NCBI GenBank assembly: GCA_022563885.1
Contig: JADFMM010000027.1
Location: 1-35,679, forward strand
Direction of reading: 5' to 3'
DNA from: Planctomycetota bacterium
Lineage (GTDB): Bacteria > Planctomycetota > Phycisphaerae > Sedimentisphaerales > Anaerobacaceae
Length of the DNA: 35,679 nucleotides
A program made the translations under genes and the position numbers. Each line of letters opens with the position of its first letter. Within the stretch, counting starts at the first letter, position 1. The notes beneath the pieces were generated by a model. That model had not been told where the DNA came from and did not search any database. It worked only from the letters and a program-made list of their open reading frames with translations. This document shows positions 1-35,679 of the stretch, in pieces.

Positions 1-296
1 ATCAGTACACGCTGGGTGTCCAGCCAATTTGGCGGAGTAGCTGTTGTTACAAAGTCACGACAACTACTCCAGGCATATTTCCACGGCTGTTCGACCAGTT
101 CGACTCGCACGGGATTGAGGTGAATGTATCGCAATAGCGGCTCCAGATAGGGGTCTGCCTCCACGAGGATCGCCTTAAATCGGCCTTGAAACACGTGTCC
201 TGCATACTGAATTAATAATTGAGATGTGACCCCAATCTCCTTTTGACCTGAAATCACTTTACCCGAAAAGGCGTCCTTCCGAGAAGTGGTGTCATA
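1..296 (-). pseudogene. 3' remnant of an IS200-like (RAYT/Y1) transposase
   Basis: Read on the minus strand, about 205-1 encodes GHVFQGRFKAILVEADPYL followed by a block containing RYIHLNPVRVELVEQ and WSS. This is the well-known C-terminal half of REP-associated tyrosine transposases (Y1_Tnp, IS200/IS605-related): GRxKAIL, YLxxLxRYIHLNPVRA, WSSY. The open frame begins after a TAG at 297-299. The codons between that stop and GHVFQG do not resemble the family N-terminus, so the HUH motif and the first half of the enzyme are absent; the catalytic Tyr region would also lie in the missing part. The frame stays open to the left edge, so the true 3' end is outside. RAYTs normally act on REP palindromes; I see no clear REP pair beside it. 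Called as a truncated relic; a rearranged gene is the alternative. Confidence 0.72.
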
Positions 297-367
297 CTAC
301 ATTCAGAATGGTCGACCACGATTTTATTCGGATTCCGGGACAGAGTCCCCGCTACGCCTGGACAGGT

Positions 368-1426
368 TCAACTTTCGGGCATCCCAACGCTAATTCGCCC
401 AGATTCTATGTCATTGGATCCCTGAGCTCGACGCCAATCGCGCAGGATCTGGTCCAGCACCCAGGTCGTCCGTGCGCCGGAAATGCCGGTACTGGGGCAG
501 GGATTGCCATCTGCTCCCTGCAGGGCTCGGCACACGGTTTCAATGAGAGGTTGCTGAATGTGCTCCGGCACGGGAATGTCGAAGGTCTCGGTCCCCTGGT
601 CTGTCTCTAGCCTGATCGGGACCGCATGATCGAAGGTCGAGAAGGTGATCCGTCCGGCGGTCCCAACGATCTCGATCTGGTCTCGCTCGCAGAGGCCGGC
701 CGTGGAGAAGCACCAAGAGCCGCTGCCGATGATACCGGAGGCGAATTGAAAGGCGGCACTCACGCTGTCCTCCACGCCGTAGGTGCCTGACTGATTCGTT
801 GCCACACCTCGAACCTGGGAGATGGGCCCAAAGAGGTAGTCCAAGAAATCGAACTGATGGGAGGCCAGATCGACGAAGTGACCTCCACCGGCGATCTCCG
901 GCATCAGCCGCCAGGGTAGGTTTTCCCGGTCCCGCTCATGGTCGCCCAGGGGTCGCCAGAGGTGGAGGGTGACCAGTCGGCACGCGCCGATGGCGCCGGC
1001 TTCTATCAAATCCCTGACCTTCAGAAAGTTGGGCAGCCGGCGGCGATAGTAGGCCACGAAGAGCGGCACTCGCGTCTCTTCGCAGGTCGCGATCATCTCC
1101 AGGCACTCTTCATGGTTCAAGGCCATCGGTTTTTCCACATAGACCGGCTTGCCTGCCTGAGCGGCCAGGTGGGTATAGTGGGCATGGGTATCGGGAGGCG
1201 TCGCCACGTAGATGGCGTTGACCTCCGGGTCGTTGATTAGCCTGTCGGCTCGATCATACCACTTGGGGACCCGGTGACGGGCGGCGTAGTCTCGCGCCTT
1301 TTCCGCAGACCGTCGCATGACGGCCACCAGCTTCGAGCCGGTGACCTTGTTGAAGGCCGGACCACTTTTGCATTCTGTCACGTTGCCACAGCCGATGATG
1401 CCCCAGTTGATCTGCTGTATAGTCAC
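368..1426 (-). CDS. Gfo/Idh/MocA family NAD(P)-dependent oxidoreductase
   Basis: 352 residues, the normal length for the family. The N-terminal Rossmann fold shows the dinucleotide-binding GIIGCGN near residue 9, and the conserved EKPMA motif follows at about residue 98, which in this family carries the Lys near the nicotinamide. The C-terminal half (about 130-340) fits the substrate-binding alpha/beta domain, with GGGHFVDLASHQFDFL supplying the usual catalytic-type His/Asp segment. Members oxidise or epimerise sugars, inositols or related polyols; the substrate cannot be told from sequence. The start is GTG at 1424-1426, preceded by AAGGAT eight bases upstream. It begins 17 bases after the htrA-like gene ends, so the two are probably cotranscribed. 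Soluble and cytoplasmic: no signal or membrane segment is visible. Confidence 0.9.
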   Translation of the reverse strand: MTIQQINWGIIGCGNVTECKSGPAFNKVTGSKLVAVMRRSAEKARDYAARHRVPKWYDRADRLINDPEVNAIYVATPPDTHAHYTHLAAQAGKPVYVEKPMALNHEECLEMIATCEETRVPLFVAYYRRRLPNFLKVRDLIEAGAIGACRLVTLHLWRPLGDHERDRENLPWRLMPEIAGGGHFVDLASHQFDFLDYLFGPISQVRGVATNQSGTYGVEDSVSAAFQFASGIIGSGSWCFSTAGLCERDQIEIVGTAGRITFSTFDHAVPIRLETDQGTETFDIPVPEHIQQPLIETVCRALQGADGNPCPSTGISGARTTWVLDQILRDWRRAQGSNDIESGRISVGMPES

Positions 1427-1443
1427 TCGTTGGATCCTTGTGG

Positions 1444-2592
1444 CTAGTCATTCAAGGCCTGGAGTGTCACCTCCACATCGATCTTCGTGTTTCGGCGCAA
1501 GACCTGGAGCGTGATGCTGTCTCCGATGCGCTGACGGTCGAGTTGGCGGTAGAGGTCGTTGTGGTTTTCAATGGCGACGCCATTCATTCCGACGATCAGG
1601 TCGCCCCAGGTGATCCGGCCGCGGCCATCCTCCCGCGTAGGACGGAGATCGGCCTTCTCTGCGGCGCTGCCCGGCGCGACCGTTAGGACCAGGACGCCCT
1701 TGAGGCGCCTTTGGCGGACCCAAGAATCCGGTGCCATGATGATACCGATGCCCGGTTTGCGCACGCGGCCATTCTGAATGATCTGGGGGACCATGCGGTT
1801 GACCACGTCAACGGGAACCGCAAACCCCACGCCGGCATAGGTGCCCGAGGGACTGTAGATGGCCGTGTTGATACCGATCAGGCGGCCGGCACTGTCCAAG
1901 AGAGGTCCCCCCGAGTTTCCCGGATTGATGGCGGCGTCGGTTTGGATGACGTCCTGAATGGGTCGCCCTGAGACCGATTTGATCTCCCGACCCAATCCGC
2001 TGATCACGCCGGTGGTGAGGGTCTGATCCAGCCCGAAGGGGTTGCCGATGGCGAAGACCTTCTGGCCCACGAGCAGGTCGTTTGACGAGCCGACGGCGAT
2101 GGCAGGGAGCTGCTCTCTGGGGGCATCGATCTTGAGCACCGCGAGATCCTTGTCGATTTCATACCCGACCAGGGTGGCGTTCCAGGTCGATTGGTCGGCC
2201 AGTCTGACGGTCGCGGCATTTCCGCCTCCGATCACGTGGTAGTTGGTCACGATGTGGCCTCTGTCATCCCAGATGAATCCCGAGCCGGTGCCCTTAGGAA
2301 TCTCCAGCGCAGTGAGACTGAATGCGTTGCGTTGTCGGGCGATACTGGTGATGTAGACCACCGAGGGTGACACCTGTCGAAACAAGTCGATGGTGGTCTT
2401 TTCGTCCTCGGCCAGATCGCCACGCGCTACCACGGCGCGCGGCTGGGCGGTTGGCCTTCCCCCCGTCTTAAACCACTGACGGGCCTGGAAGGCAAGGACC
2501 CCCAGGACCATCACCAGCAGGATGACGGTGAGTAGATTGCCCGGATCCGACTTCTTCTTTGCGTATGGGTCGATTGAATTCTGTTCCATCAT
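1444..2592 (-). CDS. HtrA/DegP-type trypsin-like serine protease, membrane-anchored, one PDZ domain
   Basis: 382 residues from the ATG at 2590-2592. One membrane segment near residues 19-38 (VILLVMVLGVLAF) follows a short Lys-rich cytoplasmic tail, so the protease domain should lie in the periplasm. The catalytic triad is visible: His119 in TNYHVI, Asp149 in DKDLAVLKID, Ser227 in NPGNSGGPLL. A single PDZ domain covers roughly 280-382. This is DegS-like architecture (anchor, protease, one PDZ), a class that degrades misfolded envelope proteins or cleaves regulatory substrates. A GTG at 2625 directly after the upstream stop would add 11 residues, but ATG ATG at 2590 with AGGGA upstream is the better start. 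The preceding membrane-protein gene ends at 2626 and the Gfo/Idh gene follows. Which substrate it cuts is unknown. Confidence 0.93.
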   Translation of the reverse strand: MMEQNSIDPYAKKKSDPGNLLTVILLVMVLGVLAFQARQWFKTGGRPTAQPRAVVARGDLAEDEKTTIDLFRQVSPSVVYITSIARQRNAFSLTALEIPKGTGSGFIWDDRGHIVTNYHVIGGGNAATVRLADQSTWNATLVGYEIDKDLAVLKIDAPREQLPAIAVGSSNDLLVGQKVFAIGNPFGLDQTLTTGVISGLGREIKSVSGRPIQDVIQTDAAINPGNSGGPLLDSAGRLIGINTAIYSPSGTYAGVGFAVPVDVVNRMVPQIIQNGRVRKPGIGIIMAPDSWVRQRRLKGVLVLTVAPGSAAEKADLRPTREDGRGRITWGDLIVGMNGVAIENHNDLYRQLDRQRIGDSITLQVLRRNTKIDVEVTLQALND

Positions 2593-2625
2593 GGATAGAT
2601 TGTCCCTAAGTCCACCCCTTAACAC

Positions 2626-2964
2626 TCACATCCTCATATTGACGACCACGGCGTAGCAGTTCAGGGTGATGATCACGGCACAGATGAACTGGGTGAGGCG
2701 GGGGGTGATGACCGTGATGATCCAGACTCCGACGAGTTGGTAGAGCTTGCCGAAGAGTGCCCCAAACACGGGACCGTAGGCGATACTGAGATGTCGCACC
2801 ACGAAGTTGGATTCGTTCTGTGGCCCGATCCGTTGCATGAAATAGATGGTGGAGAGGGCATCCATAAGGAGGGTGGCCAGCAGGAGGGCAAACAGCAGCC
2901 GGTGCCGGTTGAATAGCGCGTATTTGCTAGCGTCGAGATCGACTTCCGAGTCCAGTATCTTCAT
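2626..2964 (-). CDS. Small polytopic membrane protein, unknown function (DUF5658-like pattern)
   Basis: 112 residues starting at ATG 2962-2964 (MKILDSEVDLDASK), with an AGGTG ribosome-site-like stretch eight bases upstream. The frame is open further upstream to 3051, but those codons run into a MITE-like repeat (3004-3061), so the longer start is rejected. Three hydrophobic stretches are visible: LLFALLLATLLMDALSTIYF, then YGPVFGALFGKLYQLVGVWI, then FICAVIITLNCYAVVVNM. The Asp in the first helix followed by a loop with an ESN triplet recalls DUF5658-type membrane proteins (DA-T-x-x-L, then NPL/SN), but this is a weak resemblance. It lies 33 bases upstream of the HtrA-type protease on the same strand and may be cotranscribed with it. 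No catalytic motif is seen. Confidence 0.75.
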   Translation of the reverse strand: MKILDSEVDLDASKYALFNRHRLLFALLLATLLMDALSTIYFMQRIGPQNESNFVVRHLSIAYGPVFGALFGKLYQLVGVWIITVITPRLTQFICAVIITLNCYAVVVNMRM

Positions 2965-3003
2965 CTGAACACCTGTCTTGCTCAGTCTTACGTGTTCGAA
3001 GCG

Positions 3004-3061
3004 CAGGCTCTGTATGAAAACTCGCTGCCCGGTCGACGATGGAGTTCTCAAGCAGAGCCTG
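3004..3061. repeat. MITE-A copy 1 (deleted, ends only)
   Basis: 58-base imperfect palindrome. The left end CAGGCTCTGTATGAAAACTC matches the reverse complement of the right end (CCAGGCTCTGCTTGAGAACTC, 19 to 20 positions aligned with few mismatches). The same ends bound longer copies at 5416-5570 and 25887-26052; here the roughly 100-base centre is missing. It overlaps the spurious N-terminal extension of the neighbouring minus-strand membrane-protein frame. Confidence 0.75.
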
Positions 3062-3196
3062 GCAGTATACGATATATTGTCAGGGTCTGAACGAAAACCT
3101 GAGGACCGGCCAGGGCGGTCGTATCTTATGCGATATTCCTAAGCGTTGCCAGATGATACGCCAATTAGTCGACAGGTCATGAGAACGAGTCTTAAT

Positions 3197-4381
3197 ATGA
3201 AGTACCGACGCTTTGGCAGGACAGAAATCGAGATGCCGCTGGTCTCGGTGGGCGGTATGAGGTTTCAAACCTCCTGGGAACGGGAGGATGGGGTCGATCC
3301 GAACTCGGTCAGCAACCTGGATCGGATCATGGCCCACGCGCTCGAGCTGGGGATGAACCATTTTGAAACCGCCCACGGCTACGGCACGAGTGAGGAGGAG
3401 TTGGGCCGGGTGCTGCCCAACTATGATCGCAGCCGGCTGATCTTGCAATCGAAGGGCGAGCCGTCGGGTAAGGTCAATGGCGGCGCGTGCACCATCGAGA
3501 CCTCGTTGCGGGCACTGAAGGTTGACTATCTGGACCTCTTCGCGGTGCATGGGGTCAACACCGATGCGATGGCCGACCAGGCGCTGCGGAAGGATGGACT
3601 GGTAGACAAGGTGCTGACGCTAAAAGAGAGGGGCGTTGTCCGCGGGCTGGGGTTCTCTACCCATGGGCCCCCGGAGACCATCCTCAGGCTCATTCGCACC
3701 GGGGTCTTCGACTACGTGAACCTATGGTATTCCTATATCAACCAAAGCAACTGGCCCGCCATCGTCGAGGCGAGAAAGCAGGACATGGGCGTCTTCATCA
3801 TCTCACCCAATGACAAGGGGGGGCAACTCTATCGGCCTTCGCAGAGACTCAGGACCTTGACGGCGCCGCTGTCGCCGATGACCTTCAATGACATCTTCAT
3901 CCTCCGCCACCCGGAGATTCACACGATTTCCTGCGGCGCGAGCAGGCCGGAAGACCTGGACGAACACCAGCAGGCCGTCGCGCGGCTCGATACCCTGCGG
4001 GAGACAGTCACGGTGATCTCGGCCCGGATGGAGGAGGCCCTGGCAGGCGTCGACGGATCCGCCTGGAAGGAAAACTTTGCCCAAGGGCTGCCAAGCTGGC
4101 AAGAGACGCCCGGCCAGGTGAATCTGCCGGTCATCCTCTGGCTTTGGAACCTGGTCCAGGCCTTTGACATGGTGGACTATGCCCGGTTCCGCTACAACCT
4201 GCTGGGGGAGGCCAGCCATTGGTTTCCCGGGAACAAGGTGGACGGGGCCCTGCCGCACAGTGAAGGGCCTCTGCGCGAGGCCTTGGCTCGTTCCCCCTAT
4301 TGCGACAGGATCATTGACGTGCTCTATCAGGCGCACGCTCTCCTGGATGGACCGGTAGGAGCCCGCCTCGGTTCTGACTGA
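3197..4381 (+). CDS. Aldo/keto reductase family oxidoreductase
   Basis: 394 residues from the ATG at 3197, chosen because MKYRRFGRTEIEMPLVSVGG is the standard N-terminus of this family; earlier in-frame starts add only unconserved residues. TIM-barrel features: FETAHGYGTSEEELG (active-site Tyr region), the Lys in LILQSKGE, and His in DLFAVHGVN, matching the Tyr-Lys-His part of the AKR tetrad. The usual Asp of the tetrad is replaced by Glu in FETA, as in a bacterial subgroup of AKRs with ETAxGYG. Many of that subgroup carry a C-terminal 4Fe-4S domain with CxxCxxC; none is present here, so the roughly 90-residue C-terminal part is helical and unassigned. Likely NAD(P)H-dependent carbonyl reduction; substrate unknown. 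It is divergent from the membrane-protein/htrA operon and convergent with the next gene. Confidence 0.87.
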   Translation: MKYRRFGRTEIEMPLVSVGGMRFQTSWEREDGVDPNSVSNLDRIMAHALELGMNHFETAHGYGTSEEELGRVLPNYDRSRLILQSKGEPSGKVNGGACTIETSLRALKVDYLDLFAVHGVNTDAMADQALRKDGLVDKVLTLKERGVVRGLGFSTHGPPETILRLIRTGVFDYVNLWYSYINQSNWPAIVEARKQDMGVFIISPNDKGGQLYRPSQRLRTLTAPLSPMTFNDIFILRHPEIHTISCGASRPEDLDEHQQAVARLDTLRETVTVISARMEEALAGVDGSAWKENFAQGLPSWQETPGQVNLPVILWLWNLVQAFDMVDYARFRYNLLGEASHWFPGNKVDGALPHSEGPLREALARSPYCDRIIDVLYQAHALLDGPVGARLGSD

Positions 4382-4401
4382 CGGCGTTTGCATTCATGCG
4401 T

Positions 4402-5139
4402 CTATCGGGCCTCGGCGGTGAGGATGGCTTCGACGTCCATTAAAAGGAGATGGGGTAATTCTCCGTGCAACCGGGCCTTGACGCCTTTGACCGGCATCCC
4501 CAAGACGGATCCGGCGAGCGTGGCCCATGGAGCCAGCTGGTCGGGCGGGTCCTCTATCCCATAGAGGATCGACCGATCCAGCAAGTCTCGCAGCTGCGGC
4601 GAAACCTTGTTTTTCTTGATGGCCGGTGGCACAGGGTCAATTAATATCAGCGAGTCGATGCGATCCGCTAGATGGGTCTTTTGATTGAGGTATTCTGTGA
4701 CGACCGCGCCGCCGGCCGAAAAACAGAGGATCTTACACAGGCGTCTTGAATCCTCCAAGGCCAGGAACTCCAATGTCGCATCCAGGTGGCCCCGGTAGGC
4801 ATGTCGATTGGCCTCGCCCTGGGCGTGAGGGTTGAGTGCCAACATGGCCCAATTGTGTTTCTGAGTCATGATGAAGTAGTCGCGCATTGAGCTTTCTTCG
4901 ACCCGGCCCTGACTCAAGAGTGCGTGCGACCAGACGCCGGCTGCCTCGGGGACGCCCGAAACGACCAACAGCAGCCGATCGAAGGAGGTCGCGCCCGGTG
5001 AGGCCAAGACCGTAAAGCGCTCGCCCGTTTCCGGCTCCGTCAGCTCGATGTACCTGACCAGGCCCTCTCGCTGAAGGCCCTTAACGATCTCGCGGGTCTT
5101 TTCTTTGAGTTGTTCAGCCTTTACGTCAGGGCGCTCCAT
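4402..5139 (-). CDS. Alpha/beta-hydrolase-like protein with an atypical nucleophile elbow
   Basis: 245 residues from the ATG at 5137-5139; AAGGAAG seven bases upstream decides this start over the one 17 codons earlier. The pattern fits an alpha/beta hydrolase: strand RLLLVVSGVPEAAGVW, then KILCFSAGGAVVTEYL as the elbow, then SLILIDPVPP, with a late His in HGELPHLL as a candidate catalytic base. The elbow reads C-F-S-A-G instead of the usual G-x-S-x-G, a form seen in Arb2-like and other divergent members. The first 50 residues are charged and helical. There is no signal peptide. Substrate unknown. Its stop lies 20 bases from the stop of the aldo/keto reductase, so the two genes converge. Enzymatic function is inference; a catalytically dead scaffold is possible. 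Confidence 0.65.
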   Translation of the reverse strand: MERPDVKAEQLKEKTREIVKGLQREGLVRYIELTEPETGERFTVLASPGATSFDRLLLVVSGVPEAAGVWSHALLSQGRVEESSMRDYFIMTQKHNWAMLALNPHAQGEANRHAYRGHLDATLEFLALEDSRRLCKILCFSAGGAVVTEYLNQKTHLADRIDSLILIDPVPPAIKKNKVSPQLRDLLDRSILYGIEDPPDQLAPWATLAGSVLGMPVKGVKARLHGELPHLLLMDVEAILTAEAR

Positions 5140-5415
5140 TTGGTCTTCCTTCTCAATTTCCGATGGGGGCTGGTGCTGTGTACCACTCATGCTACAAGCA
5201 CTAGGACGCGGGTGGGCCTTTCTTAGGCGTGCTTCGGGGCTACGCTTCCTGTCTTACGATTTCAGATACGTTGCTTGTGTTGAGAGGAGCGTTGACGACA
5301 CGCAGTGCGCTCGAAGCCAGGCCCTCTTTTACTTGCTCGCCGGCCATTTTCCAAGTATTATGTTACCCGCTGGCTTGGTCTGGAGCGAGTCTACGGGGCC
5401 GGTTCAGAGCCTTAA

Positions 5416-5570
5416 CTAGGTTCTGTTTAAAAACTCGATCTGGCTTTGACGGCCCTTTTTCCTCCTGGCTGCATCGACGATAGAACCAACATCGCCTGCA
5501 TCGCTGTCTTTGCCGGGCGAAGAAACTGCTCGCTCTCGGGCCAACGACAGAGTTTTTAGACAGAGCCTAG
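5416..5570. repeat. MITE-A copy 2
   Basis: 155-base element bounded by CTAG at both ends. The left end CTAGGTTCTGTTTAAAAACT and the reverse complement of the right end (CTAGGCTCTGTCTAAAAACT) form 20-base inverted repeats with two mismatches. The interior, including a GGCTGCATCGACGAT stretch and a TTGCTCGCTCTCGGGCC-like stretch, is shared with copy 3 at 25887. No open frame of note, so it is non-autonomous. It sits just upstream of the thiS-like ribosome site. The remaining bases of this gene-free stretch (5140-5415) show nothing I can name. Confidence 0.82.
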
Positions 5571-5591
5571 TGTTTTACCCGGAGATCCCGC

Positions 5592-5834
5592 ATGGAGATA
5601 CGCGTCAACGATGAAAAAGTAACTTTCACCCAGGAGTCTGTGAATGTGTTGGAATTGCTGGAGTTTCAGGAGGTCGACATGCCGGATATGGTGTCTGTGA
5701 GCATCAATGGCGACGTGCTGAAGCGCGAGACATTTGAAACGACTCTCATCAAGGAGGGAGATGCTGTCGAGTTTGTCTACTTCATGGGCGGAGGGTGTCC
5801 AGGGCGATCGCCTCTCAGTGCCGTGTTCGGATGA
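5592..5834 (+). CDS. thiS: ThiS/MoaD-family sulfur carrier protein with a 12-residue C-terminal extension
   Basis: 80 residues, ATG preceded by GGAG at a good spacing. The ubiquitin-like beta-grasp pattern is clear: MEIRVNDEKV, a middle VSINGDVLKRE, and EGDAVEFVYFMGGG at residues 56-68. In ThiS the protein ends at the Gly-Gly, whose carboxylate is adenylated and thiocarboxylated to donate sulfur for thiazole synthesis. Here 12 further residues (CPGRSPLSAVFG) follow. Either the precursor is trimmed by a protease, as known for some carriers such as QbsE, or a stop codon was lost: TGT at 5796-5798 is one base from TGA. No thiF, thiG or other thiamine gene is adjacent, and MITE-A copy 2 lies immediately upstream. 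The family assignment is firm; function in thiamine synthesis is inferred. Confidence 0.85.
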   Translation: MEIRVNDEKVTFTQESVNVLELLEFQEVDMPDMVSVSINGDVLKRETFETTLIKEGDAVEFVYFMGGGCPGRSPLSAVFG

Positions 5835-6043
5835 GTTGCGACATGAAATGCCAATGTAAATCGGCAATCGGTTTGGGCCAGGGCCTGATTAGTTGATCAC
5901 TGATGGCTGATTACTTTCTTGCCCGACTCCGGGGGATGTCTATTTCCGGAAAAATATCTCTTGCACCCTGCCCCCGGATGGTCTATGTTTGACCCAACGA
6001 GGTGGGTATGGTCCCCCTCAGAGTCATCAGGAAAGGAGGTCGG

Positions 6044-6133
6044 ATGAACGAGTGCTTGTCTGTATGTACCCCGTGTGAAGCCCCGCAATCTGCAGGCTCT
6101 CTGCGCCGTGGGTTTCGAAGCAAATCTCATTGA
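6044..6133 (+). CDS. Possible 29-residue peptide with a CxxxCxxC cluster
   Basis: An ATG at 6044 follows AAAGGAGGT (6032-6040), the strongest Shine-Dalgarno match in the area, at a slightly short spacing of about four bases. The frame encodes MNECLSVCTPCEAPQSAGS and ends RSKSH before TGA at 6131. Three Cys fall in C-x3-C-x2-C. It ends 31 bases before the secreted-protein gene at 6165, so it could be a leader peptide or a separate small protein. No family is recognised and chance cannot be excluded. Confidence 0.35.
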   Translation: MNECLSVCTPCEAPQSAGSLRRGFRSKSH

Positions 6134-6164
6134 ACCTAAGTCGTAACGAAAAGGAGTTCGAACG

Positions 6165-6614
6165 ATGTTCAAGCAAACGAAATATGTATGGCTCCTGCTG
6201 CTATTGCCTGCGTGGGCCCAGGCAGTAGTGTCCCTGCCCACCAATGGGCTGGGAGAGGCTGCCGGGATTCCCAGTGCAGGAACGCTCCTGCCCGGTGACC
6301 CCTTTGGCACTCAAGATCAAGATGGGGGTGTTCAAACCGTTTCCATGACGACGATCACCATCACTAAGAATGGCGAAACCACCGTGTACCGCTCGGAAGA
6401 GAGTGAGGGCTCATCCGTGGGAGTCGGCGCGTTGCTGCCGGGTCTTGGCCTATCAGCATCTCTGGGCCCGATTCGGGGACCTCTCATGCCTTTTCGCGGC
6501 ATCGGTGTGGTGAGCCTGGGCGGACTGTCGTCGCCGGGCATTAGCAACTTGTCGATCGGATTCCTTCCGGTGGTGGGTCGGTCCCCCTTTGGGCCCCGGT
6601 CACTCTTTCCCTAG
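6165..6614 (+). CDS. Secreted Gly/Ser/Pro/Leu-rich protein, unknown function
   Basis: 149 residues; ATG preceded by AAAAGGAG at eight bases. A classical signal peptide is visible: MFKQTKYVWLLLLLPAWAQA with likely cleavage after AQA. The mature part is of low complexity. It has a central TTITITKNGETTVYRSEE strand-like segment, reminiscent of the short repeats in proteins that read TVTVTRNGKT, then a GLGLSASLGPIRGPLMPF stretch and further Gly/Leu/Pro-rich sequence to the end. No Cys, no catalytic motif and no anchor are seen. It is followed by a strong rho-independent terminator at 6689, so it is the last gene of its transcript. I do not recognise a family; a structural or surface role is only a guess. 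Confidence 0.72.
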   Translation: MFKQTKYVWLLLLLPAWAQAVVSLPTNGLGEAAGIPSAGTLLPGDPFGTQDQDGGVQTVSMTTITITKNGETTVYRSEESEGSSVGVGALLPGLGLSASLGPIRGPLMPFRGIGVVSLGGLSSPGISNLSIGFLPVVGRSPFGPRSLFP

Positions 6615-6688
6615 GGGAGGCCCCAAGGCCGTTCCGGCCGGTGGCCGCGCGGGAGGAAGGATGGAACCGACACACATTGGGGGAAAAG

Positions 6689-6730
6689 CAATGCATGGAC
6701 CGTTTGGGGTGCATGCGTTGTTTTTGTTTT
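6689..6730 (+). terminator. Rho-independent terminator after the secreted-protein gene
   Basis: Stem CAATGCATG / CATGCGTTG (one G-T pair) with a 14-base loop, followed directly by TTTTTGTTTT. It lies 75 bases after the stop of the secreted-protein gene and in the correct orientation. Confidence 0.78.
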
Positions 6731-6732
6731 AC

Positions 6733-6788
6733 GGATCGGCAAGAAATGACTTGGACCCCAAATTGTCCAAGTTATTCCTTGCCGATCC
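6733..6788. repeat. Long near-perfect inverted repeat (24-base arms)
   Basis: The arm GGATCGGCAAGAAATGACTT plus GGAC is mirrored by GTCCAAGTTATTCCTTGCCG plus ATCC, with two mismatches and an eight-base CCCAAATT spacer. No T-run follows on either strand, so it is not a simple terminator, though it starts two bases after the T-run of one. It may be a mobile hairpin, a protein-binding site or an RNA processing element. Confidence 0.8.
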
Positions 6789-6871
6789 CTCAGTTGTGCT
6801 CATGTCGGCTGGGCAGCTCCTGCCTGTCCTCGGGTCATTTCGCATTTCCGCCTAGCGTTTTCGCAGAGTAA

Positions 6872-7327
6872 ATGCCCGCCCGGTTTGCTACATTGTTGTT
6901 CATTAATCGTATAAATAGTTATACTAACAATAATAGTAGTCTAATACTCAAGTTCAAAGAGCGCGTTCGGAACCTTCAGACCAGAATCATCGAGAAACCT
7001 GAAAAACTGACTTCTGACCGTGTGTTTTATAACTACTTTTCAATACAACAGTAAGATACATGTTGATTTAACCTGTGTCCGTTTTTTCGGGCCATTCGGC
7101 GCGAATGAGGCCCGGAGGTACAGTTCTTGCCGGTGGTGCTTTGAAGGTGACTGGACCTTGAGGCAACAGAGGACTTTTGGATGGACACAGGAAGCAGCAT
7201 CAAACATCGACAAGGCACCGAAGGTCCGGCTTTTTAACCTTCGTTCCCAGGCGATGCGGTCCTTATCATATCACCTGGTTCTCTTTCTTCCTCTGCTTCT
7301 TTTGGTTGGTTCGGGGTCGCGCCCCTG
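6872..7327. other. AT-rich gene-free segment upstream of the decayed nitrate operon
   Basis: 6880-7075 is markedly richer in A+T than its surroundings (for example TATAAATAGTTATACTAACA at about 6910). The rest, to 7327, has normal composition. I find no supported gene. The short frames across it lack ribosome sites and family features. It probably held the promoter and start of the nitrate operon, now eroded, or is foreign DNA. Confidence 0.5.
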
Positions 7328-7567
7328 ATGGCGGTGATCCGTGACGAACTTAGCCTTGCCAGGGCTCAAGTCGGCAACTTCCACCATCGCAGCCGCTGGT
7401 ACGCCGTCGAGAACAGCTGTCCGCACAAGGGGCAGCAGGTGCTCTCGCAGGGCTTGACCGGCGAGGATCGGGGGAGGGCCCAAGATTGCCTGTCCCCTGC
7501 ACAAGAACAGTTTTTCCTTGAGAACGGGAAACCACTGGGGCGGAAACAAGGAGTGGCAGTTGATTAA
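7328..7567 (+). pseudogene. NirD-like Rieske [2Fe-2S] protein remnant (nitrite reductase small subunit type)
   Basis: The ATG frame gives MAVIRDELSLAR, then WYAVENSCPHKGQQVLSQG, the first Rieske box (C-P-H) in NirD form. The second box, CPLHKNSFS, appears only in the +1 frame at 7491-7517 (TGT CCC CTG CAC), and the sequence then returns to the first frame for FLENGKPLG. Two compensating shifts therefore garble about 13 codons containing the second Cys and His, so no cluster could form in the product. NirD normally partners NirB in NAD(P)H-dependent nitrite reduction to ammonium. Here it stands alone in front of the DmsC and NasA remnants, all degraded, which supports real decay. The N-terminal extent is uncertain. 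GGGGAGGG at 7470-7477 is one probable slip site. Confidence 0.75.
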
Positions 7568-7569
7568 AT

Positions 7570-8631
7570 ATGCCCTCGCCGGAGATCACCGTTCCCACGA
7601 CCAAAATCACGTTGCCCGACGGGATGACGCCGGAGGATTTCCATAAGGTGGTGGATCGTGACTTCGTCAGGCCTCAAGAACCGCACGTGCCGCTCATTCT
7701 CTATGACGGTGTTTAGTCAGTTGGGTTTCGGCGGCTTTGTGGTGGTTTTTGTGTTGGATCTCGTTCTGACGTTGTCCGCGTCGGCCGCGGCGATGGGTCA
7801 AGCCTTGGGATGGGTGGCGCCCGCCCTGATGGTCGTTGTCGGCCTATCACTTAATATCGCTCTCTTTCACTTAGGCCGCCCGGCCTTTGCCTTGCGATCG
7901 CTGCGCAACATCAAGAACTCGTGGCTCTCGCGGGAGATCGTCGGTCTTGGCCTCTTTGCGCCGGCCGCGACAGGTTACTCCCTCGTTTTGTTCCTGACGG
8001 AGGGCGTGTCTTGGATCGCATTGGAGCGGCTGGGCGGCCCTTTTTTTCGTATCGTGTTGGGAGTCGCCATGACGCAGTTTGGCATTGCCGGCGTCTACAG
8101 TAGCTCGATGTTGTACAGGGTGCCGGCAAGGCGCGCCTGGGACGGCGTCAAGACGACTATTGACTTCTTCGATGTAGCCCTCATGCTCGGTCTGGCCTTC
8201 TATGGTGTCGCCGCCTCAAGCGCGCTGCTGCTGGGCGTGACGGAAGAACACTACCTGAGGTCTTCATCCAGCCTCTGTGCCGCGGCCAGCCTGGTGGCCT
8301 TTTCGGTAAAGAACCTCAAGAATTCCTACTTTCTGCGGAAGTGGATGGGGAGCGATGTGTTCGAATTGTCGGCGAGTGCGGAATTGTGGACGAATACCTT
8401 CGGCCGACTGCGGATGATCAAGAACGTGCTGGGGGTTCTGGCGTCGCTTATGTTGTTCCGGCTGTTGAAGGGCTGGAAACCGCCACGGGCATGCTTGTCA
8501 CCTCTGTCGATGTACGGCTGCTGCTCTTGTCGGTAAGCCTGATCAACCGCTACATCTTTTTCGTCACGGTGGTGCCGAAGAATATCCCCGGCAACTTTCT
8601 GATGAGTGCCTATGAAGAGCAGTCATTCTGA
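7570..8631 (+). pseudogene. DmsC-family membrane anchor of a molybdoenzyme, frameshifted
   Basis: The main frame (7703-8460) encodes a DmsC-type polytopic anchor: MTVFSQLGFGGFVVVFVLDL, HLGRPAFALRSLRNIKNSWL, and YSSSMLYRVPARRAW, with about eight hydrophobic helices. The upstream frame from ATG 7570 (TLPDGMTPEDFHKVV to PHVPLIL) is the linker that precedes such anchors in fused ferredoxin-DmsC proteins, but it is one base out of phase at about 7700. The C-terminus RYIFFVTVVPKNIPGNF lies in the third frame, shifted near the GGGGG at 8441. The four-cluster ferredoxin part usually found upstream is absent. Intact relatives bind quinol and hand electrons to a NasA/Dms-type catalytic subunit. The gene lies between the NirD-like and NasA-like remnants. 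Confidence 0.8.
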
Positions 8632-8658
8632 GCGAGTATTGTAGAGGATTTTTCGCCA

Positions 8659-10228
8659 ATGATTCAGTCGGTAAAAGACATCCCGCGTTTCGGCATCAAG
8701 GAGGACCAGTACGCCTATGGTGTGGACGCCATCCATGGCTACATGTCCCAGGGGAAGATCCCCGACCATTGGATCAAAACGACCTGTGGTTACTGCTCGG
8801 TGGGCTGCGGCATGGATGTCGGCGTGAAGGACGATCGGATCGTAGGGGGGTCGGGGCGACCGGGATCACCCGGTCAATCAAGGCCGTTCTGTCCCAAGGG
8901 TCTCTGTGAACACGTTCCGATGACCAGTCCCCTGCGGGCCAAGGAACCGTTGGCCGAGGACTCACGAGGCCATCTAATACCGCTATCCTGAGAAGAGGCC
9001 TTCAAGCGTTTTGCGGATCGAGTGACAGCGATCCAGGCGGAGCATGGCAAGGAGAGCTTCGCCGTACTCTCGACCGGCCAACTCGTCACCGAAGAGTTTT
9101 ATGCCTTGGGCAAACTCGTGCAACTGGGATTTGGCACACCCCATTACGACGGAAACACGACCCTCTGCATGAGTTCCGCCGTGGTGGGATACAAGCAGAG
9201 CTTTGGATCGGACGGCCCGCCCGGATCCTATCGGGGTCTGGCCAAGGCCGACGTCATCTTCCTGATCGGCGCCAACATCGCGGACAACCATCCCATACTC
9301 TGGCATCATATCAATGAAAACCCGAGCAAGCAGACCATCGTCTGCGATCCGCGCAAATCGAAGACGGCGATGTTTTCCGATCTCTACCTGCCGATTCGGC
9401 CGCGACGGGACATCGGCCTCTTGAACGGCTTGATCCACCTGGTCATCGCCAATGGACACACGGACGATGCCTTTATTCGGGATCACAGGGGTGCTACACC
9501 AACTCCGAGCGTCGCGTGAGCGGTGTGCGTGCGGCCGTGTCACCACCCGGTCAAGCCAAGCCCGACTTTGACATCTTCATGGCCTGGCCCAGCACCTCGG
9601 GTGCCGCGGGGCGTTGTTTCCCGGGTGGGCAGGCCCTGGGGACAGTTTTGCCGAGATGCAACGTGTCTCGAAGGGCAGACTCTGCGACTACAGTGGCATC
9701 CGTAGCGAGCAGCTCGGTCGCGTCGGCGTCCAGTGGCCCTGCAACGAGTCCCGGCCCGAGGGGACGGACAGTCTCTATGAGGACGGCGTCTTTCAGACGC
9801 CCAGCGGCAGGGCACGCCTCCTGTTTACGGAGCGACGCGAACTAGAAGAAGAGACCAGTGGCAGCTTTCGCCCGATCCTGAATACGGACCGCATCGTTGA
9901 GTATTGGCACACGGGGACGAAGACGACCCAGGTGCCGATCATCGACAAGCTGGGCCCCTGTGCGTGGGTCGAGATCAACCCGCAGAGGGCCAAGTACTTT
10001 GGTATTCGGCCGAAAGACAAGGTTACGCTGATCTCGGCGCGGGGACGCAATGATGATCTGCTGGTCTGCATCACCGAGACCACCGCGCCGGAGCAGGTCT
10101 TCATGCCCTTCCACTTTGCCGAGCAGTGTACCAATCTCCTGACCCTGCCGGTATTCGATCCCAAGTCGGGTCAGCCCAATTACAAGCAGTGTGCCGTGCG
10201 GATCCAGGTGATGCCGAAGGCGCATTAG
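8659..10228 (+). pseudogene. NasA/NarB-type assimilatory nitrate reductase (molybdopterin oxidoreductase), degraded
   Basis: N-terminus: TTCGYCSVGCGMDVG supplies CxxCxxxC for the 4Fe-4S cluster and CPKGL the fourth Cys. Between them, a shifted stretch reads RGDRDHPVNQG only in the +1 frame, starting at the GGGGGG of 8845. An in-frame TGA at 8989 replaces the Trp of the conserved LSWEEAF. After LYLPIRP (about 9400) the frame runs to FIRDHRG and then jumps to GCYTNSERRVS, losing roughly 130-150 codons of the molybdopterin region. A further shift near 9582 leads to SKGRLCDYSGIR and the C-terminal cofactor domain, intact to 10228 (EYWHTGTKTTQVP, QPNYKQCAVRIQV). Relatives reduce nitrate to nitrite in the cytoplasm. 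No functional enzyme is possible. Confidence 0.88.
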
Positions 10229-10311
10229 TGGCTAGTGGGTGGGGGCTCGGGTGCGTAGCCGGACCGCAGCGACTCCAATTGGGCGACCACTCGCCACTCA
10301 CCACTATCCAC
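10226..10311. repeat. Degenerate short-unit repeat in the gap after the nitrate operon
   Basis: AGTGGCTAGTGGGTG at 10226 is echoed in inverse form by CCACTCGCCACTCACCACTA at 10287 (units of about 7 bases, CCACTNN). The arms can fold back on each other. Nothing else is visible in the 240 bases between the NasA remnant and the AAA ATPase gene. Confidence 0.5.
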
Positions 10312-10468
10312 AATCCGCAATAATCTCCATTCCTGCCCTTGCCTGCTGTCGCAACTTGGATACAATCTTCTGCTGCCGGAAGGAGCCTCCTGCAGCGAAC
10401 ACCTTGGCCGTCTGCGGTAGGATTGTCGGTGCCAGGTCAAAGTGGTTCGTGAAAGGCAGTCAGAGAGC

Positions 10469-11839
10469 ATGTTTGAACAAGAGGATACGTTGGTAGCCCT
10501 GGGCGAAGCGCTGCAACTTTCACCGGACAACGCCATCCTGCGAAACCAATTGGCGCGTCTCTATCTGGGACGAGGACGGTTGCAGGACGCCGAGAGCCTT
10601 CTTCGGGACGGGCTGGAGAAGACACCCCGCAGTGAAGCGTTGCAGACAACGCTGGCCGAGTGCTATCGTCGGCTGGGGAACAGCTCTGCCGCACTGGTCA
10701 TCGTCGAGGAACTGATAAAGCGTCCCGGTTGTGCGCCGGGCCTGTTCATTCAGTATGCCCGCCTGCTGTTGCTCAAGGGCCAGCTGCCGGAGGCGGCCAA
10801 CGCCTACCACCGCGGCGTCGATCTGAAGGCCGACCTTGGTGATCCCGAATTGGCGGAGGCCCTGGGTGTTGAGACGGTTGAGCCGGATGGGCTACCCTTC
10901 GATGATGCCGATGTCGACGAGGAGGGACGTGTTCGTTTGGCGGCGGAGGACTTCGAGGAAGAGGGCTGGGTGCGGGAGATGGAAAAGCCCGACCTTGGCT
11001 TTGAAGACGTCGGGGGGATGGAGGACCTCAAGAAGCAGATTCGCCTCAAGCTCATCGAACCCATCAAGAATCCTGAGATCTACCGGGCCTACGGCAAACC
11101 CATCGGGGGCAGCCTGCTCATGTATGGACCGCCCGGTTGTGGCAAGACCCACCTGGGCCGGGCGACGGCCGGGGAGATCGAGGCCAGCTTTTTCTCGGTG
11201 GGCATCCACGAGGTGTTGGACATGTATATAGGCATGAGCGAGCAACGGCTGCATGCCTGGTTCGAAAATGCCCGAGCGCATGTCCCCTGCGTCTTGTTCT
11301 TTGACGAAGTCGATGCCCTGGGTGCCAGCAGGGCGCACATGAAGACCAGCGGCGGCCGTCACCTGATCAACCAATTCTTGTCCGAGCTGGATGGCATTGA
11401 CAGTGTCAATGACGGCATTCTCATTCTGGCCGCGACCAACGCGCCTTGGCACCTGGACCCCGCCTTCCGGAGGCCGGGTCGTTTCGACCGCCTGCTCTTT
11501 GTTCCTCCACCCGATAGGGTAGCGCGATCCGCGATCTTACGGGTTCTGATGCGGAACAAGCCCCAGGAGGACATCGACTGTGATGCTGTGGCGAAGAAAG
11601 CGGCGGAGTTCTCCGGCGCCGATCTGAAGGCGGTGGTGGATCAAGCCGTGGAGGGTAAGTTGGAAGAGGCCCTGGATAAAGGGAGCCTTCAGCCACTGAG
11701 GACCAAGGATTTGCTCCGCGCCCTCAAACAGGTCAAGGCGAGTACGACCCAGTGGTTTGCATCGGCCCGAAATTACGCCCTCTATGCGAACGAGGGCGGA
11801 AGCTACGACGACATTCTTGACTACCTCCAGAAGAAGTAG
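10469..11839 (+). CDS. TPR-AAA ATPase (classic AAA clade, p97/FtsH-like fold)
   Basis: 456 residues from the ATG at 10469; a start nine codons earlier is also open. The first 130 residues form about three TPR-like helical repeats (AILRNQLARLYLGRGRLQDA; ALQTTLAECYRRLGNSSAAL; FIQYARLLLLKGQLPEAANA). An acidic linker (FDDADVDEE) follows. The AAA module starts at FEDVGGMEDLKKQI: Walker A GPPGCGKT 220-227, a canonical aromatic pore loop MYIGMSE at 252-258, Walker B VLFFDEVD 275-282, sensor-1 ATNAP, arginine-finger region RRPGRFDRL at 334-342, and sensor-2 SGADLK. All catalytic residues are present, so it should form an ATP-driven hexamer that threads or remodels protein, with the TPRs selecting clients. 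The stop is eight bases before a TPR-membrane protein gene, so the two are surely cotranscribed. Clients unknown. Confidence 0.9.
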   Translation: MFEQEDTLVALGEALQLSPDNAILRNQLARLYLGRGRLQDAESLLRDGLEKTPRSEALQTTLAECYRRLGNSSAALVIVEELIKRPGCAPGLFIQYARLLLLKGQLPEAANAYHRGVDLKADLGDPELAEALGVETVEPDGLPFDDADVDEEGRVRLAAEDFEEEGWVREMEKPDLGFEDVGGMEDLKKQIRLKLIEPIKNPEIYRAYGKPIGGSLLMYGPPGCGKTHLGRATAGEIEASFFSVGIHEVLDMYIGMSEQRLHAWFENARAHVPCVLFFDEVDALGASRAHMKTSGGRHLINQFLSELDGIDSVNDGILILAATNAPWHLDPAFRRPGRFDRLLFVPPPDRVARSAILRVLMRNKPQEDIDCDAVAKKAAEFSGADLKAVVDQAVEGKLEEALDKGSLQPLRTKDLLRALKQVKASTTQWFASARNYALYANEGGSYDDILDYLQKK

Positions 11840-11847
11840 GCCTGGCG

Positions 11848-13098
11848 ATGATCCAAAGAGCCCAGTTACTCATGCAGCAATCACGCTACGACCTTGCGGA
11901 GCAAGAGCTGCGGCGACTGCTGGGCGACCATCCGGAGGCGGCCCCTGCTCATGCCATGCTGGCTCACAGCCTGATGTTGCAACAAAAAGGCAAGGAGGCC
12001 GAGGACTGTGCCTTGAGAGCCGTCCAGTTGGGACCCGAGGAATCCTACTGCCACTTCACCTTGGCTCTGGTCAAGGCCCAAAACGAGGACCTGCAGCAGG
12101 CCCGTCAGGCGGTTGAGGAGGCCATCCGGCTGGACCCTGAAGTAACGGATTATTTCGGCCTGCGGGCCTCCATCTTTCTGGCCGCCCAGCACTGGCAGGA
12201 GGCCCTGGACAGCGCCGATGAGGGCCTCGCCCATGACCCCGCCCATCAGGGATGCCTGAACAATCGCGCCACGGCCTTGGTGAAGCTCAACCGCCACGAG
12301 GAAGCCCATCAAACCATCGCTGATGCACTGCGAGAAGATCCCGAGGATGAAAGTACCCATGCGAACCTCGGCTGGACCTATCTCCACAAGGGAAAGCATC
12401 GAGAGGCCTTGGAGCACTTCAGCGAAGCGCTGCGCCTCGATCCCAATCTCTCCTGGGCGCATCAGGGCTTGGTGGAGGCCCTGAAGGCCCGGTACCTGGT
12501 CTATCGGTGGGTCCTACGGTTCTTCCTCTGGATGAGTACCCTCTCCCCCCGGGCCAGAATTGGCCTGGTCGTCGGAACCTACCTGACCGTCAGAGTCATG
12601 AACGCGGCGGCAGGGGAGTATCCCCAAATCGCTCCCTACGTCTTGCCTGTGATTATCGCGTATACGCTGTTTGTGCTGCTGACCTGGATTGCGACGCCCC
12701 TGTTCAACCTGTTGCTGCTCTCCAATCACTATGGTAGGCACGCCCTCTCGCAGACCCAGAGGGCACAGAGTTATCTCTTTGGCGCGATGTTGCTGGGGGC
12801 CCTCTGCTGCGCGGCGGTCGGTGCGCTCGGTCATAACTCGGCGGCCTACGTCTTGGCGTTTCACATGCTCCTGCTGGTCATCCCCAGTGCCGGCATCTTT
12901 TGTGGCGATGAGGCCCGTATCTATTGGCGGGGCTTCTCCCTGGTGCTAGGGATGGCCATGGTCGCCGCTGTGGCAACCGGTGCAATGGCTATCGAGGTCA
13001 GAGAGGTGGTGACGATCTGCACCATTGTCAATCTGTTGGCCCTCGTTCTCTACACCTGGCTTGGTGCGCTATTGGGGCTGCGGATCCAGAAGGTGTAG
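11848..13098 (+). CDS. TPR-polytopic membrane protein, partner of the TPR-AAA ATPase
   Basis: 416 residues. Residues 1-215 carry about five to six TPR units with the usual spacing (YDLAEQELRRLLGDHPEAAP; KEAEDCALRAVQLGPEESYC; LQQARQAVEEAIRLDPEVTD; EALDSADEGLAHDPAHQGCL; EEAHQTIADALREDPEDEST; REALEHFSEALRLDPNLSWA). From about 222 on there are six or seven hydrophobic helices (VLRFFLWMSTL; GLVVGTYLTVRV; VLPVIIAYTLFVLLTWIATP; YLFGAMLLGALCCAAVGALG; VLAFHMLLLVIPSAGIF; a TGAMAI helix; LLALVLYTWLGALLGL). The TPR part should face the cytoplasm since there is no signal peptide. Starting eight bases after the AAA gene, it probably serves as a membrane receptor or anchor for that ATPase through TPR-TPR or TPR-client contacts; this is inference. 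No family name is known to me for the membrane part. Confidence 0.85.
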   Translation: MIQRAQLLMQQSRYDLAEQELRRLLGDHPEAAPAHAMLAHSLMLQQKGKEAEDCALRAVQLGPEESYCHFTLALVKAQNEDLQQARQAVEEAIRLDPEVTDYFGLRASIFLAAQHWQEALDSADEGLAHDPAHQGCLNNRATALVKLNRHEEAHQTIADALREDPEDESTHANLGWTYLHKGKHREALEHFSEALRLDPNLSWAHQGLVEALKARYLVYRWVLRFFLWMSTLSPRARIGLVVGTYLTVRVMNAAAGEYPQIAPYVLPVIIAYTLFVLLTWIATPLFNLLLLSNHYGRHALSQTQRAQSYLFGAMLLGALCCAAVGALGHNSAAYVLAFHMLLLVIPSAGIFCGDEARIYWRGFSLVLGMAMVAAVATGAMAIEVREVVTICTIVNLLALVLYTWLGALLGLRIQKV

Positions 13099-13125
13099 AG
13101 CGGTCAAACCCAGACGCGAGCGGGC

Positions 13126-13449
13126 TTATTTTTTAGTCTTTCCCATCTTGCCACTCTGCCATTCCTTCAGGTTCTTCGCCAGAATCTGCACGTCCTCTTT
13201 GGCCGTGATGTGTTCGATGATGGCGGGGGGAACTTTGAGATTGACCATGGCCTTATAGGCCCGATCCCAGAGCCGGTCCCGTTTTTTGTCCGTTTCCGCC
13301 AGGAACAATTCACTGACCAGCTCGGCCAACTTGCCGAGCATGATCGAGTCCATGTTCCGGTAATAGCCGGAAATGATTGACTTTTGGTGCTTGCTATACT
13401 CTTGTGTTGCCACTGAGGGGGTTGTCTCCAAAGGATCCATGCCGATCAT
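13126..13449 (-). CDS. Conserved-looking small cytoplasmic protein, unknown function
   Basis: 107 residues, charged and predicted mostly helical: YSKHQKSIISGYYRNMDSIM, LGKLAELVSELFLAETDKKR and DRLWDRAYKAMVNLKVPPAI, ending in a Lys-rich tail (GKMGKTKK). No Cys, signal or membrane segment. A strong AAGGAGG lies about 18 bases upstream of the first ATG (13447), too far for normal use, so the start is uncertain; the Met three codons later is even further. The gene converges with the TPR-membrane protein (27-base gap). The codon pattern and amino-acid balance look like a true gene, but I recognise no family. Confidence 0.7.
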   Translation of the reverse strand: MIGMDPLETTPSVATQEYSKHQKSIISGYYRNMDSIMLGKLAELVSELFLAETDKKRDRLWDRAYKAMVNLKVPPAIIEHITAKEDVQILAKNLKEWQSGKMGKTKK

Positions 13450-13809
13450 TCTGTGGGAAAAGTCGTTCCTCCTTGTAGTCTATCGAATGACGGACTTTAA
13501 GCCAGAACCTAATGTCATGCTCGTGAATTCAGCTATGAAACGCTAGTACTCAGTAGAGTCGGTCATCAGCGATCGGTTTGGACGAAGACTGACTGCTAGC
13601 CACTGATTACTGATCTTGGATTACTATCCAGCGCGCGTCTTAGGGACAGACTAGAGAAGGCAAGTGTTCACGCCCGTCGCAGAAGATGCGTTCGCCCCGC
13701 CTAACGGGGCCTTTTCTACTGGCTTTGCCCATATCGTTGATTATAATCCCTCCTTACGCGCGATCAGGGAGACTGATCGATCTATGGCTTTGATCCCTTC
13801 TGGACCACG
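13450..13809. other. Gene-free gap before the LptD-like gene
   Basis: 360 bases between divergent genes. It contains degenerate GATTACTGATC-type units (13597-13625) similar to those at about 5890-5915, a terminator-like hairpin at 13694, and a TATAAT at 13742-13747 that may serve as the -10 of the lptD-like gene; a matching -35 box is not convincing. No small gene is supported. Confidence 0.5.
13694..13716 (+). terminator. Hairpin GCCCCG-CCTAA-CGGGGC plus T-rich tail
   Basis: Perfect six-base GC stem with a five-base loop, followed by CTTTTCT. It has rho-independent form on the plus strand but no obvious gene ends just before it. It may end a small RNA or insulate the downstream promoter from read-through. 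Confidence 0.55.
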
Positions 13810-16248
13810 ATGAGAACAGGACGATTATCTGTACTGGTTTGGGGGTTGGTGCTCTCTTGTGCACTTGTCTGTAGTCGACTGGGGCTGGCGGAGCAGGCAA
13901 GTGGGGCGGGCACCCCCAAGGGCTTCTCGATTAATTTCTCGCCGGTCAACTCTGAGAGTCTGAAGATAGAATCGTACCCCCTGGAAGGGGAACGCCTGTG
14001 CTACACCCTCTCAAATCGCGTGTATGTTTGGTGGCAGGTCGATGGCTATGAATTGGAGCTACAGGCGGACAGTATTGTCATCTTTCTGACGGAGAAGTTT
14101 AACCGCGGTCGAGATGGGTTCGGAGGAATCGGATCCGTGCAGGATTTTCTCGAGGCCGAATGGGTAGATGGGATCTACCTGGCGGGAGATGTGATATTGG
14201 CGGAGGGTACGCGGTCGATTCGGGCCGAGGAGATGTACTTTGATGTTCTAAAGCATCAGGCGTTGATGCTCAAGGCGGAGTTGAAGGGCTATGATGAGAG
14301 ACGTAAGATTCCCCTCTATGTCCGGGCCGACGAGTTGAGCATGCTGGCGATGAATGTCTTTTCGGCAGAGGATGTGGTGCTCACCACCAGCGAGTTCTAC
14401 CGGCCACAGGTCTCGATCCATGCGGCGAAGGTGTTGATCACGGACATGACCCTGGTGGACGCCGAGACGGGCAAGCTCTCTGATCACAGCTTTGATGCCC
14501 AGCTCGAGGACGTCCGTGTCAAGGCAGGTGAGCAGACGGTGTTCTACTGGCCCTCGATGCGCGCCAATCTGGAGAGACCGGATCTTCCCCTGAAAGGCGC
14601 CCGGGTGGGCCACGATAGCCGACTGGGCAGCCACGTGCAGACCCGCTGGCACATGTGGCGCATGCTGGGTCGACGGGAGCCTGAGGGAACCGATGGAACG
14701 GTCCTGCTCGACTACTTTGACAAGCGGGGTCCGGGAGCCGGTTTCGAGTTGGACTACGTGCAGGAAGATATGTTTGGTCGTGCCCAGGGGTATTTTCTGC
14801 ACGACCAAGGTGAAGACCAACTGGGCCGCAACAGACGCAACTTGACGCCGCCCCATGAGGAGCGGGGCCGATTGCGACTGCAGCACCGCCAGTTTCTGGA
14901 CCACGGGTGGCAGTGGACCACCGAAGTAGGATATCTCTCCGACCAGAATTTTCTGGAACAATTCTACCGTGGGGAATTTTATGCGGAGAAGGAGCAGGAG
15001 ACCCTGTTCCACCTCAAACGGATCGAGGACAATTGGGGTGTGGCGGTGACGACCAAGGCCCGCATAAACGACCACGCCAATCAGTTGGAAGAGTTGCCCA
15101 GCGCCGAACTTCACTGGACCGGTCAGTCGCTCTACGGTGACCTGTTGACGTTTTATAGCGATACCCAGATGGGCCGGTTTCGTCATCGATTCGGCAAGAA
15201 CGACCCCCAGGTCGGCACCGACAATTTTTATACGCTGGCCACGACCCGCAATGAATTAGATATGCCGCTGCGGCTGCCGGGTGCGAAACTGGTGCCTTTT
15301 ACGGCTGCCTCCGCGACCTACGATAGTGGGCCAGGTTTTAGCACCGATGTCGACGGCAGTCCGGTTGCTCCCCAGGAGACGGTGTTTGTGGGAGAACTGG
15401 GTCTACGCTTCTTCCTGGATTCCTATTGGCGCGTCTTTCCCGAGGTTCGATCCCGCCTGTGGGACCTGAACCAGATCCGGCATGTCATTGAGCCGCACGC
15501 CACGGCCGTGGCCTTTTGGGCCGATGAAGCCGCCGGCGAGCAGCGGGACGTGCTCAGCGTCGGCCTGCGGCAACGGTGGCAGACCAAGCGGGGACGAGGC
15601 GCGAAGCAGCGGGTCGTTGACTGGCTGGAGTTGAACGTGGATCTTACCTGGGTCAATCACGACGGGGCAATCGCGACCAACGGGCCGAGTCGACTGTTTT
15701 GGAACAACCCCTTTGTGCCGAATACCAGCCGCTTTACCCGGGGGGTCCCCCCGACGGACAGGCGGAGTACCCCGTTCTTTGGACCCAGTCGAGACTATTC
15801 GTCGACCGATTTTATCTGGAGGCTGACGGACAGTACTGCTATAATGGGGGACGCCTACTACGACCATCGAGCCGGCGTGGTGCGGCAGTCCAATATTGGC
15901 GTCTCCCACATGCGCTGGCCCGATTTGAATCTCTATGTCGGCAGCAGGTATCTACGAGACGTGATGAACGGTTTTGGCCAGGTGGGTACGAACGTACTCT
16001 CATTCGCGGCCGTGTATAAGTTGGATCCGCGCTATGCCCTGGTGTGTTCGCAGGCGTTTGATCTGGACTATGGCGCGAATCTGCGCAGCGAAGTGACTGT
16101 GCTCCGCAAGTATCACCGCCTGAACTACGGTTTGACATTCAGTCTGGACGAATCGCTGGATGACAGCTCCATCGTCTTCAGTCTGTGGCCGGAGGGCATC
16201 GCAGAGTTGGCGACCGGCGTTGGGCGCTATGTCGGACTGGGCATCTGA
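13810..16248 (+). CDS. LptD/OstA-like outer-membrane beta-barrel protein
   Basis: 812 residues with a signal peptide (LVLSCALVCSRLGLAEQ). Residues about 60-270 resemble the OstA/LptA jelly-roll: short beta repeats such as LQADSIVIFL, IYLAGDVILAEGTRSIRAEE and YVRADELSMLAMNVFSAEDV. From about 270 to the end alternating aromatic and polar strands describe a barrel (QTRWHMWRM, GAGFELDYVQEDMFGRAQGY, TTEVGYLSDQNFLEQFYRGE). The C-terminus HRLNYGLTFSLDESLDDSSI and FSLWPEG is characteristic of the divergent LptD found in some Planctomycetota, and is the best clue to family and taxon. LptD inserts LPS-type lipid into the outer leaflet. The conserved Cys pattern of E. coli LptD is not evident. It is followed by a protease and lysS on the same strand. 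Confidence 0.72.
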   Translation: MRTGRLSVLVWGLVLSCALVCSRLGLAEQASGAGTPKGFSINFSPVNSESLKIESYPLEGERLCYTLSNRVYVWWQVDGYELELQADSIVIFLTEKFNRGRDGFGGIGSVQDFLEAEWVDGIYLAGDVILAEGTRSIRAEEMYFDVLKHQALMLKAELKGYDERRKIPLYVRADELSMLAMNVFSAEDVVLTTSEFYRPQVSIHAAKVLITDMTLVDAETGKLSDHSFDAQLEDVRVKAGEQTVFYWPSMRANLERPDLPLKGARVGHDSRLGSHVQTRWHMWRMLGRREPEGTDGTVLLDYFDKRGPGAGFELDYVQEDMFGRAQGYFLHDQGEDQLGRNRRNLTPPHEERGRLRLQHRQFLDHGWQWTTEVGYLSDQNFLEQFYRGEFYAEKEQETLFHLKRIEDNWGVAVTTKARINDHANQLEELPSAELHWTGQSLYGDLLTFYSDTQMGRFRHRFGKNDPQVGTDNFYTLATTRNELDMPLRLPGAKLVPFTAASATYDSGPGFSTDVDGSPVAPQETVFVGELGLRFFLDSYWRVFPEVRSRLWDLNQIRHVIEPHATAVAFWADEAAGEQRDVLSVGLRQRWQTKRGRGAKQRVVDWLELNVDLTWVNHDGAIATNGPSRLFWNNPFVPNTSRFTRGVPPTDRRSTPFFGPSRDYSSTDFIWRLTDSTAIMGDAYYDHRAGVVRQSNIGVSHMRWPDLNLYVGSRYLRDVMNGFGQVGTNVLSFAAVYKLDPRYALVCSQAFDLDYGANLRSEVTVLRKYHRLNYGLTFSLDESLDDSSIVFSLWPEGIAELATGVGRYVGLGI

Positions 16249-16396
16249 ACGGTAGCGACGGCAAGAGAACACGCTGCTCATCGGCTCAGTAGAGTTTTTG
16301 TGAACAGGACGGCCCCGTAGCTCTTGAAGTTGCTGGAGCGTCGCCTTGGCGCGGTGGCAATAACGGCAAAGAAACCCGGGCTTTCTGCCGCAGGAC

Positions 16397-16507
16397 GTGT
16401 CAGTGCGCGACCTGAAACGGCACAGCCAGGTTGTGCGTGTCAAGCGGCTGGACGGCTGCGAGGGGACGCTGGGTATAGACAACGGCTGGGAAATAGGTAC
16501 AGCATGA
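16397..16507 (+). CDS. Possible 36-residue protein overlapping the S41 protease start (ATGA)
   Basis: A frame open from 16367 ends at TGA 16505-16507, sharing ATGA with the protease ATG. The likely start is GTG at 16397 with CAGGAC upstream. It encodes SVRDLKRHSQVVRVKRLDG followed by GCEGTLGIDNGWEIGTA, with GC-rich third positions and a balanced composition that look coding. Upstream codons in other frames (LKLLERRLGAVA) suggest it could be the end of a larger frameshifted gene. No family recognised. The stop-start overlap suggests translational coupling. Confidence 0.35.
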   Translation: MSVRDLKRHSQVVRVKRLDGCEGTLGIDNGWEIGTA

Positions 16508-18702
16508 AGCAAATCACAGACAATGTAGCGATTCTAGTATTGGCAGTTTGCGTATTGGTAGTGTCGGGGCAAGGGTGGTCGGCAGAGACGCAGGCAGTTG
16601 AAGCCCGTGATGCGATCGCCAGGGCGTGTGCGCTCATCTATCAGGGTCAGTTTACAGAGGCGGGGCGATTGCTCGATACGGATGAGGGTCCGATCGATGT
16701 CAGTGCAAAGGACATGCTCCTAGGCCTGGTGGGTCAATACGAGGATATCCAGGCCTTGCGACTCGAAACGCGGAGCAAGGCCTTTAAGGAGCAGTTGGAC
16801 GCCCTGGACAAGCTCGAGCACGGCGATCCCAACGAGGCGCTTGATCCCAACGCCGCCCCGGATCCCAATGAGGACGCGGAGCTTATCCGGATGATCAAGA
16901 CCCTGTCCGTCGTCAGGAATGCCAGCGAGTTGGCGACGGCGGAGCAACGTCTGGCCCTGCAGAGCAACGCGTTTGTCACAAGCACTATTGAGAAGGCCGT
17001 CGAGCGGGCGACCGTGCATGAGGCGGAGGGCCGGTGGCTCGAGGCATACACCGAGTGCTACAGCTGGCTGAGGGCCATCGACCCCAACAATCAGGGCTAC
17101 AAAGACTACATCGAAGAGCTGCTGGATAGAGTGTCTATTGATTCGAGCTTTAGCGACAGTCCCTGCGAAACCTCCGCGGCCCGGTACAAGGGTGTTCGCA
17201 AAGAGATTTTTCGGGCGGCCATTACCGCCTTAAACATCTATTACATCAACAGCATCGACTATGCCGAAATGGCGAGCGAGGCCTTGAAACGCTGCAAGCT
17301 GGTGGTGGAGGTCGTGCTGGTCCGCAAGACGGACCCGAACGACACGCTGGAGTACGAGGTGCCCAACGGAGAGCAGGCCGGTGCCTGGGCCGCTGGCATG
17401 GATGTGCTCCTGGATGAGGTGAAAAATCCGTCCAGAGTGTTCGGCGCCAGCAAGTTCCTCAGAATCTTCGAAAAGGCATTGGACCTCAACAAGCGGACCG
17501 CCGGTTTACCGATGGAAATCATCATCACGCAATTCTCCAGTGCGTCCCTGGCCACCCTGGATCCGCACACCACGATCATTTGGCCCAGGGAGATTGAGCA
17601 GTTCAATAAGGCCATGACCAATGAGTTTAGCGGCGTGGGCATTGAAATCTCGAAGAAAGACGGACTCTTGACGGTGGCCAGTCTGCTTCCCGATACGCCC
17701 GCTTACAAGGCGGGGCTGGATGCAGGAGATGTGATAGAACGCGTGGATGGGCTGGAGACCAGGAACATGAGTCTGCACTGCGCGGTGAAGCATATTACGG
17801 GGCCCAAGGGTACGGAGGTTGAACTGACCATCAAGCGGGCGAATACGAATGAGCGGGAGACCATCACGATTACTCGCGACCGCATCATCGTCCCCTCCGT
17901 ACGTGGTTGGGTGCGTAGCGACACCGGTAAGTGGGTGCATGTGCTCGATCCCAACGAACGCATCGGATACGCACGGCTGACCAGCTTCGTCTCGGACACC
18001 GCTCGAGATTTTGAGAATGTCCTCGACGACCTGGAAGCGGATGGCCTCAATGGCCTGATTCTGGACCTTCGTTTCAATTCCGGTGGGCTGCTCAGCAGCG
18101 CCGTGGCCATTTCGGACATGTTTATCAGAAAAGGGGTAATCGTCAGTACTCGATCGGGTCCGGGGGGATTCGGCTCCGACCCTGTGCCGGCCCATGCGCG
18201 GAACACGCATCCCAATTTTCCCCTGGTCGTCCTGGTGAACTCCTCTTCGGCCAGCGCGTCGGAGATTGTCTCGGGGGCCCTGGCGGACCCGGTCCATGAG
18301 CGCGCGGTGCTGGTGGGCGATCGAACCCATGGCAAGGGAAGCGTCCAGTCGATCTCCGGCGCAAGGTACGGGGCCCAACTCAAGTACACGATGGCCTACT
18401 ATCATCTGCCCTCGGGGCAACGGGTGAACAGCCGCGCGTCGCGGGAAAAGTTGGGCAAAAAGGATTGGGGGGTCGCGCCCGATGTGCAGATCCGCCTGCG
18501 GCGGGACGAGCTGGCCGATCTGTGGGATGTGCAGCGGGACAACGCCGTCCTGGTACAGGCCAATCATGATCACGGCAAGGACACCCGCAAGAAACATCAA
18601 CTCAAGGAGTTATTGAAGGTAGACCCCCAGTTGGCCCTGGCGATACTCGTCGTGCGGGCCAAGCAGATAGAGGCTGGGCGTGTCGTCGCACATCTAAACT
18701 GA
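16504..18702 (+). CDS. S41 family C-terminal processing protease (CtpA/Tsp-like), exported
   Basis: 732 residues from the ATG at 16504; the longer open frame upstream lacks any export signal, whereas MKQITDNVAILVLAVCVLVV is a signal peptide or anchor. A helical domain of about 370 residues follows, with a DPNEALDPNAAPDPNEDAE linker (a DPN repeat, frequent in Phycisphaerae proteins). Then come a PDZ domain (FSGVGIEISKKDGLL; GLDAGDVIERVDGL) and the S41 core: YARLTSFVSDTARDF, LILDLRFNSGGLL, NSSSASASEIVSGAL (nucleophile Ser), and GDRTHGKGSVQ (catalytic Lys). Expected to cleave exposed C-termini of periplasmic proteins. At 732 residues it is longer than the usual 400-450 because of the N-terminal domain. 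It sits between the LptD-like gene and lysS, ten bases before the latter. Confidence 0.9.
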   Translation: MKQITDNVAILVLAVCVLVVSGQGWSAETQAVEARDAIARACALIYQGQFTEAGRLLDTDEGPIDVSAKDMLLGLVGQYEDIQALRLETRSKAFKEQLDALDKLEHGDPNEALDPNAAPDPNEDAELIRMIKTLSVVRNASELATAEQRLALQSNAFVTSTIEKAVERATVHEAEGRWLEAYTECYSWLRAIDPNNQGYKDYIEELLDRVSIDSSFSDSPCETSAARYKGVRKEIFRAAITALNIYYINSIDYAEMASEALKRCKLVVEVVLVRKTDPNDTLEYEVPNGEQAGAWAAGMDVLLDEVKNPSRVFGASKFLRIFEKALDLNKRTAGLPMEIIITQFSSASLATLDPHTTIIWPREIEQFNKAMTNEFSGVGIEISKKDGLLTVASLLPDTPAYKAGLDAGDVIERVDGLETRNMSLHCAVKHITGPKGTEVELTIKRANTNERETITITRDRIIVPSVRGWVRSDTGKWVHVLDPNERIGYARLTSFVSDTARDFENVLDDLEADGLNGLILDLRFNSGGLLSSAVAISDMFIRKGVIVSTRSGPGGFGSDPVPAHARNTHPNFPLVVLVNSSSASASEIVSGALADPVHERAVLVGDRTHGKGSVQSISGARYGAQLKYTMAYYHLPSGQRVNSRASREKLGKKDWGVAPDVQIRLRRDELADLWDVQRDNAVLVQANHDHGKDTRKKHQLKELLKVDPQLALAILVVRAKQIEAGRVVAHLN

Positions 18703-18712
18703 GAATAGACCC

Positions 18713-20185
18713 TTGAACCCTTGCGAAGATGTCAGCAAGTTACAGCAACAACGACGCCGGCGCCGCGAGGAGATCAGGGCCTTGGGCGTTGATCCCTACG
18801 GTGGACGCTATGATGACACCGAAGCCTCCACTGTCGTGAAGGCACGCTACATGGAGGACGACGAAGGGCAGACGGCCAAAGTAGCGGGTCGGATAGTTCT
18901 CTTGCGGGACATCGGAAAGTTGATTTTCATGACCCTGCGCGACCGCGAGGGGACCATTCAGGTCGGTCTGAGCAGGAAGATGCTGGGGGACCAGTGGGCA
19001 TTGGCGAAAAAACTGGAGTTGGGTGACATCGTCGGGTGCGCGGGAAACCTGGGAAAGACCCGCACGGGTGAGATCACGGTCTGGGGCATAGACGGTGGAT
19101 TGACCTTTCTGAGCAAGTGCCTCAGTCAACCTCCTGAGAAATTCCACGGTCTGGCGGATGTCGATCAGCGCTATCGTCAGCGATACGTCGATCTTTGGGC
19201 CAATCCGGAGGTGATGGAGCGTTTTCGGACGCGCTGTGCCATCATCAACACTATCCGTGACATCTTGGTCGGCAAGGGCTTTCTGGAAGTCGAGACCCCG
19301 ATGATGCAGTCTATCGCCGGTGGGGCCGCCGCGCAGCCCTTCGTGACCCACCACAACAGCCTGGGCCTGGACCTGTATCTGCGGATCTCGCCCGAACTCT
19401 TTCTCAAGCGACTTCTGGTGGGGGGCATGGAACGTGTCTTCGAGATCAACCGTAACTTCCGCAACGAGGGCTTGAGCCGCCAGCACAATCCCGAGTTTAC
19501 CATGATCGAACTCTATCAGGCCTACGCCGACTACTACGTGATGATGGATCTGACCGAGGAGTTGATCTGTCGCTGTGCCGAGGCCCATTGTGAGAGTCTA
19601 CAGGTCGAGTTTTTTGGCAAGCAGGTCGATCTGACGGGTCCTTGGCGGCGGGCCAAGTACGCCGATTTGTTGCTGGAGCACAGTGGCTGTGACATCACGG
19701 ACATCGCGGCGCTTAGGGCCAAGGCCCGCAGCCTGGAGATTGACGAGAGCGGCATGGATGACCTGATCGTCGTGAATGAGGTCTGGGAGGCGACGGTCGA
19801 GGACCATCTGGTGAATCCCACATTCGTGATGGACTACCCGGCACCGCTGTGTCCCCTCACGCGGCGAAAGCCCGAGGATCCGACCGTGGCGGAGCGCTTT
19901 GAACTCTTCGTCTGCGGCATGGAGTTGGCCAATGCCTATACCGAACTCAACGATCCGGATGTTCAGGAAGAGAATTTCCGTATCCAGCTCAAGGGCCAGG
20001 AAGACACCATGGCCACCATGGACACCGACTTTATCGATGCCCTGAAATATGGCATGCCGCCGGCGGGTGGCCTGGGTATCGGGATCGATCGGCTGGTCAT
20101 GCTGCTGACGGGGGCATCCACCATTCGTGATGTCGTTCTCTTTCCCCTGTTGAAACCCAAGGTCCCAAAGCAGGAACAGGTCTAA
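18713..20185 (+). CDS. lysS: Lysyl-tRNA synthetase, class II
   Basis: 490 residues. The N-terminal OB-fold anticodon domain (VAGRIVLLRDIGKLIFMTL; GDIVGCAGNLGKTRTGE) is followed by the class II core: motif 1 FLEVETPMMQSIAGGAAAQP, motif 2 FRNEGLSRQHNPEFTMIE, motif 3 GGLGIGIDRLVMLLTG, and the substrate-site segment GMELANAYTELNDP. It charges tRNA-Lys with lysine using ATP. The start is TTG at 18713: an in-frame TAA lies at 18695 and no ATG occurs until about residue 46, inside the conserved fold. The ribosome site is weak. It begins ten bases after the S41 protease stop, so it is likely cotranscribed with it. Length and motifs are normal. Confidence 0.97.
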   Translation: MNPCEDVSKLQQQRRRRREEIRALGVDPYGGRYDDTEASTVVKARYMEDDEGQTAKVAGRIVLLRDIGKLIFMTLRDREGTIQVGLSRKMLGDQWALAKKLELGDIVGCAGNLGKTRTGEITVWGIDGGLTFLSKCLSQPPEKFHGLADVDQRYRQRYVDLWANPEVMERFRTRCAIINTIRDILVGKGFLEVETPMMQSIAGGAAAQPFVTHHNSLGLDLYLRISPELFLKRLLVGGMERVFEINRNFRNEGLSRQHNPEFTMIELYQAYADYYVMMDLTEELICRCAEAHCESLQVEFFGKQVDLTGPWRRAKYADLLLEHSGCDITDIAALRAKARSLEIDESGMDDLIVVNEVWEATVEDHLVNPTFVMDYPAPLCPLTRRKPEDPTVAERFELFVCGMELANAYTELNDPDVQEENFRIQLKGQEDTMATMDTDFIDALKYGMPPAGGLGIGIDRLVMLLTGASTIRDVVLFPLLKPKVPKQEQV

Positions 20186-20224
20186 GCCAGGTAGGTCAGC
20201 CGGGGACAAGCTACTGGACGCTCT

Positions 20225-20503
20225 CGTGATCGTTGTCGTAATCGTAATCGAAACAGTGAATGGCGGATTTAGGAGTTGTGCAAAAATAAATCATTGGTTT
20301 TACGCTCAGATTTGCGTCAGATTCGTTCGCGACCGATTGAGCGAAACCGGAAGCGTAGCTGTTCTACGTTGAGGATTCGCGATTGAGGAACGGACGAAGA
20401 TGGCGTGAAGATGAGATGGAAAACCGGTGAGTTATTTTTGCACGACGACTAAGGGGTTTCGATTACGACAACGACAACCGCTGCGCTGATCACGACTACG
20501 AGG
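20225..20503. repeat. Outer inverted repeat around MITE-B
   Basis: GTTGTCGTAATCGTAATCGA at 20232, then AAC, is mirrored by GTTTCGATTACGACAACGAC at 20456. The arms are simple CGTAAT/CGTTGT units. The flanks GTGATC and GATCAC extend the symmetry. The inner element appears to lie within this palindrome. Confidence 0.6.
20269..20452. mobile_element. MITE-B: 184-base palindromic non-coding element
   Basis: Left end TTAGGAGTTGTGCAAAAATA then AATCATTGGTTTT; the reverse complement of the right end reads TTAGTCGTCGTGCAAAAATA then ACTCACCGGTTTT. This gives 33-base terminal inverted repeats with about eight mismatches and a shared TTAG/CTAA tip. The interior encodes nothing credible. It fits a non-autonomous miniature transposon. 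It lies in the 384-base gap between lysS and the Lol-type cassette. Confidence 0.78.
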
Positions 20504-20569
20504 CATAGGCATACGGACTGGCGCCTTTGCGAGAACGATTTTGAGCCAGTCGGACAATATGGACATTGT

Positions 20570-21904
20570 ATGCTGAAACTCCTGTTATGCTCGCGGTATT
20601 TGCGCAGACGCAAGGTCGTGTACTTGAGCGTCGCCGCGTTGGCACTGTCTGTGGCCCTGCTCATCGTGGTGTCCAGCCTCTTCACGGGTTTCATCGCAGC
20701 CTGCGAGCAGAGTGCGGTGGACGTCCTCGGGGATGTGCTGATCTCCTGCCCGGTCAAGTTCACGCATCACGAGCGACTGATCGAACAACTCGAGGCCTCC
20801 GATCAGGTGCAGGCGGCCACCGCCGTGATGCTCACACAGGGACTGCTTCATCTAGGCAAGGGCAATGTCCGCGCCGTGCAGATCTTTGGGATCGAGCCGG
20901 AACGATTTCAAAAGGTTATCCACTTCCGTGAGTCTCTACGCGGCACAGGGGGATTGGCTTCGCTGATGTCGCCCCAGGATTCCACGATGCGAGGTTTTGT
21001 CAGTATCGGCGTGGTGACGGAACCTAATGAGCTGACCGATGAGTACGATTATGCGCGTGCTCGAGAGGCACTAGGTCTTAGGGTCTCATTGACCACGGGA
21101 TCGCTACGGAGGCCGGACACCCAGGCCGCGGACCGAGGCCCGGTCCGGCCCAGGCGTGCCAGCTTTCAATTCACCGTGGCGGATGTGATTCGTTCGGGCC
21201 ATTTCTTCTTTGACCGGGAGTCTGTGTTCCTGCCGCTGGACCGTCTCTGCCGAAAACTCGATCCCTCCGCTGCAGGAACCTATGTGCAGCGCGTGCAGAT
21301 CAAGCTGTCCCCGACGGCGGAGAGAGCCAGCGCCATTGAAGAGATCGAGTCGATATGGCAGGCCTTCGGCGAGAGCATTCAACTGGGTTATAACATCCAA
21401 TTGACCGATGTAATCACCGCCGTTGAGATGCAGGCCCGCTATGTGGGCGAGATCCGCAAACAGATGGGCATGCTCATGGTGATCTTTGGCATCGTGGATG
21501 TGGGGGTCATCGCCCTGATTTTCTGCATTTTCTACATGATCGTCCGCCTCAAGCAGCGGGACATCGGCATCATTCGCAGCTGCGGCGGCTCGGCCGGGGC
21601 CGTTGCCGCCATATTCCTGGGATTCGGCGCGGTAGTGGGGTTGGTTGGAGCCCTGCTCGGCGTGCTGCTGGGCTATTTGTTTACCGCCAACATCAATCGG
21701 ATCGAGGCATGGGTTGCCAAGGCCTTCGGACTCAATCTGTGGAGCAGCAGTCTCTATGTCTTCGAGAAGATCCCCAACACGATGGATTGGGGATCAGCCG
21801 GATTCATCGGACTGGCTGCCATTGCGGCGGCTTCGGTCGGTGTGCTCATTCCGGCCCTCCTTGCCGCCCGTACCCGTCCCGTCGAGGTACTGAGATATGA
21901 GTGA
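20570..21904 (+). CDS. FtsX-like ABC transporter permease, LolC/LolE type (first of a pair)
   Basis: 444 residues. Topology: one N-terminal helix (VYLSVAALALSVALLIVVSS) after SRYLRRRK, a periplasmic MacB/LolC-like domain of about 250 residues, then three helices (MLMVIFGIVDVGVIALIFCI; VAAIFLGFGAVVGLVGALLG; AGFIGLAAIAAASVGVLIPA) with the FtsX signature RDIGIIRSCGGSAGAVAAIF. The C-terminus LLAARTRPVEVLRYE is the family's PxExLR ending. Expected role: with the next permease and the ATPase, extraction of lipoproteins from the inner membrane for transfer to the outer membrane. No lolA-like gene is in view. The next gene starts 36 bases downstream. Other members of this superfamily export different cargo, so lipoprotein transport is inference. 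Confidence 0.88.
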   Translation: MLKLLLCSRYLRRRKVVYLSVAALALSVALLIVVSSLFTGFIAACEQSAVDVLGDVLISCPVKFTHHERLIEQLEASDQVQAATAVMLTQGLLHLGKGNVRAVQIFGIEPERFQKVIHFRESLRGTGGLASLMSPQDSTMRGFVSIGVVTEPNELTDEYDYARAREALGLRVSLTTGSLRRPDTQAADRGPVRPRRASFQFTVADVIRSGHFFFDRESVFLPLDRLCRKLDPSAAGTYVQRVQIKLSPTAERASAIEEIESIWQAFGESIQLGYNIQLTDVITAVEMQARYVGEIRKQMGMLMVIFGIVDVGVIALIFCIFYMIVRLKQRDIGIIRSCGGSAGAVAAIFLGFGAVVGLVGALLGVLLGYLFTANINRIEAWVAKAFGLNLWSSSLYVFEKIPNTMDWGSAGFIGLAAIAAASVGVLIPALLAARTRPVEVLRYE

Positions 21905-21940
21905 GGTTGCCAAAGCCTGGAAGGTTGAACGGTCGGTCTT

Positions 21941-23281
21941 ATGTACAAGATCATCCTACCCCTGCGCTACCTGGTGAACCGTCGGATCAGTCTGTTGGCG
22001 GTTTCGGCCGTGGCGCTGAGTGTGTTTATTGCATCCGTGGTGCTCACCGTGATGCATGGCTTGGTCGGGGACTTCAAGGAGAAGAATCACCTTTTTGTCG
22101 GCGACTGTGTCGTGAGCACCCCGTCCCTGGTGGGGTTCGCCTATTATGAGCTCTTTGTGGAGCAGTTGGAGGCCATGCCTCAGGTGGCGGCCGTGTCGGC
22201 GGTGGTCAAGAGCTACGGCCTGTTCACCATGGGCGACCGGCACAGTGGGGGCGTGCAGATTGTGGGCATTGATCCGATTCGGCACGGTCGGGCCACCGGT
22301 TTTGCCGCCGGTATTCACTATCACGCCGGGGACCTGGCCTCGCTGTTTGAACCAGGGTATGATCCCAATCTGCCGGGCTGCGTATTCGGCATCGATCGCA
22401 TCTTTCTCAAGGATGACGATGGGGCGTACCAGTATGACCCCTGTGTCCCTCACTTCGGATTTGACATCACCTGCTTTCCCCTGACGGCTAAGGGGGCTCT
22501 GAGAGGACTGGGATCCGTCAGCAGCAAACGCTTCTACCTGAGCGATGTCTCCTGGTCGGGGCTGGCACGTGTCGACGATCACTATGTCTATCTGCCCCGC
22601 GCGGAGGCCCAGACGCTGTGTGGAATGGGGGGGAGGGACAAGCGGATCAACGCGATCCACGTCAAGTTTTCGGAGGGTGTCACGCCGGAGGAGGGGACCG
22701 AACGGGTCCGGGACCTGTGGACGGACTACCGGGAGAACCGATCGGGCGCCTCGCTCGCCTACCTGATGGACACGGTGACTGTCTCGGATTGGAAGCGGTA
22801 CCGGCGTGCCTCCATCGCCGGGATGGAGAAGGAGGAGACGGCGATGATCATTCTCTTTGTCCTGGTTGGGATTACGACCGTCTTCATCGTGTTTGTCGTC
22901 TTCTATATGATCGTGACCCACAAGGTGAAGGACATCGGCATCCTCAAGAGCATGGGCGCCTCCAGCTTGGACGTCATGGCCCTGTTTGGCGGCTTTGCCT
23001 GTCTAGTGGGGCTCTGTGGGGCGGCGTTGGGATTGTTGGGAGGCTGGCAGTTCCTACGCCGGGTCAATGCCCTGGAGGATTGGCTCCATGAAAAATGGGA
23101 CTTTCAGGTCTGGGATCGATCCATGTTTGCAATCGGGGACATCCCCCATGACATCGAACCCTCGGTAATGGGGGCGATTGGGATCTCCGCCATCTTCGCC
23201 TGTCTGTTCGGGGCCCTCTTACCCACCTGGCAGGCGGCTCGTTTGAGGCCCATCGAAACTTTGCAGGCAAACCAGATATGA
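21941..23281 (+). CDS. FtsX-like ABC transporter permease, LolC/LolE type (second of a pair)
   Basis: 446 residues with the same layout as the preceding gene: LPLRYLVNRRISLLAVSAVA, a large external domain, then helices ILFVLVGITTVFIVFVVFYM, FACLVGLCGAALGLLGGW and GAIGISAIFACLFGALLP. The cytoplasmic coupling segment is KVKDIGILKSMGASSLDVMA. The end LLPTWQAARLRPIETLQANQ is the typical ATPase-proximal tail. The two permeases are clearly paralogous but diverged through most of the external domain, so a heterodimeric LolCE-type core is likely. Its stop overlaps the ATPase start (ATGA at 23278-23281), which points to translational coupling and equal expression of the cassette. Confidence 0.9.
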   Translation: MYKIILPLRYLVNRRISLLAVSAVALSVFIASVVLTVMHGLVGDFKEKNHLFVGDCVVSTPSLVGFAYYELFVEQLEAMPQVAAVSAVVKSYGLFTMGDRHSGGVQIVGIDPIRHGRATGFAAGIHYHAGDLASLFEPGYDPNLPGCVFGIDRIFLKDDDGAYQYDPCVPHFGFDITCFPLTAKGALRGLGSVSSKRFYLSDVSWSGLARVDDHYVYLPRAEAQTLCGMGGRDKRINAIHVKFSEGVTPEEGTERVRDLWTDYRENRSGASLAYLMDTVTVSDWKRYRRASIAGMEKEETAMIILFVLVGITTVFIVFVVFYMIVTHKVKDIGILKSMGASSLDVMALFGGFACLVGLCGAALGLLGGWQFLRRVNALEDWLHEKWDFQVWDRSMFAIGDIPHDIEPSVMGAIGISAIFACLFGALLPTWQAARLRPIETLQANQI

Positions 23282-23997
23282 CGGACCAGAAGAAGATCAT
23301 AGAGATCAGGGACTTGCACAAGTCCTATCAAATGGGCTCTACCCGCGTCAACGTGTTGGAAGGGGCGAATCTTTCGGTCCGTCGGGGTGAGTTCCTGGCC
23401 ATCCTCGGGGCGTCGGGAAGCGGCAAGAGTACGCTGCTCCATCTCCTGGGGGGGCTTGACCGGCCCGACCAGGGTCGCGTCCTGTTTGAGGATCAGGATC
23501 TGCGTGACTACAAGCGCGGTCGGCTCAATCGATTTCGCAACCGGACTGTAGGCTTTGTGTTCCAGTTTTACCACCTCATCGATGAGTTCAATGTCAGGGA
23601 GAATGTTCTCTTGCCGGCAATGGTCGGCAAGAGCGTGCTGGCCTGGTTGGCCGGCCGGTCCCAGCCGAAAAGAAGGGCCGATGAGCTGATTGAGCAGGTG
23701 GGATTGGAGGATCGTGCTCTTCACAAGCCTTACCAGTTGTCGGGTGGTGAACGACAGCGAGTGGCCATCGCCCGCGCCCTGATGAACCGCCCCGAGTTGC
23801 TCTTGGCCGACGAGCCCACAGGAAATCTTGACTCTGCCACAGGAAACAGTATCTTGAAAATCTTTGAGCAACTAAACCGAGCCGGCCAGACCATCGTCAT
23901 GGTGACCCATGACGAACGAATTGCACAGATGGCCACACGTGCGGTGGTGTTGGTGGATGGCAAGACAGTTGAAAGGCGGGTGGGTCAGCCTTCCTAG
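23278..23997 (+). CDS. ABC transporter ATP-binding protein, LolD/MacB type
   Basis: 239 residues, standard length. Walker A GASGSGKST near residue 44, Q-loop in GFVFQFYHLI, signature LSGGERQRVAIARAL, Walker B LLLADEPTGNLDS, and switch His in MVTHD. The insert EFNVRENVLLPAMV is the hallmark of the LolD/MacB/FtsE-like class. It powers the two upstream FtsX-type permeases; the start codon overlaps the stop of the second permease. The aminotransferase gene follows 31 bases later on the same strand, so the cassette may belong to a longer transcript. Confidence 0.95.
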   Translation: MTDQKKIIEIRDLHKSYQMGSTRVNVLEGANLSVRRGEFLAILGASGSGKSTLLHLLGGLDRPDQGRVLFEDQDLRDYKRGRLNRFRNRTVGFVFQFYHLIDEFNVRENVLLPAMVGKSVLAWLAGRSQPKRRADELIEQVGLEDRALHKPYQLSGGERQRVAIARALMNRPELLLADEPTGNLDSATGNSILKIFEQLNRAGQTIVMVTHDERIAQMATRAVVLVDGKTVERRVGQPS

Positions 23998-24028
23998 TGC
24001 TGTGGCCTTGTTTTTTGGAGCAATCCGT

Positions 24029-24895
24029 ATGGGCTTGAAGGTTTGGTTGGACGATGCACTCGTTGAGGAGGCGGATGCGAAGGTCTCTGTCTTTGATCAC
24101 GGGTTGCTCTATGGAGACGGCGTGTTCGAGGGCATCCGCGTTTACAAGCACAAGATATTCGAGTTGGACGCCCACCTCGATCGGCTCTTCGAGTCGGCAT
24201 TGGCGATTCGATTGACCCACCCCATGAGCAAGGTCCAACTCCTGGAGGCGATACACCAGACGGTCGAGGCCAATGGCATCGTGGATGGCTATATCCGTCT
24301 CGTGGTCACGCGAGGCACGGGCACCCTGGGGTTGAACCCCTTCGTGTGCAAACGGGGCATGGTCATTATCATCGCCAGTACCATCCAGCTCTATCCGGAA
24401 GAACTCTATGAACAGGGGATGAAGATCATCAGCGCGTCCACCATGCGGAACCATCCCATGGCCCTGCCGCCTCAGGTGAAAAGCCTCAACTACCTCAACA
24501 ATATCTTGGCCAAGATCGAGGCCCTGGATCAGGGCGTGATGGAAGCCATCATGTACAACCATCAGGGCAATGTGGCAGAGGCCACTGGGGACAACGTGTT
24601 TGTCGTCAAAAGGGGTGTCATTTACACACCGCCTGTCTCGGCCGGTTCCCTGGCGGGCATCACACGGCGTGTGGTCATTCGTCTGGCGCAGGAAGAGGGG
24701 CTGGAGGTGGTTGAAAGAGATCTGACACGCTGCGATCTCTACGCGAGTGAGGAGTTCTTCCTAACGGGTACGGCTGCTGAAGTCATTGGTATCGTCGAGA
24801 TCGACGGCCGGAGGATTGGCGAGGGTCGACCGGGCCCGATCACCAAGTTGCTGCGAAAGAGATTCTTTGATTATGCCCAAGGTCCATCAGGATAG
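24029..24895 (+). CDS. Class IV PLP aminotransferase (branched-chain or D-amino acid type)
   Basis: 288 residues from the ATG at 24029, with GGAG nine bases upstream; the much longer open frame reaching into the ATPase gene is rejected. Fold-type IV features: SVFDHGLLYGDGVFEGIRVY, the PLP Lys151 in PPQVKSLNYLNN, EATGDNVFVV, and AGITRRVVI. Enzymes of this class transfer amino groups between branched-chain amino acids and 2-oxoglutarate (IlvE) or act as D-amino-acid transaminase or aminodeoxychorismate lyase. At 288 residues with VFEGIRVY the IlvE type is most likely. The gene overlaps the start of the polyprenyl synthetase by 23 bases. Confidence 0.88.
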   Translation: MGLKVWLDDALVEEADAKVSVFDHGLLYGDGVFEGIRVYKHKIFELDAHLDRLFESALAIRLTHPMSKVQLLEAIHQTVEANGIVDGYIRLVVTRGTGTLGLNPFVCKRGMVIIIASTIQLYPEELYEQGMKIISASTMRNHPMALPPQVKSLNYLNNILAKIEALDQGVMEAIMYNHQGNVAEATGDNVFVVKRGVIYTPPVSAGSLAGITRRVVIRLAQEEGLEVVERDLTRCDLYASEEFFLTGTAAEVIGIVEIDGRRIGEGRPGPITKLLRKRFFDYAQGPSG

Positions 24896-25880
24896 TTCAA
24901 AGTACGACTCCTACGCTCAAGTCACCGCCTTCGCAGCGGTGCGCGAGGAGATGGATCGGGTCAAGACCTGCATCGATGCCCACGTGCGGAATGACATGCA
25001 GATCGCAGACTTGGAGCCGCTACTGGAGCACGTGACCGCACGGACCGGTAAGATGATCCGCCCGGGATTGGTCCTGCTGGCCGGCAAGGCCTGTAACGGG
25101 GTGCAGCCGGACCACATCAAGGGCAGTGCCGTCATGGAGATGCTTCATTTCGCGACCCTGTTGCATGACGACGTCATCGATCATAGTCTCCAACGGCGGG
25201 CTCAGCCCACCGCCAACGCCATGTGGGGCAACGAAACAGCCATCCTCTTGGGCGACTACCTGCTGACGGTCGTATTCAACCTCTGTACGGAACTACCGAC
25301 CGAGTGTGCGCGGGTCGTGGCCCGGACCACCTCGCTTGTCTGTCGAGGGGAGCTGCGTCAGACACTGGCCTGCGCCGATTGGGACATCACGGTCTCGCAA
25401 TACCTCGAGATCATCAGTGACAAAAGCGCTTCCTTCTTGGAGGGATGCTGTCGTCTGGGTGCCATGTTGGCGGGTGGCACGCCAGCGGAGGTAGAGGCTC
25501 TAGCCCGCTACGGGCTCCACGTCGGCATCGCCTTTCAGATCGCCGATGATCTGCTTGATATCTGGGGAGATAAAGTCCAGATTGGCAAGTCTACCGGGAG
25601 TGACATCCACAAGAACAAGGCCACGCTGCCGGTCATTCGTCTCCTGGAACTGAGCGACACCCAGGAGCAGGACGATCTCATCACCTCCCTCGAATCCCCG
25701 ACCTTCGATTTGACATCGCTGCAGGCGTGTCTGCTTGAGAGAGGGTGCCTTGACTATGCCCGCGAGATCCTGGATCAGCATATTGACCGAGCCATCACGG
25801 CATTGGCAGGGCTCGATGAGTCGGACACTGGAAGGGCGTTCATCGAACTAGCCCATTTCCTGGGGCATCGAGAGGTGTGA
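24873..25880 (+). CDS. Polyprenyl diphosphate synthase (trans-isoprenyl transferase)
   Basis: 335 residues from the ATG at 24873 (MPKVHQDSSKYDSY), a start that overlaps the aminotransferase by 23 bases in another frame. The first Asp-rich motif is LLHDDVIDHSLQRR (DDVID at 99-103), preceded by GKMIRPGLVLLAGKA; the second is QIADDLLDIWGD (DDLLD at 225-229). KSTGSDIHKNKATLPVI completes the pattern. Condenses allylic diphosphates with isopentenyl diphosphate to make the long side chain of a quinone, as in IspB-type enzymes; chain length cannot be read. Likely translationally coupled to the aminotransferase. The MITE-A copy 3 begins seven bases after its stop. Confidence 0.93.
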   Translation: MPKVHQDSSKYDSYAQVTAFAAVREEMDRVKTCIDAHVRNDMQIADLEPLLEHVTARTGKMIRPGLVLLAGKACNGVQPDHIKGSAVMEMLHFATLLHDDVIDHSLQRRAQPTANAMWGNETAILLGDYLLTVVFNLCTELPTECARVVARTTSLVCRGELRQTLACADWDITVSQYLEIISDKSASFLEGCCRLGAMLAGGTPAEVEALARYGLHVGIAFQIADDLLDIWGDKVQIGKSTGSDIHKNKATLPVIRLLELSDTQEQDDLITSLESPTFDLTSLQACLLERGCLDYAREILDQHIDRAITALAGLDESDTGRAFIELAHFLGHREV

Positions 25881-25886
25881 CGGAGC

Positions 25887-26052
25887 CTGGGCTCTGTCTG
25901 AGAACTCGGTCTGGCTTCGAGCGGCCCTTTTCCCGCCTGGCTGCATCCGGCTGCATCGACGATAAAACCAACATCGCCTGCTTCGGCGTCTTTGCCAGGC
26001 GAAAAAATTGCTCGCTCTCGGGCCGACGACGGAGTTTTCAGACGGAGCCTAG
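25887..26052. repeat. MITE-A copy 3
   Basis: 166 bases. Ends CTGGGCTCTGTCTGAGAACT and, from the other side, CTAGGCTCCGTCTGAAAACT: 20-base inverted repeats with three mismatches. The interior matches copy 2 over most of its length, with an extra duplicated GGCTGCATC unit. The outer CTAG at 26049 supplies the stop codon (TAG, minus strand) of the adjacent gene. Confidence 0.85.
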
Positions 26053-26678
26053 CGCATGACCCACTGATGGCCCTGGTACACAATGTCGCCGTTGGAGCGC
26101 CAGGCAGCGTCGCCTTTCAGGTGGTAACGTAACTCGAGCGTCTTTCTTAGATAGACCCGCTGTGAGGTGTCTCCCGTTCCCGGGGCGTTGACGACTGCCG
26201 TCTCGTTGCTCAAACCCGTGATGAATAGTTTGACGTTTTTGGCGCCGCTGTCAAAATCCGACCAAATCAGGGCAATATCTCTGGCATTGTCCTCCCCCTG
26301 AAGGATGCGATTGTCCGCCGTGGCCGTGGATTCCAGCAAAGGGTATTTATCCCGGTACAGCGTTGCCACGATTTCGAAAATCTCTTGGGGCACCCGCTTG
26401 CCGGCCGGCAGAATCTCAAAGGATTCGGTCATCAGATCGTATTGAGGGTAAAACTCAATGTCTTTGCCCGTATTGTTGTTCACCGTCAGGATAAGATACC
26501 AGAAACGGCGAGGTTTGCTCTGTTCGCTGGGTTGATAGACGATCTGTTGGAGGTGTTCAAAGGTGGCATCCGCCGTCCAAAGCAGCGGTCCCTGCACGAT
26601 AGCAGGTTTTGGTGCCGCGTGGGAAAGAACAGCGGACAGCAATAAGACGGCCCACGCTGTCTTGAGCATGCTTTTCAT
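26049..26678 (-). CDS. Exported protein of unknown function
   Basis: 209 residues. Signal peptide: MKSMLKTAWAVLLLSAVLSH with cleavage after AAP or nearby. The mature part is a likely beta-rich domain: FWYLILTVNNNTGKDIEFYP and a FEILPAGKRVPQEIF segment that recalls exported planctomycete proteins with a PAGxxxP repeat, then LELRYHLKGDAAWRSNG near the end. No Cys or catalytic triad. GAGG lies seven bases upstream of the start. Its TAG stop is inside the end of MITE-A copy 3, so the insertion may have replaced the original stop and altered the last residues (WVMR). I do not recognise the family. Confidence 0.75.
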   Translation of the reverse strand: MKSMLKTAWAVLLLSAVLSHAAPKPAIVQGPLLWTADATFEHLQQIVYQPSEQSKPRRFWYLILTVNNNTGKDIEFYPQYDLMTESFEILPAGKRVPQEIFEIVATLYRDKYPLLESTATADNRILQGEDNARDIALIWSDFDSGAKNVKLFITGLSNETAVVNAPGTGDTSQRVYLRKTLELRYHLKGDAAWRSNGDIVYQGHQWVMR

Positions 26679-26844
26679 CCTGTATCCTCGAAGGAAAACG
26701 ACTGATCCAATTTGCTTTCAATACGCCCTTGGATCGCCTATCTTACAGGAAATGGGCCGGGCAACCAAGCGTTTTTTGGCAGGGGGGGGCGAGGTTCCGG
26801 GACGGAGTTTTCTGGTTGCGCCTGATGCTCGGTCCGGAAGAAGC

Positions 26845-26873
26845 AAAGCCGTGGGGGTCGGTTCCACGGCTTT
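26845..26873 (-). terminator. Terminator of the outer-membrane barrel gene
   Basis: Stem AAAGCCGTGG / CCACGGCTTT (perfect ten bases) with a nine-base loop. On the minus strand it is followed by GCTTCTTCC, a weak T-rich tail. It lies 51 bases beyond the stop of the barrel gene. Confidence 0.65.
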
Positions 26874-26923
26874 GGTCCTAAACTGGCGAATCGGTCCGGG
26901 CACAGACCGAGACTTGTGACGAT

Positions 26924-27457
26924 TTACCTGATTCGATGAATGAATCCGATAAGAACCTTGTTCCCGCTCCTGACGTCAATGGGCCAGTTGTTCCCATAGT
27001 TCAAGTGCTGGAACTCCAGGTAGATGTCGTTGTGCTTGGTAATCTCCCGGCGAAGACCCAGAAGCAGCCCTGTGGCGGTGTCGCTGCCTGTGTGGGCCGG
27101 ATCCCCGCTCCGGTCTCGGTCAAACCATCTGTAGAGGCCTCCTACGTAGGGTACATAGAGCCTATCAGGGAAGATGTGATACCGAACCTTGAGATCCAAG
27201 TAGTTGACCCTGTCTTCAATGGGACCGACTTCTCTCCTCTCATGACCCACAGCGATGCCGAGCTGGATCCGCCGTGTGACTTGCTTGGCGACGCCGAGGC
27301 CAATCTCGAAGACATCTCTGTCTCCTACCCCATTGGCACCGCTCTCCGAACTCCATCTGAAGTTGAAGTCGTAATCGTAATCGCCCTGCTTGATAGCTGC
27401 AGACGAGTCACACGTGAACAGGGCGAAGACACAAATAATAAAAATAGAGCGTTTCAT
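26924..27457 (-). CDS. Outer-membrane beta-barrel-like exported protein
   Basis: 177 residues. The signal peptide MKRSIFIICVFALFTCDSSA has a Cys before the cleavage region, but the lipobox is poor. The mature protein alternates hydrophobic and polar residues in strand-size blocks (YDYDFNFRWSSE; VFEIGLGVAKQVTRRIQLGI; NYLDLKVRYHIF; YVPYVGGLYRWFDRDRSG; TGLLLGLRREIT; DIYLEFQHLNYG), ending KVLIGFIHRIR. This fits a small eight-stranded OmpA/OmpW-like barrel, as in the outer-membrane beta-barrel domain families. AAAGGGA lies upstream of the start. It stands alone between a terminator and an AT-rich upstream region. A precise function cannot be given. Confidence 0.78.
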   Translation of the reverse strand: MKRSIFIICVFALFTCDSSAAIKQGDYDYDFNFRWSSESGANGVGDRDVFEIGLGVAKQVTRRIQLGIAVGHERREVGPIEDRVNYLDLKVRYHIFPDRLYVPYVGGLYRWFDRDRSGDPAHTGSDTATGLLLGLRREITKHNDIYLEFQHLNYGNNWPIDVRSGNKVLIGFIHRIR

Positions 27458-27826
27458 GACATTTCCCTTTCTTAAATCCAGATCTCGGCCTCAAACAAAA
27501 TATCCCAAAGCCGTATAGATCTCTAAATATCCATAGGTTAGTATATTTTTAACATCCCATATTGTCAATAGCCCACTTGATACCTGATTTATCGGCAGGT
27601 GCTCTGAGTGGCGTTTAATAAAATGGGTGCTTTTTGAGGTAATAAATATGGGTTCAATAATAATGGAACAGACGATAGTATGAATAGGCTGGCCACCGAA
27701 AAAAGTCGTTGAGCCATCGCAGGCGCCGCGTCTCTCGCCGAGAGACCGCTTGTCCATCATCCATCGAGGGGAAAGAATCTGAGCCTGCTCCGGGTGTGCA
27801 GGCTCATCGCTTTCAGAATCGCTGAC
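27458..27826. other. AT-rich gene-free region between the barrel gene and rarA
   Basis: 369 bases, divergent promoters expected. 27480-27690 is AT-rich (for example TTAGTATATTTTTAACATCC at about 27538). 27730-27746 is a perfect seven-base stem with a GCC loop (GTCTCTC-GCC-GAGAGAC). A second hairpin at 27781-27805 is listed separately. No small gene is supported. Confidence 0.55.
27781..27805 (+). promoter_or_regulatory. Hairpin in the rarA leader
   Basis: GAGCCTGC / GCAGGCTC, a perfect eight-base stem with a nine-base TCCGGGTGT loop, ends 21 bases before the rarA ATG. It could hinder ribosome access or bind a dimeric protein. No known riboswitch is matched. Confidence 0.45.
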
Positions 27827-29197
27827 ATGACGGAATCTAATGAAACCAGGAGCCTCTTCTCCTCGGTGGAAGAGGCGAATCTGTCCTCCGTTGCCCCCCT
27901 GGCGCTGCGTATGCGTCCGCGCATCCTCGATGATTTCGTGGGGCAAAGCCATTTCCTGGGACCCGACAAGTTGCTATCACGCATGCTGCGTGCGGATCGG
28001 CTCACTAGCTTGCTCTTCTGTGGACCACCGGGTGTCGGTAAGACCTCCTTGGCGCGGGTCATTGCCCGGCAAACGAAAGCCAGCTTCTCTGCCCTCAGCG
28101 CGCCCTCTGCCTCCGTCACAGACATTCGCGCGATTATCGCGTCGGCCCGGGACCGCCTCGCTACGGGAAGGGGCCGTACGATTCTCTTCATCGATGAGAT
28201 TCACAGATTCAACCGGGGGCAACAGGATGTGCTGTTGAAGGATGTGGAGGAAGGAATACTGATTCTCATCGGCGCCACCACAGAGAATCCTTATTTTTCC
28301 TTGAACAGTGCACTGGTCTCGCGGAGCACCCTGTTCCAGTTCGAGCCATTGAACCAAGAAGAGGTCCTCAACTTGCTCAGGGTCGCCCTGACCGATACTG
28401 ATAGGGGTTTGGGTAAGCACCGGATAGAGGTGGACGTTGCTGCGCTCAGGTTTCTAGCCGTCACCTGTGCCGGCGACGCACGGAAGGCGCTCACGGCCCT
28501 CGAGGTGGCCGTGCTCTCGCAGGGGCAGACCGAGCCCAAGCAGATCAGCCTGGAGGTGGTCAAGGAATCCATGCAACGCAAGGCCATACCGTACGATGGG
28601 ACAGGGGACACGCATTACGATCTGGCCAGTGCGTTTCAGAAGAGCATGCGTGGGTCCGATCCCGACGCGACCCTCTATTGGCTGGCGCGCATGATCGCCG
28701 GAGGAGAGGAGGTCCGTTTTATCGCTCGGCGGATTGCGGTCTGTGCTGCCGAGGATGTGGGTAATGCCGATCCGACGGCCACAATCCTGGCCGCCAGCGC
28801 CCAACAAATTGCTGAGTTTGTGGGCCTGCCCGAAGCGCAGCTTCCTCTGGCGCAGGCGGCCATTTACGTGGCCTGCGCCCCCAAATCCAATGCGTCCTCT
28901 GCGGCGCTGTTCAAGGCCCTACGTGCCGTGGAAAATGAACCCATCAAGCCCGTTCCCCTTCATCTCAAGGATCGTCACTCCACCGGCGCGGGGAAAGCCG
29001 GAACCGCTGCAGAGTATCGCTACCCGCACGATGATCCCCGGGGTTTTGTAGTGCAGGAGTACCTGCCCAACCACACGGAGACCTATTATTCGCCGACGGA
29101 TCGAGGGCGTGAAAGAAACATCCGTCTGCATTTACAAAGCCTGCAATCATTGATACAAGATCAGGGTAGGACCGATGACCATGCTGGAGCACAGTGA
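27827..29197 (+). CDS. rarA: Replication-associated recombination protein A (RarA/MgsA AAA+ ATPase)
   Basis: 456 residues from the ATG at 27827; an earlier GTG falls inside a leader hairpin and is rejected. N-terminal LALRMRPRILDDFVGQSHFL is the family's opening motif. Walker A GPPGVGKT, Walker B TILFIDEIHRFNRGQQDVLL, sensor-1 GATTENPYFSLNSAL, arginine SRS, then AGDARKALTALE. The C-terminal tetramerisation domain (EEVRFIARRIAVCAAEDVGN and the DYRYPHDDP-like YRYPHDDPRGFVVQEYLPN) is complete. RarA helps restart stalled replication forks by opening duplex DNA ends. The stop overlaps the start of the next gene by 23 bases. Confidence 0.95.
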   Translation: MTESNETRSLFSSVEEANLSSVAPLALRMRPRILDDFVGQSHFLGPDKLLSRMLRADRLTSLLFCGPPGVGKTSLARVIARQTKASFSALSAPSASVTDIRAIIASARDRLATGRGRTILFIDEIHRFNRGQQDVLLKDVEEGILILIGATTENPYFSLNSALVSRSTLFQFEPLNQEEVLNLLRVALTDTDRGLGKHRIEVDVAALRFLAVTCAGDARKALTALEVAVLSQGQTEPKQISLEVVKESMQRKAIPYDGTGDTHYDLASAFQKSMRGSDPDATLYWLARMIAGGEEVRFIARRIAVCAAEDVGNADPTATILAASAQQIAEFVGLPEAQLPLAQAAIYVACAPKSNASSAALFKALRAVENEPIKPVPLHLKDRHSTGAGKAGTAAEYRYPHDDPRGFVVQEYLPNHTETYYSPTDRGRERNIRLHLQSLQSLIQDQGRTDDHAGAQ

Positions 29198-29780
29198 GGC
29201 CTCGCAGTTGAAAGCGGACTTGCGCCGGGTCGTGCGCAGGCGTTTGCGGCGGATGTCACCAGAGCATCGGCAGAAGAAGAGTTCGTTGGCAACTCGCAAT
29301 TTGATCGGGACTCCGGCATTCCGGGAGGCGGCGGTGGTGATGGTGTATCTATCTTTGGAGTACGAGGTGGATACGGGCCGAATCATACAAGTAGCGTGGG
29401 AACAGAAGAAGGCCGTCGCCGTGCCCAAGATGCGTTGGGCCGAGAGCATCATGCTTCCCGTTCGACTGAATTCGCTGGGCGACCGATTCAGTGAAGAGGT
29501 TTCTGGGCTACGAAGCCCAGTCTCCGAGGATCAGGTTCCGGTGGACAAGATTGATCTGGTGGTTGCCCCACTCCTGGCGATGGATGACCAGGGAAATCGA
29601 CTCGGCCAGGGCGGCGGTCACTACGATCGTTTTTTTGCGAGGGCCGGGCTAAACGCCATACGTTGCGGGCTCGCCTTTCACGAGCAGAGGGTCGATCGCG
29701 TCCCGACGGTTGAGACAGATCAGACCCTGGACATGCTGGTCACCGATACAGGAATTCAATATATAGGCTCATCACGCTAA
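29175..29780 (+). CDS. 5-formyltetrahydrofolate cyclo-ligase
   Basis: 201 residues, normal for the family. Key motifs: KADLRRVVRRRLRRMSPEHR at the N-terminus, VYLSLEYEVDTGRII (substrate loop), VPKM near residue 85, VVAPLLAMDDQGNRLGQGGG with HYDR (GxGGGxYDR signature), and C-terminal DQTLDMLVTDTGI. It uses ATP to convert 5-formyl-THF to 5,10-methenyl-THF, recovering a storage folate. It starts inside rarA in another frame (23-base overlap) and is 12 bases before the L,D-transpeptidase gene, so the three form one operon. Confidence 0.93.
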   Translation: MTMLEHSEASQLKADLRRVVRRRLRRMSPEHRQKKSSLATRNLIGTPAFREAAVVMVYLSLEYEVDTGRIIQVAWEQKKAVAVPKMRWAESIMLPVRLNSLGDRFSEEVSGLRSPVSEDQVPVDKIDLVVAPLLAMDDQGNRLGQGGGHYDRFFARAGLNAIRCGLAFHEQRVDRVPTVETDQTLDMLVTDTGIQYIGSSR

Positions 29781-29792
29781 AGGAGTGTACAC

Positions 29793-30866
29793 ATGGCACG
29801 CCGCTATTCAGGTTCAAGTCGCCGATTTAGGACTCAAAAAAAACGCCGAGGGACGAATCTCGTGCGGACCTACGTGGTGGTCGCCCTGGTACTGGCCGCA
29901 GTCGCCTACGGTATCAGTCGGCTCATCCCGGATTCTTCCGGTGAGGGCACCATTTCGGCGACGGATCTGCGCCCGGTTCATGGCTCTGCCGCCAATGTGG
30001 GCGGCGGCGACCTCCTTCACCTGGAAACCGGAGCGGTCAGCGGGGGGGCAGTGCGTGACGAAGACGCCGAGGGAATCCAATCGCCTCGGCAGATTCCGGA
30101 CAATCCCAAGGTTCTGGAAGTAATGCGGGCCGCGCAGAGCGAATACCTCCAAGATCCCTCTCGTGTCGTTGACCTGAGAGAGCGACTGAATGACATGCTC
30201 ATGAACATGGAGATGGGACCGGATCAACGCGATGGGATCCAGCATGAGATGGAAAAGCTGTCCGCTAAGTGGCTGTTCGGTCAAAAGGTCTACCCCGGTG
30301 ATTCTCTCTGCGAGACCTATAGGGTTCAATATGGGGACACGCTGGAAAGAATTGGGAAGCATCACAAGGTGCCGTTTGAGATTCTCCAGACCCTCAATGG
30401 CATCACGCGGCCGAGGGCCCTACAGGCAGGGAAGAAAATCAAAGTGATCAACGGTCCATTTCACGTCCGCATTCGTCGATCGACCTTCACCATGGATCTC
30501 TATCTCCAGAACACCTACGTTAAAAGTTATCAGGTGGGGCTTGGCATGCCGGGCCACGAAACTCCGACCGGCACCTGGATCGTTGGGGAAGGGGAAAAAC
30601 TTGTTAGACCCCAGTGGACAGATCCGAATGGACGGACTTTCTCTCCCAGTGACCCCGATTATCCCCTCGGATCGCGTTGGATTGGTCTCCAGGGCATTGA
30701 AGGGAACGCCGTAGGAAAGACAGGCTTTGCCATCCATGGCACCGAGGCGGCCGAGGAAATCGGCAAGAACACCTCCCGTGGTTGCATTCGCCTGGACGAC
30801 GGCAATGCCATCGAGTTGTACAAAATGTTGCTGCCCGGGCTCTCTAAGGTTCGCGTCTTCGACTGA
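29793..30866 (+). CDS. LysM-containing L,D-transpeptidase (YkuD fold), membrane-anchored
   Basis: 357 residues; AAAGGAG precedes the ATG. An Arg/Lys-rich start is followed by one helix (residues 25-43, TYVVVALVLAAVAYGISRLI), giving a periplasmic C-terminal body. Helical spacer to about 175, LysM YRVQYGDTLERIGKHHKVPF and LQTLNGI at about 180-215, then the YkuD domain with MPGHETPTGTWIV and the catalytic signature H315-GTEAAEEIG, S328-R-G-C331-I-R-L. The Cys attacks the meso-DAP-D-Ala bond of one peptide to make a 3-3 crosslink, or attaches protein. LysM binds the glycan. Cotranscribed with the cyclo-ligase. In Planctomycetota, whose wall was long disputed, it is consistent with a peptidoglycan sacculus. 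Confidence 0.93.
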   Translation: MARRYSGSSRRFRTQKKRRGTNLVRTYVVVALVLAAVAYGISRLIPDSSGEGTISATDLRPVHGSAANVGGGDLLHLETGAVSGGAVRDEDAEGIQSPRQIPDNPKVLEVMRAAQSEYLQDPSRVVDLRERLNDMLMNMEMGPDQRDGIQHEMEKLSAKWLFGQKVYPGDSLCETYRVQYGDTLERIGKHHKVPFEILQTLNGITRPRALQAGKKIKVINGPFHVRIRRSTFTMDLYLQNTYVKSYQVGLGMPGHETPTGTWIVGEGEKLVRPQWTDPNGRTFSPSDPDYPLGSRWIGLQGIEGNAVGKTGFAIHGTEAAEEIGKNTSRGCIRLDDGNAIELYKMLLPGLSKVRVFD

Positions 30867-30919
30867 TCCTTTTCTAGATACAGGTCGTCCTTAAATATGC
30901 GACATCCTCAGCAGGCCGC

Positions 30920-30953
30920 GAGGCGGGGCCGCCTCAGGGGAAGCGTGATTTTA
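30920..30953 (+). terminator. Candidate terminator after the L,D-transpeptidase gene
   Basis: Stem GAGGCG / CGCCTC with a GGGC loop at 30920-30935, then 12 bases before a short T run (GATTTTATT). The distance of the T run makes it weaker than the one at 33940. Confidence 0.4.
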
Positions 30954-30982
30954 TTCAGGGCCTTTGTCTCTAGTTTTATTCG

Positions 30983-31011
30983 TTGACAGACGCCGATCGG
31001 TCGCCTACTGT
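30983..31011 (+). promoter_or_regulatory. Sigma-70-type promoter for ppdK
   Basis: TTGACA (30983-30988), a 17-base spacer, then TACTGT (31006-31011). A perfect -35 with optimal spacing and a moderate -10. It leaves a leader of about 170 bases before the ppdK ATG, in which I see no named riboswitch. Confidence 0.6.
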
Positions 31012-31184
31012 AGCGCCCTTTCTATCACCGTGCAGTCAGGTTGAGTGGTCTACACGCACGGTTTACTTTCTTGCAGGTTTGAACAGGGAGCCCTTCTCGT
31101 TCCACATCCAGAGAGAGAAAGCCTGAATCGACGTGTTCGAGCCGATGTTTGAGACAGACGCTATGTGTTAAGGAGATTGACCAG

Positions 31185-33896
31185 ATGGCTGAGAAACGGG
31201 TTTACTTCTTTGGTAACGGCAAGGCCGAAGGCAATGCCACCATGAAGGAGCTCCTCGGTGGTAAGGGAGCGAACCTCGCCGAGATGACAGGCCTGGGTGT
31301 TCCAGTGCCCCCCGGATTTACGATTGCGACAAAAGTATGTGACGAGTACTACCGATCAGGCGCGAAGTGGCCCTCGGGCCTGGAAGCCGAAGTGGCAAAG
31401 AACGTTGCCAAGCTGGAAAAGGCTATGAAGGCTAAGTTTGACGATCCCAACAGGCCGTTGCTCGTCAGTGTTCGAAGTGGGGCCGCCGCCTCCATGCCCG
31501 GTATGATGGACACCGTGTTGAACCTGGGGCTAAATGATAAAGTCGTTGCAGGCATCGTCGAGAAGACCGGTAATGCCCGGTTTGCCTTCGACATCTACCG
31601 GCGTTTCATCGACATGTTTGGTGACGTGGTGATGGGCTGCCACCATGAAAATTTCGAGGAGAAGATTGAGTTCGCCAAGAAGAAGGCCGGCGTCGAGTTG
31701 GATAGTGACCTTTCGGCCGAGCAACTGGAGGGTGTGGTTAGCGACTACAAGAGAGTCTTCAAGGTCCATGTCGGAAAACTGTTCCCCCAGAACGCGATGG
31801 CTCAGCTTAAACTGGCGGTCAATGCCGTTTTGGGTTCCTGGAATGCCGATCGAGCGAAGAAATACCGCGAATTGAACGATATCACAGGCCTCCTGGGTAC
31901 GGCCGTCAATGTGCAGGCCATGGTCTTCGGTAACATGGGAGATGATTGCGGCACCGGCGTTTGCTTTACACGAAACCCGAGTGACGGCACCAAGGAGTTT
32001 TATGGTGAATTCTTGATGAACGCGCAAGGCGAGGATGTCGTCGCAGGGATCCGTACCCCGCGTCCCATGGGTGAACTCCAGAAGGTGATGCCTGCCTGCT
32101 ACAAATCGCTGACGCGTTTGATGACGCGTTTGGAGAAGCATTACAAAGACATGCAGGACATGGAGTTTACCATTCAGGAAGGCAAGCTCTACATCTTGCA
32201 AACCCGCAACGGCAAGCGGACAGCGGAGGCCGCGGTACGCATCGCCGTCGAGATGGTCAACGAGCGCTTGATTCCGAAGAAAACGGCAGTGATGCGCGTG
32301 ACCCCCGAACAACTCGACAGGCTGCTGCACCCCAGCTTTGACCCCAAGGCCAAACGCGACGTTTTGGCCGAGGGTTTGCCCGCGTCGCCGGGCGCCGCGG
32401 TTGGCCAAGTGGTCTTTTCCGCAGACGACGCGGAGGCCTGGAAGGCCAAGGGCAAGGATGTGATCCTGGTCCGCAAGGAGACCAGCCCTGAGGACATTGG
32501 CGGCATGGATGCGGCCGTGGGCATCTTAACGGCCCTGGGCGGGATGACCAGTCATGCTGCGGTGGTGGCTCGGGGCATGGGCAAGTGTTGCGTCGTCGGT
32601 GTGGGGGCTATGACTGTCAACTATTCGGCCAAGAAACTTATCTTGGGCAAGGTCACCGTGAAGCAAGGAGATTGGATCAGTCTGGACGGGACCAGCGGCC
32701 AAGTCATGAAGGGCCAACTTGCTACGGTGGAAACGACGCTGAGCGCCAGTTTCAGAAAATTCTTGAAGATGTGTGATCAGGTACGCAAGCTCGGTGTCCG
32801 CGCGAACGCAGACACACCGGGCGATGCTCAGCGGGCGCGGGCCTTCGGTGCAGAAGGCATTGGTCTCTGCCGAACAGAACACATGTTCTTCGAGGGTGAA
32901 CGGATCTGGGCGGTGCGTCAGTTGATCCTGGCCGCCGATGACTACGCTAGAATGCTGCAACAGTGCGACGAGGCAGCCGACGCCAAGGAAGTCAAGGCCA
33001 TTGAAAAAGAACACGCGGTGGCCAAGAAACAATTTGAAGGCGCGCTCAAGACTCTCTTGCCCTATCAACGCAAGGATTTCGAAGCTATTTTCACCGTCAT
33101 GAGCGGACTGCCGGTGACTGTGCGGCTGCTGGATCCCCCTCTGCACGAGTTCTTGCCCCATGACAAACGAGCCCAAGCCGAAATGGCCAAGCGTTTGGGC
33201 GTAACGCCTGCCGATGTCAAGGCTAAGGTGGATCAACTCCATGAGTTTAACCCCATGCTGGGCCACCGCGGTTGCCGCTTGGCGGTCACCTATCCCGCCA
33301 TCTACCGCATGCAGGTCCGCGCCATCATGGAGGCGGCGTTGAAAGTGAAGAAGCAGGGCAAGCACCCTATCCCGGAGATCATGATTCCCCTGATCGGCGC
33401 GGTGGAAGAACTCAAGCTCGTGAAGGAAGACGTGTTGGCGGAGATCAAGACGGTCTTGGGCAAGGGAAGGGCCGCGGTCCACTACTCCGTCGGGACCATG
33501 ATTGAGATCCCGCGGGCGGCCCTGACGGCCGACCTGATCGCCGAGGAAGCCCAGTTCTTTAGTTTCGGCACCAACGACCTCACGCAGATGGCCATGGGAT
33601 TCTCTCGGGACGATGCCGGCAAATTCTTGGGCGAGTATGTACGCAAGGGCATATATGCTGCCGACCCCTTCCAGCAGTTAGATCAAACCGGGGTGGGCAA
33701 ACTGGTAGAAATGGGTATTACGCTGGGACGCCAGACCCGTAAGAACCTCAAAGTGGGCATCTGCGGCGAACATGGCGGCGATCCTAGCAGCATTGACTTC
33801 TTTCACCGCATTGGGATGGACTATGTGTCCTGTTCACCCTTCCGTGTGCCGATTGCACGCTTGGCCGCCGCGCAGTCTGCGGTGAAGAATCGTTGA
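31185..33896 (+). CDS. ppdK: Pyruvate, phosphate dikinase
   Basis: 903 residues from the ATG at 31185, which has AAGGAG nine bases upstream; a TTG 12 codons earlier is rejected. ATP-grasp half: MKELLGGKGANLAEMTGLGV, SVRSGAAASMPGMMDTVLNL, and TGVCFTRNPSDGTKEFYGEF. Phosphohistidine domain: GGMTSHAAVVARGMGKCCVV with His457. PEP/pyruvate TIM barrel: GEGIGLCRTEHMFF-type motif (AEGIGLCRTEHMF), RLLDPPLHEF, GTMIEIPRAALTADLIAEEA, FSFGTNDLTQMAMGFSRDDA and Cys860 in VGICGEHGGDP. It reversibly interconverts pyruvate, ATP and Pi with PEP, AMP and PPi, serving glycolysis or gluconeogenesis. It has its own promoter upstream and a strong terminator downstream, so it is monocistronic. Confidence 0.98.
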   Translation: MAEKRVYFFGNGKAEGNATMKELLGGKGANLAEMTGLGVPVPPGFTIATKVCDEYYRSGAKWPSGLEAEVAKNVAKLEKAMKAKFDDPNRPLLVSVRSGAAASMPGMMDTVLNLGLNDKVVAGIVEKTGNARFAFDIYRRFIDMFGDVVMGCHHENFEEKIEFAKKKAGVELDSDLSAEQLEGVVSDYKRVFKVHVGKLFPQNAMAQLKLAVNAVLGSWNADRAKKYRELNDITGLLGTAVNVQAMVFGNMGDDCGTGVCFTRNPSDGTKEFYGEFLMNAQGEDVVAGIRTPRPMGELQKVMPACYKSLTRLMTRLEKHYKDMQDMEFTIQEGKLYILQTRNGKRTAEAAVRIAVEMVNERLIPKKTAVMRVTPEQLDRLLHPSFDPKAKRDVLAEGLPASPGAAVGQVVFSADDAEAWKAKGKDVILVRKETSPEDIGGMDAAVGILTALGGMTSHAAVVARGMGKCCVVGVGAMTVNYSAKKLILGKVTVKQGDWISLDGTSGQVMKGQLATVETTLSASFRKFLKMCDQVRKLGVRANADTPGDAQRARAFGAEGIGLCRTEHMFFEGERIWAVRQLILAADDYARMLQQCDEAADAKEVKAIEKEHAVAKKQFEGALKTLLPYQRKDFEAIFTVMSGLPVTVRLLDPPLHEFLPHDKRAQAEMAKRLGVTPADVKAKVDQLHEFNPMLGHRGCRLAVTYPAIYRMQVRAIMEAALKVKKQGKHPIPEIMIPLIGAVEELKLVKEDVLAEIKTVLGKGRAAVHYSVGTMIEIPRAALTADLIAEEAQFFSFGTNDLTQMAMGFSRDDAGKFLGEYVRKGIYAADPFQQLDQTGVGKLVEMGITLGRQTRKNLKVGICGEHGGDPSSIDFFHRIGMDYVSCSPFRVPIARLAAAQSAVKNR

Positions 33897-33939
33897 TTGC
33901 CTGATTGACAGGCCATAATTCTTTCTGTAAAACTGTCGA

Positions 33940-33973
33940 GTGCGTTGGTACATCATACCGACGCACTTTTTTT
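33940..33973 (+). terminator. Rho-independent terminator of ppdK
   Basis: Stem GTGCGTTGGTA / TACCGACGCAC (11 pairs, one T-G), loop CATCA, followed by seven T. It lies 43 bases after the ppdK stop and before tRNA-His. Confidence 0.92.
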
Positions 33974-34012
33974 ACATGAGTTTCCATAAGCAAGTTGATC
34001 CGACTTGTTCAC

Positions 34013-34087
34013 GGTGAAAGTAGCTCAGTTGGTTAGAGCACTGGTTTGTGGTACCAGGGGTCGGGGGTTCGAATCCCCTCTTTCACC
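34013..34087 (+). tRNA. tRNA-His (anticodon GTG)
   Basis: Acceptor GTGAAAG / CTTTCAC, D-arm GCTC-AGTTGGTTA-GAGC, anticodon stem CTGGT / ACCAG with loop TTGTGGT, so the anticodon is GTG. T-arm GGGGG-TTCGAAT-CCCCT. The base before the acceptor is G and the base after it is C, giving the G(-1):C73 pair unique to tRNA-His. The CCA is not encoded. Confidence 0.97.
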
Positions 34088-34452
34088 CTTTTTCTTGCCC
34101 ATTGAATCCCGTCCGGCTGTAACTCATGATCAGATGACCGCATTTCGGCGGACTCTAGCGTGACTTTACAAGTTATCGCATGATTTGAGGTCGTTTTGCA
34201 ATCGCCGTTTCGTCGGAAACCCCTGCAAACAGCCGAGGTATTGGTCACGACATCCTGGACTTTTGTGTACGAGAACTCGGCGCTTTGGGTGGGGGAGGGG
34301 CAATCATAGATGAGTGCTCGTGCCAGATCCCTTTGGTGGCCAACAGGACGTAGCAAATTCAGATTTAAGACATCCAGGCTGCATAATGAGCCAGGATTCC
34401 AGCGAGTCGACTGTATTGGACAAGGATCGTGCATGCTGTACCGTGTTGATCC
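34088..34452. other. Gene-free region between tRNA-His and the transposase
   Basis: 365 bases. A minus-strand open frame crosses it but also reads through the whole tRNA, so it is not taken as a gene. I find no convincing direct repeat of the tRNA 3' end that would mark an attachment site. It should contain one end of the insertion sequence, but its partner end is outside the window, so the border cannot be placed. Confidence 0.5.
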
Positions 34453-35679
34453 TCAATTATTGATCCAGGCGAGAGGATCGCATGTTGGGCACGATGTTGA
34501 GCGGTTCACCTCCATTCGTGATTCCCGTGCTTTTTTCCTGGCGATTTGAAGATCATCTGGGATGTGATCCCCGGTGCCAAAGTACATTTCATCTGGAGTC
34601 TGTCCACGGAAAGCAGAGTGAGGAAGACGTGTGTTGTGTTCCTCAACATAAAAAGAAACCAGCCTCTCGACTGCACTGACGGTATCGAGAGTGTTCAAGA
34701 ACAACCACTGGTGTTTGAGGGACCGCCACCATGATTCGATAAGCGAGTTGGAGTATGAGATATCGGTTTGAGCGAGAAGTCGTCGGAGCAGCCCGGATCC
34801 TACAAGTTTGTCGACGGCACTGTTGAAGTTTTCGACTCCACCATCCACAAGGAGAGTGGGCTGCCGGTCGAGAAGGCCCTTTGAGGCCTTGAGTAGAAGC
34901 TCGGCAGTGATACTTGGGTCGAAAGTACCGGACACTTTCCACGAGAGTATCCGACGAGAGAAGTTGTCGATAATAGCATGAAGGTAAGCGCGAGATCCAT
35001 CAAGGAGGCGAATGAGGGTGGTGTCGACGTGCCAGATTTCGTTGGGAATGAAGGCTCGAATACCGACCTTCGGTTTGGCTGGGTGAATTCGTCGGCGCGG
35101 ACGCCGCCACTTGTGGATTCGTACAAGCCGAGACCAAGTGGCGGGTGAAGCGAAGACTTTGCCGAGTCGCTGAGCAAGTATTGCTAACCTACTTGTTGGC
35201 ACATGTCGATAATCTTCGGAAATGACCATCTCCTGAATTGTATTGACCTCGCTGGATGTGAGTTGCTGTGGGGATGTTCGCGGACAAGAAGACATGTCGT
35301 CGAGCCCACACTCATCTCCATTTTTCCAGGCATGATACCGAGAAGGAGACAATCGCAGGAGGCGAAGCGCCACTCGCAGTGGAAGGACTGAGAGTGATGA
35401 TTCAATTGTTCGAAGCAACCTTGTCTTCCTTAACCCATCGGGGAGTCGGGCATTGTCAAGAGAGAAGCCAGATACCTTCATTGATACCACTACCAACCGA
35501 AACAAAGCAACGATCCAAGTGAGCCGCCTGCGAACAGCGAGTACTTCATTTTGGAGGTTGAGGATGTCCATATCGAAAACGTCGACGGTGACGATTTCGA
35601 CTTGACTTGATGTCAGCCAACTGTGAGCAGTGGACCGAGGAACACCAAGTTGAGTTGCGAGATTGATGTTGCCGGATGA
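34453..35679 (-). CDS. DDE (rve-type) transposase/integrase, 5' end outside the window
   Basis: The frame stays open to the right edge, 36 codons beyond the first ATG at 35571, so the gene is partial: about 408 codons are seen. These upstream codons read NLATQLGVPRSTAHSWL, a helix-turn-helix start. The integrase core shows EIWHVDTTLIRLLDGSRAYL (first Asp), LLVDGGVENFN (second Asp) and NSLIESWWRSLKHQWLF (Glu), the D,D-35-E triad of IS3/IS481-type enzymes. The C-terminus RLPHSAFRGQTPDEMYFGTG, then a Cys-x-x-Cys (CPTC), matches a group of stand-alone integrases common in myxobacteria and planctomycetes. The product cuts and joins element ends. It lies just beyond tRNA-His, a common insertion point. 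No disabling change is seen in the visible part. Confidence 0.9.
   Translation of the reverse strand, partial: SSGNINLATQLGVPRSTAHSWLTSSQVEIVTVDVFDMDILNLQNEVLAVRRRLTWIVALFRLVVVSMKVSGFSLDNARLPDGLRKTRLLRTIESSLSVLPLRVALRLLRLSPSRYHAWKNGDECGLDDMSSCPRTSPQQLTSSEVNTIQEMVISEDYRHVPTSRLAILAQRLGKVFASPATWSRLVRIHKWRRPRRRIHPAKPKVGIRAFIPNEIWHVDTTLIRLLDGSRAYLHAIIDNFSRRILSWKVSGTFDPSITAELLLKASKGLLDRQPTLLVDGGVENFNSAVDKLVGSGLLRRLLAQTDISYSNSLIESWWRSLKHQWLFLNTLDTVSAVERLVSFYVEEHNTRLPHSAFRGQTPDEMYFGTGDHIPDDLQIARKKARESRMEVNRSTSCPTCDPLAWINN

What the first reader, a model, noticed from the sequence alone, without database searches (positions are those of the whole stretch)
10469..13098. Two-gene TPR-AAA ATPase / TPR-membrane protein module
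The ATPase has a complete p97-like motor (Walker A/B, aromatic pore loop, arginine finger) behind an N-terminal TPR domain, and the immediately following gene joins a six-unit TPR domain to six or seven membrane helices. Shared TPR domains in both partners and an eight-base gap suggest a membrane-docked unfoldase or insertion/extraction machine. I know no described bacterial system with this pairing, so it is the best candidate for a new system in the window.
Basis: partly seen in the sequence, partly recalled or inferred. Interest (0 to 1): 0.6.

Follow-up and report, generated by a model that had tools for sequence, protein, structure and literature searches.

The report
AAA motor with membrane TPR partner
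Two neighbouring genes encode an ATP-driven protein-pulling ring and a membrane protein that probably docks it; the pair stays together in distant bacteria, which suggests a little-studied machine that pulls apart or extracts proteins at the bacterial membrane.

Summary
An intact TPR–AAA ATPase gene (10469–11839) is followed after 8 bases by a gene for six TPRs plus six membrane helices (11848–13098). The pairing is not local chance: in all 61 loci with readable context (54 from the window's phylum, 7 from Actinomycetota plasmids) the AAA gene has a TPR–membrane gene beside it, often overlapping by 4 bases. Flanking genes are not conserved, so the pair is a self-contained module. The motor is the most conserved part, the membrane domain the most variable, and the partner is often duplicated or split. 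A sibling genome lacks a clean 7.3-kb block containing the pair. Best explanation: a membrane-docked, non-proteolytic AAA segregase, working like Msp1, Pex1/6–Pex15 or Vps4. Binding, ATPase activity and clients are undemonstrated. By the features tested it is not a Vps4, FtsH, CDC48, EccA or IetAS. The pairing is not wholly undescribed: one sentence in a 2024 comparative-genomics paper (PMC11237479) notes bacterial 'VPS4-like' ATPases next to a TPR+6TM protein; I found no name or experiment. Links to defence or to PspA/ESCRT-III found no support here.

The parts
10469..11839 (+). TPR-AAA ATPase gene, 456 aa
   Evidence: ORF and translation; Pfam AAA and TPR; start supported by alignment of 31 homologues
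10490..10834 (+). N-terminal TPR domain of the ATPase (residues 8-122, about three repeats)
   Evidence: Pfam TPR_19 and TPR_15; conserved motif SPDNxPLR in homologues
11126..11149 (+). Walker A, GPPGCGKT
   Evidence: sequence; invariant in 32 homologues
11222..11233 (+). Aromatic pore loop 1, MYIG (Y or W in homologues)
   Evidence: sequence and alignment
11297..11314 (+). Walker B, FFDEVD
   Evidence: sequence and alignment
11468..11488 (+). Arginine-finger region, RRPGRFD
   Evidence: sequence and alignment
11675..11836 (+). Family-specific C-terminal tail, consensus STxEWFATARNYALYANQGGxYDDILxYL
   Evidence: alignment; its profile finds 60 of 392 genomes of the phylum and no relative in the PDB
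11848..13098 (+). TPR-membrane partner gene, 416 aa
   Evidence: ORF and translation; alignment of 39 homologues
11851..12438 (+). Six-repeat TPR domain of the partner (residues 2-197)
   Evidence: Pfam; AlphaFold2 helices; TPR structures match residues 1-217
12496..12537 (+). Juxtamembrane helix of the partner (residues 217-230)
   Evidence: AlphaFold2; conserved ALKARNxxYRxxLRYFLWM
12547..13092 (+). Six membrane helices of the partner (residues 234-415); conserved W280, G296, R297 in and after helix 2
   Evidence: AlphaFold2; alignment; no recurring Pfam family
5795..13131 (.). 7.3-kb block holding the pair that is absent from a sibling genome of the same genus
   Evidence: blastn of the window against G001 (locus L142: 8214 joins to 8235)

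Best explanation
The pair is a two-component, membrane-docked AAA segregase. The ATPase forms a hexamer in the cytoplasm (inferred from its family) and threads client polypeptides through aromatic pore loops (inferred from invariant motor residues). The partner holds the ring at the membrane: its six TPRs face the cytoplasm and bind the TPR domain of the ATPase or the client, while the membrane helices dock it and may help to present membrane clients. Neither protein contains a protease domain, so the likely output is disassembly or extraction of membrane or membrane-associated proteins, not degradation. Shown here: intact motor, predicted topology, near-obligate gene linkage and co-inheritance. 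Inferred: the physical complex, the direction of pulling and the clients.
For: Motor residues invariant or nearly so in 32 homologues. TPR-membrane neighbour in 61 of 61 readable loci in two phyla, commonly with 4-base overlaps. Distances of the two proteins correlate (r 0.61, Mantel p 0.001), as much as domains within either protein (0.56 and 0.45). Motor slow, TPRs faster, membrane domain fastest (mean distances 0.40, about 1.0, 1.6) and partners duplicated beside a single ATPase, as expected of one motor with diversifying adaptors. Predicted six helices with the TPRs on the cytoplasmic side (and basic loops in the sequence). No peptidase domain in either protein.
Against: No interaction, ATPase activity or client has been shown. 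Correlated distances may reflect shared descent alone. The same anatomy would fit an assembly factor or a polymer-recycling ATPase. Patchy presence means the function is dispensable in most of the phylum (60 of 392 genomes).
Confidence: 0.55

Rival explanations
1. A Vps4-like membrane-remodelling machine: the ATPase recycles a membrane-bound polymer (ESCRT-III/PspA type, or the TPR-membrane protein itself), as suggested in passing in PMC11237479.
For: That paper calls bacterial ATPases beside a TPR+6TM protein VPS4-like. TPRs are an alpha-helical N-terminal domain in the place where Vps4 has MIT.
Against: No MIT or Vps4_C domain in the Pfam scan; CdvC model scores 153 bits, cut-off 650, below CDC48, PAN and FtsH models. 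PspA_IM30 is found in 16 of 64 genomes with the pair and 80 of 328 without, and not in the window's genome (counted).
Confidence: 0.15
2. An assembly or insertion factor: the ATPase remodels or loads a particular membrane complex or secretion substrate, as MoxR-type or EccA-type ATPases do, and the partner is the membrane scaffold.
For: TPR-AAA layout resembles EccA; partners are duplicated and diverse, as for substrate-specific scaffolds; in two loci of one family the pair follows an Mla-type ABC transporter operon.
Against: EccA model scores 19.7 bits against a cut-off of 466.65. No conserved neighbour that could be the client complex in 90 flanking proteins.
Confidence: 0.15
3. A mobile anti-phage or conflict system in which the ATPase senses or remodels and the membrane protein is the effector.
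For: Patchy distribution (60 of 392 genomes; absent from 40 relatives), gain or loss as a block, and presence on large Streptomyces and Actinomyces plasmids. Weak IetA matches to the AAA domain.
Against: IetA scores 111 bits against a cut-off of 510. Flanking proteins are mostly metabolic and transport families with only scattered, generic hits in a defence library. The ATPase is about 50-57% identical to the window's across the phylum, slow for an arms race, and synteny is kept within some families and genera.
Confidence: 0.1

Closest known systems
Bacterial 'VPS4-like AAA + TPR/6TM protein' gene pair noted in PMC11237479 (example ACB74714.1)
   Same: Classical AAA ATPase gene next to a gene for a TPR protein with six membrane helices; very probably the same family.
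   Different: The paper gives one sentence and no name or experiment. Its VPS4 label is not borne out by domain content here (no MIT, no Vps4_C). The example could not be compared by sequence.
Msp1/ATAD1 membrane-protein extraction ATPase (PMC9273213)
   Same: Single classical AAA ring with aromatic pore loop, acting at a membrane without a protease (proposed by analogy).
   Different: Msp1 carries its own membrane anchor (own knowledge); here the membrane part is a separate TPR protein.
Pex1/Pex6 with the membrane adaptor Pex15/PEX26
   Same: Soluble AAA motor recruited by a membrane-anchored helical adaptor (own knowledge).
   Different: Two double-AAA proteins and a tail-anchored adaptor there; one single-AAA protein and a six-helix membrane protein here.
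CDC48/p97
   Same: Closest AAA domain by sequence among solved structures, p97 D2, 182 bits.
   Different: One AAA domain instead of two; TPRs instead of the CDC48 N domain.
EccA of type VII secretion
   Same: TPR domain followed by an ATPase domain.
   Different: Different AAA clade; 19.7 bits against a cut-off of 466.65; no type VII genes noticed nearby.

Membership tests
Bacterial AAA + TPR/6TM pair of PMC11237479 | Classical AAA ATPase adjacent to a gene for a protein with TPRs and six membrane helices | tested here: met
   paper text
Bacterial AAA + TPR/6TM pair of PMC11237479 | Sequence homology to the paper's example ACB74714.1 | not testable with these tools
   The record is in none of the collections that could be opened, and the one scan of named genomes was already used.
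Vps4/CdvC | N-terminal MIT domain | tested here: not met
   Pfam finds TPRs there and no MIT
Vps4/CdvC | Vps4 C-terminal oligomerisation domain (Vps4_C) | tested here: not met
   No Vps4_C in the Pfam scan; the tail is family-specific
Vps4/CdvC | AAA domain inside the Vps4 (meiotic) clade | tested here: inconclusive
   CdvC model 153 bits, below FtsH 205, PAN 197 and CDC48 195; no rooted tree of AAA clades was built
FtsH | Zinc metalloprotease domain on the same chain | tested here: not met
   Pfam finds no peptidase domain; FtsH model 205 bits, cut-off 600
CDC48/p97 | Two AAA domains on one chain | tested here: not met
   One AAA domain; CDC48 model 195 bits, cut-off 802.65
Proteasomal ATPase (PAN/Mpa) | Curated family score | tested here: not met
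   PAN 197 bits, cut-off 500; pup_AAA 121 bits, cut-off 504.75
EccA (type VII secretion) | Curated family score | tested here: not met
   19.7 bits, cut-off 466.65
IetAS defence system | IetA ATPase by curated score | tested here: not met
   IetA 111 bits, cut-off 510
Msp1/ATAD1-like membrane extraction | Extraction of membrane proteins by the ATPase | not testable with these tools
   Needs an experiment

The most novel reading that the evidence does not exclude
A widespread, self-contained bacterial membrane-protein segregase in which a soluble p97-type ring is recruited by a diversifying family of TPR-membrane adaptors: a bacterial counterpart of Msp1 or Pex1/6-Pex15 that works beside the protease FtsH.
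Probability: 0.35. Interest if true: 0.75.

Novelty: new variant of a known kind. Interest (0 to 1): 0.5.

Why it matters
In bacteria FtsH is the familiar ATPase that removes proteins from the membrane, and it degrades them (own knowledge). A protease-free AAA ring tied to its own membrane adaptor family would be a second route, testable in culturable Streptomyces or in culturable members of the window's phylum. The linkage found here turns a one-sentence remark in the literature into a defined two-gene module with predicted roles for each part.

Tried and rejected
The single scan of named bacterial genomes with the ATPase found only a distant AAA fragment and is uninformative; the Actinomycetota relatives came from plasmid records instead. 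Eight paper searches looked for the pairing; only PMC11237479 was found to mention it. The ESCRT survey PMC10936438 does not describe it in the passages found. Defence: not favoured, since neighbours show only scattered defence-library hits. PspA/ESCRT-III link: co-occurrence is the same with and without the pair. The fold search of the whole partner was filled by TPR proteins. The membrane domain alone gave no Foldseek match at E<=0.001, and its best VIA Z (9.9, rmsd 3.6 over 115 residues) is in the range of common helical arrangements; this does not show a new fold. The tail profile matched no solved structure. The best phage hits cover at most 71% of the query and look like other AAA proteins. 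A read-through fusion of a neighbouring pair was considered as a stand-in for a complex model and dropped, since no inter-domain error is reported. The search centre could not be moved to another phylum, so spread beyond this phylum rests on plasmid records.

Full report
What is there. The first encodes 456 aa: about three TPRs (residues 8–122), an acidic linker, one AAA domain (Pfam PF00004, 125 bits) and a C-terminal tail. The second encodes 416 aa, with six TPRs and a hydrophobic C-terminal half. The 8-base gap is correct. The ATG at 10469 is the better start, since the homologues align from there. AlphaFold2 on an alignment of 39 homologues gives the second protein pLDDT 91.5, with helix pairs for six TPRs, a juxtamembrane helix (217–230) and six membrane helices. 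Basic residues in the loops (my reading of the sequence) put the TPRs and the C-terminus in the cytoplasm, on the ATPase's side.

Motor. Walker A, Walker B, pore loop and arginine fingers are invariant or nearly so in 32 homologues. By phmmer the AAA domain is closest to p97/CDC48 D2 among solved structures (182 bits for that domain). The tail STxEWFATARNYALYANQGGxYDDILxYL is specific to the family: its profile finds 60 of 392 genomes of the phylum and no relative in the PDB. The window's genome has only one other match to the ATPase at E<=1e-15, at 39% identity over the AAA domain in a 690-aa frame, probably FtsH.

Linkage. The partner's membrane domain finds 49 of 392 genomes. Wherever the contig reaches far enough, the ATPase gene is next to it on the same strand. 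The converse test counts ATPase loci: 62 in all, 55 in the phylum including the window and 7 on Actinomycetota plasmids. Of these, 59 had a called TPR–membrane neighbour. Two of the other three have one on reading the frames, and the third sits at a contig end. Overlaps of 4 bases are common. The plasmid pairs come from Nonomuraea, Streptomyces and Actinomyces oris; where annotated they read 'ATP-binding protein' or 'AAA family ATPase' and 'tetratricopeptide repeat protein' or 'hypothetical protein'.

Variants. Most loci have the order ATPase then partner. A second group has the partner upstream, often split into a TPR protein with about two membrane helices and a separate protein with three or four; on the ATPase tree most of these form one cluster. 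Several loci carry two to four partner copies beside one ATPase. The motor evolves slowly and the membrane domain fast, and distance matrices of the two proteins correlate at r=0.61, comparable to domains within one protein. One motor with diversifying adaptors is the simplest reading.

Spread. Neighbouring genes are not conserved beyond close relatives. A sibling genome with 89–97% DNA identity around the site lacks window 5795–13131 cleanly, and none of 40 relatives has the membrane domain. The ATPase tree groups the window with loci of two other families, one of the same class. Gain as a block in this lineage is more parsimonious than many losses, but loss in the sibling is not excluded.

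How it may work. With an intact aromatic pore, no protease domain and a near-obligate membrane partner, a membrane-docked segregase is the best explanation (0.55). Which surface binds what, and the clients, are inference. The Vps4-like, assembly-factor and defence rivals are weighed in their own sections. The PspA test gave 16 of 64 genomes with the pair against 80 of 328 without (counted), and 90 neighbouring proteins showed only scattered defence-library hits.

What is known. [quoted passage not shown] This is very probably the same pair, though the example could not be compared. The VPS4 label was not borne out by domain content here, and clade placement was not tested with a rooted tree. 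So the finding is real, the claim of a wholly undescribed pairing is too strong, and the function remains open.

Noticed in passing
window 7703-10228: Remnants of a molybdopterin oxidoreductase operon: a DmsC-like anchor (7703-8533) and broken pieces of a molybdopterin oxidoreductase (9022-9516, 9614-10225), inside the same block that the sibling genome lacks.
   Followed up: partly
window 13129-13413 (minus strand): A 95-aa ORF without a Pfam family is conserved in four genomes of the same genus and family (62-91% identity) and marks the right edge of the block.
   Followed up: no
L053 3645-6574 and L063 11466-14458: In two genomes of one family the pair lies directly downstream of three genes including an ABC ATPase and MlaD-type proteins, a possible link to lipid transport.
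   Followed up: no
L082 8546-12870: On a Streptomyces plasmid the pair lies near a very long trypsin-like peptidase protein.
   Followed up: no
L142 2405-5160: The sibling genome has about 2.7 kb here that the window lacks, so the region has seen more than one gain or loss.
   Followed up: no
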